Assembly: GCA_017504305.1 (NCBI GenBank) | Contig: JAFVRJ010000016.1 | Location: 1 to 64,000, forward strand | From: Clostridia bacterium | Lineage (GTDB): Bacteria > Bacillota > Clostridia > Christensenellales > DTU072 | DNA: 64,000 nt | Direction of reading: 5' to 3' | Shown: piece by piece, positions 1-64,000 of the stretch | Position numbering within the stretch: the first letter of the stretch is position 1 | Layout of the letters: the number at the start of each line of letters is the position of its first letter | Position numbers and translations under genes: made by a program | Notes under the pieces: model-generated | Databases searched by the model: none | What the model saw: only the letters and a program-made list of their open reading frames with translations | What the model was told of the DNA's origin: nothing

Positions 1-594
1 ATTGTATGGATTTTTTATATCGTACAGTGTTTTTATTAAATTTTGTTTATATTCTTCAAAAGAACTATATATCCTATAACTTATTTGTTCGGGAAAATTG
101 AATTTTATTTGCAAATCTTTTATATAGCCCGATGTTTTTTTCTCCCATTTTTTATATAATGGGTGTTTTGAAACATAATTGTAATGAAAATCTACAAAAT
201 GCTTGAATATATTTTTTGCAGTTTTCTCATAATTGACTCCGGTTAGTTTTGAATACACATAATCATTGAAAAACTCTTTCCAATACTCATTAAATAATTT
301 TTTACTAATTATTACAATATCAACATCTGAATTTTCATTAAAATCTGCATAATTTTTATCCGGCGAGAGACTATATCCTAACAAAGAACTCCCACATATC
401 ATTATATCATTTGTAGTCACATTGAATACTCCTGCCATATATACGCGAAATTCTTGGTATTTGCGAATGGATTCACTTCCGAATTGATTGACAAAAAACC
501 ACGGAATAGGATTTCCCATAATTTCATCGGCGATTGTTGATAGTTGACTGTTCGCACTATTTTCTATTTTTGCTTTTAATTCTTCTTTTGTCAT
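1..594 (-). CDS. Nucleotidyltransferase-fold protein, 3' end cut off by the window edge
   Basis: An open frame runs from ATG at 594 down to base 1 without a stop (198 codons visible), so the gene is partial. Residues 68-92 carry the nucleotidyltransferase (Pol-beta/minimal NTase) signature: GSS at 68-70, then an acidic DVD at 90-92 inside a hydrophobic strand (SDVDIVII). That pattern binds NTP and metal in the family. The remainder is charged, AT-rich and unrecognised. It starts 17 nt after the methyltransferase stop and is third in a cassette with an HNH nuclease. Substrate unknown; possibilities are modification of RNA, a small molecule or a partner protein. Fold assignment moderately sure, function not. 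Confidence 0.7.
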   Translation of the reverse strand, partial: MTKEELKAKIENSANSQLSTIADEIMGNPIPWFFVNQFGSESIRKYQEFRVYMAGVFNVTTNDIMICGSSLLGYSLSPDKNYADFNENSDVDIVIISKKLFNEYWKEFFNDYVYSKLTGVNYEKTAKNIFKHFVDFHYNYVSKHPLYKKWEKKTSGYIKDLQIKFNFPEQISYRIYSSFEEYKQNLIKTLYDIKNPYN

Positions 595-611
595 TTTAAC
601 AACCTTGTACT

Positions 612-1196
612 TTATAAATGATTTTTAGTTAAAACTGCATTTATCCAGCCGTTATTTCTTTTAAGTAAATCTTCCGAATTATAAATTTCCACAATGGACA
701 GATTTGAATTTTTGCAAAGTTCCTTTAATTTTTCTTCGTCAATATATTGATAAAATCTACCATTTTCAATATTTGTGCCATTTCCATATTTCATAGACAA
801 ATAAATATGTCCGCCCACTTTTAATGCTTTATTAAGATTATCAAAAGCAAGTGGTAAGTTATTAGAGTGTAAAAGAGAGGCACAAGCCCAAATGCCGTCA
901 AACGTTTCAATATAAGGAAGATTATGAAAATCACATAATTCTACGTTTAAGCCGTTTGCTTTTCCATTATCCACAAATTCGCTCACATTATCTATGCCTA
1001 AAACGTTATATCCCTTGCTTTCAAAATAAAGCATATCACGACCACTACCAAAGCCAATATCTAATATTTTTGCCCCTTGGAAAAGATATGGTAAAAATCG
1101 GCTATAATGTTCAGTCATATCAACTTTTTGGGTGGTAGAAATGTATTCTTTGTAATTAGTAGAATAGTATTGTTTTGTTTTATAACTTGCACTCAT
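612..1196 (-). CDS. Class I SAM-dependent methyltransferase, small-molecule type
   Basis: 194 aa. Motif I is clear (ILDIGFGSG, residues 44-52), followed by the acidic residue D69 ending beta-2 (VLGIDN), a motif III-like region around D89 and a motif IV region ACASLLHS (104-111). There is no NPPY or DPPY motif, so an amino DNA methyltransferase is unlikely; the region after motif I resembles TehB/Methyltransf_11-type enzymes acting on small molecules. It overlaps the HNH gene by 17 nt and is followed after 17 nt by the nucleotidyltransferase, so the three are almost certainly one transcript. Its SD (ATAGG) is weak, consistent with translational coupling. Target unknown. Confidence 0.8.
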   Translation of the reverse strand: MSASYKTKQYYSTNYKEYISTTQKVDMTEHYSRFLPYLFQGAKILDIGFGSGRDMLYFESKGYNVLGIDNVSEFVDNGKANGLNVELCDFHNLPYIETFDGIWACASLLHSNNLPLAFDNLNKALKVGGHIYLSMKYGNGTNIENGRFYQYIDEEKLKELCKNSNLSIVEIYNSEDLLKRNNGWINAVLTKNHL

Positions 1197-2151
1197 AATA
1201 GAACCTATCTAAATAATTGTTTTTGATAGAAATTTCCAAGTCAGATTTTAAACTACCGCTTAAAATATTAACTAATTTTAGATTTCTTTCTTTTAATGTT
1301 TCAATAGTTTGCTCGTCAGGGATAGAATTGCTTTTTGAAGAATTGCGTGCCCTTGAAGTTATAACTAAATTCCAAATATCGTCTGAATACATAAAACTCC
1401 AAGGAATAACGTGGTCGATACTAATATCGTCATCATTTAATTCTTCGCCTGTATAAAAATCTATTGCCTTACCCGAATATTCTAAAAGCAAAGCGTCTTT
1501 ATATTTTTTCAAACTGTTTCTACGTAATTTTGTTTCGCTTATGCCATTTACCTTACTTGCAATTTTAGGGGAATAGTTAAATTTTTCTAATAATTGAGTC
1601 CATTTATAATTCATTAACTTTGAAATGATTATAGAGTATTCTGCAAGTAATTGTGCGTTTTCTTTGGTAAATATTATCTTTGAAATTTTAGGCGTATATT
1701 CGTAAATATCAATTTCGGAATCGTTTGCAATCTTAAAACGCCAGCAAACGTTCTCGTGTAAAGTTTTTGTAATATGTTTAATTATTTTTTGGTATGTATC
1801 AGGGGCTGTTCTTTTTATTTCTATAATCGCTTCGTCATACCATTTAGGAATTGCCGAATTAGTTATATTTTTATATAAATCAATTAAAACTTTTGTATCT
1901 TTACAAATAACAGGCTCTTTATTTGCGTAAGGGGCTTGTTTCAAATTAAAATAGAAAATTTGATTCCAATAGTATTTCAGCATACATTTAGAAATATCGT
2001 CAAAATCTATAACGAAATTATTATCTACTATTTCATATTGAGAGAAAGCGATATTTTCTATCAACGCACTACCAAATGCCAATTTATATGTGTTGTCGTT
2101 GTGCATCTCGTCTAATATCTTTAACCATTGATTTACATAGCTTGGAATCAT
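1180..2151 (-). CDS. HNH-type endonuclease
   Basis: 323 aa. The C-terminal part holds an HNH core: YTGEEL (233-238), then SIDHVIPWSF with D246-H247, IWNL with N261, and NSSKS at 270-274. The two zinc-knuckle cysteines common in this family (CxxC before the DH) are replaced (DFYTG), so any metal site is probably only the catalytic one. The N-terminal 200 residues (start IPSYVNQWLKIL, then NTYKLAF) are probably a target-recognition or regulatory region. The cassette's first gene; ATG at 2151 sits 7 nt after GGTAAGG-type sequence and 33 nt after a strong promoter. Possible role: restriction-like nuclease in a defence cassette (inference). Confidence 0.8.
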   Translation of the reverse strand: MIPSYVNQWLKILDEMHNDNTYKLAFGSALIENIAFSQYEIVDNNFVIDFDDISKCMLKYYWNQIFYFNLKQAPYANKEPVICKDTKVLIDLYKNITNSAIPKWYDEAIIEIKRTAPDTYQKIIKHITKTLHENVCWRFKIANDSEIDIYEYTPKISKIIFTKENAQLLAEYSIIISKLMNYKWTQLLEKFNYSPKIASKVNGISETKLRRNSLKKYKDALLLEYSGKAIDFYTGEELNDDDISIDHVIPWSFMYSDDIWNLVITSRARNSSKSNSIPDEQTIETLKERNLKLVNILSGSLKSDLEISIKNNYLDRFYYECKL

Positions 2152-2183
2152 AAGACTTACCCTTACCTAAAAATCTTATTAAT

Positions 2184-2212
2184 ATTATAGCATATAATAG
2201 CGTTTTTTTCAA
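2184..2212 (-). promoter_or_regulatory. Promoter of the HNH/methyltransferase/nucleotidyltransferase cassette
   Basis: On the minus strand TTGAAA (2212-2207) and TATAAT (2189-2184) are separated by exactly 17 nt, and TG-C precedes the -10 (extended -10). This is a near-consensus SigA promoter 33 nt upstream of the HNH start codon, so the cassette is probably expressed constitutively from its own promoter. Confidence 0.8.
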
Positions 2213-2262
2213 TCCCTTACGGTATGTGGTGAACAATAAAATGAACGAAATTTTATTTTTAA

Positions 2263-2418
2263 TCACAAAATAATATAGTCACCCTAATTACCCGAAAACT
2301 TCTCCTAAAATCCCTGTTTGACTGTAGGACGTGTGCTTGTCTTGATATAAATGGGCTCGCTTTTGAAAAACAAAAAACAACCTAAACCAAACACTTTTTT
2401 AATGTTCGATTTGGGTTG
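2263..2418. other. Non-coding stretch with degenerate frame and imperfect hairpin
   Basis: The gap between the divergent cassette promoter and the AbrB gene exceeds 400 bases. On the minus strand 2380-2263 reads as a protein-like frame (PIYIKTSTRPTVKQGF, then EKFSGN and GDYIIL) interrupted by two TAG codons, which suggests an eroded coding or repeat remnant. At 2378-2418 the arms CAACCTAAACCAAAC and GTTCGATTTGGGTTG pair with two mismatches. I cannot name either element. Confidence 0.35.
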
Positions 2419-2438
2419 AAGTTGATATACCAAAAAGA

Positions 2439-2470
2439 CCTAACTCAACTGCGAGTTAGGTTATTTTTTT
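2439..2470. terminator. Intrinsic terminator, possibly bidirectional
   Basis: Perfect 8-bp stem CCTAACTC/GAGTTAGG with a 6-nt loop, followed on the plus strand by TTATTTTTTT and on the minus strand by TCTTTTT. No recognised gene ends here, so it may terminate a small RNA from 2290-2440, or insulate the AbrB operon promoter. Confidence 0.75.
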
Positions 2471-2514
2471 ATGATTCTTGTCGCAACCAACCTACGCCTA
2501 TTGCCCTTATTCTC

Positions 2515-2543
2515 TTGACTTTTACTTAATAATCTGCTAAAGT
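2515..2543 (+). promoter_or_regulatory. Promoter of the AbrB-ABC operon
   Basis: TTGACT (2515-2520), 17-nt spacer, TAAAGT (2538-2543) with an upstream TGC giving an extended -10. Lies 30 nt before the AbrB-family start codon. Confidence 0.65.
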
Positions 2544-2558
2544 AAGAAAAGTAAGAAA
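2541..2558 (+). repeat. Tandem 9-bp repeat at the transcription start
   Basis: AGTAAGAAA occurs twice head-to-tail (2541-2549, 2550-2558), beginning inside the -10 and running over the expected start site. AbrB-type proteins bind short AT-rich repeats, so this may be an autoregulatory operator (inference). Confidence 0.4.
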
Positions 2559-2572
2559 TATAGGAGCATTTT

Positions 2573-2794
2573 ATGAAGTATGAAAATAATAACGAGCGTT
2601 TTATAGTTAGCGTTAAGGTTGGCCCTAAAGGACAAATAACTATTCCCGTAGAAGCAAGGAAGATGTTTAACATTACTGAAGGCGACACCATTATGGTTAT
2701 GGGTGACGTTTCGCGCGGTGGTATTGCTTTGGTCAAAGCCGATGACTTTTACCCCATCATGGAAGGAGCTTTAAACCATGGTAATAAAAACTAA
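2573..2794 (+). CDS. AbrB/SpoVT/MazE-family transcription regulator
   Basis: 73 aa. The swapped-hairpin DNA-binding signature is intact: VSVKVGPKGQITIPVEARKM at residues 12-31 followed by the GDT-type turn. Such proteins are dimeric DNA-binding transition-state or local regulators. AGGAG lies 6 nt before ATG. The 3' end overlaps the ABC ATPase by 17 nt, a common arrangement in Clostridia where a small AbrB protein controls its own ABC exporter. It is most likely an autoregulator of this three-gene operon; not a MazE antitoxin, since no MazF follows. Confidence 0.88.
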   Translation: MKYENNNERFIVSVKVGPKGQITIPVEARKMFNITEGDTIMVMGDVSRGGIALVKADDFYPIMEGALNHGNKN

Positions 2795-3503
2795 CAACTT
2801 GCGAAAAGTCTATAAGGACGTTGTTGCCGTAGATAACCTTAATCTCGAGATTAATGATGGCGAGCTTTTTGCCCTACTCGGTGTCAACGGCGCCGGCAAA
2901 ACTACCACTATTAAGATGCTTTCCACTTTGGTTAAGCCCACAAGCGGTGATGCAACTATATGCGGGTATTCTATTTTGAAGGATACAAACGAAATTAAAA
3001 ATCTTATCGACGTATCCTTCCAAGAAACCTCTATCGCAAGGCGTCTTACCGTAGAAGAAAATATCGATTTTTATGCTCGTTTAAGTGGGTTTGACAAAGA
3101 AGCTACTCAAAAAATAAAAAACGATATAATAAAAACTTTTGGGTTAGAACAAGTTAAAAGCAAACAAGCAAGCAAACTTTCAGGCGGTTATCAAAGAAAG
3201 TTATCGATCGCTTTATCATTAATTTCGGGACCTAAAATCCTATTCATGGATGAACCAACTTTAGGTTTAGACGTTATTGCACGCAGAGAGCTTTGGCAAA
3301 CTATATCTTTGCTTAAAAACAAAATGACGATTATCTTAACCACCCATTACATGGAGGAAGCCGAAGCCCTTGCCGATCGTATAGGTATTATGAAAGATGG
3401 TCGACTTTTATTCGTTGGTACCAAGCAAGAATTGTTTGACGCCACCTCAAAGGACAGTGTCGAAAACGCATTTATTGAGCTTGTAACAGGAGGCACACAC
3501 TAA
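2778..3503 (+). CDS. ABC exporter ATP-binding protein
   Basis: 241 aa, full length for a DrrA/CcmA-like ATPase. Walker A is GVNGAGKTT, the signature LSGGYQRKLS, Walker B ILFMDEPTLGLD, and the H-loop lies in TTHYMEEA. It would hydrolyse ATP at the membrane to drive the permease encoded immediately downstream. SD AAGGAG (2763-2768) lies inside the AbrB gene; the stop overlaps the permease ATG by one base (TAATG). Substrate unknown; drug or lipid-like compounds are typical of the class. Confidence 0.93.
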   Translation: MVIKTNNLRKVYKDVVAVDNLNLEINDGELFALLGVNGAGKTTTIKMLSTLVKPTSGDATICGYSILKDTNEIKNLIDVSFQETSIARRLTVEENIDFYARLSGFDKEATQKIKNDIIKTFGLEQVKSKQASKLSGGYQRKLSIALSLISGPKILFMDEPTLGLDVIARRELWQTISLLKNKMTIILTTHYMEEAEALADRIGIMKDGRLLFVGTKQELFDATSKDSVENAFIELVTGGTH

Positions 3504-4255
3504 TGAAATCCTCTTTACAACGAATACTCACTCTCACCAAAAGAAATTTAATTGAAATAATAAGAGATCCCCTCTCCCTTATTTTTTTGATGGGGCTTCC
3601 GCTTGTTATGGAAGTATTATTCTATTTTTTATTCCACGACCTTACGGCACAGTTTGAGATGAAATATCTTGCACCCGGAATAGTGGTATTTTCGCAAGCC
3701 TTTTTATCGCTATTTAGCGGTATGTTGATAGCAATTGATAGAAGTAGTTCCTTCTTAACAAGATTGTACGTCACCCGCACAAGATCGTACGAATTTATAA
3801 CTTCTTACGTACTATCTTTGTTACCAATAGCGTTAATCCAATCTGTTATCTTCTTTATTATAGGCGGTATACTTGACACAAGCATCTTCCAATTAAATAT
3901 GCTTATAGGTATATTACTTTCCCTTGTTACCTCAATACTGTTTATTGGGATTGGTATATTATTAGGATCAATTTGTAACGAAAAATCGGTAGGTGGCGTC
4001 GCTTCCGTAGTGATAGCAGGTCAATCGGTTTTGAGTGGCATGTGGTTCCCTACTGAAGGTATTAATCCAAGCATGGTTACATTTATGAAATGTCTACCAT
4101 TTAAAAATGCAACGGATTTGTTGCGCAACGTGATAAACGGAATTGGAAATACTTTCAACGATTTATGGCTACCACTCATAATAACCGTTGTTTACGCGCT
4201 GGTTGTTTTAATAATTGCAATAGCGGTATTCAAATATAAAATGAAATCCAAGTAA
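3503..4255 (+). CDS. ABC-2 type exporter permease
   Basis: 250 aa with about six hydrophobic segments (for example residues 25-45, 60-80, 100-125, 130-155, 165-185 and 222-243), the layout of ABC-2 membrane proteins such as DrrB/YadH. The conserved stretch GSICNEKSVGG near residue 155 matches the family. SD AGGAGG at 3488-3493 is inside the ATPase gene. It forms the transmembrane part of the exporter with the preceding ATPase; substrate not inferable. Confidence 0.9.
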   Translation: MKSSLQRILTLTKRNLIEIIRDPLSLIFLMGLPLVMEVLFYFLFHDLTAQFEMKYLAPGIVVFSQAFLSLFSGMLIAIDRSSSFLTRLYVTRTRSYEFITSYVLSLLPIALIQSVIFFIIGGILDTSIFQLNMLIGILLSLVTSILFIGIGILLGSICNEKSVGGVASVVIAGQSVLSGMWFPTEGINPSMVTFMKCLPFKNATDLLRNVINGIGNTFNDLWLPLIITVVYALVVLIIAIAVFKYKMKSK

Positions 4256-4260
4256 TAAAA

Positions 4261-4285
4261 ATCCCCGCTCGGCGGGGATTAATTT
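4261..4285. terminator. Bidirectional terminator between convergent genes
   Basis: Stem ATCCCCGC/GCGGGGAT with a TCG triloop at 4261-4279. TTTTTATT follows on either strand, serving the ABC permease (plus) and the GH30 gene (minus). Confidence 0.85.
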
Positions 4286-5761
4286 TTATTTCTTATATAC
4301 CACTGTGGTTATGCTGTATGCGGGGATTGTTATCGTTTGTCCTCTATCGCCACCACTCGCATTACGCATACCCGTAGACGATGAACTTACATCTACAGAG
4401 TATAGCTCGTAAATACTATAATCGTTAGGAAGCCCTACGTTAAATAACTCTATCGCTTCGCCCTCGTTTATAAATACGGTAACTATATCGCCGTTAGGAT
4501 TCAAAAATGAACAGTTGCGTATAGGTGCGCCAACATTATCAGATAATTTGATTTGAGAGTCAACCCTTACCGCACCCCTTTCAATATGCTTTGTAAACTG
4601 TCCAAAAGCATAGTACCTCAACGGTATATGAAGATCATCTTTATCTTCAACGCTAACATATAACAAACCGTCTTCATAGTGGTAACACGATACGCCCAAC
4701 CAATGTTGCCACGACGTAGCGTTAACGTACGTAAGATCATCCATTATGACGTTTGCAATAGTGTACGCCGTGTTCATATCAACCCTGCGTCCGTTTTGCA
4801 TTTGGCACCACTCGGTAACCGAAACGTCAATTTCGGGATAGTTTTTCTCAATATATCTATTAAACGCCTTCTTTTCTTCCGCGCTTGCCCAATAGCTATG
4901 TACGTCCAGCTCATCGAGGTGATTTTTGATTATCGGTTCAGACATGAGTTCTTCGATATATTCGTAAACTCTACCTGCCATAACGCCACTTTCAAAGGCG
5001 GAAAGTTTAATGCCCTTAAGCTTTGGACGGCTTTCCAATTCCTTGAGGAAAACCTTATAAAACTCCTTAAGCTCCTTGGGCTCAAAGTGACATCCTTCTT
5101 GACCACCCTTCCACTCCCACTCCGGCTCGTTGACCGGCGAGATCGATACGACCGGCACCCCTTTATCTACAAAGTACTCGGTGATATCGCACATATAAGC
5201 GGAAAATGCTTGATAATTTTCGGGTGCTAAATTACACTTGCCGTCACTACTGTGACCTTTGCCGTTGATTGTAAGAGAGTTGGGCGGACTGTTTGCAAAT
5301 ATTACTACTTGATCTGCACCATACTTGAGCGCAAGATCCAACATATATTGTCCTTCTTGATCGCGAGTGAAATCATAAGTGCCATCTGAAGTCAAAAAGC
5401 TTTCGACCGTGCGCCAATAGTGGGAGTATCTACCCTTGTCGCGCGTAACGGCCGCGCCTACGTTATAGCGGTAAACACTTAATCCCAAACCACTTTCCTT
5501 ATCATATAAAAGACGGGCTATGGCCTCGCGGATGTCTTCGCCATCTTCCGTAGTGGACTTCCAACCGCCTACGTCCGGCGCCCACCAACATCCTGAAGTA
5601 CCAAAACCGCCACTAAAGATTTGATAGGTTTTATCTAAATCATACACAATGCCGTTCGGCATAAAGCTTCCTCCGTAATATAATCCGCAGAATATTGCAA
5701 TGGCCGTTACCATGCTGAAAAATATTAAAATGATCGCTTTTAATCTTTTTCTCACGTACAA
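4286..5761 (-). CDS. Membrane-anchored glycoside hydrolase, GH30-like
   Basis: 491 aa. Residues 8-30 form a single signal-anchor or uncleaved signal segment; the (beta/alpha)8 domain begins around FSGGFGTSG. The likely acid/base E212 sits in SPVNEPEW and the nucleophile E317 in SVTEWCQ, the arrangement of GH30 (clan GH-A) retaining enzymes such as glucuronoxylanases and beta-1,6-galactanases. A small beta-sandwich normally completes the fold and the C-terminal 110 residues fit that. The start is weak: TTG at 5761 (or GTG at 5755) with no clear SD, 15 nt after the rdgB stop. Substrate is probably a plant or host polysaccharide (inference). Confidence 0.82.
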   Translation of the reverse strand: MYVRKRLKAIILIFFSMVTAIAIFCGLYYGGSFMPNGIVYDLDKTYQIFSGGFGTSGCWWAPDVGGWKSTTEDGEDIREAIARLLYDKESGLGLSVYRYNVGAAVTRDKGRYSHYWRTVESFLTSDGTYDFTRDQEGQYMLDLALKYGADQVVIFANSPPNSLTINGKGHSSDGKCNLAPENYQAFSAYMCDITEYFVDKGVPVVSISPVNEPEWEWKGGQEGCHFEPKELKEFYKVFLKELESRPKLKGIKLSAFESGVMAGRVYEYIEELMSEPIIKNHLDELDVHSYWASAEEKKAFNRYIEKNYPEIDVSVTEWCQMQNGRRVDMNTAYTIANVIMDDLTYVNATSWQHWLGVSCYHYEDGLLYVSVEDKDDLHIPLRYYAFGQFTKHIERGAVRVDSQIKLSDNVGAPIRNCSFLNPNGDIVTVFINEGEAIELFNVGLPNDYSIYELYSVDVSSSSTGMRNASGGDRGQTITIPAYSITTVVYKK

Positions 5762-5776
5762 TAATATGACTATTGG

Positions 5777-6358
5777 TTATCTTTGGTTAAGCTTTTCAAC
5801 CAACTGCTGGAGCGCCCTTCCACGATGGCTAACTCCGTTTTTTGCCTCCTCTGTCGCGGTACCGAAACTTTCACCCAAATCTATTGAATAAAATAAATTA
5901 TCGTAGCCGAATCCGTTGTCGCCTGTTTCTTCGTATAAAATTTCACCTTCAACGTTGCCTTCGGCACGGATGACTTCACCACTCGGAAAATATAAAACTA
6001 TAGTTGAGTGGAATCTTGCCTTTCTGTCGCTAATTCCATCCATTTCTTTAAGGAGTTTTTGGCGATTTAATACGTCGTTGCCGTCCTCACCGCCATATCG
6101 CGCCGAATAAACGCCCGGCGCACCACCAAGTGCATCCACTATTAAGCCCGAGTCGTCGGCAAGCGATGCTTTGCCGGTAAGCTCGGATATCACCTTGGCT
6201 TTTTTAAGAGCGTTGCCATAAAAAGTGTCGGCATCCTCCTCTACGTCAACCGAAATACCCACTTCCTTAAGCGACATTACTTTAAAATCGTTGCCTAAAA
6301 TCTGTCTAAATTCGCGTAATTTGTTGGCGTTGTTGGTCGCCGCAATAAGTTCTATCAT
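5777..6358 (-). CDS. rdgB: Non-canonical purine NTP pyrophosphatase (Ham1/RdgB)
   Basis: 193 aa. Begins IELIAATNNANKLREF (family signature TxNxxKxxE), with SLADDSGLIVDALGG and GVYSARYGG in the middle and the C-terminal SHRGRAL. It hydrolyses ITP, XTP and dITP to the monophosphate, keeping them out of nucleic acids. ATG at 6358 is chosen because AGGAGG lies 4-5 nt upstream; a longer frame to 6397 lacks an SD. Own promoter at 6378-6407. In Firmicutes it often lies next to rph; here it precedes a glycosidase. Confidence 0.95.
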   Translation of the reverse strand: MIELIAATNNANKLREFRQILGNDFKVMSLKEVGISVDVEEDADTFYGNALKKAKVISELTGKASLADDSGLIVDALGGAPGVYSARYGGEDGNDVLNRQKLLKEMDGISDRKARFHSTIVLYFPSGEVIRAEGNVEGEILYEETGDNGFGYDNLFYSIDLGESFGTATEEAKNGVSHRGRALQQLVEKLNQR

Positions 6359-6377
6359 AACTCCTCCTATCACAGCA

Positions 6378-6407
6378 ATTATACCAATAGTTGACATTTT
6401 TTGGCAA
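6378..6407 (-). promoter_or_regulatory. Promoter of rdgB
   Basis: Minus strand TTGCCA (6407-6402), 18-nt spacer, TATAAT (6383-6378), 20 nt before the chosen ATG. Confidence 0.65.
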
Positions 6408-6480
6408 TACGCTCTTTGTCATTTTTACCTATTTATATCTATAGTTAATTAGAATAATTAATAATTGCTTTTCATTTTGT

Positions 6481-6509
6481 TTGACAAAGATTTTTTATAA
6501 TAATATAAT
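6481..6509 (+). promoter_or_regulatory. Consensus promoter of guaB
   Basis: TTGACA (6481-6486), 17-nt spacer, TATAAT (6504-6509): a perfect SigA consensus. The leader is only about 22 nt, so there is no room for a purine riboswitch. Confidence 0.9.
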
Positions 6510-6535
6510 TAAAAAAAGTGTCAAGGAGTTTTTAA

Positions 6536-7993
<1,458 letters not shown>

Positions 7994-8010
7994 TCAAATT
8001 AAAACAAAAA

Positions 8011-8040
8011 AAGCACGCTTCATTGCGTGCTTTTTTATTA
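8011..8040. terminator. Terminator after guaB and spoIVA
   Basis: Stem AAGCACGC/GCGTGCTT with a 6-nt loop, T-rich on both sides, between convergent guaB and spoIVA. Confidence 0.9.
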
Positions 8041-8054
8041 TGGTAATTAGCTTA

Positions 8055-9527
8055 TTAAAGCAAGATACACAACACTCCACCCTTGCCTTCGTTAACGATT
8101 CTCGTAACAGTTCTGCGAAGTTTTTTACGCGCGTCTTGTGGCATATTGCCAATTTTTGCATCAAGGTCCTCTTTTACCAAACTCGACAAAGGCTTGCCGA
8201 ACATATTGGTATTCCATATGCTTCCCTTATCATTTTCGAATTCTTGCATTAGATAATTTACAAGATCTTCCGACTGTTGTTCGGAGCCGATTATGGGCTT
8301 AACTTCTGTTTCAACGTCCACGCGCATCATGTGAATCGAAGGTGCGCTTGCTTTCAGCTTTACTCCAAATTGGGTTCCCCTCTTAAGAAGTTCGGGCTCT
8401 TTAAGTTGCATTTCATCCATAGTCGGCAATACTACTCCGTAGCCTGTTTCTTGAACGGCATCGATTGCTTCTTTTAACTTTTGATACTTTTTGTATGCTT
8501 CCGATGCCTTAATTAAATAGCTCATCAAACTATACTCGTCTTCAATACACTCCGAGCAGGTTTCGCTTAATATCTTATAGAATACTCCCTCTTTGGGGCG
8601 GAAGGTTAAATTAATTACCCCCTTGCCGGAATCAACCTCGGCATCAGGATCGCCACTGAAGTATTCATTATCATCAAAGCTCGACGTAAGCTTTAAAAAA
8701 TCTTTAAGCTTTATGATGCCATCCCCTTGTAAAAGCCTATCTTTTAACCAATTAATAAATGGACTACCTTGACCGAGAGCACGCATCCATTTGGGTAGGT
8801 TGACGTCGATCCTCTTAAGCGGGAAATCCATAAGTACTTTGTAAAGTATTTTTTCAAGCAACTCTGCCCCTGCCGTCAATACGTTTAACGCCGTAACGCC
8901 GATACCGTATCTTTCCTCCAAGCTCTCCGCAAGCTTCAAAGTATCGGGACTATCTGGAGTTGCCGTGTTAAGCACAACTGTAAATGGTTTACCAATCGCT
9001 TTAAGCTCCTTGATAACTCTTTCTTCCGCCTCTACGTAACTGCTACGCCCGATTTCGCCAAAGCTTCCGTCCGTTGTAACTACTATCCCTACCGTAGAAT
9101 GTTCGCGCACTACCTTATCTGTACCGATTTCTGCCGCCTTATCAAAGGGAAGGTCTTGCTCCGACCACGGAGTTTTTACCATACGCGGAACGCCATCTTC
9201 ACTACTGCCAAGAGCTCCGTTAACAAGATATCCAACGCAATCTATCATGCGTATACGCGCATCAACGTTATCAACGCTAATCGGTATAGCTTCACTCGGC
9301 ACAAACTTCGGCTCGGTAGTCATAATAGTTCTGCCGTCAGCAGATTGGGGGAGCTCGTCCCTTGCTCTTTCACGAGGGTAGCCTTCCCCTACTTTATCCA
9401 ATACAATGCACTCCATAAATCTGTTGATAAACGTAGATTTACCCGTCCTTACCGGACCAACTACGCCTACGTAAATATCGCCGTCGGTGCGTGACGCGAT
9501 ATCTTTATATATATTGTAATCCGACAT
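8055..9527 (-). CDS. spoIVA: Stage IV sporulation protein A, spore-coat scaffold ATPase
   Basis: 490 aa, close to the 492 aa of B. subtilis SpoIVA. N-terminal Walker A GPVRTGKST (K30) with TRAFAC-type GTPase ancestry, middle domain, and a C-terminal tail GGVLCILL that in the family is needed for assembly on the forespore via SpoVM. It polymerises with ATP hydrolysis to form the coat basement layer. SD GGAGG lies before ATG. A sequence CATATCTT upstream resembles a SigE -10, but no good -35 is seen. Its partner spoVM is also in this window (56180-56263). Confidence 0.97.
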   Translation of the reverse strand: MSDYNIYKDIASRTDGDIYVGVVGPVRTGKSTFINRFMECIVLDKVGEGYPRERARDELPQSADGRTIMTTEPKFVPSEAIPISVDNVDARIRMIDCVGYLVNGALGSSEDGVPRMVKTPWSEQDLPFDKAAEIGTDKVVREHSTVGIVVTTDGSFGEIGRSSYVEAEERVIKELKAIGKPFTVVLNTATPDSPDTLKLAESLEERYGIGVTALNVLTAGAELLEKILYKVLMDFPLKRIDVNLPKWMRALGQGSPFINWLKDRLLQGDGIIKLKDFLKLTSSFDDNEYFSGDPDAEVDSGKGVINLTFRPKEGVFYKILSETCSECIEDEYSLMSYLIKASEAYKKYQKLKEAIDAVQETGYGVVLPTMDEMQLKEPELLKRGTQFGVKLKASAPSIHMMRVDVETEVKPIIGSEQQSEDLVNYLMQEFENDKGSIWNTNMFGKPLSSLVKEDLDAKIGNMPQDARKKLRRTVTRIVNEGKGGVLCILL

Positions 9528-9593
9528 TTTGCCTCCATAGCTTTTTTGTTATAAGATATGCCTTTGATTTTTAGCTTATTACTACGGCGAGCA

Positions 9594-9625
9594 TAAAAAA
9601 ACCACTCGGCATGGTACCGAGTGGC
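9594..9625 (-). terminator. Terminator of the gyrB-to-aminotransferase operon
   Basis: Minus-strand stem CCACTCGG/CCGAGTGG (7-nt loop) followed by TTTTTT, 19 nt after the aminotransferase stop. Confidence 0.9.
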
Positions 9626-9643
9626 TATTAGTATGTTTAGTAA

Positions 9644-10906
9644 TTATTGAGTTATCTTTTCAAGATAAGCAACCTTTGCACAGCAACAGAAGATGCGCAT
9701 TGCCGTAATAAGTTCTTCCATCGGAGGAAGGGTTGGTGCAATACGAACGTTGGAGTCGTTAGGATCATTTTTATAAGGATAGGTTGCGCCTGCGCCTGTA
9801 AATACGACGCCTGCTTCCTTTGCAAGAGCTACAGTACGCTTTGCAGTGCCTTCTGCCAAGAAGCAAGAGATAAAATATCCACCACGGGGCTTATTCCAAG
9901 TAGCTATACCGGTGTTCCAGAATTCCTCCTCCAAAATCTCGAGAACTGCTTCAAATTTGGGGCGTAAGATTGCTGCGTGCTTTTCCATATGAGCATAGAT
10001 GCTTTCAACGCTATTAAAATAGGCTGCATGCATCAATTGGGATACCTTGTCGGGACCTATGGATTGCTTACTCATGTACTTGCGAGCATCGTCCATGTTA
10101 GCTTTTGAGCCTGCCATAAAGGCAACGCCTGCTCCGGAGAAGGTAACTTTAGAGGTAGAGCCAAACATATAAACGATATCTTCGTTACCGCATTTTTTTG
10201 CCTCGGCATAGATATCTAACAGCTCGTCTTGGCCGTATAAACTATGTACCATATATGCGTTATCCCACATAATGCGGAAGTCTTTTGCAGAGGGTTTTAA
10301 AGATGCAAGACGTCTTACTACCTCGTCGGAATAGATAATGCCCATGGGATTGGAGTACTTGGGTACACACCATATGCCCTTAACCGCAGGATCTTTTACA
10401 AGCTCCTCGATCATATCCATGTCGGGACCGTTTTCATCGCAAGGTACGTTAATCATCTCAAAACCAAATAGCTCGGTAATAGCAAAGTGTCTATCGTAAC
10501 CGGGCACGGGACAAAGCCATTTTAATTTTTCTTCCTTATTCCAAGGCTTACCGCCGAGTATGCCGAATTGCATTGCCCTTTGTATGGTATCATACATGAG
10601 GTTTAAGCTTGCGTTGTAAGCAACGATTATTTCATCCTTGCAGAGTCCGCCAAGCAGTTTACCGAATAGCTCTTTAAGCTCCGGTATACCGTCTGCAAGA
10701 CCGTAATTGCGGTAATCTACACCACGGACCAAGTTTGATTTGGAGTTAATGCAATCAAGCATTTCCATCGAAAGGTCTAACTGCTCTTTGCAGGGCTTGC
10801 CACGCGACATATCAAGCTTAAGGTTCATCGCCTTGTATTCTTCATAACGGGCTTGTTCTTTTGCTAAAATAGCGTTTAAACGGGTGTTGTCTAAATTCTT
10901 GTACAT
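9644..10906 (-). CDS. Class I aminotransferase, aspartate aminotransferase subgroup Ic-like
   Basis: 420 aa. The N-terminal DMSRGKPCKEQLDLS is characteristic of the group Ic aspartate aminotransferases described from actinobacteria and Clostridia. PLP-binding lysine lies in GSTSKVTF; the substrate Arg is in NVRIAPT near the C-terminus. Expected to transaminate L-aspartate/2-oxoglutarate. Start ATG at 10906 is preferred since GAGGA lies 7 nt upstream and it clears the der stop by 10 nt; a longer frame to 10930 would overlap der. Last gene of the topoisomerase-der operon. Confidence 0.88.
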   Translation of the reverse strand: MYKNLDNTRLNAILAKEQARYEEYKAMNLKLDMSRGKPCKEQLDLSMEMLDCINSKSNLVRGVDYRNYGLADGIPELKELFGKLLGGLCKDEIIVAYNASLNLMYDTIQRAMQFGILGGKPWNKEEKLKWLCPVPGYDRHFAITELFGFEMINVPCDENGPDMDMIEELVKDPAVKGIWCVPKYSNPMGIIYSDEVVRRLASLKPSAKDFRIMWDNAYMVHSLYGQDELLDIYAEAKKCGNEDIVYMFGSTSKVTFSGAGVAFMAGSKANMDDARKYMSKQSIGPDKVSQLMHAAYFNSVESIYAHMEKHAAILRPKFEAVLEILEEEFWNTGIATWNKPRGGYFISCFLAEGTAKRTVALAKEAGVVFTGAGATYPYKNDPNDSNVRIAPTLPPMEELITAMRIFCCCAKVAYLEKITQ

Positions 10907-10916
10907 AAGTGTTCCT

Positions 10917-12236
10917 CTATTTTTCTTCATCCCTCGAGCGGACTACGATTTTTACGGGAGTACCGCTGAAATCGAAGGCTTTACGAAGTGCGTTTTCAAT
11001 ATATCTTCTGTATGAGAAGTGCATTAGCTTACCATCGTTAACAAATATAACGATGGTGGGTGGGTTGGTGGAAGGTTGGTTTGCATAGAAAATCTTAAGT
11101 CTTTTGCCGTTATGAGTGGGAGGCTCGTTGACGGCAATCGCATCGCCTATTACGTCGTTAAGAACGCCGGTCGGGATGCGTTGAGATGCGTTTTCATAAG
11201 CAGAAAGCGCGGTATCCAATACCGTGTTTACTCTCTTGCCCGTCAACGCCGATATAAATACCGTCTTAAGGTAGTTCATAAACTTAAGATCAGACTTAAG
11301 ATTCTCGGTAAAACGATTAACCGTATGGGTATCCTTTTCGATAAGGTCCCATTTGTTCATAACCAAAACGCTCGGTTTACCGGCATCGTGTACAAGACCG
11401 CATATCCTTATATCTTGCTCGGAAAGCATCTCGGTACTATCAACCACAACGAGTACGATATCCGCCCTGTGTATGGCGCTGATACTACGTATTACGCTAT
11501 AATACTCGATATCTTCTTCAACCTTACTCTTTTTACGTATACCTGCAGTATCGATCAAAATACACTTTCTGCCGTTGTACTCGAAAGGAGTATCGATAGC
11601 ATCACGAGTAGTTCCTGCAATGTTACTTACTATAACCCTTTCAAAACCAAGAAGTCTATTGGTCAAAGATGATTTGCCGGAGTTAGGTTTACCAACAACA
11701 GCAATCTTAATAGCTTCTTCCTCCTCGCCCATATCGGCGCGCTCGTCAAAGTTGGCGACTATAGCATCCAAAAGGTCACCGAGTCCCAAACTTTGCTCTG
11801 CAGAGATTGCATAGGGCTCTCCAAGGTTCAACGCCCAGAAATCGTGTATTACCGAATCGTCTTTGCCGTCAACTTTATTAACGGCAAGCACTACCGGCTT
11901 GTTGGTGCAACGGAGCATTTGAGCTACGTCGTAATCATCCGCCATAATACCGCTTTTGCCATCGACAAATAGAAGTATTACGTCTGCAATATCAAGCGCA
12001 AGCTCCGCTTGGCGACGGATGTGCTTCCACATTTGGTCTTCGCTCTTAAGCTCGATACCACCGGTATCAACAAGCGTAAAAGCGTATCCGCACCACTCTG
12101 CATCTACGTATATGCGATCGCGAGTAACGCCGGGCATATCGTTAACGATACTTACCCTGCGTCCTGCCATTTTGTTAAAGAAAGTCGATTTACCTACGTT
12201 AGGCCTACCAACTATTGCTACTATAGGTTTTGCCAT
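10917..12236 (-). CDS. der: Ribosome-assembly GTPase Der (EngA)
   Basis: 439 aa. Two tandem G domains: GRPNVGKST near residue 10 with NKVD, and GKPNSGKSS near 183 with NKWD, then the C-terminal KH-like domain. This double-GTPase layout is unique to Der, which is needed for 50S subunit maturation. GGAG sits before ATG and only 3 nt separate it from the topoisomerase A stop, so the two are coupled. Confidence 0.96.
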   Translation of the reverse strand: MAKPIVAIVGRPNVGKSTFFNKMAGRRVSIVNDMPGVTRDRIYVDAEWCGYAFTLVDTGGIELKSEDQMWKHIRRQAELALDIADVILLFVDGKSGIMADDYDVAQMLRCTNKPVVLAVNKVDGKDDSVIHDFWALNLGEPYAISAEQSLGLGDLLDAIVANFDERADMGEEEEAIKIAVVGKPNSGKSSLTNRLLGFERVIVSNIAGTTRDAIDTPFEYNGRKCILIDTAGIRKKSKVEEDIEYYSVIRSISAIHRADIVLVVVDSTEMLSEQDIRICGLVHDAGKPSVLVMNKWDLIEKDTHTVNRFTENLKSDLKFMNYLKTVFISALTGKRVNTVLDTALSAYENASQRIPTGVLNDVIGDAIAVNEPPTHNGKRLKIFYANQPSTNPPTIVIFVNDGKLMHFSYRRYIENALRKAFDFSGTPVKIVVRSRDEEK

Positions 12237-12239
12237 ATT

Positions 12240-14735
12240 CTACTCCATTTCCTCTACGTGTTTAACAACTCTTTGTACCTTTACACCGCGTAAAATAGGT
12301 TTGCCCTTGGTATCTTTACGCTCGATACGGATTTCTTCGCTATCAACCGCGTGGAGTTCGTTTTCATTATCGATAAACGCTAAATAATAAGGCTTAAGAA
12401 CTTGGGCTGCAAAGCTTACCTTAATAGGCTCGCCGTAAATATCGATAATACGCAATCCTTTACGGTTGCGACGCATGGGGCTAAACTCCGATGCTATTAC
12501 CTTTTTACCCGTTCCTTTATCAGTTATAACGATTATTTCGCCAAGAGGCATATAAGCTTCTTTGCCGTCCGCATCAAATCCAAGCTCTACTTCCGCTTGT
12601 CCTGCATATACGACGTATGCATCTTTATTGAGGTTGACACCGATTACACCGCCTGCGATCCTGCCTTGTTGCGGATAATCATCTACTTCAGAGTTGACGC
12701 ATTGTCCATCGGAGGTAACGAAAATTATTGTTGCGTTTTCCTTAACAACTTCAACGCCGATTACCTCGTCGTCATCCTTTAATGAAATAACTTGGTAGCC
12801 TTCCTTGTTGACAAAGTAGGCTCTATAAGCGGTCTTCTTAACCATACCGTTCTTGGTATAGATATAAACTTCTTCGTTATCAAGTGCTTCGGGATTTGCC
12901 GAAAGTACCGCTACCGCCCTTTCCTCTTTTACTGCAAAGCTCGGGAAAAGGTCTATAAGCTTATCGCCTTTATCCGTCCAACGTTTTTCTTGGACTTTAT
13001 TAACGTCAAGCTTATAGCAATTACCAAGGTTACTAAACAACAATACCGTATGGTCCGGTTTAACCTCTTGTAATGCCGTTGTTAAGCCTTGAATACCACT
13101 GCTTTCAACGTCACGATTTGCACTAATGTAGTTACGGCTGGAAAGCACTTTTACACCACCGTCTTCGCCTAACGTTACGATGCAACGCTTGTTGGTGCGC
13201 TTGGTGGGATCAAAGGGCTTAACCTCCACTTCTTCAACGCTATTGATTATGGTGGTTAAACGTTTGGTCTTATATTTATCGCGAATCTCTTGAAGCTCGC
13301 GTTTAACAACTTTATATTGCTCCTTAACGGAACCGACAACTTTAGTAAGCTCTGCTATAGTCTTGTTAAGTTCAGATAGTTCGCTTTCGAACTTATGCAC
13401 GTCAAGCTTGTTGATGTTACCAAGTTGCAAGCTCAAAATCGCTTCCGCTTGAGCTTCGCTCAACTCAAAGCGAGCGCGGAGTTTGGTCTTTGCTTCCGCT
13501 CTGGTGGCGGCGCCACGGATTATTGCAATAACTTCGTCGATGTTAGGCATAATAAGTACGTAGCCTTCCAATACCTCGGCACGTTTTTTAGCAACGCCTA
13601 AATCGTGTTGACTGCGCTTGTAAATTATGCCCTTTTGGTAATCAAGATAGTACTTGAGCATGGGAATAAGCCCAAGTAATCTCGGTTTACCATCGGCAAC
13701 TGCAACCATGTTTACCGCAAAGTTGCATTGTAGATCGGTGTGCTTATAAATAAGGTCAAGCATCTTAACGGCATCTTCGCCCTTCTTGAGCTTAACAACG
13801 ATACGCATACCGTTACGGTCAGACTCGTCCATAACGTCGATAATGTTGCCGTAGGTGTCTTTATCCTTTTCGCGTAGCGCGTATATGCGCGAAACTATTT
13901 TTTCAATAGGATTGATGCCCCAAGGTGCTTCGGTAATAACTATATTTTGACGGTCGCCGTCGTTTTCGATTTCCGCTTTACCGCGAAGCACCAACTTACC
14001 TTGACCGGTTGCGTAAACGTTATATAAATCTTCGCCACCTACCAAGAAACCACCTGCGGGGAAATCCGGTCCTTTTATGATTGTAAGAAGATCTCTTAAT
14101 GAAATCTTGGGCTCGTCTATAAGGGCGATACAGCCGTCGATAACCTCGGTAAGGTTATGGGGAGGAATATTCATCGAAAAACCGATTGCAATACCGCTTG
14201 CGCCGTTTACGAGAAGGTTAGGAAATCTTCCCGGCAAAACGTCCGGCTCGTCTAAAGTATCGTCGAAGTTCTTATTCCAAGTAACGGTATTCTTATCGAT
14301 ATCACGTAAAAGTTCAGTCGCAAGAGCTTCGAGCCTTACCTCGGTATAACGCATCGCAGCAGGACCATCGCCGTAAACGGTACCAAAGTTACCTTGTCCG
14401 TCTACAAGAGGCATGCGCATGTTGAAATCTTGCGCCATCCTAACCATCGCTCCGTATATCGAAGAGTCGCCGTGGGGGTGATACTTACCCATACAATCAC
14501 CAACGATACGAGCGCTCTTTTTATACTCGCCGTTAGGCTTCATGTTTAGATTATGCATCGTATAGAGTATACGACGTTGGACGGGCTTTAAACCATCCTC
14601 TACTCTCGGTAACGCACGATCTAAAATAACGTGCTCGGAGTATATCATCATGGATTCCGGCATAACCGTTTCGATAGGTCTTTCGAGAACGTTGCCACCA
14701 TCTAAATTTAACGAAATTTGTGCGCCTTTTGCCAT
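12240..14735 (-). CDS. Type IIA topoisomerase subunit A (gyrase A or ParC)
   Basis: 831 aa. The breakage-reunion domain is intact: [16 protein letters not shown] (quinolone-determining Ser91) and [10 protein letters not shown] with catalytic Tyr130. The C-terminal beta-pinwheel blades are present from about residue 520. However the GyrA-box (QRRGGRG type), which gyrase needs for wrapping DNA, is not evident; the corresponding blade reads [11 protein letters not shown]. That points to topoisomerase IV-like activity or a divergent gyrase. Follows the subunit B gene by 5 nt. I leave the symbol open. Confidence 0.93.
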
Positions 14736-14740
14736 CCTCT

Positions 14741-16756
14741 TTAACCTCCGAATTTTGTCTTAAACGAGTCTTCTTTATTGAAATTTGCGTTCTCGTTTAT
14801 ATACGTTTGACGAATCTCGGCATCAGATCCCATCCATAGCGATACCATTGCGTTTGCGTTCTTAACGTCGTCAATGGTAACTCTGGTAAGGGTACGCGTC
14901 TTGGGATTAAGAGTGGTATCCCAAAGTTGATCGAAGTTCATTTCGCCGAGACCTTTGTAGCGTTGTAAGCTATATTGGCCCTTAACCTCTTTCAAGATAT
15001 TTTCGAGCTCTGCATCGTTATAAGCATAACGTAAAAGCCCCGTCTTCTTTTGCTCAACCTTATATAGCGGAGGCATGCCGAGATATACGTGACCTTCATC
15101 GATCAAGGGACGCATATGCATATAGAAGAAAGTTAAAAGTAAACATCTGATATGCTCGCCGTCGTGGTCGGCATCCGCTAAAATAATGATCTTGTCATAC
15201 TTTAGGTTCTTGATATTGAAGCTATTATCGAAGTCGGTGCCCAAAGCGTAAATGATAGTGCGGATTTCCTCGTTTTGCAATAACGCGGTACGAGTACACT
15301 TTTCGGTATTAAGGGGTTTACCACGAAGCGGTAGTACCGCTTGGAAGGTACGATTACGGCCCTTTTTAGCAGATCCGCCTGCCGAATCACCCTCTACTAT
15401 AAAGATCTCGTTAATAGCTGCGTTACGACCTGAACACGAGGACAATTTGCCGGTAAGCATTTGTCCTGTCATGGAGTTCTTGGAGCGAATAGCTTCCTTA
15501 AACTTCTTCTCCTCCGTACGCATCTTGCTTGTGCTGACACCGATTTTGAAAATCATGGTGCCGATATCTTTATTCTTCTTCTCCGCAAAGTACAACGAAA
15601 GTTGCTCGTAAACCATGCTGTCTACCCAACCCTTAACTTCGGGGTTACCGAGCTTGGTTTTGGTTTGACCTTCGAATTGCATGTTCTGCATCCTTACGCT
15701 AATGACAGCAGTCATGCCGTCACGATAATCGTCACCGGACGGCGGAACATCCTTTGCTTTTAAAAGATTATTACGCTTAACGAACTCGTTAACCGCCTTG
15801 GTAAAGCCCAGTTTAAAGCCCGTTTCGTGCGTGCCACCCTCGTGTGTGGGAATATTGTTAACGTAAGAAATAATTTCGTCTTCCGGCTTATCGGTATATT
15901 GTATTGCGACTTGTACTTGGAACTTTTGCGCCGTATCCTTTGCTTCTACGTAAATAACCTTTTCCGAACGACGGGTGCGATCCTCGTTTAAGTTCTTAAC
16001 AAAGTCAATAATACCGCCTTTATAGAAGTAGGTTTCGGTTACGGGTAGGCCGTCCTCCTCACTAATAACATTGTTATCAGTAAAAAGAAAAGTTACGCCC
16101 TTGGTAAGATAAGCAAGCTCTTTAAGACGCTTCGAGATAGTATCGTGATTAAATTCAACCGTCTCGAAAACGGTAGCATCCGGCTTAAAGGTGGTCTTGG
16201 TACCACGCTTCTTGGTAGTGCCGATTTGAGCAAGATCACCTTGCGGAATTCCGCTCTTAACTTTACGGCCGGTAACAACCTTTTCGTAACGTTGGAAATA
16301 AACCTTTTTATCGCGACAAACTTCAACTTCTAACCAATCGGAAAGTGCGTTAACAACCGATGCGCCTACACCATGCAAACCGCCACTAAACTCGTACTCT
16401 TTATTATCGAATTTACCACCTGCGTGAAGTTGGGTAAAGATAAGTTCTACACCTGATTTTTTGTACTTTGGGTGTTTGTCGACCGGCATACCTCTGCCGT
16501 TATCTTCAACGGAAATGGATCCGTCCGCATTGAGTGTAACGTGGATGGTATCGGCATAGCCGTTAAGAGCTTCGTCGACAGAGTTGTCTACTATTTCCCA
16601 AAGAAGGTGGTGGAGTCCGTTTACACCCGTAGTGCCGATGTACATACCGGGGCGCAGTCTAACGGCTTCGAGCCCTTCGAGTACAACGATATCCGAAGCA
16701 TCGTATTTTTTTACGGCTGCTTTGGACTTTAGATTTTCGGTCTTGTTATTCTCCAT
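14741..16756 (-). CDS. Type IIA topoisomerase subunit B (gyrase B or ParE)
   Basis: 671 aa. GHKL ATPase: [10 protein letters not shown] (catalytic Glu and Mg-binding Asn), [38 protein letters not shown] and [11 protein letters not shown]-terminal end [11 protein letters not shown]. It supplies the ATP-driven gate for the subunit A encoded 5 nt downstream. SD GGAGG before ATG. First gene of the operon subunit B-subunit A-der-aminotransferase. GyrB versus ParE is not decidable by eye. Confidence 0.94.
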
Positions 16757-16796
16757 AATTCCTCCGAAGTTAAAATTGCGCTAAAATACACAATAT

Positions 16797-16825
16797 ATAG
16801 TATCATATACTAACATTTTAGTCAA
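16797..16825 (-). promoter_or_regulatory. Promoter of the topoisomerase operon
   Basis: Minus strand TTGACT (16825-16820), 17-nt spacer, TACTAT (16802-16797), about 40 nt upstream of the start codon. Confidence 0.6.
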
Positions 16826-16829
16826 TATT

Positions 16830-16857
16830 TTGACCTTTAAATTTTATATAATAAAAT
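16830..16857 (+). promoter_or_regulatory. Possible promoter of the YtxC-like gene
   Basis: TTGACC (16830-16835), 16-nt spacer, TAAAAT (16852-16857), divergent from and almost touching the topoisomerase promoter. Confidence 0.4.
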
Positions 16858-16897
16858 AAGGCGTACAGGTGATACAACGCGCCGTAATTATAATAAT

Positions 16898-17644
16898 TTG
16901 GAAAGGCTTTACAGCATTAAACGCCGATTAAATCATATAATAAGTTGTATGGAGAAGATTGGGTTGCTTTTGCAAAAAAACGAGGTGCAAGAGCGTAAGT
17001 ATATTATTGAAAAATTAACTGCTTGGGGCGTTAAGGACATAGCGGAAAAAAGATATTTGAAGCACGTTTATCTCGACGTATCTTGCGATGCAAAGACAAT
17101 CGAACGAATACAACGTGCTATTGCAGATTTAATTACCACATTTTATAAGTTTAGGGTACTTATTAGCTCGATTAAGGATATTAAATGCAATATTTATGAG
17201 TACTATTCACTTATTGGGGCGCTTCTTTCTACCGACCTTGAAAAAGAAAAAAACCATATTATTAACGCCATAAGAAATCTTAAAATAATAGCACCATATT
17301 CAATATTACAATTGCGCCTCGATCACCTTATGGACAACTGGTTGAGCTTATCCAGTCTTGCATCAGCCCTGATACCATCAAAGCCTAAACCGCAAGAAAT
17401 ATTTGAACTGATATCGTACTTTTTAGCAGACGGCGATATTACCCCTCGTCTTACTATTACCGATACAGAGCCGTTGAACATATCAATAAACGGTGAGATC
17501 ATCCCGCCCGTTCCCTTGACGGATGACGCTGACGTCAACCTGCTTTTAACCGCTATACGCGAACATCCCAGCCATATAGTAATAAAAAATCAGGACCGCT
17601 TGTCCGATCCACTACTAAAGGCTTTTAGGTCGTTGGGACAATAA
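16898..17644 (+). CDS. YtxC-like putative sporulation protein
   Basis: 248 aa, no signal or membrane segment. The C-terminal 80 residues follow the YtxC family pattern: QEIFELISYFLADGD, an Asp-rich DDADVNLLLTAI and the IxIxN-type strand HIVIKNQDRLSD. YtxC is a sporulation-linked protein of unknown biochemical role. The N-terminal 150 residues are helical and low in similarity. The start is uncertain: TTG at 16898 follows two stops and has no SD; the next ATG at 16949 also lacks one. Similarity judged by eye, so alternative assignments remain possible. Confidence 0.55.
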   Translation: MERLYSIKRRLNHIISCMEKIGLLLQKNEVQERKYIIEKLTAWGVKDIAEKRYLKHVYLDVSCDAKTIERIQRAIADLITTFYKFRVLISSIKDIKCNIYEYYSLIGALLSTDLEKEKNHIINAIRNLKIIAPYSILQLRLDHLMDNWLSLSSLASALIPSKPKPQEIFELISYFLADGDITPRLTITDTEPLNISINGEIIPPVPLTDDADVNLLLTAIREHPSHIVIKNQDRLSDPLLKAFRSLGQ

Positions 17645-17645
17645 A

Positions 17646-17676
17646 AAAAGCCAAAACCGAAATGGTTTTGGCTTTT
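17646..17676. terminator. Bidirectional terminator between YtxC-like gene and alpha-galactosidase
   Basis: 13-bp perfect stem AAAAGCCAAAACC/GGTTTTGGCTTTT with a 5-nt loop, T-rich on both strands. Confidence 0.9.
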
Positions 17677-17692
17677 AATTATGCATTATAAA

Positions 17693-19354
17693 TTAAAGCT
17701 CGGAAGATGTTTGGCCGTTATATAAATCGAAGGCCAAAGTCTTGCGTTCGCCGTTCTCAATGTATTTTATGGTGATGTAGCCCTTATCGGTGTACTCTGC
17801 CGAAATGATCATGGCATTGGATTTTTCAAAGGACTTTTTCACGATTTCGATTTCCTCATCGCCATACTTACCTACGTTGTCGCTAACGAACAATACGTTG
17901 CCGAACAAGTGGTTTACTTTAGCAAGCAACTTCTTTTGCTCCATCGTGAACTTCAAATTAAAGTCGCGTAGGAAGAATACGTCGGGGTCGTTGCAGAATG
18001 CTCTGCCATCCAAATGACGACGGAAGATGCTGTTATTGATAGCGTTTTGAGCATCGGGGATTTCTTGGTTGATATGTAAGTATTTATAGAACTTACCGGT
18101 ATATACGAGGTCAACGTCACAGCTGATACGGCAAGCATCGCATACGCCGAACGCGGAACCGAGAGGTACGCCACAACCGAGCAATAATTTATCGCCTACG
18201 CACTCTCTTAAGAAGTCCATAGCCTCTGCCATAATTTGACCACGAGATTTGCCGTTACGCGGGTAAATACATTGGCTATACAAGAAGTCGAGTTTAACCA
18301 TATCATAGCCCCACTCGTTCAAAATAACGTCGAAGAAGTTGCGGATATACTCGCGAGCACCTTCGTTATAAATATCGAGGGTATAAGCTCCGCCCCATGC
18401 GAATACGCCGAGTTGCGGTTTGCCGTTGGGCCACTTGAGTAGCCAATCGGGATGCTCTGCTCTCAACTTGGAATTGTGTTGAGCGCTGAAAGGAGCGATC
18501 CAAATACCTGCAAGATATCCTTCGTCGTGGATCTTATCAGCAATATACTTCATGCCGTTGGGGAACTTGGGAGAAGGCTCAAGCCAATCGCCTACGTAGG
18601 GCTCGTAACCATCGTCGATTTGGAATATTGAGACGTTCTCTTTAACGCGAGAAATGCCCTCTAAATCGCGCAAGATAATCTTCTCGTCGATCTTTTGGAA
18701 GTAGTTATACCAGCTGGTATAGCCTGCCATGTGATCAACGCGGGGCTTAACACAACCATAGTCTGCAAAATATGCATCGAATACGCTATCGTACTCGCCA
18801 ACGTACTTCTTAACGTTGATGATTTCGTAAGGCTCGGAGGTAATAACGCCCTCGACGTCCTTGGTTACCTTAAAGGTACCTGCGTTCATGTCGGCATAGA
18901 ATACGGTAAAGCCCGTTCTCTCATTGAGAGAGCCGTATAGCTCAACTTCGGTTTCTCTGCGATAGTAAGCATAAGTGAAGCTGTGGAATTGACCTGCTTT
19001 TTTAGAATCGTAATCGATAAAGAAGTAGTCGCCGGAAAGTCCTGCCATCTCGCGACCTTTCTTGGTCAACTTGGTCAAAGGGGTAAGACCCTTTTGTACG
19101 TCGTCTGCCGTAACTTCTTTAGAAGTGGTCCAAGCTTGATATCCGTTGTAATAGAAACGCTCGGTATTAGTTACGGGATGCAAATACTTGAGCTCAACTT
19201 TAATTAGTTCTAATTCTTGTTTGGGGTTCAAAATCAATCTTACGCCGTTGTCGGTACATTCTTCTTCAACGTAGTAGTGGTTGGTTTGATACAAGTCCTC
19301 TTCGAATATCTCGTTACCAACGCGATACTTGATATACAACTTGCTTTCTTTCAT
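17693..19354 (-). CDS. Alpha-galactosidase-like glycoside hydrolase, GH36
   Basis: 553 aa, shorter than the 720-aa GH36 enzymes but with the catalytic barrel complete. FQIDDGYE, GIWIAPF and MVKLDFLYS (nucleophile Asp) mark the clan GH-D fold; the acid/base Asp is probably in RISCDVD. The N-terminal beta-sandwich begins after residue 1 with no signal peptide, so it acts in the cytoplasm on imported galactosides such as raffinose-type sugars. SD GGAGG lies 10 nt before ATG; it has its own promoter. The transporter encoded upstream may supply its substrate (inference). Confidence 0.88.
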   Translation of the reverse strand: MKESKLYIKYRVGNEIFEEDLYQTNHYYVEEECTDNGVRLILNPKQELELIKVELKYLHPVTNTERFYYNGYQAWTTSKEVTADDVQKGLTPLTKLTKKGREMAGLSGDYFFIDYDSKKAGQFHSFTYAYYRRETEVELYGSLNERTGFTVFYADMNAGTFKVTKDVEGVITSEPYEIINVKKYVGEYDSVFDAYFADYGCVKPRVDHMAGYTSWYNYFQKIDEKIILRDLEGISRVKENVSIFQIDDGYEPYVGDWLEPSPKFPNGMKYIADKIHDEGYLAGIWIAPFSAQHNSKLRAEHPDWLLKWPNGKPQLGVFAWGGAYTLDIYNEGAREYIRNFFDVILNEWGYDMVKLDFLYSQCIYPRNGKSRGQIMAEAMDFLRECVGDKLLLGCGVPLGSAFGVCDACRISCDVDLVYTGKFYKYLHINQEIPDAQNAINNSIFRRHLDGRAFCNDPDVFFLRDFNLKFTMEQKKLLAKVNHLFGNVLFVSDNVGKYGDEEIEIVKKSFEKSNAMIISAEYTDKGYITIKYIENGERKTLAFDLYNGQTSSEL

Positions 19355-19390
19355 AAGATTTATTCCTCCGAAAATGTATTTAACTTATTT

Positions 19391-19419
19391 ATTATATACC
19401 AGACTTGAATAATTGGCAA
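19391..19419 (-). promoter_or_regulatory. Promoter of alpha-galactosidase with operator-like inverted repeat
   Basis: Minus strand TTGCCA (19419-19414), 17 nt, TATAAT (19396-19391). GACTTG/CAAGTC form an inverted repeat across the -35 and spacer, a plausible repressor site. Confidence 0.6.
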
Positions 19420-19438
19420 GTCAATATGGATAACGTAA

Positions 19439-20623
19439 TTATGCCTTACGGCTTGCGCCATAATTAATCTTTACAGCTTTCTTAAAGAGCAAATAGTCGT
19501 ATTTGGGCTTCCATTGGTCGCCTGTATCTACCCCTTTTTTGAAAGAATCTTTATTAAGTGCAACGTTAATCTCGGTAATTCCTTTGATTTGATTATCCTC
19601 TTTATAAACACAATCCCAAAAAGCATGGTGGCCAATGTAGTTGACGCTTGAGGGTATATAGAGATAATCCATCGATTGATTGTAGCTGAAGGAGTCGGAG
19701 CCTAAATACTCCAAGCCCTCGGGTAACGAGTAGTATACGCTACCATCCGCTTTATAGGAATAGACGTTCTTAAGAGCAGTGGCTCGGAAGAAGCCTAACG
19801 TCTCGATACTCTTTAATCCTTCCGGTAAATATACGTTGACAAGATCGGTATAGTTAAAACATAATTTACCGACTTTAGTTACGCTTGCAGGAATCTTATA
19901 GGTTAACACGTCGTTAACGTAAGCTTCACTTTGCTTGTCGACATCTTCACCGAAGCCGAGTTTGCTCTGAAGGTATTGAGAACGCTTGATGGGGAAACAA
20001 ATAATTTCAGTCATGTCCTTATTGTAAAGAACCCCGTCTACGTCGCAGTATGCAGGATTGTCTTCAGCGACTTCGATACGCTCAAGCGCGTTGCAAGAAT
20101 AAAACGACTTGCCGTCAATAGACGTTACCTTTGCGCCTATATACACTACTTTGAGCTTTTCATCACAGTTAAACGCGTATTCTCTTATCGACGTGATGGG
20201 TTTGGTTTCATCCTCAACAAAATAGAAGTTTGTGTTGGGATCGGGATTCCCCTCTTGATACTTAAGTTCGGTTACGTACTCTACGTTAAGCTCTGTTACG
20301 TAGCCGGTGTTGCTAAACTTACTTAACTCGTATCCCTCTTCCTTTGCCTTATAATCGAAGGTTTCTTTACGAACGGCCTGTACGCTAAAGTACAACGCTA
20401 AAGCTATAGCCACGACGATTACGACGACAAATACGATTTGCTTCAAAAGCTTATATTTGTAAGGTTTGTTTACGTGAGGAGCCGCAAGACCATCAATTTT
20501 ATAAGTCCAAATTTCATCTTCGGCGATGTTTAACGGATTATGCACGGGAGTGACTTCTTCCACAGATTGTGCGGATACGGGATTTTGTTCTTCAATAACG
20601 TTTTCTTTTTTATTCTCGTCCAT
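19439..20623 (-). CDS. Membrane-anchored BspA-type leucine-rich repeat protein
   Basis: 394 aa. A cytoplasmic N-terminus of about 60 residues, one membrane segment (about 63-86, rich in V, I and A), then an outside domain with LRR_5 (BspA-like) repeats: SIREYAF..KLKVVYIGAKVTSI, IPASVTKVGKLCF, LPEGLKSIETLGF, LPEGLEYLGSDSF, IPSSVNYIGHHAF. Such proteins are surface adhesins or scaffolds in gut bacteria. SD AGGAGG is present. It starts 10 nt after the transporter stop, so the two share a transcript. Ligand unknown. Confidence 0.85.
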   Translation of the reverse strand: MDENKKENVIEEQNPVSAQSVEEVTPVHNPLNIAEDEIWTYKIDGLAAPHVNKPYKYKLLKQIVFVVVIVVAIALALYFSVQAVRKETFDYKAKEEGYELSKFSNTGYVTELNVEYVTELKYQEGNPDPNTNFYFVEDETKPITSIREYAFNCDEKLKVVYIGAKVTSIDGKSFYSCNALERIEVAEDNPAYCDVDGVLYNKDMTEIICFPIKRSQYLQSKLGFGEDVDKQSEAYVNDVLTYKIPASVTKVGKLCFNYTDLVNVYLPEGLKSIETLGFFRATALKNVYSYKADGSVYYSLPEGLEYLGSDSFSYNQSMDYLYIPSSVNYIGHHAFWDCVYKEDNQIKGITEINVALNKDSFKKGVDTGDQWKPKYDYLLFKKAVKINYGASRKA

Positions 20624-20632
20624 AAATCCCTC

Positions 20633-22396
20633 CTAACCTATAAAGGCTCCGTGTGATTTTTCACCTGCTTCTTCAGCTTTATGAGCAGTTACTTCAGCGC
20701 GCCTCTTCAAAACTTCCATAACAAGATTTTGCTTCTTTGTATCGTAGTCCCAGAAGAAATATGGTATCGCCATCAAAACAAATCCTACTACGTCTATAAT
20801 CATTGGTACCAAAATAATCTTCATACGCGACTCGTCAATAAATAGTACGTCCCAGTTACTATTAAAGCCGTACTCCAACAATAGAAGCGGTATGATTAAT
20901 CCTATAAACGAGGTGATAGGTCCGGTAAACCAACCAAAGATACCCGAGAAGCTTTCAAGTCTTTCGCCAGACAAATACATCTGATAGTCGTTGACACGAA
21001 CGTTCATATCGTGGCCGACCGAAGTGGGAACGGTTTTTGTTATTTCCATTAGGAATAACATTACGCAACATAGCGTACCGCAAAGCACCAAATTTTCGCC
21101 ACAGAATAGGATTGCAAGAATAATTATGCCGTTACCAAGCGCGCGTACAAGTTGATAGAAAATCATAATTTGCTTGTAGCTGAATCTCTTAATAAAATAC
21201 GGCGTAAACAAATCGGGCGGTGTCCCCGCAAAAGAAATAATACCTACTATGAGCGCGTAAGAAAGTCCACTCAAACGGAAGGTATAAAGATAAAGGATGG
21301 TAGTAAAGCCCAACATGCCGTTGCCAAGTGAATCCAATAGATAAACTATGGTCTGGATCCAGCGATACTTATTGTGCAATACGCCGAATAACCCATCCCA
21401 GAATTTAATATGTACTTTCTTTTCGATCGGCGGTTGCGGAATACGCTCGGTAACACGACCGGCAAAAACCATAGTCAACGATGCAAAAGTAATAAATATA
21501 ACGGGAATTACAAATCTAAATACGTTTATATCCGCCCACTCGTAACGAAGCGTTCCGATGATTATCGGTATTAAAAACGCAATTATTGAGTTGAAGGTAT
21601 GACTAAACTTGATTGGGTAAGTTCTTACAATAATACGTTCGTCTACGTTGGGACTTATGTTCATAGCACAAGTTTCCAAACAGTTGCCAAAACCGAACAC
21701 ATTGTATACCGCAAACAATAAATTGGCTACCCAAACACGAGTTACGACGTCGGTAATCTCATAAACCGGCAACCAGCCGATCAAAATAACCATTACGCAC
21801 TTCGGAATAAAGTCGCAGTACAAGCCGTATTTATATCTACCAAACTTCGGCAGTAAAACTTTACGCCAGAAAATATTACGAGCGCCTACCCAACCGCTAT
21901 GCAAAATATGGGTACCAAGTATTTTAAACACCGAGTTAGCATTTAAGCCTTCCAACCCGTTCATATAAGTTACGAACGCGCCCGTCTGATTAAATAAACT
22001 CGAAATATCTCCTATTATTAAGCCAAGGCCTATCGCCATTAATGAAAGATAGACTGCGTATAGTTTGTACTCCGTTTTCTTTGGAAGGTTAGCAAGGTTA
22101 TCGCAAACATACCACCATATCAGCGACCAAATGTAACCGAGGGGCATATTAATGAGGCCAATTATCGCATAAGTCAAATAGGGCAACTTGTAATGATACA
22201 TCATCAAATAGCATAACGCGTTAAACCCTATGTATTCTAAAGTTTTCGCTCCGGTATAGTTACTGCCCACGGCAATAAAAATATCCTTGTACTCCTTGTA
22301 TGGGACGTATTTACCGGGGGCCGGCGTACTCCAGTGTTCCTTAAACTCCCCAAAGACACTTTTGACTTTAGAGATTATCATTTCTTTTTTGCTCAT
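20633..22396 (-). CDS. MFS/GPH-like multi-pass transporter
   Basis: 587 aa with about 12 hydrophobic segments spread from residue 50 to 570, separated by a large central loop after residue 320 (AGRVTERIPQPP), a layout resembling sugar:cation symporters of the MFS/GPH group. No classic motif is strong enough to name a substrate. Start ATG at 22396 follows GAGGGA; an upstream in-frame TTG at 22402 is disfavoured. Sits upstream of an LRR surface protein and an alpha-galactosidase, suggesting oligosaccharide uptake (inference). Confidence 0.7.
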   Translation of the reverse strand: MSKKEMIISKVKSVFGEFKEHWSTPAPGKYVPYKEYKDIFIAVGSNYTGAKTLEYIGFNALCYLMMYHYKLPYLTYAIIGLINMPLGYIWSLIWWYVCDNLANLPKKTEYKLYAVYLSLMAIGLGLIIGDISSLFNQTGAFVTYMNGLEGLNANSVFKILGTHILHSGWVGARNIFWRKVLLPKFGRYKYGLYCDFIPKCVMVILIGWLPVYEITDVVTRVWVANLLFAVYNVFGFGNCLETCAMNISPNVDERIIVRTYPIKFSHTFNSIIAFLIPIIIGTLRYEWADINVFRFVIPVIFITFASLTMVFAGRVTERIPQPPIEKKVHIKFWDGLFGVLHNKYRWIQTIVYLLDSLGNGMLGFTTILYLYTFRLSGLSYALIVGIISFAGTPPDLFTPYFIKRFSYKQIMIFYQLVRALGNGIIILAILFCGENLVLCGTLCCVMLFLMEITKTVPTSVGHDMNVRVNDYQMYLSGERLESFSGIFGWFTGPITSFIGLIIPLLLLEYGFNSNWDVLFIDESRMKIILVPMIIDVVGFVLMAIPYFFWDYDTKKQNLVMEVLKRRAEVTAHKAEEAGEKSHGAFIG

Positions 22397-22423
22397 TGGC
22401 AATCCCTCGTTTGTAATACTAAT

Positions 22424-22452
22424 ATATTAACATAAGTTAATAACCTTTACAA
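22424..22452 (-). promoter_or_regulatory. Promoter and operator-like palindrome of the transporter operon
   Basis: Minus strand TTGTAA (22452-22447), 17 nt, TAATAT (22429-22424). A perfect inverted repeat TATTAAC-TTAT-GTTAATA (22425-22442) covers the -10 and half the spacer, as expected for a repressor site. Confidence 0.5.
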
Positions 22453-22520
22453 GATGCAATTTATATTCTAACTTTGTAATATTAAAGTAATATATGCCTC
22501 ATCGTTGAATATCGTATTGT

Positions 22521-23372
22521 ATGCCTAAACTAAAAATCCATCCTTCTTTTTGGTTATATGCATTAATTATGGTCATAAGTAGCGACTACGTTTACTTCAT
22601 CGCCAGCTTGTTTGCCGTAATGCTACACGAATTTGCACATGCAAAGGTAGCATATAGTTGCGGTTATTACTTAAACCAAATAAATCTAACCCCTTTTGGC
22701 GCGATGTTGCAAGGTGGTGAAAAAATAAAAGATAGCGACGGTATAAAAATAGCCGTTGCAGGGCCGTTATCAAACTTTTGCTGTTGCATATTACTCCTTG
22801 CCATATGGTGGTTGATACCGTCGAGTTACTCCTACACTAAAGTGATTTACAAGGCAAATCTTGTAATCGGAGCGTTTAATCTACTCCCTATTTTCCCTTT
22901 GGACGGAGCAAGAGTTCTTATTGCCGTTGCCAACAAACCTCTTAAACTATTAAAGGCACTTCGCATCGTAGGCATCCTATCGTCGACTATGCTATTCATA
23001 GGCTTTTTAGCATCCTTTTTCGTACAAGTTAATTATTCGCTTGGCATAATGGCAACAATAATCTATTTATCGTCTGTTGGGGGAACTGAAAAGGAAACTT
23101 ATCGCCTTATTGCAAACGCAATACCGTACTCAAAAAGCTTTGATGCTCCAATAAAAAAGAGTACCGTAATGGTACATCTTGATCTTAAGCTGATAAGGTT
23201 ATTACGCCATATAAAGCCTGATACAGACACGATATTCGAGGTGGTTGACGACAATCTTAAAGTTATTACAACTCTAAATGAACAGGCTGTGCGCGAGCTT
23301 GCTTTAAGATACTCGCCACAATCAACCATCAAAGAACTTTTATCTCTTTACTTCGATGATAAACCAAATTAA
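22521..23372 (+). CDS. spoIVFB: SpoIVFB-type intramembrane metalloprotease (site-2 protease)
   Basis: 283 aa. Zinc motif HEFAH (H36, E37, H40) in the first membrane region and the third ligand in NLLPIFPLDG (D128), as in M50B proteases; the C-terminal soluble part (from about 200) resembles the CBS-like region of SpoIVFB. In B. subtilis it cuts pro-SigK in the mother cell. No spoIVFA lies beside it. SD is poor. Located convergent with minD-minE, in keeping with the min-spoIVF order in Bacillus, and its last 44 bases overlap minE on the other strand. Confidence 0.87.
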   Translation: MPKLKIHPSFWLYALIMVISSDYVYFIASLFAVMLHEFAHAKVAYSCGYYLNQINLTPFGAMLQGGEKIKDSDGIKIAVAGPLSNFCCCILLLAIWWLIPSSYSYTKVIYKANLVIGAFNLLPIFPLDGARVLIAVANKPLKLLKALRIVGILSSTMLFIGFLASFFVQVNYSLGIMATIIYLSSVGGTEKETYRLIANAIPYSKSFDAPIKKSTVMVHLDLKLIRLLRHIKPDTDTIFEVVDDNLKVITTLNEQAVRELALRYSPQSTIKELLSLYFDDKPN

Positions 23373-23568
23373 CTTGCATAGTATTCTTTCCTTCAACTTG
23401 CTCAAATAGGATACTTAAATCGGCTTGTTGGTAGTCTAAATAGCTATTTAGTAGCTGGATTAAGTCTTGCCTAAACATTGCTTCGACTTCCTTTCCAATA
23501 CTGCTTTCGCGCGATATTGACTTATTCAAACGCTCGTATGAAATGCTACCTTCGCTCTTTTTACTCAT
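23329..23568 (-). CDS. minE: Cell division topological specificity factor MinE
   Basis: 79 aa, slightly short for MinE. Residues 6-20 (EGSISYERLNKSIS) resemble the MinD-binding/ATPase-activating stretch with the SxxxERL core; residues 31-70 (FRQDLIQLLNSYLDY ... MQVNLVYH) match the topological-specificity domain. MinE drives MinD off the membrane to keep septa at midcell. The start overlaps the minD stop by 4 bases (ATGA), so they are translationally coupled. Divergent enough that an automatic search could miss it. Confidence 0.8.
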   Translation of the reverse strand: MSKKSEGSISYERLNKSISRESSIGKEVEAMFRQDLIQLLNSYLDYQQADLSILFEQVEGKNTMQVNLVYHRSKEIKVL

Positions 23569-24329
23569 CTAAAAAATCTCCCTAAAAATCTGTTTCGAGT
23601 ACAATCGTATACCTGTTCACTGCGCTTTAATATTACGTCCTTTAACATATCGTAAGCTATCGAGGCTTTGTCGTGCATCCTATTGCTAATTGTTGAATAC
23701 ACTCCTATACGATCGCTTTCCGGTATAACTCCGTAAAGTGGCAAGCGAAGTAGCTCTGCAATTGAGCGAGCATCAAGCGTTTCGCCTTTTACCTCAAGAT
23801 CACCTCTTACTCTATTGACGACTAATCCGATTCCTCTTATATCATAGGTGCCAAGCAACGATAACACCCTATCAGCATCTTTTACCGCACTGACGTGGGG
23901 CGTAGTTACTATTATCGCTTCACGCGCACTACAAGCCGTCCGATGAAAGCCAAGCTCTACACCGGCAGGAGCATCAATCAAAACGTAGTCGGCGTATAAT
24001 TGCGCCTCGGTTACTATTGAGGTAAAAGTTCCCGCCTTAACGCGGTCGGAACAATGTGCCTTTGCCGACGGAAGCAGTTTTAACCCTGTACCATCGTTAT
24101 CCTCTACAAGTGCTTGTTTGATTTTGGCACGACCTTCTATTACGTCTATTATGTCGTATACTACTTTGTCCTCAACGCCTAACGCAACGTCTAAATTATT
24201 TAGCCCGATATCACCGTCGATCAACAACGTGCGATAACCTTCTTTAGCCAATTTTAGTCCAAGATTTGCAGTAACCGTCGTCTTCCCTACTCCGCCCTTG
24301 CCTGATGCAATTAGAATTGTTCTTGCCAT
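23565..24329 (-). CDS. minD: Septum-site determining ATPase MinD
   Basis: 254 aa. Deviant Walker A SGKGGVGKTT at residues 8-17, Walker B-like DYVLIDAPAG, DGDIGLNNLD, and a C-terminal amphipathic tail (NRFLGRFFR) that binds membrane. ATP-dependent membrane cycling with MinE positions the division inhibitor. ATG at 24329 is preferred: GAGAGG lies 7 nt upstream. The in-frame ATG at 24347 has no SD. The SD is in the 3' arm of a strong hairpin directly after valS (see 24330-24366). No minC is visible nearby. Confidence 0.95.
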   Translation of the reverse strand: MARTILIASGKGGVGKTTVTANLGLKLAKEGYRTLLIDGDIGLNNLDVALGVEDKVVYDIIDVIEGRAKIKQALVEDNDGTGLKLLPSAKAHCSDRVKAGTFTSIVTEAQLYADYVLIDAPAGVELGFHRTACSAREAIIVTTPHVSAVKDADRVLSLLGTYDIRGIGLVVNRVRGDLEVKGETLDARSIAELLRLPLYGVIPESDRIGVYSTISNRMHDKASIAYDMLKDVILKRSEQVYDCTRNRFLGRFFR

Positions 24330-24366
24330 AAAAAAACCTCTCTTCATATTAGAACGTGAAGAGAGG
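24330..24366 (-). terminator. Terminator hairpin of valS that also holds the minD ribosome site
   Basis: Minus strand: perfect 10-bp stem CCTCTCTTCA/TGAAGAGAGG with a 10-nt loop (24366-24337), then seven T (24336-24330) and immediately the minD ATG. The 3' arm carries the only plausible minD SD, GAGAGG. Confidence 0.85.
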
Positions 24367-24400
24367 CGAATTTTTAGAAATATTTAATTATTATAGGTAA

Positions 24401-27028
24401 TTACATATTTTTGAGTTCTTCAATACGCTCGAGAAGTTTAGCCTTCTTTTCGGTATTTGCTTGGAGCTTAATCTTTTCGTTTTCGATAAGTTGCTTGGGA
24501 GCTTTAGCGACAAAGCCTTGGTTATTAAGCATACCTTCGCTACGCTTGATTTCGCCTTCAGTTGTTTTAAGTTCCTTTTCAAGTCTTTGAAGTTCCTTTT
24601 CAACATCAACGAGTTCGCCAAGAGGAATATAAATTTCAGAGCCGGATGCTACTATAGAAACGCTCTTTTCGGTAACTTCCGATTTATCAGCAATAAACTT
24701 AATGCCTTCAACGTTTGCGAGCTTCATAATGTAACTTACGTTCTTACCAATGTATTGAGCTTCGTTACTTACAACGTAAAGGTTGAGTTTCTTGGAAACT
24801 GGTACGTCCATTTCGGCACGAAGATTACGTACGGAACGGATGATGTCCTTGATACTTTCGAACTTCTCGAAATCGGCCTTATTAGCGTACTTCTTGTTAT
24901 ATGCAGGGTACTCTGCAAGCATAATGGTCGACTCCTCGCCGCACTCTTGCCAAATGCGCTCGGTAATGAAGGGGGTGAAGGGATGCATAAGCTTGAGGAT
25001 TTGCTTAAGAACGTAAGTAAGTACTGCAAGGGTTTCACACTTTTGCTTTTCGTTATCGCTATAAAGAGCAGGCTTGGTCAACTCGATGTACCAATCGCAG
25101 AAGTCACTCCAAATGAAATCGTATAACGCTGCGTTTGCCATACCCATCTCATATTTTTTAAGATAAGTATTAACTTCGCGGGTTACTTTATTTAACTTAA
25201 AGAGAATCCACTTATCAGCAGGTGTGTATCTGAAGCTACCGATTTTTGGTAAATTCTTACCTTCACTATTCATCAATACGAAACGAGATGCATTCCATAG
25301 TTTATTGAGGAAGTTTCTTGCAGGCTCGATCTTATCTTCACTAAACCTAATATCGGAGCCGGGAGCAACACCTGTAGTCAAGCTGAAGCGCAATGCATCG
25401 GCGCCGTATTTGTCGATAAGCTCCAACGGATCGATACCGTTGCCAAGGGACTTACTCATCTTTCTGCCCTTAGCATCTCTAACGATACCGTGGATTAAAA
25501 CTTCGGGGAAGGGAATTTCGCCCATATGCTCTAAACCGCTGAATATCATACGAGCTACCCAGAAGAAGATAATGTCGTATGCGGTTACCAAAACGTTGGT
25601 GGGATAGAAGTACTTGAGGTCTGCGGTGTTATCCGGGAATCCTAAAGTGGAGAAAGGCCATAGAGCGGAGCTGAACCAAGTATCAAGAACGTCCTCGTCT
25701 TGGTGGATGTCTTTACAACCGCACTTGGGGCAACAAGTAGGATCTTCTTTTTCTACTATAACTTCGCCACACTCGGGGCAGTACCATGCAGGTATACGAT
25801 GTCCCCACCATAGTTGACGGGAAATACACCAATCCTTAATGTTCTCCATCCAATTGAAATAGGTCTTTGAAAATCTTTCGGGGATGAAGTTAATCTTCTT
25901 ATCTTTAACAACCTTTAATGCCGGGGCTGCAAGGCTATCCATCTTAACGAACCATTGCTTGGAAACGATGGGTTCTACAACGCTCTTGCAACGATAGCAC
26001 TCGCCAACGTTGTGGGTGTAAGGCTCGATCTTTTCCATCAAACCAAGAGCCTCTAAATCAGCAACGATCTTCTTGCGAGCTTCGTCCCTATCAAGTCCTA
26101 CGTATGCAAAGCCGTTTTCGTTAATTACGCCTGCGTCGTCCATAATACGGATAACCTCGAGGTTATGACGTAAACCTACTTCGAAGTCATTGGGATCGTG
26201 TGCAGGAGTGATTTTTACGCAACCGGTACCGAAGTCTAACTCTACGTAATCATCGGCAACAATCGGTATAAGTCTATCGGTAAAAGGAAGCTTGAGCATC
26301 TTACCAATCTTATCGGTATAACGAGGATCTTTGGGGTTAACTGCAACTGCGGTATCGCCAAGTAAAGTTTCGGGACGGGTGGTTGCAATAATAAGATATC
26401 CCGATCCATCGGCGTACGGATAGCGGATATGCCATAAGAAACCGGCTTTCTCATCGTACTCAACTTCTGCATCACTTAAAGCGGTTTCGCAATGAGGACA
26501 CCAGTTGATGATACGGCTACCTTGATATATTAGTCCTTTGCGGTATAAGTTTACAAAGACCTCTCTAACTGCTTTAGAGCAACGCTCGTCCATTGTAAAG
26601 GCCTCGCGCGACCAATCGCAAGAGCTACCAAGTCTACGAAGTTGCTTTACGATTTTACCGCCGTAGGTTGCCTTCCACTCGTATGCACGCTTTAAGAATT
26701 CTTCACGACCGATAGTCTCTTTATCAAGACCTTCTTCGCGGAGTTTATCAACGATTTTAACTTCGGTAGCGATACTTGCGTGGTCGGTACCGGGAAGCCA
26801 TAACGTAGAGTAACCTTGCATGCGCTTATGTCTGATGATGATATCTTGCAAGGTATTGTTAAGAGCGTGGCCCATATGAAGTTGGCCGGTTATGTTGGGT
26901 GGCGGAATTACTATAGAAAAGGGAGTTTTATTCTCGTCTACTTCAGGACGGAAATATCCGCTCTTTTCCCATTGCTCGTATATGCTGTTTTCAAAACTTT
27001 GCGGTTCAAAATTTTTAGGGAGTTCCAT
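24401..27028 (-). CDS. valS: Valyl-tRNA synthetase
   Basis: 875 aa, usual length. Class I signatures: [15 protein letters not shown] (HIGH) near residue 45 and KMSKSLGNG (KMSKS) near 520; CP1 editing domain between; anticodon-binding domain; C-terminal coiled-coil arm from about 800 ([17 protein letters not shown]). Zinc-binding CPECG and CCPKCGC around 410. SD AGAGG before ATG, 9 nt after the pgsA stop. No T-box leader, as the gene is driven from the pgsA promoter. Confidence 0.97.
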
Positions 27029-27037
27029 GTTTACCTC

Positions 27038-27712
27038 TTATTTGGTTTCGGGTTCAATAACTTCAACTTGTACTTCTTCTACTGCCTCGGTGGGTTCAAC
27101 GTAAGTGCCTTCTTTGATAGCTTTTTTCTTTGCAAGGATACCTTTGATGATACCGATTGCTTGCTTAAGATAATTGAAGAAAGCTATATAAGTTAGCACT
27201 AAACCAACTCCGAGAACGATCCAATCGACATAGGCTTTGTCTACCCAATAAGGATGGAAGAAGCTTAATACGATTGCAATACAAATTACCAATGAAGCAA
27301 TCTTGCCCATATAGTTTGCTTTGATATTTTTAGCGTCGCCTGCCATAAAGAAACCGCCGATAATCATAACGACTTCTTTTAAGATTAGTATGACGATAAA
27401 CGCCCAATGAACGTAACCGATGATAACCAAAGAAAGTACTGCCGAACATTGCATAAGTTTATCTGCAAAAGGATCGGCTATTTCGCCAAGTTGCGAGCCT
27501 TGATTAAAGCGTCTTGCAATCCAACCGTCGAAAAGATCGGATACCGCTGCAACAACCAAAATAATTAAGCCGATCAACGGGAATACGTAATTACCTAAAG
27601 GTAGGTAAGTCATAGGATCGATGGTACACCACATAATAAACGGAACCGCGATAATACGGAACAACGTAATCATATTGGGTATAGTCCAAAAATCTTTAAA
27701 TAAAGTTTTCAT
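27038..27712 (-). CDS. pgsA: CDP-diacylglycerol-glycerol-3-phosphate 3-phosphatidyltransferase
   Basis: 224 aa. CDP-alcohol phosphotransferase motif DG(x2)AR(x8)G(x3)D(x3)D is intact (DGWIARRFNQGSQLGEIADP, then FAD). Four to six membrane helices. Makes phosphatidylglycerophosphate, the first step to phosphatidylglycerol and cardiolipin. The C-terminal 25 residues are acidic and Glu/Val-rich, an unusual extension. SD AAGGAG lies 8 nt upstream. First gene of pgsA-valS. Confidence 0.93.
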   Translation of the reverse strand: MKTLFKDFWTIPNMITLFRIIAVPFIMWCTIDPMTYLPLGNYVFPLIGLIILVVAAVSDLFDGWIARRFNQGSQLGEIADPFADKLMQCSAVLSLVIIGYVHWAFIVILILKEVVMIIGGFFMAGDAKNIKANYMGKIASLVICIAIVLSFFHPYWVDKAYVDWIVLGVGLVLTYIAFFNYLKQAIGIIKGILAKKKAIKEGTYVEPTEAVEEVQVEVIEPETK

Positions 27713-27717
27713 AAAAA

Positions 27718-27745
27718 ATACTCCTTGATTAACAATCAGGAGTAT
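27718..27745 (-). promoter_or_regulatory. Hairpin over the pgsA ribosome site
   Basis: ATACTCCTGATT pairs with AATCAAGGAGTAT (one bulged base) on the minus strand, followed by six T and the pgsA ATG. It can act as terminator for read-through from the MreB-like gene and hides the AAGGAG site. The transcript started at the promoter 27744-27772 would lack most of the 5' arm. Confidence 0.65.
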
Positions 27746-27772
27746 TATAACATACTTATATTAATATATCAA
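27744..27772 (-). promoter_or_regulatory. Promoter of pgsA-valS
   Basis: Minus strand TTGATA (27772-27767), 17-nt spacer, TATAAT (27749-27744). Overlaps the 5' arm of the hairpin. Confidence 0.8.
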
Positions 27773-27831
27773 ACTAATTTAACACCATTTACTTTATAAG
27801 TAAAAGTTTGATTTTGGCTACTTTATTCCAT

Positions 27832-28815
27832 TTATCTTTTGTTACCCAATATGTTTTGGTACTTTGTTTCAGCGTTCATAATCAAATCGTATGCACCCTT
27901 GATAACTGCAGTTTCGGGTTCCTCAATTACGTGTACGGGTAACTTAAGATAGCGAGTCAGGAAATCTACAAGCCCTCTTGTATTAGCACCTTCACCAGCA
28001 ATATACAAGCCGTTATCACTAACTTCTGCAAGTTTTGCATACGGCACTGTAGTCAAAACGCTTTCGATGAGTTCTGCTATTTTCTTATAGCACCAAGCGA
28101 TGGGAGCACGTAACGAAGTAGCGGATATCTCGACGTTTTTGATACGACCGTCCAACAGATCTTGTCCCGTGGCATCCATAACCGATACGTCGTTATCACT
28201 CAAACTGCCGATGCCTTTTTTAAGCTTTTCAGCCATGGACCAAGTTATGCGTAAGTTATAGGTTTTTAATACCTGCTCAATAATTTTTTCATTGACGGTA
28301 TTACCGCTTATATTTACGGTGCATCCGGTGATGATGCCATCGCCGTTTATAACTCCGATTTCGGTGGTACCACCGCCAAACAACGCAACAACCCTATTGC
28401 TATCGCCAAGTACGGGCAAAAGTCCAAACAAGCTTTCGACCAACGTTATATCCTTGTAACCGGTTTTTTGAACGGCTATTTCCAAGCTATCGCGCTCTGC
28501 GCCTGATAACCCCGAAGGTATCAGCACGTAAAGCTCTACGGGATTAAAGCTTTTTGCGACAACCTTTTCAAGATAGTATTCTAAAATCTTTGCATAAACG
28601 TCCGGACGAACTACAACGCCGTCCCTTACAGGATTAACAAGCGAACAATGTTCCGGCAAAGCGGTCATTTTTAACGCCTCGTTGCCAACAGCAATAAGCT
28701 CTATCGAGTTACCGCGCTTAATAACCGCTACGTTAGGCTCGCGTAGCAAAAAGCCTCCACCATAGATGGATATATTAGATGAGCCTGCGTCTATAACGAA
28801 TTTTTGCTTTTGCAT
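27832..28815 (-). CDS. MreB-like actin-family protein
   Basis: 327 aa. Actin-fold landmarks: VIDAGSSNISIY (phosphate 1), LLREPNVAVI, ALFGGGTTEIGVI (phosphate 2) and the adenosine loop IAGEGANTRGL. Corresponds to MreB/Mbl, filaments that guide sidewall synthesis, but is divergent (GSSN for the usual GTAN). Directly follows maf by 2 nt as in Bacillus maf-mre loci; mreC and mreD are absent. A specialised paralogue is possible. Confidence 0.87.
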   Translation of the reverse strand: MQKQKFVIDAGSSNISIYGGGFLLREPNVAVIKRGNSIELIAVGNEALKMTALPEHCSLVNPVRDGVVVRPDVYAKILEYYLEKVVAKSFNPVELYVLIPSGLSGAERDSLEIAVQKTGYKDITLVESLFGLLPVLGDSNRVVALFGGGTTEIGVINGDGIITGCTVNISGNTVNEKIIEQVLKTYNLRITWSMAEKLKKGIGSLSDNDVSVMDATGQDLLDGRIKNVEISATSLRAPIAWCYKKIAELIESVLTTVPYAKLAEVSDNGLYIAGEGANTRGLVDFLTRYLKLPVHVIEEPETAVIKGAYDLIMNAETKYQNILGNKR

Positions 28816-28817
28816 AA

Positions 28818-29369
28818 TTATATTATCTTCTTTTCCTTGAGAATTTCTTCGAGTTTTTCCATCGGAAGTCCCACTACGTTGGAGTAGGAACCATTGAGCT
28901 TTTCAACCACTACACCGTCTTGCACAGCGTATGCCCCTGCTTTATCTAAACAATAATGGGTGGATAAATACTCTTTGATTTGAGCCTCGCTCATAGGATA
29001 AAAAGTAACGTCCGTCGATACGGAATAACACTCTCTTACACCATTGTAGCTTATAGCCAGTCCCGATACGACTACGTGAGTTTTACCCTCGAGTTCTTTT
29101 AGCATTCTTACAGCATCCGTTTCGTCAATGGGCTTGCCATAGTAAATACCGTCTTTGTACACCAAAGTGTCCGACGCTATGATTAGATCGTACCTTTCGG
29201 GACTCTCGACCGCAAGCAGTTTGCGTAGAGCTATTTCTTTAACCGTTTCTTCGGGAGTTTCACCCTTAAAATGCTCGTCTGCCGGATAGCTTTCGATAGC
29301 AAACTCCGGCAGTACGGTTTTTAACAATTCTTTGCGCCTCGGGGATTGCGAAGCGAGCAATACTTTCAT
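28818..29369 (-). CDS. maf: Maf nucleotide pyrophosphatase
   Basis: 183 aa. N-terminal LLASQSPRRKELL, middle ASDTLVYKDG, C-terminal YAVQDG and GLPMEKL are the Maf/ITPase-like signatures. Family members hydrolyse dTTP, UTP or modified NTPs; Maf overproduction affects septum formation in Bacillus. SD is weak (GGAAAT) and only 3 nt separate it from the ppx stop. Confidence 0.95.
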   Translation of the reverse strand: MKVLLASQSPRRKELLKTVLPEFAIESYPADEHFKGETPEETVKEIALRKLLAVESPERYDLIIASDTLVYKDGIYYGKPIDETDAVRMLKELEGKTHVVVSGLAISYNGVRECYSVSTDVTFYPMSEAQIKEYLSTHYCLDKAGAYAVQDGVVVEKLNGSYSNVVGLPMEKLEEILKEKKII

Positions 29370-29372
29370 ATC

Positions 29373-30884
29373 TTATAATATTTCCAAATTCTTCTTGAAG
29401 GCGCGTTTGAAATCGCCAAGTGCGGTAAGAGCATCTTTGATTTCAAGAGTGCAATCGCCTTGCGACTTGGTCTTTAAGATTACCGAGTCGCCTAATACGT
29501 CGCAAGAAATACCTACGATAGCACCACCGCAACTGCGGTCAAAGCACTCTGCTATACGTACTATAACACCAAGCTTGCGTACTGCAATAATCTCTTCCTC
29601 GGTCAAAAGCTCAAGATACTTTTGGCAATCGAGTTGCTCAAGGCTATCTTTATAGTGGAGAGCCGCTACCATCGATGCCATAATCAAATCCTTTTGCGGA
29701 ATACCGTAAAGGTTGCTGTTCAAAATCATGTACATCGAGTGCTTGTGGTGATCGTAGAACTTCATGCTCGATCCGATATCGTGGAGCATACTTGCTACGC
29801 GCAAAATCTTAACGTACGGACGAGGTAATTTATGTATAACCTTAACTTGTCTAAAGAGTTGCATAGAAAGATCAAACACGTGCTCTGCGTGTTGAATATT
29901 CATATTGAAATGATGCAACAAAGTGTAAATGCTATGTCCCAAAATATCGCTGATGGGCTTTTCGGTAATGGTGGGACATGCATAACGAAGCATTGCGCCC
30001 TCTCTCATACCGGCGCCACCGATAACGATTTCATTGAAGTTGGTACGCATCTTGAGCGCATCCAATACTGCAAGAGCTGCGGGGAATATATCTGCACGAG
30101 CGCTGGAAAGACCTTTGATACGCATGAGCTTTTCGGGCTCTAAAGGTTTGATGGTATCGTAAATGGTCTCGAGCTCAGCAAACGGAATATGGTAGTTGTG
30201 AGCCATATCCAAAGGATACTTTTTGAGTTTACGGCTAATTTTACCCAAGTTACGCAACGATCCGCCTACGCCAATAAGTTGGGTTTCGGGATCAAGTTCT
30301 TTGAGCCAAGCAAGTTGGTCAAGATGTTCGCCAACGTATTGAGTAATGGCTTGTAAACAATCTTCGGGAGAACCGTGCTTTGCAAATTTTTCGGTCAAAG
30401 TCAACGCGCCGAAAGGTAGCGTATCTTGAGCGATCATAACTCTTCTATTGTAATAGATGAGTTTTACCGAACCGCCGCCGATATCAATAATAAGTCCCTT
30501 GGGCACTTCCATAGAGTTGATAACGCCTTGATAAACGAACATCGCTTCGTCTTCTTGCGATATTACTTGGAGTTTGATGCCACAAGCAGTTTGAACTTCT
30601 TCAATAAAGGATTTTTGGTTTTTAGCTCTTCTTACGGCAGCGGTTGCATATGCAAACACCTTAGTTACGCCGTGACTTTCGTATAACGTACGGAAGGTGC
30701 GAAGCGTTTTGATGGTTTGAGCAATGCGAAGAGGACGTAAGAATCCGTCTATCTCCATATCTTGAGCAAGCCTTACCGGCTCTTTAAGCTCGTCGACAAC
30801 CATAAAATATCCGCCCGGCATTACGTTTGCAATAACAAGTCTTGCCGAGTTGCTGCCTAAGTCGATTATCGCAATTTTTTCCAT
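29373..30884 (-). CDS. Ppx/GppA phosphatase (exopolyphosphatase)
   Basis: 503 aa. ASKHA fold: IIDLGSNSARLVI at the N-terminus, VFAYATAAVRRAKN, DIGGGSVKLIYY. A C-terminal HD domain (MLHDIG, then HHKHS) follows from about residue 330. It removes terminal phosphate from polyphosphate or acts on pppGpp. SD GGAAGGG before ATG. Leads the ppx-maf-mreB-like unit. Confidence 0.9.
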   Translation of the reverse strand: MEKIAIIDLGSNSARLVIANVMPGGYFMVVDELKEPVRLAQDMEIDGFLRPLRIAQTIKTLRTFRTLYESHGVTKVFAYATAAVRRAKNQKSFIEEVQTACGIKLQVISQEDEAMFVYQGVINSMEVPKGLIIDIGGGSVKLIYYNRRVMIAQDTLPFGALTLTEKFAKHGSPEDCLQAITQYVGEHLDQLAWLKELDPETQLIGVGGSLRNLGKISRKLKKYPLDMAHNYHIPFAELETIYDTIKPLEPEKLMRIKGLSSARADIFPAALAVLDALKMRTNFNEIVIGGAGMREGAMLRYACPTITEKPISDILGHSIYTLLHHFNMNIQHAEHVFDLSMQLFRQVKVIHKLPRPYVKILRVASMLHDIGSSMKFYDHHKHSMYMILNSNLYGIPQKDLIMASMVAALHYKDSLEQLDCQKYLELLTEEEIIAVRKLGVIVRIAECFDRSCGGAIVGISCDVLGDSVILKTKSQGDCTLEIKDALTALGDFKRAFKKNLEIL

Positions 30885-30923
30885 AATAATCCCTTCCTTC
30901 TATAGTTTTCGTAGTTAGATCCG

Positions 30924-31877
30924 CTAAATGCGGTTGAGGGTCTCCCCACTTAAGTATGATTGTAAATTATTTGCGGCAATAGACATCAATGCGCTTCTTG
31001 CCTCTACCGTCGCCCACGCTACGTGAGGAGTTATGACGGTGTTTTTTGCTGTAAGTAGCGGATTATCCGCTTGGGCAGGCTCCGTTGCAAGTACGTCTAA
31101 CCCCGCACCGGCAATCCTACCTTCGTTAAGGGCGTTTGCAAGAGCGAATTCATCTATCAATCCGCCTCTTGCCGTATTTATGAGTACCGCGCTACGCTTG
31201 AACTTTGATAACGAGTTTTCGTTTATCATCTTTACGTTGGAGCTATCTAACGGACAGTTCAAAGAAACTACGTCCGAAAGGCTATATAACTCGTCTAAAG
31301 ACTCTACGTAGCGGAAGCCTTCCTCTTTTGCATGCCTTGAACGACTATATAGAAGTACCTCCATGCCGTATGCCTTTGCAACTTCTGCAACGCGTAAGCC
31401 AATCCTACCGGCACCAACTATACCCATAGTCTTACCGTATATTTGGCGCATACCGCTTTTGTAGTAGCAAAAATCGGGTGAATTAACCCATCCGCCCTCT
31501 TTTACACTGCTATCGTGATAACCAATACCTGAATATAACTCCGTTAGCAATCCGAATACCGTTTGAACGACTGATTCGGTACTGTATGCGGGGATGTTAG
31601 TTACGGCTATGCCCTTTTGACGGCACGCTTCAACGTCGATATTATTATATCCAGTTGCAAGAACGCCTACGTATTTTAGTTGAGGTAACGATTGGATAAT
31701 ATTTGCATCTATCGTGCATTTGTTGGTAATCATAATCTCGGCGTTGCCCATCCTTTCGACAATTTTATCGTAAGGAGTGCGGTCGTAAAGCACTACCTCG
31801 CCAAGAGCCTCGAACGGAGCCCAAGAGAGGTCGCCGTGATTTAAACAATATCCGTCAAGTACGATTATTTGCAACAA
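30924..31877 (-). CDS. D-2-hydroxyacid dehydrogenase (glycerate dehydrogenase-like)
   Basis: 317 aa. NAD-binding GxGxxG as GIVGAGRIGLRVAEVA; catalytic Arg in NTARGGLID, Glu in ATEPAQ, His in TPHVAWAT. The TPHVAWAT and GYNNID forms are typical of hydroxypyruvate reductase/glycerate dehydrogenase. Start is TTG at 31877 with GAGGA just upstream. Own promoter at 31907-31935. Confidence 0.9.
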   Translation of the reverse strand: MLQIIVLDGYCLNHGDLSWAPFEALGEVVLYDRTPYDKIVERMGNAEIMITNKCTIDANIIQSLPQLKYVGVLATGYNNIDVEACRQKGIAVTNIPAYSTESVVQTVFGLLTELYSGIGYHDSSVKEGGWVNSPDFCYYKSGMRQIYGKTMGIVGAGRIGLRVAEVAKAYGMEVLLYSRSRHAKEEGFRYVESLDELYSLSDVVSLNCPLDSSNVKMINENSLSKFKRSAVLINTARGGLIDEFALANALNEGRIAGAGLDVLATEPAQADNPLLTAKNTVITPHVAWATVEARSALMSIAANNLQSYLSGETLNRI

Positions 31878-31906
31878 AATTCCTCAACACAATTTTCGCT
31901 ATTTAC

Positions 31907-31935
31907 AATATAACTTAAAATTCTACTAAAGTCAA
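31907..31935 (-). promoter_or_regulatory. Promoter of the hydroxyacid dehydrogenase
   Basis: Minus strand TTGACT (31935-31930), 17 nt, TATATT (31912-31907). Confidence 0.75.
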
Positions 31936-31947
31936 TACTGAATTTTT

Positions 31948-31977
31948 AAAAAAACGCGCGTAACATATATACGCGCG
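31948..31977 (-). terminator. Terminator of the long infC-to-DUF1508 run
   Basis: Stem CGCGCGTA/TACGCGCG with a 7-nt loop, followed on the minus strand by TTTTTTT. Confidence 0.92.
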
Positions 31978-32005
31978 CCTTAAATGTTTTAAACTGTATG
32001 AGGAA

Positions 32006-32815
32006 TTAAAGCGTTTCATCCTCCGTCTTATGGTACTCTGAAATGCGTTTGATACTTTCGACACCCTTTAAGCAATTTGCTTTGGAGGTGTATCCTTGAG
32101 ATGCTAAAACGTTTGATGCGTTAGCTGCAACCAAACGGAAACGGAATTTATCTTCGTTATCGCGATAAATTTCGAATACCGCTTTACCTATGGCGCGAAC
32201 GTAGTTGCTATTGACGGTGGTATCAACAACGATTGCGTTCACGGCTGCGTGCTCTACCGCCTTAATGCCTGATTTACACGTCGCTTTAGCAACGTATCCT
32301 TGCGAGTGACCTACGGTGCATCCGTTGGAACTACGTACGCGGAAACGGAATTTACCGCCGTTATCGCGATAAATACAGAAGGTTCCGGGAAGTTTGCCGT
32401 CTTCCGGGGAGGGATTGGGCTCGCCAAAGCTACTTTTCTTTTCTGCAGGAAGGTGCTCGGTTGCCGTCTTGCTCTTGCGTACGGGACGTTTTTTCTCCCT
32501 AACAGGCGTCATAATTACAGTTTGCTCGGATTTGGAGTTACCGCTCTTTACTACTACTGCTCCGTTATCATGCATAACTTCTTCCTCAACAATGGGAGAA
32601 AGTTCGATATCTTCAATTGAAGTATAACTATCGTTATTGCCTTCTAACAAAGCGGCGGCTTCCTCTTTAGCTACCTTACGCTCGACGGCCTTTTTCTTTG
32701 CCGATGCAACTATCAAAATAATAGCAATTAATAAAACAATAGCTGCTGCAATAAGTATGTAGCGGTTGTAGCCGGTTTCAATAAAAGTTTTTACGCTTTC
32801 AAAAACTTCGTTCAT
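32006..32815 (-). CDS. Membrane-anchored protein with two DUF1508 (YegP) repeats
   Basis: 269 aa. One membrane helix at about 18-40, a charged linker (40-140), then two YegP/DUF1508 repeats: FCIYRDNGGKFRFRVRSSNG ... SQGYVAKATCKSGI and FEIYRDNEDKFRFRLVAANA ... SQGYTSKANCLKGV. YegP repeats form a small alpha/beta swapped fold of unknown function. SD AGGAGG. Last gene of the typA operon. The short N-terminus before the helix makes the repeats probably cytoplasmic, given the Lys/Arg-rich segment after the helix. Confidence 0.85.
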   Translation of the reverse strand: MNEVFESVKTFIETGYNRYILIAAAIVLLIAIILIVASAKKKAVERKVAKEEAAALLEGNNDSYTSIEDIELSPIVEEEVMHDNGAVVVKSGNSKSEQTVIMTPVREKKRPVRKSKTATEHLPAEKKSSFGEPNPSPEDGKLPGTFCIYRDNGGKFRFRVRSSNGCTVGHSQGYVAKATCKSGIKAVEHAAVNAIVVDTTVNSNYVRAIGKAVFEIYRDNEDKFRFRLVAANASNVLASQGYTSKANCLKGVESIKRISEYHKTEDETL

Positions 32816-32842
32816 ATTTATACCTCCTGTTTTGGGGTTATC

Positions 32843-34669
32843 TTATCCTCTACGCTCTTTCATTACGGCACGCATACGCAACTCGTGTGAAAGAATATTT
32901 TTGCGGATACGTAGCGATTTGGGAGTTACTTCCAACATCTCGTCGGGCTCTAAAAATTCAATGCACTCTTCAAGTGAGAACTTGCGAGGAGTTTCCAGTC
33001 TCAACGCTTCATCAGAGCCTGCCGCACGCATATTGGTAACGTGCTTACGCTTACATACGTTAACGGCAATATCTTCTTGTTTGGGGGACATGCCTACTAC
33101 CATACCTTGGTAAACGGGCGTGCCCGGCTCGATAAATAATACGCCTCTGCCTTGCGCGTTGAAGAGTCCGTAAGTGCAAGCTTCGCCCGTTTCAAAAGCG
33201 ACCAAAGCGCCCACTTGTCTACGAGGCATTGCTCCCTTCAAAGGCTCGTAACCTTCGAAAATACTATTCATGATGCCTTCGCCACGGGTTTCCGTCATAA
33301 AGTCAGAACGGTATCCCAAAAGTCCACGTTCAGGGATAACAAATTCAAGCTTTATACGACTATTCATAGGAGTCATATTGATGAGCTCTCCTTGACGTTT
33401 ACCCATGTTTTCCATAACCGTTCCAACGCACTCCGAGGGTACGTCAACGTACAATCTTTCGATAGGCTCGTGTACTACTCCGTCGATGGTTTTAGTTATA
33501 ACTTTAGGGGTGCTTACTTGGAACTCATAGCCCTCACGGCGCATGTTTTCGATAAGGATAGAAAGGTGAATTTCACCTCTGCCGGATACTATGAAAGAGT
33601 CTGCTCTATCGCCGTCCTCTACCTTAAGCGATACGTCTTTAAGGAGTTCTTTATAAAGTCTTGCGCGCAAATGACGGGAGGTAACGTACTTACCTTCTTT
33701 GCCTGCAAAGGGACTGTCGTTAACGGCAAATAGCATTTGTAACGTAGGCTCGCTAATCTTTACAAAACTGAGGGGCTCAACGCATAAGGGGTTGCAAATG
33801 GTTTCGCCGATAGTAACGTTCTCAATACCGCTAAAGCTTACTATGTCGCCCACCTTGGCCCTTTCTACCGTTCTCTTGTTAAGACCAGTGAATTGATAAA
33901 TGTTGGTTATTTTAGCCCTATAATTGACCGAGGGATCGTGGTAGTTGCAAACGGTTATTTCGCTGTTAGCGTTCATAACGCCACGCTCGATACGACCGAT
34001 AGCAATACGACCTACGTACTCGTTGTAATCGATTGCGCTAACCAATACTTGCAAAGGCTCATCTTCTTCGCCCTCGGGAGGATCGATGTGATTCAATATC
34101 GCATCAAATAAGGGTGATAGGTTTGTGCCGGGCGTAGATGCCGACGTCGAAGCCGTACCCGCTCTACCGGAGCAGTAAATAATGGGGCTTTCAAGTTGCT
34201 CATCGGTGGCGTTAAGGTCCAATAGAAGCTCGTATACTTCGTCTAATACCTCTGCAAGACGTGCATCGGGTTTATCTACTTTGTTGATGCAGATGATAAC
34301 TTTATGATTCATTTCCAAAGCCTTTTGGAGAACGAATCTCGTTTGAGGCATAGGTCCTTCGTAAGCGTCTACTAAAAGGACTACGCCGTTGATCATCTTG
34401 AGTACTCTTTCTACTTCGCCCGAGAAGTCCGCGTGTCCGGGGGTGTCTACAACGTTGATCTTTACTCCCTTATACATGCAAGAGGTGTTTTTAGCAAGTA
34501 TGGTGATACCTCTTTCACGCTCGAGAGGGTTGTTGTCCATTACGCAGTTTTCTACCACTTGGTTATCACGGAAAACGCCACCTTGACGAAGCATGGCGTC
34601 TACGAGAGTAGTCTTACCGTGGTCTACGTGAGCTATTATAGCAATGTTTCTTAAATCGTCTCTAATCAT
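32843..34669 (-). CDS. typA: Ribosome-associated GTPase TypA/BipA
   Basis: 608 aa, full length. G1 AHVDHGKTTLVDAM, G2 region ERERGITI, G3 DTPGHADF, G4 NKVD; the C-terminal domain ends with FLEPDEMLEVTPKSLRIRK, diagnostic of TypA. Acts on the ribosome in stress and subunit assembly. The ATG overlaps the preceding stop (ATGA). Confidence 0.97.
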   Translation of the reverse strand: MIRDDLRNIAIIAHVDHGKTTLVDAMLRQGGVFRDNQVVENCVMDNNPLERERGITILAKNTSCMYKGVKINVVDTPGHADFSGEVERVLKMINGVVLLVDAYEGPMPQTRFVLQKALEMNHKVIICINKVDKPDARLAEVLDEVYELLLDLNATDEQLESPIIYCSGRAGTASTSASTPGTNLSPLFDAILNHIDPPEGEEDEPLQVLVSAIDYNEYVGRIAIGRIERGVMNANSEITVCNYHDPSVNYRAKITNIYQFTGLNKRTVERAKVGDIVSFSGIENVTIGETICNPLCVEPLSFVKISEPTLQMLFAVNDSPFAGKEGKYVTSRHLRARLYKELLKDVSLKVEDGDRADSFIVSGRGEIHLSILIENMRREGYEFQVSTPKVITKTIDGVVHEPIERLYVDVPSECVGTVMENMGKRQGELINMTPMNSRIKLEFVIPERGLLGYRSDFMTETRGEGIMNSIFEGYEPLKGAMPRRQVGALVAFETGEACTYGLFNAQGRGVLFIEPGTPVYQGMVVGMSPKQEDIAVNVCKRKHVTNMRAAGSDEALRLETPRKFSLEECIEFLEPDEMLEVTPKSLRIRKNILSHELRMRAVMKERRG

Positions 34670-35430
34670 ACTGTTTGTTCAATTATCGTGTACGGAATCT
34701 CTTCATCGTACAACTCGTAAATCTCTTTATTGTGAATATATTCCTTTACTCCGTTAACGTTTACGTACAATACCGGTCTAATGTAGAACTGCCAAGTTCC
34801 GCTACCCACAGGGAAGTTAAAGGTTACCCCTTCGTGTAGTTCGAGTAACGAATAAGCATACGGTTGAAGTGAATTTTGATCACGTTCTTCACCGGGACCG
34901 ATAGCATCTACTTCGTAGTAGTTGATGGTAAATTGTTCCCCTTTATACACGTAAGTAACGGGATAAAAATAATCCATATCGATTTGATAACCTTGGTTAC
35001 CTACGTTCTTAAAGGTTATTCCTCTGAAAGGATCGAGCGTCAACGGCACGACGTTATAGCTATACCACTCGCTAAAATCAGAGGTGTTGGACTCATATTT
35101 ACCAAGCGCTTTAATGCGGAACTTCAGTTCCCCTTTTACACGCTTTATAGTAAGCTCGGTGCCACCGATTTCATTTGCGGTATAGACGGTATCGGGATAG
35201 ACGGAGTATATATACTCTACAGTATAAACCCTTGCTCCCGATACTTTATTCCAACTGATAGTAATGGTATAATCGGGCTCACCGACGACGGAGGTAACCT
35301 CTGCGGTCGGTGTCTTAAGCTTGCGATGCATAACACCGTATACGGCGCCGTAGGTGCCTCCTGCAACCGCCAACACCGCGACGATGATAATTATCACCAG
35401 CCATTTTTTTGCGAGCCCTAATTTTGCCAT
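34666..35430 (-). CDS. Membrane-anchored protein with fibronectin III-like domain
   Basis: 254 aa. Membrane helix at about 8-30 (VIIIIVAVLAVAGGTYGAVY), then an outside domain whose first part (TAEVTSVVGEPDYTITISWN, then GARVYTVEY and LKFRIKALG) has FN3-like spacing. The rest (about 130-254) is unassigned and rich in aromatic residues. Sandwiched between pfp and typA with ATGA overlap to typA, so co-translated. Function unknown. Confidence 0.7.
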   Translation of the reverse strand: MAKLGLAKKWLVIIIIVAVLAVAGGTYGAVYGVMHRKLKTPTAEVTSVVGEPDYTITISWNKVSGARVYTVEYIYSVYPDTVYTANEIGGTELTIKRVKGELKFRIKALGKYESNTSDFSEWYSYNVVPLTLDPFRGITFKNVGNQGYQIDMDYFYPVTYVYKGEQFTINYYEVDAIGPGEERDQNSLQPYAYSLLELHEGVTFNFPVGSGTWQFYIRPVLYVNVNGVKEYIHNKEIYELYDEEIPYTIIEQTV

Positions 35431-35435
35431 TTTAA

Positions 35436-36686
35436 CTATTTCCTTGCGCTTACCTTCTTGAGGTTTGCAAACTTGGGTAGACCATCTTCAAGGGGAGAGT
35501 TGCTTGCGCCTTGGATAAGGGGAAGTGCGTACTCAACGTATTCCTTGGTGAGGCCGGTGCCTGCTTCGTTAATCCACTCGAGGGGAACTTTCTTCTCGGT
35601 GTTAGCAGCAAGTTCTACGGGCATGAGCTTGTAGATGCACTTGTAAGAGCCACTGCTCATATCGCGTTCGAATACTACCATCTTATCGGTTTCGCCTTCG
35701 CAAGCAGCCTTAACTGCGGTACGGCCTGCAGTAAATGCTTCTTCGATATCGGTGCCGGAAGCAAGGTGTGCGCCACAACGTTGCATGAGGTTGAACTCGA
35801 TACCACGTACTTTAACGCCGAATTTTTGGTTTACGAGGTCAGCAAGTTGTGCTGCTAAACCGCCGAGTTGGGTGTGGCCGAAGCCGTCCTTTGCTTTAGC
35901 TGCGGAAAGGGTTTCAACGATGAAGTTACCGTCCTTATCGCGGATGCCTTCGGATACGCAAGCGATACATTTGCCGTTGTTCTTATCCATAACTGCCTTA
36001 ACGTCAGCAACGAACTTCTCAACCGAGAAGGGAACTTCGGGGAGGTAGATAAGGTCTGCGCCGAGGCCTTTGTAATCTGCAAGGGCTGCAGCTGCGGTTA
36101 ACCAACCTGCGTTACGTCCCATGATTTCTACAACTGCTACTTGACCCTTGTCGTATACTTTAGCGTCGAGGTTGAGCTCCATGAGGGTGGTTGCAACGTA
36201 TTTTGCTGCGCTACCGTAACCGGGGCAGTGATCGGTGCCGTAAAGGTCGTTATCGATGGTCTTCGGAACACCGATGATGTTGCACTCGTAACCGCTCTTG
36301 AGGAGGTACTTGCTGATCTTGTTGCAGGTATCCATGGAGTCGTTACCGCCGTTGTAGAAGAAATAACGAACGTTGTACTTTTTGAAAACCTCAAGGATTC
36401 TCTTATAATCGGTTTCGTCTACGCTTGCGTCTTTAAGTTTATATCTAACGGAGCCAAGGCTCGAGGAAGGAGTGTTCTTAAGAAGTAAAAGTTCTTCTTT
36501 GTCTTCTTGACCGATATCGTAAAAGTCCTCTTCGAGGATACCTTTAATACCGTGTGCTGCACCGTAAACTGCAGTGATGTTCTTTTGCTCAAGAGCTTCG
36601 ATAAATACGCCCGCTGCGCTTGCGTTAATAACGGAGGTCGGACCACCGGATTGACCGAACATACATGCTCCTACCAAATTCTTCAT
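35436..36686 (-). CDS. pfp: Pyrophosphate-dependent 6-phosphofructokinase
   Basis: 416 aa. PFK fold with GQSGGPTSVINAS at the start, GGNDS (Asp in place of the ATP-enzyme's Gly) and PKTIDND (Lys instead of Gly), the two residues that switch phosphoryl donor from ATP to PPi; substrate loop MGRNAGWL. Interconverts fructose 6-phosphate and fructose 1,6-bisphosphate reversibly. ATG at 36686 follows AAGGAG; a longer frame to 36749 would run into pfkA without an SD. Directly downstream of pfkA. Confidence 0.93.
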   Translation of the reverse strand: MKNLVGACMFGQSGGPTSVINASAAGVFIEALEQKNITAVYGAAHGIKGILEEDFYDIGQEDKEELLLLKNTPSSSLGSVRYKLKDASVDETDYKRILEVFKKYNVRYFFYNGGNDSMDTCNKISKYLLKSGYECNIIGVPKTIDNDLYGTDHCPGYGSAAKYVATTLMELNLDAKVYDKGQVAVVEIMGRNAGWLTAAAALADYKGLGADLIYLPEVPFSVEKFVADVKAVMDKNNGKCIACVSEGIRDKDGNFIVETLSAAKAKDGFGHTQLGGLAAQLADLVNQKFGVKVRGIEFNLMQRCGAHLASGTDIEEAFTAGRTAVKAACEGETDKMVVFERDMSSGSYKCIYKLMPVELAANTEKKVPLEWINEAGTGLTKEYVEYALPLIQGASNSPLEDGLPKFANLKKVSARK

Positions 36687-36720
36687 AGTAAAATCTCCTT
36701 TTGTATATGTTAATAAATTT

Positions 36721-37686
36721 TTAGTGTGATAAGCGAGAAGCCATTTCAAGCATCTCTTTGTTTATAGTCTTTTTGATTTCGAGCGCCTCACCTATAGGCA
36801 TATCGATAATCTTGTTTTCTTTAATACCGATTACACGGCTTTCGGTTGCGCCTTCATACAATAAGGTAACCGCCCTATCTGCGCAACGCGCTGCGAGTAC
36901 TCTATCTTGCATAGACGGAGTGCCACCGCGTTGAATATAACCAAGTTTAACCGTTCTAACGGTTATACCCGTTTTTTCTACGATGTCCTTTTTGACGTCA
37001 AGACAGCTTCCTACGCCCTCAGCAAGCACGATAATATCGCTGATTTTGCCCTTGATGATATTCTTCTTCATGCGATTACATATTTCATCAATATCAAAGG
37101 GAAGCTCGGGTACGAGGATGCTTTCGGCACCGCCTGCGATACCGGAGTATAATGCGATATCACCACAATGCCTGCCCATAACCTCGATTACGCATGCGCG
37201 ATCGTGAGAAGTCATGGTATCTCTGATTTTGTTCATAGCGTCGAGTACGGTGTTTACCGCGGTGTCAAAGCCCAAGGTAAAATCAGTATATCCAAGATCG
37301 TTGTCGATAGTACCGGGAATACCCATACATACGATGCCGTACTTTTCAGATAAATCACGCATACCACGGAAGGATCCGTCGCCACCAATTACTACCAAGC
37401 CGTCGATGCCATAAGCGTTTAGTACGTCAGCGCCCTTTTTAAGGCCCTCTTCGGTATTAAATTCCGGACATCTCGCCGTCTTAAGGATGGTACCGCCCTT
37501 TTGGATGGTATCGGATACCGAACGGCTATCCATACGATTTAATTTGCCGTTGATCAAGCCGGTGTATCCACGTTCGACACCGTATACTTCCATACCTCTC
37601 GAACACGCACAACGAACTACGCCTCTAATCGCCGCATTCATACCGGGAGCATCGCCACCACTTGTTAAAACTGCTATTTTCTTCAT
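36721..37686 (-). CDS. pfkA: ATP-dependent 6-phosphofructokinase
   Basis: 321 aa, classical short PfkA. TSGGDAPGMNAAIRG, GGDGSFRG (Gly, ATP type), PGTIDND (Gly), MGRHCGDIA. Allosteric Arg residues of the bacterial enzyme are present in VERGYTGL and KLGYIQRGG. Commits fructose 6-phosphate to glycolysis. Follows proA by 8 nt and precedes the PPi enzyme, so both kinases are made together. Confidence 0.97.
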   Translation of the reverse strand: MKKIAVLTSGGDAPGMNAAIRGVVRCACSRGMEVYGVERGYTGLINGKLNRMDSRSVSDTIQKGGTILKTARCPEFNTEEGLKKGADVLNAYGIDGLVVIGGDGSFRGMRDLSEKYGIVCMGIPGTIDNDLGYTDFTLGFDTAVNTVLDAMNKIRDTMTSHDRACVIEVMGRHCGDIALYSGIAGGAESILVPELPFDIDEICNRMKKNIIKGKISDIIVLAEGVGSCLDVKKDIVEKTGITVRTVKLGYIQRGGTPSMQDRVLAARCADRAVTLLYEGATESRVIGIKENKIIDMPIGEALEIKKTINKEMLEMASRLSH

Positions 37687-37694
37687 GTTTTCTC

Positions 37695-38939
37695 CTATTT
37701 CCTCAATTGACCGTAGCCCTTTACAACGTATTTAACGCTGGTTAACTCCTTCAAGCCGATAGGACCGCGTACGTGTAACTTTTGAGTACTAATGCCCATT
37801 TCCGCGCCCAATCCAAGCTCGAATCCATCGGTAAAGCGGGTGGAAGTATTTACGTATACGGCAGATGAATCTACCTCTTTGCTAAACTTTTCAGCCTCCG
37901 ATGCGTCTTCGGTCAAAATCGCGTCGCTATGATTAGTGCCGTACTTGTTGATATGTGCTATCGCCTCGTCAATTCCTTTAACGGAAGTAATTTTGATTTC
38001 CATATCATCGTACTCGTGAGCAAACTCATCTTCCCCTACCAAATTGCAATCGCCATAAACTGCTGCGATCTCTTTGGTACCGTTGATTTTAACGCCGGCA
38101 TTTGCTAAAGCAGAGCAAATAACGGGGGTAAAACTCTCAACCAATTTTTCGTCGATAAGGATGGTTTCGAGCGCGTTACAAGTAGAGGGACGAGAGGTCT
38201 TTGCGTTTAAGATTATCGGTACCGCAATTGCGAGGTTTGCGCTCGGTGCTACGTAAGTATGACAGTTACCGCCTGCAGAAGCTATAACCGGCATAGTTGC
38301 GTTTGCAAGTACCACCTTTTTAAGGCCCTCTCCGCCACGCGGAATTACTACGTCGATATACTTGTTTTCGCGGAGCATTTCGGCGGTAGCTTCTCTATCT
38401 TGGCTTTCAATTAAACCAACTAAATCGGGAGAAACACCGTTCTCTGCCAAAGCCCTCTTGATGCAAGCAACGAGCATGCCTACACTGTTAACACTCTCAC
38501 GGCTACCGCGTAAAACTACGCCGTTTCCGCTCTTGATACAAAGGGCTGCCGCATCAATAGAAACGTTAGGACGTGCTTCAAAAATAATACCGATAACACC
38601 TAAAGGTGCGCGTACGCGCTTTACTTCAAGTGCATTAGGCAATACGTACTCTTCACAAATTTCTCCAACAGGATCGGGTAAAGCTACTATCGCATCCAAT
38701 CCGTCCGCCATTTGCTTAATGCGTGCAGGAGTTAAAGCGAGCCTATCGATAAACGCCGCGTTTCTGCCGTTTTCCTTGGCACGCTCGATATCCTTGAGGT
38801 TTGCTTGTAAAATCGCCTCTTGTTCAATAAAAAGAAGCTCTTTTGCGCGATTAAGCACCGCGTTCTTAACCTCGGTGCCTACGCCTGCAAATTTATTTGC
38901 AGCAAGCTTTGTTAGCTCGCAAATTGCTTTAACTTCCAT
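37695..38939 (-). CDS. proA: Gamma-glutamyl phosphate reductase
   Basis: 414 aa. Aldehyde-dehydrogenase fold with catalytic Cys in SAGGNCHTYV, PLGVIGIIFEARPNVS, and VNTSTRFTDGFELGLGAEMG near the end. Second step of proline synthesis; no proB lies beside it. One base separates it from the yebC stop. Confidence 0.97.
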   Translation of the reverse strand: MEVKAICELTKLAANKFAGVGTEVKNAVLNRAKELLFIEQEAILQANLKDIERAKENGRNAAFIDRLALTPARIKQMADGLDAIVALPDPVGEICEEYVLPNALEVKRVRAPLGVIGIIFEARPNVSIDAAALCIKSGNGVVLRGSRESVNSVGMLVACIKRALAENGVSPDLVGLIESQDREATAEMLRENKYIDVVIPRGGEGLKKVVLANATMPVIASAGGNCHTYVAPSANLAIAVPIILNAKTSRPSTCNALETILIDEKLVESFTPVICSALANAGVKINGTKEIAAVYGDCNLVGEDEFAHEYDDMEIKITSVKGIDEAIAHINKYGTNHSDAILTEDASEAEKFSKEVDSSAVYVNTSTRFTDGFELGLGAEMGISTQKLHVRGPIGLKELTSVKYVVKGYGQLRK

Positions 38940-38940
38940 A

Positions 38941-39675
38941 TTAATCCTCGTCTACGGGTTCGGGTAATATTGCGTTGTGATAAACGTTTTGTACGTCATC
39001 AAGATCTTCGAGCATACCGATGAGCTTTTCAACGCTGTTAAGGTGACCTTCAGGATCAACTTCGTTATCAGGTATCATATCAACCTCTGCGCTCAATACG
39101 TTAACGCCGTTTGCCTTTAATGCATCGGATACTGCGTAAAGATCGGTATGGGGAGTGTATACTTCGTATACTTCTTCATCAACGGTGATATCTTCTGCAC
39201 CTGCATCGAGTGCAAGCATCATGAGTTCGTCTTCTTCAAGAGCTTTATCGGTAATGATAACGCCTTTCTTCTTGAACATGAAAGATACGCAACCGGTTTG
39301 GCCAAGAGCGCCACCGTATTTATCGAAAAGGTGTCTTACGTCACCGGCCGTACGGTTCTTGTTGTCGGTAAGGGTTTCAACGATAACCGCTACACCGCCT
39401 GCACCGTAACCTTCGTAGGTCATCTCTTCGTAGTTAACGGAACCGAGTTCACCGCTTGCCTTTTTAATGGAACGGTTGATGGTATCGTTAGGCATGTTGT
39501 TTTGCTTTGCCTTTGCGATAACGTCACGAAGCTTGCTGTTAAGCGAAGGATCGGGTCCGCCTGCCTTAACGGCAACTGCTATTTCTCTACCGATTTTGGT
39601 AAATATGCTACCTCTTGCTGCATCGGTCTTACCTTTTTTGATTTTAATATTTGCCCATTTGGAATGTCCGGACAT
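38941..39675 (-). CDS. yebC: YebC/PmpR-family protein
   Basis: 244 aa. Starts [20 protein letters not shown], the diagnostic N-terminus, with [15 protein letters not shown] and [14 protein letters not shown] following. Members were called transcription regulators; recent work on the family links them to translation through polyproline and ribosome stalling. SD AGGAGG-like (CAGGAGGCT) before ATG. Confidence 0.96.
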
Positions 39676-39696
39676 ATTAGCCTCCTGAAAGTGAAT

Positions 39697-40449
39697 CTAT
39701 TTTTTGTTAAGTTTATCGGCAACCGTAGCTAAAACTATCGACGCGCTTACGCCCGCGTTAAGACTTTCGATATTGCCGTACATGGGTATTGCAAGTACGA
39801 CGTCCGCTCTATCCCTCAACTCGGGACTGACACCGTGCGCTTCGTTGCCGACTACAAGCGCAAGCGGTAATGCGGGCTGATAATCAAATACGTTTTGACC
39901 ACCCATATCGAGTATAGCCACTTTATAATTATTAAGCGCGTCGCACGCGCCCGCGTAAGAAAAAGGAACTATATTTGCGCTAAAGATACCGCCCATCGTC
40001 GAACGTACCACTTTAGGTGAATATGCATCCACCGAGTCGATTGCGATATAATCGGTAACGCCCATAGCTACGCCACTACGTATAATCGTACCCATATTGC
40101 CTGCATCCAAAATGCGGTCGAGCACCATAACTACGTCGCCCGTGATGGGCTTTTTGGCGGGTAGCTCCGCGATAGCAAGTATACCTGCCGACGACACCGT
40201 ATCGGATATTTTATCAAAGATAAAGTCGCTAACAATAGTAGGCTCTATCCCCAACTTATCTGCAATAGGCATCAGCACGTCCAAGCGGGATTCTTTAATA
40301 TATAGTTCTTTTGCGTACCCCTTTGGCATATCGCCAACGAGGTTAACTCCCTCAACGACGAAAAGCGAGTGTTTAAACCTCGCCTTTTTGTCGCTCAAGC
40401 TACGAATTAGCTTGATTTTATCATTGTTAGAGGAAGCTATTATCTTCAT
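39697..40449 (-). CDS. SpoU/TrmH-family rRNA or tRNA 2'-O-methyltransferase
   Basis: 250 aa. N-terminal substrate-binding domain (KKARFKHSLFVVEG) and the SPOUT knot motifs LDRILDAGNMGTIIRS, LALVVGNEAHGVS and IPMYGNIESLNAGVSASIVL. Methylates a ribose 2'-OH in rRNA (RlmB type) or tRNA. Next to rplT as in many Firmicutes. No clear SD, and a hairpin separates it from rplT, so expression may be attenuated. Confidence 0.92.
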   Translation of the reverse strand: MKIIASSNNDKIKLIRSLSDKKARFKHSLFVVEGVNLVGDMPKGYAKELYIKESRLDVLMPIADKLGIEPTIVSDFIFDKISDTVSSAGILAIAELPAKKPITGDVVMVLDRILDAGNMGTIIRSGVAMGVTDYIAIDSVDAYSPKVVRSTMGGIFSANIVPFSYAGACDALNNYKVAILDMGGQNVFDYQPALPLALVVGNEAHGVSPELRDRADVVLAIPMYGNIESLNAGVSASIVLATVADKLNKK

Positions 40450-40460
40450 TTTATTATTAA

Positions 40461-40486
40461 AGAGCCTTCAAAAATTTGAAGGCTCT
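40461..40486 (-). terminator. Hairpin between rplT and the SpoU methyltransferase gene
   Basis: 12-bp perfect stem AGAGCCTTCAAA/TTTGAAGGCTCT with a minimal loop. The minus-strand tail TTAATAATAAA is a poor U-tract, so it is more likely a partial terminator or mRNA stabiliser than a full stop. Confidence 0.6.
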
Positions 40487-40492
40487 AAATAA

Positions 40493-40849
40493 CTATGCGT
40501 TGATAGCAGCTTTTGCTTGCTCGCAAAGAGCGGTAAATGCTTGTGCATCGTTGATAGCGATATCAGCTAAAACCTTACGGTTGAGGTCGATACCTGCTAC
40601 CTTAAGACCGTGCATAAGGCGGGAGTAAGAAAGATCGTTCATACGTGCTGCAGCGTTGATACGTGCAATCCAGAGTCTTCTGAAATCTCTCTTCTTAAGT
40701 CTTCTGCCAACGTATGCATATTGGCCGGACTTCATAACAGCTTCACGTGCTACGCGATAAAGCTTACTTTTTGCACCAAAGTAACCTTTGGCTTGCTTCA
40801 TTATTTTTCTCTTTTTCTTTTGTGCAGTAACAGCTCTCTTAATTCTCAT
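40493..40849 (-). CDS. rplT: 50S ribosomal protein L20
   Basis: 118 aa. [40 protein letters not shown] and [20 protein letters not shown] are L20 signatures. Binds 23S rRNA early in assembly and, in Firmicutes, represses its own operon through the infC leader. Follows rpmI by 12 nt. Confidence 0.98.
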
Positions 40850-40861
40850 TACCGTTCCCTC

Positions 40862-41062
40862 CTACTTTTGTCCGTAAATCATGTTGCTGATGGTCTTTGC
40901 TTGGGCTTCATTGATGTATGCGCCTTGGCGAAGATTTCTCTTTCTCTTACGGGTCTTCTTGTTAAGAATGTGGTTCTTGTTTTGCTTATTTCTCTTAAGC
41001 AAACCGTTAGCGGTAAATCTGAAGCGCTTTTTGGATGCGCTATGGGTTTTTTGTTTAGGCAT
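40862..41062 (-). CDS. rpmI: 50S ribosomal protein L35
   Basis: 66 aa, basic. MPKQKTHSASKKRFRFTANG and KTRKRKRNLRQGAYI match L35. Second gene of infC-rpmI-rplT, with SD AAGGAG before ATG. Confidence 0.97.
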   Translation of the reverse strand: MPKQKTHSASKKRFRFTANGLLKRNKQNKNHILNKKTRKRKRNLRQGAYINEAQAKTISNMIYGQK

Positions 41063-41086
41063 ATCTAATCTCCTTGTGTGGATATA

Positions 41087-41605
41087 TTATTTTTTTGCGG
41101 GTATGGGCGCGAGCATCATGGTTACGTTACGACCTTCTAAAATGGGTTCCTTTTCCTTAACTGCTACGTCCGATACGATTTCGAAGAACTTATTCATCAT
41201 CTCCATCGAAAGCTCGGGGTGAGCGTTTTGGCGGCCTCTCATCCTAATGGTTACCTTAACCTTGCATCCTTCTGCTATAAAACCACGGGTGTTTTTAGCT
41301 TTGGTCTTAATGTCGCCTATATCTATCGTTTGACTTAATTGTACTTCTTTAAGTTTTAAAACGGTAGCTTTCTTCTTATCTTGCTTATCCTTTTTGATTT
41401 GGTCAAAACGGTACTTGCCATAATCAAGGATTTTGCAAACCGGGGGATTAGCTTGGGGCGAAAAGAGTACTAAATCGAGGTTACGCTCGTCCGCCATCTT
41501 TTGCGCTTGTGCGATGGGCAATACGCCAACCATCGAGCCATCCATATCAATCAACCTTACTTCCGGCACTTTAATTGCCGAGTTAGTCAATAATTCTTTA
41601 AAAAT
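41087..41605 (-). CDS. infC: Translation initiation factor IF-3 with an ATT start codon
   Basis: 172 aa. EVRLIDMDGSMVGV, NLDLVLFSP, PPVCKILDYGKYRF and GDIKTKAKNTRGF are the two-domain IF-3 signatures. The start at 41605 is ATT, not the TTG at 41590: AGGAGG (41619-41614) lies 8 nt before ATT and the extra residues FKELL align with the family N-terminus. AUU starts are known for infC in other bacteria and let IF-3, which rejects such codons, control its own synthesis. Confidence 0.94.
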   Translation of the reverse strand: MFKELLTNSAIKVPEVRLIDMDGSMVGVLPIAQAQKMADERNLDLVLFSPQANPPVCKILDYGKYRFDQIKKDKQDKKKATVLKLKEVQLSQTIDIGDIKTKAKNTRGFIAEGCKVKVTIRMRGRQNAHPELSMEMMNKFFEIVSDVAVKEKEPILEGRNVTMMLAPIPAKK

Positions 41606-41800
41606 AAGTGTGTCCTCCTATCTTATATATGTATGCACGTACGTGCAAACCTTATATACTCCAAAAAAGAAGTGCTCCTAAGGAAGCACGTCTCACCACA
41701 AGCTATAATATGCTACTAATGTAGCAAAATATAGTTATTATCTTGTATTAACCGTTTAACTATGCGCTTACGGTGAGAATCACTTCTTCTTTAACCTTGT
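41606..41800 (-). ncRNA. infC-rpmI-rplT leader, L20-type attenuator
   Basis: About 190 nt of leader. Early AAGAAGTG (41788-41781) can pair with CACTTCTT in the 3' flank of the terminator, and TCTCACC (41778-41772) with GGTGAGA (41697-41691). A branched hairpin around TGCTACATTAGTAGCA lies between. The pairings compete with a terminator at 41663-41689, the design of L20 leaders in Firmicutes. Confidence 0.7.
41663..41689 (-). terminator. Attenuator terminator in the infC leader
   Basis: Minus strand GTGCTTCC/GGAGCAC stem (one bulge, TTA loop) followed by TTCTTTTTT, about 60 nt before the infC start. Confidence 0.8.
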
Positions 41801-41802
41801 CT

Positions 41803-41831
41803 ATAATATACTATATCGATTTTTATGTCAA
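41803..41831 (-). promoter_or_regulatory. Promoter of the infC operon
   Basis: Minus strand TTGACA (41831-41826), 17 nt, TATTAT (41808-41803). Strong; start expected near 41796. Confidence 0.85.
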
Positions 41832-41834
41832 TTA

Positions 41835-41866
41835 TTTTGGCGCAAAAATTAAATTTCGCGCCAAAA
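41835..41866. repeat. Inverted repeat between thrS and the infC promoter
   Basis: Perfect 9-bp arms TTTTGGCGC/GCGCCAAAA around a 14-nt AT-rich loop, 14 nt after the thrS stop. The arms lack a clear T-tract on either strand; it may be a weak terminator of thrS or a protein site beside the -35. Confidence 0.5.
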
Positions 41867-41879
41867 TATATTGTCTATT

Positions 41880-43814
41880 CTACCAAATAACCTTTTCGGC
41901 ATCCTCTGCAAGCACCTTTGCAAGGAAATCACCATAGCTCATCGTGCCAAGATCACCATCTTTACGGCTACGTACTGCTACTACGCCGGCTTCCTTTTCT
42001 TTATCGCCGATAATGAGCATGTACGGGATTTTGTCGAGTTGTGCGGCACGAATCTTGTAACCGATCTTTTCAGAACGAACGTCAGACTCTGCTCTTATAC
42101 CTGCTTTACGGAGCTTATCTGCAATAGCTATAGCATCGGCTTCGGTACGATCGGTAAGGCTCATAACTCTTACTTGCTCGGGAGATAACCATAGCGGGAA
42201 AGCTCCTTTATAACGCTCGATGAGAAGCGCCATAGTACGCTCGTAACAACCGATGGAAGTACGATGAATAATATAAGGATTGACCTTATCGCCGTTTTCA
42301 TCCACGTAGGTCATATCGAAACGCTCTGCAAGGAACATATCAACTTGTATGGTAATAAGGGTATCTTCCTTACCGTAAACGTTGCGGATTTGGATATCGA
42401 GCTTTGGTCCGTAGAAAGCAGCTTCATCGATACCAACGCTGTATTTAATGCCGATATTGTCCAAAATCTTTTGCATTTCAGCTTCAGCATGCTCCCACTT
42501 TGCAGGATCGTTGATGTACTTGGCGGTATTGTTGGGATCCCACTTTGAGAAGCGGTAAGTTACTTGTCCATCCAAACCGAGAGTCTTGAGCATATAAATA
42601 GCTAAATCCAAGCAACCTCTGAATTCTTCCTCAAGTTGAGAAGGCGTGCATACAAGGTGGCCTTCGGAAATGGTGAACTGTCTTACACGGATAAGACCAT
42701 GCATCTCACCGCTTGCCTCGTTACGGAATAGCGTAGAGGTTTCGCCGTAACGTATGGGCAAATCACGATAAGACTTAAGACCGTTTTTATAAATCATGTA
42801 TTGGAAGGGGCAGGTCATGGGACGGAGTGCAAAGACCTCTTTATCCTTCGCCTCGTCACCTAAAATGAACATACCGTCTTGGTAGTGATCCCAGTGGCCA
42901 CTGATCTTATAAAGATCAGATTTTGCCATATAGGGAGTCTTGGTGCGGACGTAACCACGACGTTCTTCTTCATCTTCAACAAATCTATTGAGGATTTGGA
43001 ACATCTTTGCGCCCTTGGGCATAAGAAGGGGTAATCCTTGGCCGATGCTTTCTTCGGTCATGAAGATGCCAAGCTCTCTACCAAGTTTATTGTGGTCGCG
43101 TGACTTTGCTTCTTCAACTGCTGCAAGATACTCTGCAAGAGCGGTTTTGTTGTTGAACGCGGTTCCGTATATACGGGTAAGAACTTTATTGTGCTCGTCT
43201 CCGCGCCAGTACGCACCGGCGATAGAGGTGAGTTTATATGCCTTAATGTAGCCGGTTGCGGGAAGGTGAGGACCTGCACAAAGGTCTACAAATTCACCTT
43301 GACGATACATGGTAATAGCTGCATCATCGGGTAAATCGTTAATAAGCTCTACCTTGTAGGTCTCGCCTTGGTTTTGGAAGTATTCCAAAGCGTATGCGTG
43401 AGTAACTTCCTCTTTGATTATGGGAAGGTTTTCTTTAATAATCTTCTTCATTTCCGCCTCGATAGCGGGTACTGCGTCCATGTTGATGGGTGTGATAAAA
43501 TCGAAGTCGTAGTAGAATCCGTTTTCGATTGCCGGTCCGATTGCTACTCTAACGGTAGGATAAATTCTCTTAACGGCTTGAGCAAGAACGTGCGAGCAAC
43601 TATGACGATATGCGCGCTTGCCTTCCTCTGTATCGAAAGTCAAAAACTCAACGGTAGCATCTTCATTGATGGGCTCGTACATGCCAACGACTTTATCGTT
43701 GACTCTTGCTACCAACGAGGCACGGAAAAGTCCGTCCGAAATGGAACGGGCTATATCTGCAGGCGTGGAACCTACAGGGAATTCTTTTTTATCATCTCTA
43801 AGCGTGATAATCAT
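41880..43814 (-). CDS. thrS: Threonyl-tRNA synthetase
   Basis: 644 aa, full length. N-terminal TGS domain, editing domain with HSCSHVLA and later zinc-binding residues, class II catalytic core (RPMTCPFQ, RNEASGEMHGL, HRTSIGCYER), C-terminal anticodon domain with GVRVMSL-like VRVMSLTD. No T-box leader; only 47 nt separate it from the upstream lipoprotein gene, with a small hairpin TAACCGC/GCGGTTA ending near AAAGGATGG. Lies directly upstream of the infC operon, as in Bacillus. Confidence 0.97.
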   Translation of the reverse strand: MIITLRDDKKEFPVGSTPADIARSISDGLFRASLVARVNDKVVGMYEPINEDATVEFLTFDTEEGKRAYRHSCSHVLAQAVKRIYPTVRVAIGPAIENGFYYDFDFITPINMDAVPAIEAEMKKIIKENLPIIKEEVTHAYALEYFQNQGETYKVELINDLPDDAAITMYRQGEFVDLCAGPHLPATGYIKAYKLTSIAGAYWRGDEHNKVLTRIYGTAFNNKTALAEYLAAVEEAKSRDHNKLGRELGIFMTEESIGQGLPLLMPKGAKMFQILNRFVEDEEERRGYVRTKTPYMAKSDLYKISGHWDHYQDGMFILGDEAKDKEVFALRPMTCPFQYMIYKNGLKSYRDLPIRYGETSTLFRNEASGEMHGLIRVRQFTISEGHLVCTPSQLEEEFRGCLDLAIYMLKTLGLDGQVTYRFSKWDPNNTAKYINDPAKWEHAEAEMQKILDNIGIKYSVGIDEAAFYGPKLDIQIRNVYGKEDTLITIQVDMFLAERFDMTYVDENGDKVNPYIIHRTSIGCYERTMALLIERYKGAFPLWLSPEQVRVMSLTDRTEADAIAIADKLRKAGIRAESDVRSEKIGYKIRAAQLDKIPYMLIIGDKEKEAGVVAVRSRKDGDLGTMSYGDFLAKVLAEDAEKVIW

Positions 43815-43861
43815 ATATGTAAATCCATCCTTTAACCGCTATGCGGTTAGTTAATAGTATT

Positions 43862-45637
43862 TTATGCGTTGATTGCGGCTTCAATTGCTTGCGATAATGC
43901 ATTGAATTCGGTTGCGATATCGTCTTTAGCTTTGCCGACGTTATTGTTATAGCTTACTGCATCTTGGTTTATAAGGGAATCGTTATAAACCTTTGCGTTA
44001 GTGTTGACGTAGAAAATGGTGGGTTCTGCGTCGGTAGACTTGACGTCGTATAGGTGTACGACACGATACTTTTGTTCACCGTCCTTCTTATCGCCCGATT
44101 TCTCGTACGTCATACGTGCGGTGCTATAGGAAGAATCTTGCAACCAAGCATCAAAGGTTTCGCCTTCGTCTTCCTTGATAGTGATGATTTCGACTGCGTT
44201 AGCAAGTTCGCCGGCAATACCTTGGAACGCGGTAAACTTGGTTGCCAAATTTCCCAAAACGGACTCGCCGTACACTCTACCGACTATACCGCCGTTATTG
44301 ACGTAATACGGGTTTTCCTTGGCGTTATGCGAATAGGTAATATGGGTATCGTTTAATATTAACGCTCTATCATAATAAAGCTCGCCGTCGGCAACCGCGT
44401 TGTTGATAGAAGAAAAATGTAACATACCTACCAAACCGCCGGTGTAGTTGAATACATTGACGGGAAGAACTATCTTACCAACCGAGCTTACAACGTTATC
44501 AAGAGAGGTGAAGTTAGCGCAGTATCCTGCAAAACCGCCAACGTTATAAGAAGTGGTTTGGGTGGTGCTTAAACGCTTTGCGTTTATTTCCCCTATCATA
44601 GATTTACTCTTTGCAAGAGCAACTCTATCTAATGAACCTGCTACGCCACCAACGTTCAATCTCTTATAAGACTTGGTGTTGATAACGCCTGCGGTGCTTA
44701 CCCATTTGCTTGCGTTTTTGACTCTGTAAGCAGAACCAACTATTCCACCGGCGTTAACGAGTTCGCCGGATGCGTTAAGGTTACCATTATAGGTGAGGTT
44801 TTGTGCTTCGATATACTCAGCGTTAGATTTTTCAGAAGATAAATTGATGGTACGCAAAGTACCCACTACACCACCCATCGTCAAGTTGCTAACGGCAGAA
44901 AGGGTTATGGCTCTTTTTTCTTCATCGTCGCTATCTTTGTAAGTTTTGACAGATTCATCGGAATTTACGGTGATATTTACTGCAGAGTTAATTCCGTTAT
45001 ACTTGGCGTTGCCTATAGAGTAACCTACGAGTCCACCAATGCTAACCGCCATGTCGTAACGCTCGGGTTCTACGCTACGCGAACCGTCGGTATTGGTTTT
45101 AACTCTACAAATATTACCCATGGTTGCGGTAACGTTACCGTAAACGTTGATGTTTTTAATATCGTTATCGCCGTACGCATAACCAGCAAGACCACCGATA
45201 AATTGGCTCTCCGCATCGGCGGGAACACTTAAGTTAACGTGTACGTTAAGGTCGTTTATTTTTGCTCCGAATATAACACCAAATAGTCCGTAATATGCAA
45301 TTTCGTTAAGCTCTTCCGAACGAGTTTCAGGCTCCGGAATATTAATAGAATAGACTATCGTATGTCCGTTACCGTTTATGGTACCGCGGAAGGAGTTATC
45401 GATACTATTACCAATGGGAGTCCAATCCCCTTCCAAGATTATATCGGATTTAATGTTGTAAACACCTTTATCGTAATCTCTGCCGAGGTTGTCGGCAAGC
45501 TTTTTAAAATCTGCAGCGTTATTTACGTCAACGGAAAACTCACCCTTATGAGTGTCTTTATCGTTGCACGCAACGAGAGCAAACGCCATCGTTAAAACCA
45601 CCGCAAATATTAATATTGTTTTAAACGCTTTTTTCAT
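43862..45637 (-). CDS. Lipoprotein with GLUG-type repeats
   Basis: 591 aa. Signal peptide with lipobox LVAC (Cys24), so it is lipid-anchored outside. From about residue 125 there are at least seven short repeats with a GG(I/L/V)xG core: FIGGLAGY, SIGGLVGY, MGGVVGTL, NAGGIVGS, NVGGVAGS, NVGGFAGY, TGGLVGML and NGGIVGRV, each followed by a turn and an Asn/Val strand, the GLUG beta-helix pattern of surface adhesins. Probably binds host or polysaccharide; function not known. Confidence 0.85.
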   Translation of the reverse strand: MKKAFKTILIFAVVLTMAFALVACNDKDTHKGEFSVDVNNAADFKKLADNLGRDYDKGVYNIKSDIILEGDWTPIGNSIDNSFRGTINGNGHTIVYSINIPEPETRSEELNEIAYYGLFGVIFGAKINDLNVHVNLSVPADAESQFIGGLAGYAYGDNDIKNINVYGNVTATMGNICRVKTNTDGSRSVEPERYDMAVSIGGLVGYSIGNAKYNGINSAVNITVNSDESVKTYKDSDDEEKRAITLSAVSNLTMGGVVGTLRTINLSSEKSNAEYIEAQNLTYNGNLNASGELVNAGGIVGSAYRVKNASKWVSTAGVINTKSYKRLNVGGVAGSLDRVALAKSKSMIGEINAKRLSTTQTTSYNVGGFAGYCANFTSLDNVVSSVGKIVLPVNVFNYTGGLVGMLHFSSINNAVADGELYYDRALILNDTHITYSHNAKENPYYVNNGGIVGRVYGESVLGNLATKFTAFQGIAGELANAVEIITIKEDEGETFDAWLQDSSYSTARMTYEKSGDKKDGEQKYRVVHLYDVKSTDAEPTIFYVNTNAKVYNDSLINQDAVSYNNNVGKAKDDIATEFNALSQAIEAAINA

Positions 45638-45657
45638 ATTTTTTCCCGTTTAAAAGT

Positions 45658-46563
45658 TTATTTGTATTGTTTGTCGATAAAGTTCAAGATATCGGCGTAT
45701 ACTTCTGAATTGTTGGTTTCGTTCAAGATTTCGTGACGAGCACCTGCGTAGACCTTATATTCTACCGTTTGGATGCCCTTTTGGTTATAGAAGTTATAAA
45801 GCTTATCGGCAAGAACGGCTTTATTGGATACCGGATCGTCGCTACCTACTGCGATCATAATGGGAAGATCTTTAGGAATATTATCGCTTGCTTCGCCGTA
45901 CATAGCCATTACGCCTTTAAAGAAACTCAAATAATAACCTATCGATAAAGCGTAACCGCAATATTCGTCGGCTTCGTATTTGGCAACTTGGGCTTTATCT
46001 CTTGAAAGCCATGCAAACTCTTGTCCTTGAGCTTCAAAGGGCTTGTTGTATGCGCCAAAGCTCATTTTGTTGATGAGTTTACCGGTCTTTTCCGGTCCGA
46101 TGATCGATGCTTGAACTGCAGCGATTGCGGTACCGGCAGCGATTAGTGCGCTCTTCATATAAGCCGTGCCGGAAAGTACGCAAGCCTTAACTTCGGTGCC
46201 GTGAAGCTCCAAAAATCTTTGCGAAACGAAGCTACCATAGCTGTGTCCGAGAAGGGTTACTTCAACGCCGTAAGTTTGCTTTGCGTAATTGATAACAGTC
46301 AAAGCATCTTCAACCGTGTTGTGGAAGGAGTCGCCGTCAACTATACCAAGTTCGCCATCCGGATTATACTTATGACCACGATGGTTGTCTGCAAGAACAA
46401 CGTATCCGTTCTTGTTAAGATAGGTGGCAAAGTCGTCGTAGCGAGCTGCGTGCTCCGCCATACCGTGACTAATAACTACAGCACCGATTTTGTTTTCGAC
46501 TTCGTCCCAAACACAAACCGTTAAAACTTTATTATCGATTGTTTTTAACTCGATAAGCTTCAT
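45658..46563 (-). CDS. Alpha/beta hydrolase, monoglyceride lipase-like
   Basis: 301 aa. Nucleophile elbow LLGHSYGSF (Ser), acid in VGSDDPVSN and His in AGARHEILNE; the opening VVISHGMAEHAARYDDFA resembles serine aminopeptidase S33/monoacylglycerol lipases. Cytoplasmic, substrate probably a lipid ester. ATG at 46563 chosen because GGAGG is 8 nt upstream; the GTG at 46572 sits on top of that SD. Confidence 0.85.
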   Translation of the reverse strand: MKLIELKTIDNKVLTVCVWDEVENKIGAVVISHGMAEHAARYDDFATYLNKNGYVVLADNHRGHKYNPDGELGIVDGDSFHNTVEDALTVINYAKQTYGVEVTLLGHSYGSFVSQRFLELHGTEVKACVLSGTAYMKSALIAAGTAIAAVQASIIGPEKTGKLINKMSFGAYNKPFEAQGQEFAWLSRDKAQVAKYEADEYCGYALSIGYYLSFFKGVMAMYGEASDNIPKDLPIMIAVGSDDPVSNKAVLADKLYNFYNQKGIQTVEYKVYAGARHEILNETNNSEVYADILNFIDKQYK

Positions 46564-46669
46564 ATTATCCACCTCCGTGCATTTAAGTACTATAAAATAC
46601 TTTTGTATAGTTTAACACTATTTAGAATATAATTCAAGAGTATTTATTTAATTTTAAGGAGAAAGATTT

Positions 46670-47701
46670 TTGCCAACCATTGCACTTGCAGGCGGAGGAA
46701 CCGCAGGACACGTATTGCCATCACTCGCTTTGATAAGCGAGCTTAAAAAGAACTTTGATAATATCATTTACCTTGGCGGTGACGGCATGGAGCAAGATTT
46801 GGTACCCAAAAACGGTATTCCGTTTTACCAAACATCGAATATCAAATTCAGTAGAACGCACCCGCTACAAAACTTAAAAGTTCCTATCGTGCTAAAAAAA
46901 GCATCTAACGAGGCCAGCAAAATACTAAAGGAAAACAACGTAGACGTTGTGTTTGGTAAAGGGGGATATGCCTCTCTACCGGCCCTACTCGGAGCTAAAA
47001 AATTAGGTATTCCTACGGTAATACACGAGAGCGACTTCAAGATGGGACTTGCAAATAAACTTGCTTCCACCTTTTGTAATACGGTACTTACTTCCTTCCC
47101 CGAAACGGCCGGAGGAGTCTTCGTTGGCACCCCTATTCGAGAGGAAATCTTTAAAGGAAGCAACGAGCGCGCCACGCTAAAATATAATCTTAAACGCACA
47201 CTACCAACCATACTGATTTTCGGCGGATCGAGTGGAGCAAAAGCTATTAACGACGTAATTTTTAAGGTGGCAAAAGAGCTTACGGCCATAGGCAACGTAA
47301 TACACGTTACCGGCAAAAACGAAAGGCGAAAGTTGTTTTTAGAGGGGTATTCTTCTTGTGCTTACGCGGATGACATTAACGATTTGTACGCAGCCTCGGA
47401 CGTCGTTATAATGCGTGGTGGCGCCAACTCTTTGGCGGAGGCTACTGCCCTCGGTAAACGCATTATTTGTATTCCTCTACCCAAAAGTAAACATAGCCGT
47501 GGCGATCAAATTGATAACGCCAATAGCTACTTCAAACGTGGTTTAATCGACCTTTTGCCCCAAGAAGCACTTACACCTCAAGAGCTTTTAACTCGTGTCC
47601 ATACCCTTCTTAAGCAAAAGGAGCGCCCTATTAATAAGGACACCCCTAATGCGAAGATTGTGGATAAGATACTGGAGGTTTTAGCTAATCGAGCCCTATA
47701 A
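46670..47701 (+). CDS. murG: MurG: lipid II-forming GlcNAc transferase
   Basis: 343 aa. ALAGGGTAGHVLPSLAL at the N-terminus, FGKGGYASLPALLGA and HESDFKMGLANK, LIFGGSSGAKAIND, and MRGGANSLAEATALGK for UDP-GlcNAc binding. Adds GlcNAc to lipid I at the inner face of the membrane. Start is TTG at 46670 with AAGGAG 8 nt upstream. It stands alone, away from a dcw cluster, and its end overlaps the gene at 47685 by 17 nt on the opposite strand. Confidence 0.95.
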   Translation: MPTIALAGGGTAGHVLPSLALISELKKNFDNIIYLGGDGMEQDLVPKNGIPFYQTSNIKFSRTHPLQNLKVPIVLKKASNEASKILKENNVDVVFGKGGYASLPALLGAKKLGIPTVIHESDFKMGLANKLASTFCNTVLTSFPETAGGVFVGTPIREEIFKGSNERATLKYNLKRTLPTILIFGGSSGAKAINDVIFKVAKELTAIGNVIHVTGKNERRKLFLEGYSSCAYADDINDLYAASDVVIMRGGANSLAEATALGKRIICIPLPKSKHSRGDQIDNANSYFKRGLIDLLPQEALTPQELLTRVHTLLKQKERPINKDTPNAKIVDKILEVLANRAL

Positions 47702-49013
47702 TCTTAAGTGTATTCTCTATCGAATAAACTACCGATCTATTACCGCTCGAATCGATAGCTACGTATGCATTATCGCAAGTAATATCTAAATTATAGCTTG
47801 ATGAAGTGCCGTCGTTACGCAGTTCCGTTACGGTCAGAGTCCCCTCTTTTGAATATAAAATCGTATAACCCAACTCGCGACTGAAACAATCGTAAAAATC
47901 GGTTATACCGTCAAAAAGAGTGGAGCTTGAGGCGGTAAAGTTAAGGTCGTTATCTATCAAATATAATCTATCGGTAGAGGCATGCAGTAATAAAAAGATA
48001 CCCTCTCCGTTCATAAACACTTCGGCCGAATCGGCAAGTCCAACGCCTACTCTTACCGAGTTTGCAAACGAAAAATCAACGTCGTACATCGCTATTTCCA
48101 CTCCGGTAGACGTAAGCTCTGCTACGGTAAACTTTTGCTTACCCTCTACCGCTGTAGGTTGCACGCACAAAAGTTCCCTTTCAGGCATAGTGACGGATGA
48201 TATTAGCTTTAAATCGGTATTTAGTTTTATGACGGAATATCCGTTTATACCACTTACGAAAAGAGTAAAATAACTGCCGAAATCATAGACCGCTTTAACC
48301 TCGCCTGATTGCAACGCAGAGCTTGTGATAATCGCGTTATTCTTTATTTTATATACCTCGTTATTTTGATTACCGCCAATCAATAAAAATCCTTCGTTAA
48401 GCACATAAACGGTAGCTCGCGTAAGGGGCAGTAATTCCAACAATTCGGTACTGTTTAAATCAGTAGAAACGGTATATAAATAGGTTTTAGTTTCATCGAC
48501 CAAAGCAACGACTATCCCTTGTGCAGTAACCGACGAAGTCAAATAGCTTAAAGGCTTAAGACTATTAAAATTAACGGCCCCTACAACGTTACCGCTTGCA
48601 TCGCTTTTGATAATGCTTTGAGATCGCGCTTGCATCTTAAACGCGCCCTCTTTACTTTGATGCGTAACTATACTAAAAGTGCCTTGTGGTAATGAGTGCG
48701 TTGCATTTAGCTCCACCCCGTCAAGCGCAAGCGTTTGCTCGAACCTATATATGCCGTCAGTCTTGGATGATATCGGAAAATACTTAATTTCGGGCTCTTT
48801 TTGCGGTAGTTCAGGTTCTTGAATATCGGTATCTTGATTATTATCAACAGTTCCGCCTGAAGGAACTTCCGTTTGCGCATCGCCGTATTCTCCACCGGAA
48901 TTATCGCCTTTACCAAAGACTTCTTTTAAGCTACCACTACCTGCAACAACCATCAAAACGGCTATTGCGGTAAGTAAAACTACTGCTAAAATTTTAGGGG
49001 CGTTTCGTTTCAT
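47685..49013 (-). CDS. Membrane-anchored protein, probable beta-propeller-like, function unknown
   Basis: 442 aa. N-terminal membrane segment at about 8-28, then a Gly/Asp/Gln/Pro-rich linker (29-75) and a region of repeated short beta-strand segments with about 40-residue periodicity (for example TYLYTVSTDLNST, NEVYKIKNNAI, YSVIKLNTDLKLI, RLYLIDNDLNFTA), which suggests a propeller outside the cell. No family motif recognised. ATG at 49013 with GAGG 5 nt upstream, held in a hairpin. Confidence 0.75.
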   Translation of the reverse strand: MKRNAPKILAVVLLTAIAVLMVVAGSGSLKEVFGKGDNSGGEYGDAQTEVPSGGTVDNNQDTDIQEPELPQKEPEIKYFPISSKTDGIYRFEQTLALDGVELNATHSLPQGTFSIVTHQSKEGAFKMQARSQSIIKSDASGNVVGAVNFNSLKPLSYLTSSVTAQGIVVALVDETKTYLYTVSTDLNSTELLELLPLTRATVYVLNEGFLLIGGNQNNEVYKIKNNAIITSSALQSGEVKAVYDFGSYFTLFVSGINGYSVIKLNTDLKLISSVTMPERELLCVQPTAVEGKQKFTVAELTSTGVEIAMYDVDFSFANSVRVGVGLADSAEVFMNGEGIFLLLHASTDRLYLIDNDLNFTASSSTLFDGITDFYDCFSRELGYTILYSKEGTLTVTELRNDGTSSSYNLDITCDNAYVAIDSSGNRSVVYSIENTLKIIGLD

Positions 49014-49017
49014 TTTT

Positions 49018-49052
49018 ACCTCGCGTTAACATTGTAGCGTATATCGCGAGGT
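49018..49052 (-). promoter_or_regulatory. Hairpin hiding the ribosome site of the gene at 49013
   Basis: Perfect 8-bp arms ACCTCGCG/CGCGAGGT separated by 19 nt; the 3' arm on the minus strand holds the SD GAGG. A possible promoter GTTACA-17-TACAAT overlaps the 5' arm and loop. Confidence 0.55.
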
Positions 49053-49090
49053 CTGTAACCGATACGGCAAAATAAGTCAAAATAAGACTG

Positions 49091-51085
49091 TTAGTTAAAA
49101 CTGATTTTATAAAATTCGTGTGCAAGAGCGTATGCGATAAGCTCCAATCTATGAGCATTAACGTCTACTCGAGTCGCAAGTTCTCTTGCCCTTTCCATCA
49201 AGCGAAGATTTAGTCTTGACGGCGTACGTCCGCTTTGCTCTACACCAAGCCAATCACCGGCACCACGTAACTCGCAATCGCGCTCTGCAATACTTAAGCC
49301 GTCTTTCTCTTGAACAAGCGTTTCCAATCTAATGATATCATCACCGCTCTTTGCAGTGTAAAGGAAACAATGTGCTTCAGCACCATCACGACCGATACGA
49401 CCTCTTAATTGGTGTAACGTTGCAAGTCCAAAGCGATCTGCTTCAAATATAGCCATAAGCGATGCCTTGGGAACGTCGATACCTACTTCGATAACCGTAG
49501 TAGAAACCAATACTTGCACCCTACCCTCTGCAAAATCGGTAAGGGTTTGTTGCTTTTCCTGCGCCTTTTGTTTGCCGTGTAATAACGCTACGCTAACTTG
49601 ATCACCATAACTCTTGACTATATCTTTATATAGCTTATCAACGGAATAGCTTTCAACGCCTTCAACGTCATAGATTTTGGGAGCAACAATATAAGCCTGT
49701 CTACCGTCGGTAATGCATTTTTCAACGATGTAATCAAGCATTGCTTTGCGCTTTTTGGGGGTAACTACCGCGGTCTTTATGTTATCGCTATCGTAACGCC
49801 TTTCGATATTTAAAATGTTGATATCGCCAAAAACCGTAAGGCGCAATGATCTCGGTATGGGAGTTGCGGAAAGAGTCAGCGTATCCACAGCTTTGCCCTT
49901 ATCCATAAGAGAGGTTCTTTGTGCTACACCAAATCGATGTTGCTCGTCTATAACGACCATTGCGAGCCTTCTAAAGTCTACCCCCTTTGAAATTACTGCG
50001 TGCGTGCCTATAACGATATCCACAAGACCAAGGGACACTTTCTCGCTAACTCTGCGCTTTTCAGCAACGCTCAACGAGCCTGTTAAAAGCTCAACTCGAA
50101 TACCAAACGGAGATAAAATCTTTTTGAAATTATTATAATGTTGTACCGCTAAAATTTCGGTCGGAGCCATTACCGCTGCTTGATGTCCGCTCGCAACCGC
50201 ATATGCGGTTGAAAGTAGCGCAACTATAGTTTTACCGCTACCTACGTCTCCTACGAGCATTGCGTTAAGCGGTTTATTGGAGTGTAAATCGTTAACTATA
50301 GCGGTAATAGCCTCACCTTGAGTGGGAGTAAGCTTATAAGGTAATGAATTTATAATACCCTTAAGCAAATCTTCGTTGTGAGCATAAAAAACGGTACGAT
50401 CGGTTTCGTTACGAATAAGTTTGTACGCACTAATCTCGCGCACTAAATTTTCGATTTCCAATCTATCTGCACCAGCGTTCGCCTCGCTTATGGTCTTGGG
50501 CGCGTGAGCATAGATTACCGCATCGTTAATAGATAAAACGTCAGAGCTATCAGGTATAAGACTTTGTTCGATTATGCCCTTTGTCAAGGCGTCTTGTACC
50601 ATGCCTGCAAAAGTAGCTTGAGGTATAAGTCCACGTAAAGGATAGATGGACTTAATGCCCCTACCCTTCACTTCCCCCGGAATAACAGGCTCGAAAGAAG
50701 GATTAATAAGCTCTAAAACGTTACCCTCCTTTTTTAGCTTGCCGTAAACTCTAACTATTGCGCCTACGTAAACCGTTTTTGCAACGTAATTGGCATTATA
50801 CCAACAAAGCTTAATCTGTCTCGGATAACTATCGCAAACTCCGCTCGCTCTAAAAATCTGCATCCTGCCCTTGCGTACGGGACGGGAGCTTGAAACAATA
50901 TTTAGTACTAAAACGACAAAGTCCCCGTTGTCAGCTCCTTGCAAATCGGAGATGGCATCGAGGTCTATGTATTTGGATGGCATAAATCTCAAAAGATCCT
51001 TAATGGAATTTATGCCTAAATAATTAAGTTTTTCTAAAGTAACGGGACCAACCCCTTTAACTTTAAGGAGTTCCTTTGCTTCCAT
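49091..51085 (-). CDS. recG: ATP-dependent DNA helicase RecG
   Basis: 664 aa. OB/wedge domain, helicase motifs I GDVGSGKT, Ia APTEILA, II DEQHRFG, III TLSATPIPRSL, and C-terminal QLRGRIGRDG, QSGRTPSRLNL. Rewinds stalled forks. N-terminal helix-hairpin LLKVKGVGPVTLEKL. Overlaps the fakA-like stop by one base. Confidence 0.97.
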   Translation of the reverse strand: MEAKELLKVKGVGPVTLEKLNYLGINSIKDLLRFMPSKYIDLDAISDLQGADNGDFVVLVLNIVSSSRPVRKGRMQIFRASGVCDSYPRQIKLCWYNANYVAKTVYVGAIVRVYGKLKKEGNVLELINPSFEPVIPGEVKGRGIKSIYPLRGLIPQATFAGMVQDALTKGIIEQSLIPDSSDVLSINDAVIYAHAPKTISEANAGADRLEIENLVREISAYKLIRNETDRTVFYAHNEDLLKGIINSLPYKLTPTQGEAITAIVNDLHSNKPLNAMLVGDVGSGKTIVALLSTAYAVASGHQAAVMAPTEILAVQHYNNFKKILSPFGIRVELLTGSLSVAEKRRVSEKVSLGLVDIVIGTHAVISKGVDFRRLAMVVIDEQHRFGVAQRTSLMDKGKAVDTLTLSATPIPRSLRLTVFGDINILNIERRYDSDNIKTAVVTPKKRKAMLDYIVEKCITDGRQAYIVAPKIYDVEGVESYSVDKLYKDIVKSYGDQVSVALLHGKQKAQEKQQTLTDFAEGRVQVLVSTTVIEVGIDVPKASLMAIFEADRFGLATLHQLRGRIGRDGAEAHCFLYTAKSGDDIIRLETLVQEKDGLSIAERDCELRGAGDWLGVEQSGRTPSRLNLRLMERARELATRVDVNAHRLELIAYALAHEFYKISFN

Positions 51086-52716
51086 TACTCAACCGATACG
51101 TAATAGAAATAGTGTTGTTGGCCACCTTCGATAATGGTGATATCGTGGAAGGGATATTCTTCGGCAAGTTTTTCTTCAAGAGCCATCGCAACAGACTCGG
51201 TTAAGCCTGCACCGTAATAAACGGAAATTGAAGCAGTGTCATCATCCGCCATTTTATTAATAACGTCCATAGCTACTTCGTTGACGTCAGAGCCACCGGA
51301 AACTACTACCTTATCGTACAAACCGATTATGTCGCCGTTATGTAGCTCGATGCCATCCATCTCAACGTCACGTACTGCGTGGGTGATTTGACCGCTACGT
51401 ACGCCTTGCATAGCCTTTTGCATATTGTTGACGTTGTCTTCAATAGATGCATCAGGATTAAAGTTAACTGCTGCAGCAATGCCTTGCGGTATATTTTTTG
51501 TAGCTATAACTACCAAATTGGCTTTGGTTAACTCTTTGGCTTGCTCTGCCGCCATTACTATATTACCATTGTTAGGTAAGATGTATACGGTGTCTGCATT
51601 GACGCTATCTACAAGCTTTACTATGTCCTCTACACAGGGATTCATAGTCTGACCGCCCTCAAGTACAGCGTCTGCATGTAGCTCGGTAAATAAGGTCTTG
51701 ATGCCCTCACCGGTACATATGGAAACAAGTCCGGTTGCCTTATGGGGCGCCACCTTTTTATCTGCAATAAGCTTGCGGTTTTGCTCGAGCATATTTTCGA
51801 TTTTAGGTCTATCGAGCTCACCAAGCTTAAGAGCGTAACCGAGTGCTATATCCGGGGTATTGGTATGTACGTGTACCTTTACCATATCAAGATCGCCTAC
51901 GACTATCAAACTATCGCCAATCTTGTTAAGTCTATCACGCAACTTGTCGATGTCGCTTAAGGTGGTCTTTTTGTTTAGATTAATAATAAAGAACTCGGTG
52001 CAATAAGCATACTTGATATCTTCGACACTGGTAAATACGTGGTCGACGTCCTCTTCATTAACGTTGTAAGCGGTGTGGATGGGATGCTCGACTGCAACCA
52101 TCTCTTTGCCCGCTAAAACGTTGTACATACCGTACAAAATGCATAACAAGCCTCTACCGCCTGCATCTACTACGCCCGCCTTTTTGAGTACGGGGAGCAT
52201 GTCGGGAGTCTTATTAAGAATCTTTTCGCCTTGAGCAAGTATTGCTTCGAAGAACTTAAGGAAATCGGTCTTTTTTACTGCAATTTTGAGTGCATAATCG
52301 CTCACAAGACGAATAACCGTCAAAATCGTACCCTCTTTAGGATGGGTAACTACGTCGTAAGCAATCAATGAACCGTTTTTAAGTGCTCGAGCAAAAACCT
52401 TGGTGGTCAATACGCCCGATTCCTTTAATATTGCGCTAAATCCTTTAAAAATTTGACTTAAAATAACACCGCTGTTACCACGGGCACCTATCAACGCACC
52501 TTTTGCAAAAGCTGCGCTTATAGCGCCAATAGAATCCTCTTGTACCGACTCCATCTCTTTAACCGAAGATGCCATCGTAAGATTCATATTGGTGCCGGTA
52601 TCGCCATCCGGTACAGGGAAAACGTTGAGGCTATCGACGTAAGCCTTGTTAATCTCGAGATTAAGAGCTCCGCCTGCAAGCATCTCACGTAGTTTTTGTG
52701 CACTAATACTGTTCAT
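51085..52716 (-). CDS. fakA: DAK2-domain fatty acid kinase FakA-like
   Basis: 543 aa. DhaL/DAK2 domain: NVFPVPDGDTGTNMNLTM, GARGNSGVILSQIFKGF, DAGGRGLLCIL; central and C-terminal regions (VVSGGSDVNEVA, YYGAGLTESVA). FakA phosphorylates fatty acids held by a FakB partner for entry to phospholipid synthesis. In Firmicutes it stands between asp23 and recG, as here. Confidence 0.92.
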   Translation of the reverse strand: MNSISAQKLREMLAGGALNLEINKAYVDSLNVFPVPDGDTGTNMNLTMASSVKEMESVQEDSIGAISAAFAKGALIGARGNSGVILSQIFKGFSAILKESGVLTTKVFARALKNGSLIAYDVVTHPKEGTILTVIRLVSDYALKIAVKKTDFLKFFEAILAQGEKILNKTPDMLPVLKKAGVVDAGGRGLLCILYGMYNVLAGKEMVAVEHPIHTAYNVNEEDVDHVFTSVEDIKYAYCTEFFIINLNKKTTLSDIDKLRDRLNKIGDSLIVVGDLDMVKVHVHTNTPDIALGYALKLGELDRPKIENMLEQNRKLIADKKVAPHKATGLVSICTGEGIKTLFTELHADAVLEGGQTMNPCVEDIVKLVDSVNADTVYILPNNGNIVMAAEQAKELTKANLVVIATKNIPQGIAAAVNFNPDASIEDNVNNMQKAMQGVRSGQITHAVRDVEMDGIELHNGDIIGLYDKVVVSGGSDVNEVAMDVINKMADDDTASISVYYGAGLTESVAMALEEKLAEEYPFHDITIIEGGQQHYFYYVSVE

Positions 52717-52742
52717 ATATTCCTATAGTCTTGCGACTCTAT

Positions 52743-53093
52743 CTATAATTTTACTCCTACTACGTGGACGTTTACACTCTTAACTCTCATACCAGTCAAG
52801 TGCTCAACGTTATACTCTATCGAAGATTTAAGATTTTCGATGACCGCTTCTCTCCTAATGCCGTCTTTAATGATTACGTAAAGATCAACGAAGATACGGT
52901 TATCCATCGTTACGATTTTGACACCTTTATTAAGAGGCTCACGATTAAACATTACCATAATGCTATCGCTAAGTCTACGACTTACAAGCTCTACTACACC
53001 GTAACATGAACGCGCAACACGACTAACGATAACCGCTACCGCAGTATCGCTAATGTTAATATTGCCGTATCTGTTAAAGGTGGTAAGTGCCAT
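52743..53093 (-). CDS. Asp23/Gls24 family protein
   Basis: 116 aa. GNINISDTAVAVIVSRVARSCYGVVELVS and the later KGVKIVTMDNRIFVDLYVII are typical. Family members coat the membrane or take part in envelope stress and lipid metabolism; this one (YloU type) always accompanies fakA. ATG at 53093 chosen from the GGAG 6 nt upstream. Confidence 0.93.
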   Translation of the reverse strand: MALTTFNRYGNINISDTAVAVIVSRVARSCYGVVELVSRRLSDSIMVMFNREPLNKGVKIVTMDNRIFVDLYVIIKDGIRREAVIENLKSSIEYNVEHLTGMRVKSVNVHVVGVKL

Positions 53094-53137
53094 TTTTTCT
53101 CCGTCCACAAGTAGTATACATACTTATTGATGATACT

Positions 53138-53166
53138 ATAATAAATCAAACAGGAAAATTTTGCAA
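53138..53166 (-). promoter_or_regulatory. Promoter of the asp23-fakA-recG operon
   Basis: Minus strand TTGCAA (53166-53161), 17 nt, TATTAT (53143-53138). Confidence 0.7.
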
Positions 53167-53193
53167 CTAAATAAAGAAAATACATTAAAACTG

Positions 53194-53222
53194 TTGCCAA
53201 ACAAAACACAATTTTGTATAAT
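53194..53222 (+). promoter_or_regulatory. Promoter of rpmB
   Basis: TTGCCA (53194-53199), 17 nt, TATAAT (53217-53222); divergent from the asp23 promoter. Confidence 0.75.
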
Positions 53223-53255
53223 ACATAAGTCCGAAAAAATGTAGGAGGTATAAAT

Positions 53256-53444
53256 ATGTCCAAGGTTTGCAGCATTTGCGGAAAAGGTCAAATGAGTGGT
53301 AACAAAGTAAGCCATAGTAATATCAAGACCAGAAGAAGCTGGGGCGCTAACGTCCATAAGGCAGACGTCGAAATCAACGGCAAAGTTCAAAACGTTTACG
53401 TTTGCACCCGTTGCCTTCGCACCATGAAGAAAGTTAACGACTAA
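53256..53444 (+). CDS. rpmB: 50S ribosomal protein L28
   Basis: 62 aa. Starts MSKVCSICGKG, then SHSNIKTRRSWGANVH and YVCTRCLRTMKK; the two CxxC pairs give the zinc-binding form of L28. AGGAGG before ATG. Transcribed alone, divergent from asp23. Confidence 0.97.
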   Translation: MSKVCSICGKGQMSGNKVSHSNIKTRRSWGANVHKADVEINGKVQNVYVCTRCLRTMKKVND

Positions 53445-53476
53445 TTTATCTTCTTTACAATTTTAGCTTTTTAAAG

Positions 53477-53499
53477 ACACTTGGCGACAAGTGTTTTTT
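53477..53499 (+). terminator. Terminator of rpmB
   Basis: Stem ACACTTG/CAAGTGT closed by a GCGA (GNRA) tetraloop, then TTTTTT. Confidence 0.9.
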
Positions 53500-53516
53500 A
53501 GCGTTGATAACCGCAT

Positions 53517-53551
53517 AAACAAAGCTCGCAATCGTTTTGCGAGCTTTGTTT
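53517..53551. terminator. Long hairpin terminating the amino-acid ABC operon
   Basis: 15-bp perfect stem AAACAAAGCTCGCAA/TTGCGAGCTTTGTTT with a 5-nt loop, 25 nt after the ABC ATPase stop; symmetrical, so it may act on both strands. Confidence 0.75.
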
Positions 53552-53576
53552 ATTTATAAGTTCAATAATTTGCTTA

Positions 53577-54392
53577 TTAGATTTCGGAGTTTACGCCTTG
53601 TAAAAACGCTTTTAGCTTGGGTGACTTCGGATTGTCGAATACCTCGCTCGGAGCCCCCTCTTCTTCCACTAAACCCTCTGCCATAAACACAATTTTATCC
53701 GATACGTTCTTTGCAAATCCCATTTCGTGCGTAACGATAATCATTGTCATGTTGGTGGATTCTTTGAGCTCTTTTATAACCCTTAATACCTCGCCGGTAA
53801 GCTCGGGATCAAGCGCCGACGTGGGCTCGTCAAAGCACAATACCAAGGGCTTGAGCGCCATCGCTCTTGCGATTGCAACACGTTGGCATTGACCGCCTGA
53901 AAGCTCACAGGGATAGGAGTCTTTCTTTTCGGTAAGTCCAACTTTTTCTAAAAGCTCAAGGCCCTCTTTTTCAATTTCAAGCTTTCTTTCGTGAACGGCT
54001 CGCTTAAGCTCTCTGCCTTTTAAGCCCTGCTTCTTCAAAGAGGTTTCAGCCAAAAGTCCGGGGGCAAGCGTTACGTTCTTCAAAACGGTGTACTGCGGGA
54101 AAAGGTTAAAGGACTGGAATACCAAACCAAAATTAAGTCGCTTTTGTCTTATTTCGGCGTCACTGTATTGATTGGCTTTAGCTGCGTCAAAAAGCAACTC
54201 CCCTTCCAAAAGCATCTGACCACTATCGGGCGTCTCGAGGAAGTTGATACTGCGTAATAACGTGGTTTTACCGCTTCCCGAAGATCCGATTATAGTTAAA
54301 ACCTCGCTCTTTTCGATTGAAACATCTATCCCTTTTAGCACCTGTAATCCGCCAAAAGATTTTGTAAAGTTTTTAATTTCCAAATAACTCAT
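53577..54392 (-). CDS. Polar amino-acid ABC transporter ATPase (GlnQ-type)
   Basis: 271 aa. Walker A IGSSGSGKTTLLRSINFLE, signature LSGGQCQRVAIARAMA, Walker B VLCFDEPTSALDPE, H-loop VTHEMGFA, as in the polar amino-acid family. About 25 residues longer than the usual 240 through an insertion around 110-150 (LKKQGLKGRELKRAVHERK). Last gene of SBP-permease-ATPase; 3 nt from the permease stop. Confidence 0.94.
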   Translation of the reverse strand: MSYLEIKNFTKSFGGLQVLKGIDVSIEKSEVLTIIGSSGSGKTTLLRSINFLETPDSGQMLLEGELLFDAAKANQYSDAEIRQKRLNFGLVFQSFNLFPQYTVLKNVTLAPGLLAETSLKKQGLKGRELKRAVHERKLEIEKEGLELLEKVGLTEKKDSYPCELSGGQCQRVAIARAMALKPLVLCFDEPTSALDPELTGEVLRVIKELKESTNMTMIIVTHEMGFAKNVSDKIVFMAEGLVEEEGAPSEVFDNPKSPKLKAFLQGVNSEI

Positions 54393-54395
54393 AGT

Positions 54396-55079
54396 TTATT
54401 CCTTATAAAAATTAAGCTTCTTTTCAAGGAACGCAAACAATACCGTTAAGAGTCCATTGAAAATTAAATAGAACGCTGCAGCGTAGAATAAAGGCGTCAA
54501 TACAACGAATTCGTTTACCAAGGATTCTGCCATTGTGTAAAGCTCTATAACGCCTGCAACCGAAGCAAGAGCAGTATCTTTAACCAAAGTTATAACTTCG
54601 TTACTAACGGGAGTTAAGGTCTTTTTAACAAGTTGTAAGAAGATAATTTTTCTAAATATTTGCCCTTTAGTCATACCTAAAACGGCACCGGCTTCATATT
54701 GACCTTTAGGCATACCCTCTATTGCGCCACGGAAGATTTCCGAAAAATAGCAAGCGTAGTTCAAAATAAACGCTAAACTTGCATATACGAATAGTAGGCT
54801 CTTCATTTTAATGCCAAAGAAGGAAATAATCGTCGTGTTACCTACGTTAAATAGATAGTAAGGTATTAAGGTAACAAGCAGTACTTGAAGCATCAACGGC
54901 GTACCGCGAATAATCCAAACAAGGCCTCGACAAAAGGCTTTGAGTGGAATAAATTTGGATCTTGATCCAAACGATATAACTAATCCAAGTGGTAAAGACG
55001 CCAAAAGGGTTATGGCAAACAATAATAATGTTTTGCCAAAACCCTCACAGAGCGCTTTAATAATTTCTAAAAATTCCAT
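54396..55079 (-). CDS. Polar amino-acid ABC transporter permease
   Basis: 227 aa, about five membrane helices. His/Glu/Gln/Arg/opine permease signature: RGTPLMLQVLLV near the start, YFSEIFRGAIEGMPKGQYEAG (EAA loop) and DTALASVAGVIEL. Pairs with the GlnQ-type ATPase; probably works as a homodimer. Confidence 0.94.
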   Translation of the reverse strand: MEFLEIIKALCEGFGKTLLLFAITLLASLPLGLVISFGSRSKFIPLKAFCRGLVWIIRGTPLMLQVLLVTLIPYYLFNVGNTTIISFFGIKMKSLLFVYASLAFILNYACYFSEIFRGAIEGMPKGQYEAGAVLGMTKGQIFRKIIFLQLVKKTLTPVSNEVITLVKDTALASVAGVIELYTMAESLVNEFVVLTPLFYAAAFYLIFNGLLTVLFAFLEKKLNFYKE

Positions 55080-55091
55080 TTTATAATATTA

Positions 55092-55943
55092 TTATTTTTC
55101 GAGAGAAATGTAGTAGTTAGCCATTACGGAGTCGATAACGATAACGTCGAGAGTGCCGGCCTTAAGCTTGTTGTAAGCATCTAATTGAGAGGTGCACTTG
55201 ATATACTCTTTACCGATGTTATTTTTTTCGATTTGAGCTTCGCCTGCAGAGCCGTCTTCAGCACCTGCGATAGCATCTTTCATAGCGTCGATAGAGGTGA
55301 GATTATCAGCATTGTTGCTCATAACTACCGCTACTTGCTTGTTGTTGAGATAAGGTACGGAGATGCACATTTCTGCAAGTCTATCCTCGGTGATGGTGAG
55401 GCCGTTCCATACTAAATCGATTGAGCCACCTTCGAGCATAGCTTCTTTAGCACTCCATTGGATTTCCAAGAATTCAACAACGATGTTGGTGCTGTAAGTG
55501 GTATTGAGATAGTTAAATACCGCTTTAGCAAGGTCAATATCATAGCCCTTGGTGGGAACGTCGTCTACTACGTCAAACGCGATAGGAGCAAATACGGTGT
55601 AGCCGATAACAACCTTATTTCTTGATACGAGGTTGGTCCAGCTTGCATCAGATGCGGAAGCAAAAGGATTAACGGTAGAAGAAGTAACTGCGATTTCACT
55701 ATTCAAGCCGTAAGCGGTTGCAACGGTTTGCATTTCGTCATCAGCGATAGCGATAAGAGCTTCGTTGATTTTGGAGATCAAAGCATTATTGCCTTTTTTA
55801 GCTGCGATACCATATTGCTCTTGAGCAAGAACTAAATCGGTAACTACAACGGGCTTATTGTCTTTTTTGCCACAAGCAACGATAGTTGCTGCAAGCGATA
55901 AAACGATAACTGCTACTAACAAAACTGATAAGAATTTTTTCAT
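55092..55943 (-). CDS. Amino-acid ABC solute-binding lipoprotein, circularly permuted
   Basis: 283 aa. Lipobox IVAC with Cys24, so it is a lipid-anchored binding protein. Residues 109-283 follow the family 3 fold from its usual start (KVVIGYTVFAPIAFD, KGYDIDLAKAV, IDLVWNGLTIT, YLNNKQVAVV) to GTLDVIVIDSVMANYYI, then stop. The segment normally next in this family, YGIAxRKGD ... INEAL ... YGL, occurs instead at residues 44-80, before the fold's start, joined by a Ser/Ala-rich linker 83-108. ATG at 55943 has AAGGAAA upstream. Transport partner: permease and ATPase downstream. Confidence 0.9.
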   Translation of the reverse strand: MKKFLSVLLVAVIVLSLAATIVACGKKDNKPVVVTDLVLAQEQYGIAAKKGNNALISKINEALIAIADDEMQTVATAYGLNSEIAVTSSTVNPFASASDASWTNLVSRNKVVIGYTVFAPIAFDVVDDVPTKGYDIDLAKAVFNYLNTTYSTNIVVEFLEIQWSAKEAMLEGGSIDLVWNGLTITEDRLAEMCISVPYLNNKQVAVVMSNNADNLTSIDAMKDAIAGAEDGSAGEAQIEKNNIGKEYIKCTSQLDAYNKLKAGTLDVIVIDSVMANYYISLEK

Positions 55944-56010
55944 GATATTGTGTTTCCTTTTGGGTTTATTTATTTGCTTTATCACTTTACTTAACTGAAG
56001 CGATGGTTGT

Positions 56011-56039
56011 ATTATACTTCATTGCGCTAAAGTTGTAAA
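56011..56039 (-). promoter_or_regulatory. Promoter of the amino-acid ABC operon
   Basis: Minus strand TTTACA (56039-56034), 17 nt, TATAAT (56016-56011). Confidence 0.75.
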
Positions 56040-56149
56040 GCGTTTTTAGTATATTTTTTAAAAATTTTTTATAATTTTTTCAACGACTGCTAAAAATGGG
56101 TGAAAATACTATTATTTTATGCGTTTTTTCGATCTATGAGATAATATAT

Positions 56150-56181
56150 AAAAAAATATAAAGGTGCTTTTTAGCACCTTT
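56150..56181 (-). terminator. Terminator after spoVM
   Basis: Stem AAAGGTGC/GCACCTTT with a 6-nt loop, then TATATTTTTTT on the minus strand; begins at the spoVM stop codon. The remaining 56040-56150 stretch is very AT-rich with nothing recognisable. Confidence 0.85.
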
Positions 56182-56263
56182 AATCTTTAGAAAACAAATT
56201 TAGGATTTTTTTGATTATGCCCTTCAAGAAGTTAGGGCAATTGACAACTATTATATTTTTCAT
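56180..56263 (-). CDS. spoVM: SpoVM, 27-residue amphipathic spore-coat anchor peptide
   Basis: 27 codons plus TAA. Residues 10-27, PNFLKGIIKKILNLFSKD, line up without gaps with B. subtilis SpoVM PKFLGGIVRAMLGSFRKD (9 of 18 identical, Pro, both Phe and the KD end kept); both start MK and are amphipathic helices. SpoVM senses forespore membrane curvature and recruits SpoIVA, also encoded here (8055-9527). It lies 42 nt after rpe, the Bacillus position (rpe-thiN-spoVM-rpmB). GGAGGG precedes ATG closely. CATATACT at 56287-56280 resembles a SigE -10, weakly supported. Confidence 0.88.
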   Translation of the reverse strand: MKNIIVVNCPNFLKGIIKKILNLFSKD

Positions 56264-56305
56264 ATCCCTCCGCTAAATCAGTATATGCGGATCGTGCCAA
56301 TTGAG

Positions 56306-56959
56306 TTACTCCCCTCTTATTATATTTATGGTACGCGCGGGATCGTCCGAACGATATACCGCAGAGCCTGCTACCAAAATATCTACGCCGGCTTCGCGTA
56401 CTTCCTTTGCGTTAGCTTCGCCGACGCCTCCGTCGATTTCGATTACTACTGGAAGATTGTTTTTAACAATATATTCTTTTGCCTCTTTTACCTTATCGAG
56501 CATCTCGGCAATAAACTTTTGTCCGCCAAGCCCTGCATATACGCTCATAATCAAAAGCATATCGCACTCCTCGAGTAAGTACGCCCAATCCTTAAACGCG
56601 ATATTAGGATTCAAGACGATACCGGCTTTGCAACCAAGCGCCCTTATCTTCTTTAACGTTTCAAGGGGACACTTACTTGCTTCAGGATGGAAGGTAAGAT
56701 AGTCTGCACCGCACTTAACAAATTCCTCAACGTAACGCTCGGGCTCGGTAATCATTAGGTGCACGTCAAGAGGAAGTTCCGCTATACCCTTGATTGCCTT
56801 AATCATTGGCATACCAAAGGTTATGTTCTTTACGTAAACGCCGTCCATAACGTCACAATGAACCAAGTCTGCACCCCACTCTTTGAGAGAGCGAACACTA
56901 CGCTCCATGTTAACGAAGTCGCCTGCAAGTATCGAGGGCGATACCAAACGTTTAGTCAT
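56306..56959 (-). CDS. rpe: Ribulose-phosphate 3-epimerase
   Basis: 217 aa TIM barrel. SPSILAGDF, HCDVMDG, DVHLMITEPERYV, LTFHPEAS, MSVYAGLGGQKF and VIEIDGGV carry the metal ligands and active-site Asp pair. Interconverts ribulose and xylulose 5-phosphate. Overlaps rsgA by 8 nt. Confidence 0.97.
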   Translation of the reverse strand: MTKRLVSPSILAGDFVNMERSVRSLKEWGADLVHCDVMDGVYVKNITFGMPMIKAIKGIAELPLDVHLMITEPERYVEEFVKCGADYLTFHPEASKCPLETLKKIRALGCKAGIVLNPNIAFKDWAYLLEECDMLLIMSVYAGLGGQKFIAEMLDKVKEAKEYIVKNNLPVVIEIDGGVGEANAKEVREAGVDILVAGSAVYRSDDPARTINIIRGE

Positions 56960-57827
56960 ATTGTCTCCTCCTGTGTTCCTTTATTTCTTCAAATATAGCA
57001 ATATACCTATCGTACCTTGCCTTATCGAGAGCACCCTTTTCAACTGCCTTTTTAACGGCACAATCGGGCTCCTCCGTGTGTGTACAACTATTAAACCTGC
57101 ACCCCTCTTGGAGAGGTAAAAAGTCCTCGTAATAGTACCTTAAATCGTTTTCATCAATGCTTACTATTGAAAGCATACTGAACCCGCAAGTATCCATTAC
57201 CATACCGTCGAAAGCTTCGTAAATTTCGACGTGACGGGTGGTGTTTTTACCGCGCTTAATTTTTTCGGAAAGTCCGTCGGTTTTAAGGTTAAGATCGAGT
57301 ATGGCGTTTAATAGACTGGTTTTACCAACGGCACTTTGACCTGCAAAACAAACCACTTTATCCTTAATATATTGACCAAGCTCGTTGAGCCCGGTCTTGG
57401 TATACGCCGATACCTTAATACAATCAATATAATCCTCGTACGGCTTAAATAAAGCATTGATTTCCGCATCGGTTGCAAGGTCGCTTTTATTGTAAACCAA
57501 CACCGGAGTAATACCCTCGAGGTGGCAGTTTATAATGATTTTATCAATAAGGAGCATGTCAGGCTCCGGCTCTTTTGCTACCACTATGAGCGCGCTATCA
57601 ACGTTAGCTACAAAAGGCCTAATCAATGAGTTTATCCTCGGCTTAACCTCGTCGATTACCGCTTCACCACGCTCGAAAACTATCTTGACGTTGTCGCCTA
57701 CGTAGATGTCGCCTTGTAAACGAAGCTTACCGCGAGCAAAAGCTTTGTAGCTCTTATCGCCACACTTTACGGTATATCTATTGGAGACGATTTTAACCAC
57801 TTTACCGTCTAACGATTTAAGCTTCAT
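56952..57827 (-). CDS. rsgA: Small-ribosomal-subunit biogenesis GTPase RsgA
   Basis: 291 aa. OB domain, then a circularly permuted G domain: G4 NKSDL comes before G1 GQSAVGKTSLLNAI and G3 DTCGFSML; the C-terminal zinc knuckle is FNSCTHTEEPDCAV with Cys-His-Cys. Promotes 30S maturation. ATG at 57827 is preferred to the GTG at 57830, giving a 5-nt gap from GGAGGG. Overlaps rlmN by 11 nt; the prpC-prkC pair found here in many Firmicutes is missing. Confidence 0.95.
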   Translation of the reverse strand: MKLKSLDGKVVKIVSNRYTVKCGDKSYKAFARGKLRLQGDIYVGDNVKIVFERGEAVIDEVKPRINSLIRPFVANVDSALIVVAKEPEPDMLLIDKIIINCHLEGITPVLVYNKSDLATDAEINALFKPYEDYIDCIKVSAYTKTGLNELGQYIKDKVVCFAGQSAVGKTSLLNAILDLNLKTDGLSEKIKRGKNTTRHVEIYEAFDGMVMDTCGFSMLSIVSIDENDLRYYYEDFLPLQEGCRFNSCTHTEEPDCAVKKAVEKGALDKARYDRYIAIFEEIKEHRRRQYD

Positions 57828-58890
57828 CACGTCCCTCCGTACCGTTTAATTTATCGTGTTTTGCAAGATATTTTACACGTAGTTGTCCGCAAGCACCATC
57901 GATATCGTTTCCCATACTGTGCCTTAAGGTTGCCGAAACACCACGCTTGTTGAGGTGATCGATAAACTCCTTAATATAACCCCCTTTGATACCGCGGAGG
58001 CCCTTTTCCTTAACGTAATTAAGGTTTATGAGGTTGACGTGGCAAGGGAACCCTTTTAACAAATCTGCAAGTTCATCGGCACTTTTCTTATCGCTGTTTT
58101 TTCCTTCAACCAAAGCATACTCGAATATAACTCTGCGGTGAGTTTTATCAAAGTAGTATTTTGCAGCCTTTATTAACTCTGCAATCGGATAAGCTTTGTT
58201 AACCGGCATAAGCGCAGAGCGCTTGTCGTCGGTTGCTGCGTGCAATGAAATCGTTAGCACTACCGGAAGTCCGCTATCGGCAAGCTCTCGAATTTTAGGT
58301 ACTATACCGGACGTAGATAACGATACGTTACGCAAGCTGATATTTATGCCTTTTTCCGCACTTAAAAGCTCCAAGAATTTGGTTACCTCTTGATAGTTGT
58401 CGAGTGGCTCACCGCTACCCATCAAGACCACGTTTGTAATAGCCCGTTTATCAGGTGTACCACCTTGCAATCTATTTACACAAAGCACCTGCCCCAATAT
58501 TTCACCGGCAGTCAAGTTGCGTACAAGACCACCTAAACCACTTGCGCAAAAAGCGCAACCCATACGGCATCCAACTTGGGTGGAAACACAAAGGGTGTTG
58601 CCATATTTATGTGGCATAAAAACGCCCTCGATAACGTTGCCGTCACGGAGCGCGTAAAGGTACTTTTCCGTACCCTCTCTACCCACCAAACGCTCGACTA
58701 TTTCAAGAGAAGTAGCAAAGTACTCTTGCTTCAAATCTTCAATAAGCGCTTTAGGTAAATTGGTGGCTTCCTCGTATTCCTTATGACGGTTTACAAGGTC
58801 GTATAGTTGACCAGCTCTAAATTTAGGGAAGCCTTTATCAACGACTAATTCCTCGAGCTCATTATAGCTTAAATCTTGTAAACACTTCAT
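57817..58890 (-). CDS. rlmN: Dual-specificity RNA methyltransferase RlmN
   Basis: 357 aa. Radical SAM cluster CRMGCAFCASG (CxxxCxxC), substrate-linked Cys near the C-terminus in GACGQL, and GSGEPLDNY. Methylates C2 of A2503 in 23S rRNA and A37 in tRNAs. TAATG overlap with rsmB. Confidence 0.97.
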   Translation of the reverse strand: MKCLQDLSYNELEELVVDKGFPKFRAGQLYDLVNRHKEYEEATNLPKALIEDLKQEYFATSLEIVERLVGREGTEKYLYALRDGNVIEGVFMPHKYGNTLCVSTQVGCRMGCAFCASGLGGLVRNLTAGEILGQVLCVNRLQGGTPDKRAITNVVLMGSGEPLDNYQEVTKFLELLSAEKGINISLRNVSLSTSGIVPKIRELADSGLPVVLTISLHAATDDKRSALMPVNKAYPIAELIKAAKYYFDKTHRRVIFEYALVEGKNSDKKSADELADLLKGFPCHVNLINLNYVKEKGLRGIKGGYIKEFIDHLNKRGVSATLRHSMGNDIDGACGQLRVKYLAKHDKLNGTEGRDEA

Positions 58891-60116
58891 TATTTCTTCC
58901 TCATTTTTGCAACGTAAAAACCATCGAAATCGCCGTCAGGATAAAGGGTAACTTGCCCTTGAGGAGCCATATCAAAAGGCTCTAAATTGAAATCCGTGTG
59001 CTTTGATAAGAAGTCGCTAACCGTGTTCTCGTTTTCATCTTTAAGTATAGTGCAAGTGGAATATAACAAAATTCCACCCTCTTTAACGTAAGAAGAAGCG
59101 ATCTCTAAAATTGCCCTTTGTTCCTTGACAAGGGACTCGTAATCCTTATTGCTATATGACAAAGCTATATCGGGGCGCTTTGAAATAACGCCCAATCCGG
59201 AGCAAGGCGCGTCTACGGTAACAACGTCAAAGAGCTTTAACCACTCTTTACGCAATTTTTTACCGTCATTTAAGGTTGCATTTAGCTTAACACCCATACG
59301 GCGGGCATAGCTCTCAATAAGCGAAACTCTTTTAGGATGAATATCACAAGCAGTTACTTCTGCGCCAAGTTCCGCTGAATAAACAGCCTTACCGCCCGGA
59401 GCCGCACATAAATCAAGTAGCTTCTTACCGCTTAATTCGCCAAGTGCCTTAACTGCAAACACCGAAGACGGCGATTGGAAGGTTAAAAGCCCCCTTTTGA
59501 AAAGCTTTTTGATTGCCTCATCGTTTTTGACAAAGTAACCATCTACTTTACTTAAGCGATAATCCTTATAATAATCTTCAAACTCTTTATTGCTAATGCG
59601 AGTAGCAAGTCTTACGTGTTCATCAGTAGAGCGCGGAGGATTGAGAACGGCTTCCGCCATTTTACCGCAATCACGCTTGATGAGCTTAATAAGCGGATAC
59701 GGTAAATTGTATTTAACCTCTAACGCTATCTTACCTGCTTTAGGCAAATCGTATTCCTTACGACATACCTTTTGAAATACGGCATTTGTAAACCCCTTGA
59801 GTTCCTTTTTACCAATAGCTTGCACTAAATCGACAGATGCGCTTACAATTGCATAGTTTGGTATCTCAAGATACAGAATAGCATATATTGCTTGCATCAT
59901 TACGATTTTAACCGCGGGCTTTGGAGCTTTAGGACAAAGGTAATTGATAATAGCGTTTATTTCATAGTATCTTTCGATTGTGCCGTATACGAGCTTAGTA
60001 ATCAAGGCACGATCGTCCGTTTGTGGTAAATCTGCAAGCACGACGTTAACGTACGCGCCTTCGCGTACTATTTTAGTTAACATATCGTAACTTTGCTTTA
60101 ATACCTTAACGTCCAT
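58890..60116 (-). CDS. rsmB: 16S rRNA cytosine-C5 methyltransferase RsmB
   Basis: 408 aa. N-terminal NusB-like RNA-binding domain (to about 140), then Rossmann domain with LDLCAAPGGKAVY, DAPCSGLGV (Cys) and YSTCTI (catalytic Cys) as in the Sun/NOL1 family. Makes m5C967. Sits between fmt and rlmN as in Bacillus. Confidence 0.95.
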   Translation of the reverse strand: MDVKVLKQSYDMLTKIVREGAYVNVVLADLPQTDDRALITKLVYGTIERYYEINAIINYLCPKAPKPAVKIVMMQAIYAILYLEIPNYAIVSASVDLVQAIGKKELKGFTNAVFQKVCRKEYDLPKAGKIALEVKYNLPYPLIKLIKRDCGKMAEAVLNPPRSTDEHVRLATRISNKEFEDYYKDYRLSKVDGYFVKNDEAIKKLFKRGLLTFQSPSSVFAVKALGELSGKKLLDLCAAPGGKAVYSAELGAEVTACDIHPKRVSLIESYARRMGVKLNATLNDGKKLRKEWLKLFDVVTVDAPCSGLGVISKRPDIALSYSNKDYESLVKEQRAILEIASSYVKEGGILLYSTCTILKDENENTVSDFLSKHTDFNLEPFDMAPQGQVTLYPDGDFDGFYVAKMRKK

Positions 60117-60118
60117 AA

Positions 60119-61051
60119 TTATTTAAGTATTGTACCGACCTTAATAGGTCTACCGAGCGTATAAGCACCTACACTCATTACTTTGCCACCTTCTCCTTGT
60201 ACCGTCAAGAAGGCAAGCGCCGTATTAGCTCCGCACCTTACAACAAAGCGCTCTTTTTTTGCTTCGATAACTTCACCTATTTCACCACCGTTTACCTCTG
60301 ACTCTGCCACGGCACTTTTAATTACCTTAAGTCTACCGTATGGTGAAGTGCAGTAGGCTGATGGAAAACCATAGTAGGCGCGTACTTGGTTATGAATTTC
60401 AGTTGCGGTTTTATTAAAGTCGATCTGTCCGTCTTCTTTGCAAAGTTTTTTACAATGCGTAGCTTTGGAGTGATCTTGAGCTATCGACTGTGCCGACCCT
60501 GACTCGATAGCATCAAGAGCTTCAACTGCAGCGGTTGCAGAAAGTTTAGAAAGCATCTCAAAACACTCCTCTGCGTTTTCATCGCCGTTTAGCTTAATAG
60601 AACGTTGTAGGACAACGTCGCCTGCATCAACCTCTCTGACTGTTTTCATAATGGTTGTACCGATATACTCGTCACCATTTAAAAGCGCCATTTGTATAGG
60701 GGAAGATCCTCTATATTTAGGTAGCAAGGATGCGTGCGTATTAATGATTCCTTTAGGGCAAATGGCAATAATTTCATCGGATAAAATTTGACCATATGCC
60801 GACGTCAACATAATGTCGGCGTTCAACGACTTAATAACGTCAACGCCTTCTTTACTTATAGAGTTGAATTGGTAAAGGGGAATATCCTTTTCGAGTGCGT
60901 AAAGTTTTACCGGCGAAAAATTGATCTTGCCGTTACGTCCGTTTACTTTATCCGGTTGAGTGATAATAGCAACTACTTGATGAGCACTACTATCAACCGC
61001 CTTCAATACCTCGAGAGAAAAATCACCCGTTCCTAAAAACACTACGCGCAT
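60119..61051 (-). CDS. fmt: Methionyl-tRNA formyltransferase
   Basis: 310 aa. INTHASLLPKYRGSSPIQ with the catalytic Asn-His, EVDAGDVVLQ with the Asp, and a C-terminal OB-like domain. Formylates initiator Met-tRNA; acts just before def, whose gene overlaps its start by one base. Confidence 0.97.
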   Translation of the reverse strand: MRVVFLGTGDFSLEVLKAVDSSAHQVVAIITQPDKVNGRNGKINFSPVKLYALEKDIPLYQFNSISKEGVDVIKSLNADIMLTSAYGQILSDEIIAICPKGIINTHASLLPKYRGSSPIQMALLNGDEYIGTTIMKTVREVDAGDVVLQRSIKLNGDENAEECFEMLSKLSATAAVEALDAIESGSAQSIAQDHSKATHCKKLCKEDGQIDFNKTATEIHNQVRAYYGFPSAYCTSPYGRLKVIKSAVAESEVNGGEIGEVIEAKKERFVVRCGANTALAFLTVQGEGGKVMSVGAYTLGRPIKVGTILK

Positions 61052-61509
61052 TATCTTCTACCCTCTTTAATTACCTTATCGATAAACAATACGCCGTCCA
61101 AGTGGTCACACTCGTGGCAAATGATACGAGCAGTCCAATCGGTAGCGGTCATCTCGTGCTTTTTGCCGTTACGATCAAAATACTCAACCGTCAATCTCAT
61201 AGGTCTATTGACCTTACCATTTTTGCTACTATCTACAGATAGGCATCCTTCCAAGCCAATTTGGGAGCCTGAAGCGGATGTTATTACGGGATTGACCATT
61301 TCAGTTAATCTGCCCTCTTCGGGCTCGATAATAACGACTCTTTTACAAATACCAACTTGCGGAGCAGCAAGACCTACGCCTTCAGAGGTGTGCAAAGTCT
61401 CCTTCATATCGTCTAACAATTGATGTAGTCTGCTATCAAACTCGTTTACTTCGCGTGCTTTACGGCGCAGTATCGGTTCGCCTTCTTGGAATATATTTCT
61501 TCTTGCCAT
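61051..61509 (-). CDS. def: Peptide deformylase
   Basis: 152 aa. Motif 1 GVGLAAPQVG, motif 2 EGCLSV (Cys ligand), motif 3 HECDHLDG (HExxH); iron/zinc hydrolase that removes the N-formyl group. Short form, no N-terminal insertion. SD AGGAGAA before ATG. Confidence 0.97.
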   Translation of the reverse strand: MARRNIFQEGEPILRRKAREVNEFDSRLHQLLDDMKETLHTSEGVGLAAPQVGICKRVVIIEPEEGRLTEMVNPVITSASGSQIGLEGCLSVDSSKNGKVNRPMRLTVEYFDRNGKKHEMTATDWTARIICHECDHLDGVLFIDKVIKEGRR

Positions 61510-61518
61510 AATTTTCTC

Positions 61519-63705
61519 CTATAGCATTTGTTGTGGGTTAATTTCGCAAAAGACTGATACTTTGTCGGTATTGCCTCCGTTTGCGATTTGATATATTGTA
61601 GGCATTAATTCTTCCTCCATATCGGTATCGATCCATAATACCACTTGATACCTATAAAAATTACGTAGTCGCTTAATAGGCGCCGTCATTTTTTGGAGGT
61701 TGCGTATGCCTTTTACTTTAGTTTTGAGGGTGGCAAGCTTTGCCGTCAGCATCTCCGCACCCCTACGAGCATCTTCAGCCTCTTGCGCAAGCACCAAAAG
61801 TCTAACTATTTTAGTAAAAGGCGGATATTTGGTTAGCTCGCGAGAGTTGATTTCTTTTGAATAAAAGCCCTCGTAATCGTATTGCTTTGCAAACGAATAT
61901 ACGTAGTGCCTTGGATTGTAAGTTTGCATTATTACTCTACCTGCTTTTTGCTCTCTACCTGCGCGTCCCGCTACTTGGGTAATCAGTTGGAAGGTACGCT
62001 CGGATGAGCGATAATCAGAGTAATACAACGATAAATCGGCATCTATTATACCCACCAAAGTAACGTTCTTAAAATCGTGTCCTTTGGCAATCATCTGCGT
62101 CCCGACTAACACGTCGGCATTGCCTTTACCAAACTCCGATAAAATCTCGAGGTAGCTATCTTTAGTTTTAGTGGTATCGTTATCCATACGTAAAACGCGT
62201 GCTTCAGGGAACATACGTTTTACCTCGTCAACCACCCTTTCGGTTCCCGTTTTACCTTCTTTAAGGTCCGTATAACCGCATTTAGGGCAACTTTGTATAG
62301 CACGATACTTGGCTCCGCAATAATGACAACGCAAGGTATTATCTTCTTGGTGATAAGTTAAGCTTACGTCGCAACTTGGGCATCTTGGTACAAAACCACA
62401 TTGACGGCATCTAACAAATGATGCGTATCCTCTACGGTTGAGGAACAACATCGCTTGGTTGCCCTCCTTTAACGTTTCTTCAAGAGCAGCAAGAAGTGGT
62501 GCGGAAAACACTCCCGTATTGCCCATTTTAATTTCTTCCCTCATATCGACAGTTTCGATTTGGGGCATTTCTTTTTTGTTTGCGCGGTTACGCAAAGTTA
62601 TAAGCTTATACTCCCCTTTATCCGCCTTATGATAGGTTTCAAGAGCGGGAGTTGCGCTACCAAGTATTAACTTGGCGTTATTATATTTGGCACGATACTC
62701 TGCTACTTCGGATGTAAAATACCTTGGGTTACTTTCCGAAACGTAACTACCATCGTGCTCCTCGTCGATTATTATTACACCAACGTTTTTAAGAGGTGCA
62801 AATATTGCAGATCTTGCACCAAGCGCTACCTTAGCTTGCCCAAGTAGCAATCTACGCCACTCGTCGTATCTTTCGCCGTCCGATAGTCCGCTATGTAACA
62901 CCGATACCATATCACCAAAACGAGCGCGGAAAATGCCGTGCATTTGGGGTGTAAGAGAAATTTCCGGCACTAACATAATAGCAGTCTTACCGGCTTTAAG
63001 AGCCCACTCTATAACGTTCATATAGATTTCAGTCTTTCCGCTTCCCGTTACGCCGTGTATAAGATATACCCCCGGATCACCACTATTAACCGCATCTATC
63101 GCCGACCTTTGCTCGTCGGTCAGAGTAACCTTCTTTAGCTCTTTAACCATACTGTCCGGCGTGCGGTTTTCTTCTTGCGTAATCCTAATCAATATACCCT
63201 TTTCAATAAGCGCTTTTACTGCGGATGGCGAGTACTCGTTATTGATTTCCGTTTCCCCTTCCATACCGCTACTTTGTAGCCTTATGATTATCGCGCGTTG
63301 CGCTTTTGCCGAGGTCTTTACCTCTTTCAACGCGGATTCCAAGGTATAATCGGTATTAAAGCAAAGATAATTCTTCTTTAATACCTTTACCCTACCGCCA
63401 CGAAGTTTTGCAGGAACAAACAACCTTAAACAATCGATAAATCGAAGGTTCTTTGTAACCATATAGCGAGCTAAATCGAGCATTTCCGGCATAATTACCG
63501 GATACTCGTCAAGCTTACTAATGATATCTTTTACCTCGTACTTACAGTCGGTGGACTCTTTTTTGCCCACGACAAAGCCCTCCACCTGACGTCTGCCAAA
63601 CGGTACGAGTACCCTCGTGCCAACTTCAACGTCAAACGGAGCGTGATAATCAAAGACTTTGTCTATCTCGGTATTGGAAATATCGACTATAACCTCGTAA
63701 AACAT
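61519..63705 (-). CDS. priA: Primosomal replication helicase PriA
   Basis: 728 aa. N-terminal 3'-DNA-binding domain, helicase motif I GVTGSGKT, II IIIDEEHDGSY, zinc-binding region CRQCGFVPRCPSC and CHYCGAKY ... CPKCG, and late QVAGRAGR. Restarts replication forks. Start codon overlaps the coaBC stop by one base (TAATG). Confidence 0.97.
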   Translation of the reverse strand: MFYEVIVDISNTEIDKVFDYHAPFDVEVGTRVLVPFGRRQVEGFVVGKKESTDCKYEVKDIISKLDEYPVIMPEMLDLARYMVTKNLRFIDCLRLFVPAKLRGGRVKVLKKNYLCFNTDYTLESALKEVKTSAKAQRAIIIRLQSSGMEGETEINNEYSPSAVKALIEKGILIRITQEENRTPDSMVKELKKVTLTDEQRSAIDAVNSGDPGVYLIHGVTGSGKTEIYMNVIEWALKAGKTAIMLVPEISLTPQMHGIFRARFGDMVSVLHSGLSDGERYDEWRRLLLGQAKVALGARSAIFAPLKNVGVIIIDEEHDGSYVSESNPRYFTSEVAEYRAKYNNAKLILGSATPALETYHKADKGEYKLITLRNRANKKEMPQIETVDMREEIKMGNTGVFSAPLLAALEETLKEGNQAMLFLNRRGYASFVRCRQCGFVPRCPSCDVSLTYHQEDNTLRCHYCGAKYRAIQSCPKCGYTDLKEGKTGTERVVDEVKRMFPEARVLRMDNDTTKTKDSYLEILSEFGKGNADVLVGTQMIAKGHDFKNVTLVGIIDADLSLYYSDYRSSERTFQLITQVAGRAGREQKAGRVIMQTYNPRHYVYSFAKQYDYEGFYSKEINSRELTKYPPFTKIVRLLVLAQEAEDARRGAEMLTAKLATLKTKVKGIRNLQKMTAPIKRLRNFYRYQVVLWIDTDMEEELMPTIYQIANGGNTDKVSVFCEINPQQML

Positions 63706-64000
63706 TATACCTCTTGGAGCGTATCGAGTATTACGTGTGCAAGCTCTTCCTTGGTCATCTTTTCAAGAGCAGTCATCGCACCGCTACTTGTAATAAGCGT
63801 AGCTATGTTGGTATCAACTTCAAAACCCGCGCCCTCCATAGTAACGTCGTTTGCTACCATCAGATCGGCGTTTTTTGAGCGAAGTTTACCGACTGCGTTT
63901 GCAATAAGATCATCTGTTTCCGCCGCAAATACCACAAGCTTTTTATCCCCCTTGATAGAGCCTACTTCTTTGGCTATATCAGGATTCTTGACAAGCTCTA
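63705..64000 (-). CDS. coaBC: CoaBC (phosphopantothenoylcysteine synthase), 3' end of the gene only
   Basis: The frame is open from base 64000 to the TAA at 63705-63707, giving about 98 codons of the CoaB C-terminus: LVKNPDIAKEVGSIKGDKK, then VVFAAETDD and MVANDV and the variable tail. The GTG at 63935 sometimes taken as start is internal. CoaBC joins cysteine to phosphopantothenate and decarboxylates it. Upstream part lies outside the window. Confidence 0.93.
   Translation of the reverse strand, partial: ELVKNPDIAKEVGSIKGDKKLVVFAAETDDLIANAVGKLRSKNADLMVANDVTMEGAGFEVDTNIATLITSSGAMTALEKMTKEELAHVILDTLQEV

Follow-up and report, generated by a model that had tools for sequence, protein, structure and literature searches.

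A conserved hairpin before minD in a Clostridia genus probably combines a terminator, a promoter and a ribosome site

In Tn10/IS10, as Davis, Simons and Kleckner reportedly found in 1985, an RNA structure at the ribosome binding site (RBS) blocks read-through transcripts entering from outside, while RNA from the own promoter escapes. This work of Davis, Simons and Kleckner 1985 (Tn10/IS10, external promoters) and that of Beuzon 1999 on IS200 are both cited by Naville and Gautheret 2010 (PMC2965389), who proposed RBS-sequestering bifunctional terminators with a joint transcriptional and translational block. The same paper discusses attenuation, envisages a further transcription start downstream of the palindrome and knows of no experimentally demonstrated RBS-hiding terminator as of 2010 (PMC2965389). 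In phage T4, RBS hairpins are found together with late promoters in I-TevI, I-TevII, I-TevIII and segB, and also in soc and e (PMC2988022). In the I-TevI type, early and middle transcripts have the RBS buried in the hairpin, whereas the RNA from the late promoter includes too little of the hairpin to prevent its translation (PMC2988022).

The locus described here is situated in a window of 64,000 nucleotides, the whole stretch of DNA analyzed, from a Clostridia bacterium (contig JAFVRJ010000016.1, positions 1 to 64,000). On its minus strand, valS (24401-27028; NCBIfam NF004349/TIGR00422 far over the cut-off) ends with a stop codon at 24403-24401 and is followed by minD (23565-24329), identified by TIGR01968 with 235.7 bits against a curated cut-off of 212.9. 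The minD start codon ATG is at 24329-24327. A second in-frame ATG is present upstream at 24347-24345 (MKRGFF-MARTI...). As its counterpart is out of frame or missing in the relatives inspected by eye, 24329 is likely the true start. Between the two genes lies a hairpin (24337-24366, minus strand; defined by sequence, fold and covariation over 16 genomes) composed of the 5' arm CCTCTCTTCA (24366-24357), the loop CGTTCTAATA (24356-24347) and the 3' arm TGAAGAGAGG (24346-24337). The stem possesses 10 perfect base pairs along with one G.U pair. The seven T residues that follow (TTTTTTT, 24330-24336) are both the terminator U-tract and the spacer between the Shine-Dalgarno (SD) sequence and the ATG. 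Stem-loop, T7 and minD ATG succeed each other on the minus strand without a gap (24366-24327), exactly as the initial annotation had described.

The probable explanation of this layout is a composite insulator that packs a terminator, a promoter and a ribosome site into one 40-bp stretch before minD. Such an element resembles the T4 I-TevI type in that the RBS is hidden in the long upstream RNA while the RNA of the own promoter escapes, the short minD RNA being predicted here. It differs in that the T4 genes are phage genes under temporal control whereas minD is a bacterial housekeeping gene, in that the T4 hairpin as described (PMC2988022) does not double as an intrinsic terminator whose U-tract touches the ATG, and in the position of the proposed minD -10 element inside the loop. 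Tn10/IS10 shares with the element predicted at minD the block of read-through RNA at the RBS and the escape of the own-promoter RNA. There, however, the structure belongs to transposon ends and a transposase gene, while the minD locus has no mobile-element sign and its barrier would double as the terminator of the neighbour. The terminators of Naville and Gautheret likewise hide the RBS in their hairpin, but are discussed in connection with attenuation, whereas the comparative evidence at minD ties the terminator to an internal promoter. A search of open-licence papers yielded no relevant account of a promoter lying within a terminator hairpin, and the combination was not found described. The principle is known from T4 I-TevI and Tn10/IS10, while its union with an intrinsic terminator before a housekeeping gene seems to be a new form of it.

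The hairpin has the form of an intrinsic (Rho-independent) terminator, with a G+C-containing 10-bp stem, T7 immediately after it and a T-tract kept in the relatives of the genus, which bears out the terminator-like nature that the initial annotation gave it. Folding of the hairpin region with ViennaRNA gave -24 kcal/mol with a z score of -2.36, and 4 of 200 shuffles were equally good. To place the layout within the genome, a scan was made of the 757 ATG genes preceded by an SD in stretches that add up to 94% of the genome, with mechanical gene calls. For 6 of the 757 genes, the SD falls in the 3' arm of a stem that is perfect over at least 9 bp, against 1.35±1.06 when the 5' flanks were swapped. 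A run of at least six T residues between SD and ATG is also rare (9/757).

The minD gene was searched in 98 relatives, represented by assemblies of which several are incomplete. Matches were found in 97, the weakest of them possibly other ParA/MinD-like ATPases. Within the family, 39 of 40 genomes possess minD, four of them by weak matches only (E near 1e-5) which may be other ParA/MinD-like ATPases. The upstream regions of 50 minD loci were compared. All 12 same-genus genomes in which the minD start was covered, the one of the window included, show valS upstream, the SD in the 3' arm of the hairpin and a T-tract (T6-7) reaching the ATG. The hairpin also precedes minD in the genera g4 and g9 (four genomes together, giving 16 with the same-genus 12), so the absence from relatives that the initial annotation would have taken as refutation did not occur. 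It is lacking before minD in the genera g5 and g8, and its presence requires two changes on the protein tree.

The two arms have evolved together. As the MAFFT alignment A1 displaced the 5' arm by one position from one subgroup to another, the arms were compared by a test that needs no alignment. Cognate arms of the 16 genomes gave a pairing score of 431, against 314±17 for arms permuted between genomes, and none of 20,000 permutations was as high. Eight distant representatives behaved similarly (215.5 against 151±14, 0/20,000). A single stem column shows C-G, G-C, T-A and A-T pairs among the genomes, and in G020 the pairing is retained with the 5' arm at a distance of 12 nt instead of the 19-21 nt seen elsewhere. 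Since own arms pair better than exchanged arms and the pair types vary, the paired structure has undergone compensatory evolution, the very changes that the initial annotation had proposed to look for, and the minD hairpin is real and conserved. The inverted repeat could alternatively act as DNA, as an operator around the -10 for a dimeric repressor or activator, with the RNA structure irrelevant. The arms do lie on either side of the -10, an arrangement common among operators, and many relatives have a GACA-type box 22 or 32 nt upstream of it. But pairing persists while the inner arm sequence changes freely, and the distance between the arms shrinks to 12 nt in G020 from 20, whereas a protein-binding site should conserve both sequence and spacing; this reading is hardly probable.

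Residue conservation in the loop points to a promoter. The proposed -10 element of minD, TAATAT, is situated at 24346-24351 (minus strand) and ends in the T that opens the 3' arm. In columns numbered relative to AGAGG, T(-10), A(-9) and T(-5), which are T1, A2 and T6 of the hexamer, showed zero changes on the tree of the 16 genomes and A(-6), or A5, showed one, while the remaining columns from -20 to -2 showed a mean of 5.0. The hexamers found among these genomes are TATAAT, TAGAAT, TATCAT, TACAAT, TAATAT, TAGTAT and TATCCT, and 11 of the 16 have a G two positions ahead of the hexamer, like extended -10 promoters. T(-5) is paired in only 10 of the 16 genomes and unpaired in six, yet invariant, and is therefore not kept for the stem. 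On this conservation the loop motif is a predicted -10 element.

The same residues bear on a simpler reading, that of a plain valS terminator abutting minD by chance, with the SD in the arm and the loop motif incidental and minD served by modest read-through or a promoter elsewhere. Such a terminator would account for the good form of the hairpin, for T6-7 in the genus and for its being the sole terminator-like hairpin in the 71-nt valS-minD gap, where no further one was found. It does not account for the invariant TA...T of the loop or for a T(-5) kept whatever its pairing. Moreover, G020 and G031, both of g9, keep the hairpin without a valS match directly upstream, and G020 already has a further terminator-like hairpin about 70 nt upstream of the minD hairpin. 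Before a gene located after rsmA, several genomes also retain an SD-hiding hairpin although no T-tract follows it. Taken with these points, chance abutment is unlikely.

The predicted promoter of the composite element was compared with the promoters of the genome. TAATAT, which gives 4/6 matches, is the third commonest -10 behind a perfect TTGACA in this genome, where the canonical spacing is 17 (115 against 9 in shuffles) and a spacing of 22 is not enriched. In the window, no TTGACA is found 16-18 nt upstream of the -10, the -35 being poor and not recognisable there, and no consistent -35 at a spacing of 17-18 was observed across the minD relatives. A loose -10 match occurs in a comparable interval before about half of all genes (single-genome background 0.4-0.54), so the promoter claim rests on conservation. 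The sigma-A single-genome rule found no match for two of the six SD-in-stem cases, the gene after rsmA and spoIVB. With this background and these two missed cases, the single-genome scan for a nested -10 is uninformative, and conservation was used instead. The initial annotation had named a promoter inside the hairpin, antitermination or very weak read-through as routes to MinD. The first is supported by the loop motif TA..AT with its T, A and T invariant in 16 genomes. Weak read-through is not supported as a necessary route.

In g5 relatives without the hairpin, TATAAT or TACAAT is found at nearly equal distance before the SD. In five g8 genomes (L044-L048), a TATAAT-like hexamer was seen by eye whose end is 6-7 nt from the minD ATG, on its upstream side, which suggests a leaderless minD mRNA there. 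As such a motif lies near minD in both genera without the hairpin, a promoter very close to minD may have come first, with the hairpin later built around it.

Boxes of the TTCGACA/GACA type, 22 or 32 nt (one helical turn apart) before the -10, were observed upstream of minD in L002, L004, L005, L008, L009, L020 and L024. They resemble Spo0A boxes with a spoIIG-like 22-bp spacing; none is present in the window. Control of minD by Spo0A was considered, TTCGNCA-like boxes being found upstream in many relatives and Spo0A in most, and is set aside as a lead: the window has no box, G006 and G007 have the box without a Spo0A match, and the boxes are not enriched upstream of genes.

The Shine-Dalgarno sequence GAGAGG is situated at 24337-24342 (minus strand), and its AGAGG is invariant in the 16 genomes; AGAGGTGA is present in 8 of the 12 same-genus genomes. 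Its pairing in read-through RNA, asserted by the initial annotation, was recovered by computation: P(unpaired) is 0.00 in that RNA and about 0.3-0.5 in RNA starting at 24347-24341. Pairing of the RBS in RNA from upstream, together with the covariation, places the element with the T4 I-TevI type on this point. Transcription is predicted to start about 6 nt past the -10, at 24341-24339 (minus strand), which would give a leader of 10-12 nt with the SD at its extreme 5' end. RNA from such a start would retain AGGTGA in many relatives (AGAGGTGATTTTTTATG). A start near 24340 in the window leaves only GAGG or AGG at the 5' end, and translation of this short minD RNA may therefore be weak here, which would agree with the low MinD level guessed in the initial annotation. 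A start between the stem and the ATG had been regarded beforehand as refuting the reading of the initial annotation; the start predicted inside the 3' arm comes near to it, and would explain the layout rather than refute it.

A leader-based alternative places the promoter upstream of the stem, where TATAAT at 24391-24386 in the window could start an RNA containing the whole hairpin. The terminator and hidden SD would then form a 5' attenuator, opened by a protein, a metabolite or a ribosome signal. In G011 and G002 a TATAAT abuts the 5' arm. However, the TATAAT at 24391 is not conserved, and the 34 nt from the valS stop (24401) to the stem leave little room for a sensor leader or an antiterminator. 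No Rfam family reached its gathering score in the window, on which ground an attenuator or riboswitch was rejected; the reading is very unlikely, and antitermination, the remaining route of the initial annotation, finds no support in the Rfam search or in the 34-nt distance. A terminator in a short gap before an ATG does not by itself imply attenuation.

Under the composite insulator, polymerase arriving from pgsA-valS would meet the hairpin and T7 and mostly stop, the hairpin acting as the valS terminator, as its form and conservation suggest. Any read-through RNA would hold both arms, with the SD computed as paired, and presumably yield no MinD. The own promoter of minD, with the conserved -10 TAATAT (24351-24346) in the loop, would start RNA in the 3' arm near 24340. 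As the 5' arm is left upstream of this transcript, the SD would be freed and the short-leader mRNA (10-12 nt) translated. With its own promoter inside a hairpin that terminates and hides the SD, minD would depend for expression on that promoter and be independent of valS transcription. Such insulation agrees with the conserved pattern no less well than does the fixing of a low MinD level suggested at first. If true, one short element gives a chromosomal cell-division gene two levels of insulation, termination and translational silencing of the escapees, with its own promoter intact. It is a concrete, conserved and easily tested candidate for the RBS-hiding terminator, of which none was demonstrated as of 2010 (PMC2965389), and, if right, a simple compact part for expression design.

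Similar nested elements were found at other genes of the genome. The pgsA element (27717-27746, minus strand; from sequence and genome scan) consists of AATACTCCT and AGGAGTATT followed by T residues and the ATG at 27712, and its promoter TTGATA-17-TATAAT has a -10 (27749-27744, minus strand) overlapping the 5' arm. This layout is shared by G002 and G004 while other genus members are without it, G008 and G003 having a separate terminator-like hairpin before pgsA instead. The gene after rsmA (L135, 9174-10028, plus strand; upstream loci L178-L190), rsmA being named by eye from its C-terminal sequence without a model, shows the SD in the 3' arm and TANNNT in the loop region in 12/12 sequences of the genus. 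Its arms covary (0/20,000). Upstream of spoIVB (Peptidase S55; L082, 1052-2080, minus strand; loci L191-L201), GAATA...CAAAATA, a sigma-G-like motif, is conserved in 11 genomes, and five of these place the -10 inside the loop of an SD-hiding hairpin, with a 14-bp stem in this genome. The genus as a whole conserves the promoter motif both before spoIVB and before the gene after rsmA. The promoter TTGACA-17-TATCAT of an Exo_endo_phos gene also has its -10 in a hairpin, an arrangement not clearly kept in relatives, and the genome scan gave a sixth gene with its SD in a long stem (L146, 10217-10843). As a tentative suggestion, short of likely, nested terminator, promoter and ribosome-site hairpins may be a recurrent device of the genus, separately evolved at several housekeeping and sporulation genes (minD, pgsA, the gene after rsmA and spoIVB), which frees the expression of packed neighbours, with different sigma factors giving the -10.

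Among the neighbouring features, no MinC match was found in the genus at the threshold searched. A 79-aa ORF (23329-23568, minus strand) overlaps the minD stop at the usual place of minE; its Pfam MinE match (E 0.097) is below the cut-off, and MinE scored about 20.5 bits at the same position in G003 and G012. The A-rich stretch ahead of the 5' arm is conserved in relatives. On the plus strand the hairpin is terminator-like too (24337-24376, tail CGAATTTTTA), and may there be a stop for antisense RNA from the convergent M50 gene.

Follow-up and report, generated by a model that had tools for sequence, protein, structure and literature searches.

The stretch of DNA that was analysed (hereafter the window) comprises 64,000 nucleotides of a Clostridia bacterium contig and contains, at positions 55092 to 55943 of the minus strand, the gene for a circularly permuted family 3 solute-binding lipoprotein (SBP) of 283 amino acids, which belongs to the class of permuted proteins designated cut type A below. 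The ATG initiation codon is located at 55943, with an AGGAAA-type ribosome site just before it. The gene is followed on the same strand by those for a polar amino acid ABC permease (54396 to 55079, PF00528) and a GlnQ/TcyN-type ABC ATPase (53577 to 54392, PF00005), and the SBP gene is thus adjoined by partners of the polar amino acid type. A promoter-like site, TTTACA-17-TATAAT, is situated about 70 bases upstream of the ATG (56011 to 56039, minus strand), and a terminator-like hairpin of the upstream gene (56159 to 56182, minus strand) parts that gene from the SBP operon, with both of these elements being consensus matches only. A search with Rfam at gathering thresholds brought up no known RNA elements anywhere in the window, and the region ahead of the SBP operon contained nothing convincing. 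Elsewhere in the window, a 323-residue open reading frame (1180 to 2151, minus strand) contains an HNH-endonuclease-like motif, SIDHVIPWSF...ARNSSKSN.

The SBP begins with a signal peptide and lipobox read from the sequence (residues 1 to 24; 55872 to 55943, with all parts on the minus strand), which ends in ATIVAC and places the lipobox Cys at residue 24. It continues with a segment that is normally C-terminal but is now N-terminal (residues 29 to 84; 55692 to 55859), with a junction linker that bridges the original C- and N-termini (residues 85 to 100; 55644 to 55691), and with the former N-terminal part (residues 101 to 283; 55095 to 55643), which includes the usual SBP start VVIGYTVFAPIAF and ends with VIVIDSVMANYYISLEK. 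An earlier note on this DNA had described the same succession of parts and had interpreted it as a natural circular permutation with its break at VMANYYISLEK / KPVVVTDLVLAQEQ, without duplication or frameshift. Our results bear out this description. The order is that of the 283-residue open reading frame, and the break was correctly identified. No part of the domain is duplicated or missing: a second C-terminal segment is absent downstream, where the stop codon lies 12 bases ahead of the permease start, and there is no frameshift.

To locate the swapped pieces, we used a profile built from 42 conventional SBPs with no permuted proteins included. Residues 29 to 84 alone scored 36.4 to 36.7 bits at about positions 184 to 240 of this profile, and residues ~100 to 280 scored 150.8 bits at positions 2 to 178. 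When the conventional profile was doubled head to tail, the window SBP gave a single contiguous match of 189.3 bits, compared with 151 and 37 bits for the two pieces. Doubling of the profile increased the best single match by 9 to 115 bits for permuted proteins and by no more than 2.5 bits for the 42 conventional proteins. In a phmmer search of the PDB, each of the four best chains matched the window SBP as two pieces in swapped order; residues 19 to 175 and 183 to 219 of AncQR, for example, corresponded to query residues 117 to 279 and 32 to 68, respectively. The whole SBP domain of the window lipoprotein is therefore a natural circular permutation. Its fold remains inferred in the absence of a structure, and an AlphaFold prediction based on only two sequences yielded a pLDDT of 35 and a pTM of 0.25.

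Pfam PF00497 (SBP_bac_3) matched the former N-terminal part with a score of 64.2 bits, compared with a curated cut-off of 26.4. Both the former N-terminal and the former C-terminal parts are present, covering positions 2 to 178 and 166 to 240 of the conventional-only profile, and the SBP_bac_3 domain is complete, but it lacks the canonical order with the C-terminal part last. Given this swapped chain order, the protein is a permuted relative of the PF00497 family rather than a standard member. The Arg and Asp residues of the ligand clamp are retained as R188 in TITEDR (profile column 84, corresponding to R75 of GlnBP) and D271 in VIVIDS (column 170, corresponding to D157 of GlnBP). Conservation of these two positions makes amino acid binding likely, although the ligand is unknown.

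We searched for permuted relatives with the doubled profile in 151 genomes of the same order and with a junction profile in two wider samples, one of 341 genomes (class) and one of 398 genomes (phylum). The class sample contained at least 81 junction-spanning genes in at least 73 of the 341 genomes. Outside the class of the window, the phylum sample yielded at least 15 junction-spanning places, about 12 of which were permuted; this last figure leaves out tandem or adjacent conventional genes, and 3 of the 12 were judged from the match alone. Since both junction lists were delimited by E-value, the genome and gene counts are lower bounds. Permuted SBPs are thus common in the window's own class, an assignment inferred from related genomes, and rare in the remainder of the phylum sample. 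We classified 144 related SBPs as conventional (42) or permuted (102), with the latter comprising 38 of type D, 36 of type A, 19 of type B, and 9 of type C. Given that these proteins were gathered in part with a junction query, the ratio of permuted to conventional forms is not a population frequency. The permutation was recognized correctly by the earlier note, but it is not a lone case: permuted SBPs form a large group, cut recurrently at four sites, of which the window protein is one member. The note had also suggested looking for homologues of the same order near GlnQ-type ATPases. L105 (SVIP01000002.1), from the independently assembled Clostridiales MAG SIG412, is 70 to 71% identical to the window SBP, has the identical order, and shares the lipobox Cys. 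Where neighbourhoods were complete, permuted SBP genes were adjoined by permease and ATPase genes, and conventional relatives (L014, L016 to L018, L052, and others) adjoin a permease gene in a like operon setting.

Several of the related genes have further architectures. The window genome itself carries a second permuted SBP (L002; G000:C17:84586-85419), which is of type A, belongs to another clade, and has its own permease and ATPase. In L158 (501 residues) and L166 (537 residues), the new C-terminus of a type D SBP, located in lobe D2, runs on into a permease. Four open reading frames of 763 to 1265 residues (L088, L103, L104, and L192) have the architecture lipobox-[C-part][full]n[N-part]-permease, so that the tandem SBP array is itself permuted and fused to the permease. 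Tandem forms were represented by L184 (SBP-SBP) and L191 (SBP-SBP-permease). No homologue turned up in one scan of viral contigs, and when plasmids were searched for a permuted example with a name, none of the matches was clearly permuted.

The last profile positions before the new ends fell into tight groups: 26 to 29 for type C, 98 to 119 for type D, 133 to 137 for type B, and 178 to 186 for type A. Mapped via the profile onto E. coli GlnBP (PDB 1ggg), the cuts correspond to residues 18 to 22, 96 to 109, 126 to 128, and 168 to 171, respectively. Both chain ends of conventional SBPs are located in lobe D1; for GlnBP, we take lobe D2 to span residues ~90 to 180 and the hinges to lie at 85 to 89 and 181 to 185. 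On the basis of this alignment, cuts A, B, and D would be situated in loops inside lobe D2 and cut C in a beta-hairpin of D1, with both hinge crossings being kept in all cases. The possibility that cuts A and D fall exactly at the two hinges, with one crossing, was ruled out by the same mapping, which places them inside D2. Since the conventional ends are in D1, cuts A, B, and D imply a shift of the lipid anchor to D2. The note's suggestion of such a shift is consistent with the mapping of the new N-terminus of the window SBP to GlnBP residues 168 to 171, although the anchor geometry is itself inferred. The type D end falls where Pfam PF10613, a glutamate-receptor ligand-binding model, also terminates (residues 211 to 283 of L141 aligned with positions 41 to 112 of 115), and lies near the site at which ionotropic glutamate receptors insert their channel. 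Median distances from the lipobox Cys to the core were 8, 11, 5, and 17 for types A, B, C, and D, respectively, compared with 15 for conventional proteins. A shorter lipid tether was considered as an explanation and fails for type D; tether length alone does not explain the permutation.

For phylogenetic analysis, all proteins were first restored to a common order, which gave alignments of 241 to 246 columns and trees with some long branches. A FastTree phylogeny of the 144 SBPs required 24 changes of topology, compared with 81 when the labels were shuffled; overall, the trees of re-ordered SBPs imply about 20 changes of cut site. With a 66-row tree, a single origin was rejected for type A (777 lnL, p 5e-7), type D (802 lnL), and type B (189 lnL, p 5e-4), and was not rejected for type C (p 0.29). 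In a 52-row SBP tree, the window gene and L105, both of type A, were positioned inside a type B clade with support values of 97/90, 100/95, and 100/99. The permease is untouched by the permutation, and its tree placed the window operon in the identical type B nest (100/99 and 97/93). Across the junction, YGL and GYT delimit a stretch of 39 residues in the window SBP, in L105, and in 7 of 8 near type B relatives, and the junction linkers of the type A and type B relatives are similar in sequence, with a common ATDxSW-like core. Given this nesting in both trees and the common 39-residue junction, the window gene was probably re-permuted in place from type B to type A. The most economical interpretation is a single joining of the old ends, with a later shift of the opening from B to A. 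The window gene appears to have been permuted more than once. The nearest type B SBP is 58% identical to that of the window, and we found nothing intermediate between the two types. In both the SBP and the permease tree, a conventional SBP (L052; G068:C11:356-1162 of its locus) is nested among type C proteins, with the permease tree joining it to type C operons at 100/98 support, and a return to conventional order is possible in this instance.

The window gene might instead have become type A from a conventional ancestor or have acquired a type A SBP from elsewhere. Type A arose more than once according to the rejection of its single origin, the same genome offers a second type A SBP on contig C17, and a tree constrained to keep the type B genes together, with the window gene and L105 excluded, costs 38.6 lnL with a p-AU of only 0.0499, so that the test for nesting in B is borderline. 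Both trees nonetheless nest the window gene in type B with good support, the junction linker is common to the window gene and type B, and the C17 paralogue is in a different clade. We consider this alternative unlikely, without dismissing it. A much weaker proposal treats the protein as a C-terminally truncated SBP that carries a decayed or unrelated extension at its N-terminus, a view suggested by the fact that Pfam and NCBIfam match only the former N-terminal part. However, the best of 2000 shuffles of the moved segment scored 9.5 bits with the conventional-only profile, far short of the 36.4 bits of the native segment, and dN/dS was about 0.14 in this segment and 0.15 in the remainder of the protein. 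The moved segment is thus conserved under purifying selection, and we regard this proposal as very improbable. An assembly or annotation artefact that merged two neighbouring SBP genes or fragments is conceivable in draft assemblies (27 contigs for the window genome) but has almost nothing left to support it, given the identical order in the independent MAG, the recurrence of four cut types with lipobox and operon neighbours in many separate assemblies, the lack of a frameshift, and the purifying selection across the moved segment.

We are highly confident that the window gene encodes the permuted SBP of a one-permease importer, one that was probably re-permuted from B to A within its operon, with duplication as the likeliest route. 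The product would be an amino acid-binding lipoprotein of an ABC importer, a function and ligand class that are both inferred. Its old ends are joined by the linker, and its new ends appear to have been opened in a D2 loop after the helix that follows the ligand Asp. Since no structural element and neither hinge crossing has been lost, the protein should close on its ligand like a normal SBP, provided that the inferred fold is correct, and the lipid anchor would leave from lobe D2 instead of D1. The ancestral operon probably already contained an SBP permuted at another D2 loop (type B), and the step to type A in the window lineage would have transferred some 45 residues from the start of the mature chain to its end, with the junction linker left in place. 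The likeliest route, for which the evidence is indirect, is an in-frame tandem duplication with subsequent loss of the outer parts; it is favoured by the existence of tandem and permuted-tandem SBPs among the relatives. Fusion of tandem copies with later trimming of the outer portions is among the standard mechanisms proposed for circular permutation (topic page PMC3320104), and its operation here is an inference. More broadly, SBP ends in clostridial amino acid importers may move repeatedly among the four loops within one operon, with direct switches from B to A and between C and conventional forms, a process fed by tandem SBP copies and maintained because it shifts the lipid anchor, or the permease in fused forms, from D1 to D2; we offer this generalization only tentatively and lean slightly against it.

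Circular permutation in natural proteins is, as a rule, a single old event, and we know of few natural proteins that have been cut repeatedly at the same places; one protein family here seems to have been permuted many times. The changes seem recent enough for operons to differ in cut type even where their permeases are related, which makes duplication, truncation, and healing of the old cut directly testable by genome comparison. The permuted proteins provide a natural set with which to ask what chain order means for folding, hinge closure, and docking. In the window protein, Pfam PF00497 and NCBIfam models cover no more than the former N-terminal part; permuted SBPs therefore remain hidden in annotation and pass for plain or truncated SBPs. 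Natural permuted amino acid-binding proteins with ends in lobe D2 could also serve as sensor scaffolds.

In the literature searched, which left most subscription papers out of scope, we found no account of permuted SBPs of type II or family 3, of recurrent cut sites, or of re-permutation. The novelty of permuted type II SBPs is accordingly provisional. A type I protein of Treponema pallidum, TpMglB-2 (Tp0684), is the nearest precedent we found. The report on this protein assigns it and its homologues, which also occur in Gram-positive bacteria, to 'Type Ic / Cluster Bc' with a single natural permutation, for which its authors proposed a link to membrane anchoring (PMC4990184). TpMglB-2 is, like the window SBP, a naturally circularly permuted, lipid-anchored ABC binding protein; however, it has a type I (cluster B) sugar-binding fold, its permuted part is poorly conserved relative to the unpermuted form, and it represents one permutation (PMC4990184). 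The window SBP, in contrast, is a type II, family 3 protein for amino acids with a clearly homologous moved segment, its family has four recurrent cut sites, and its best matches are family 3, type II amino acid-binding proteins, not proteins of the type I fold that Type Ic requires. GlnH/ArtJ/LAO-type proteins (PF00497) share with the window SBP the domain, the ligand-clamp Arg and Asp positions, and the permease and ATPase partners, but differ in chain order and have their N-terminus in lobe D1. Permuted halves of a Thermotoga ribose-binding protein also represent permutation within a binding-protein fold, but these are engineered single lobes of type I rather than the product of a natural gene (PMC9815098). 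The same C-part to N-part junction is contained in one chain in the SBD1-SBD2 tandem of GlnPQ (PMC8025302; PDB 6h30), the only chain among the best matches that aligned across the junction. GlnPQ comprises two complete conventional domains fused to a permease, whereas the window SBP is one permuted domain.
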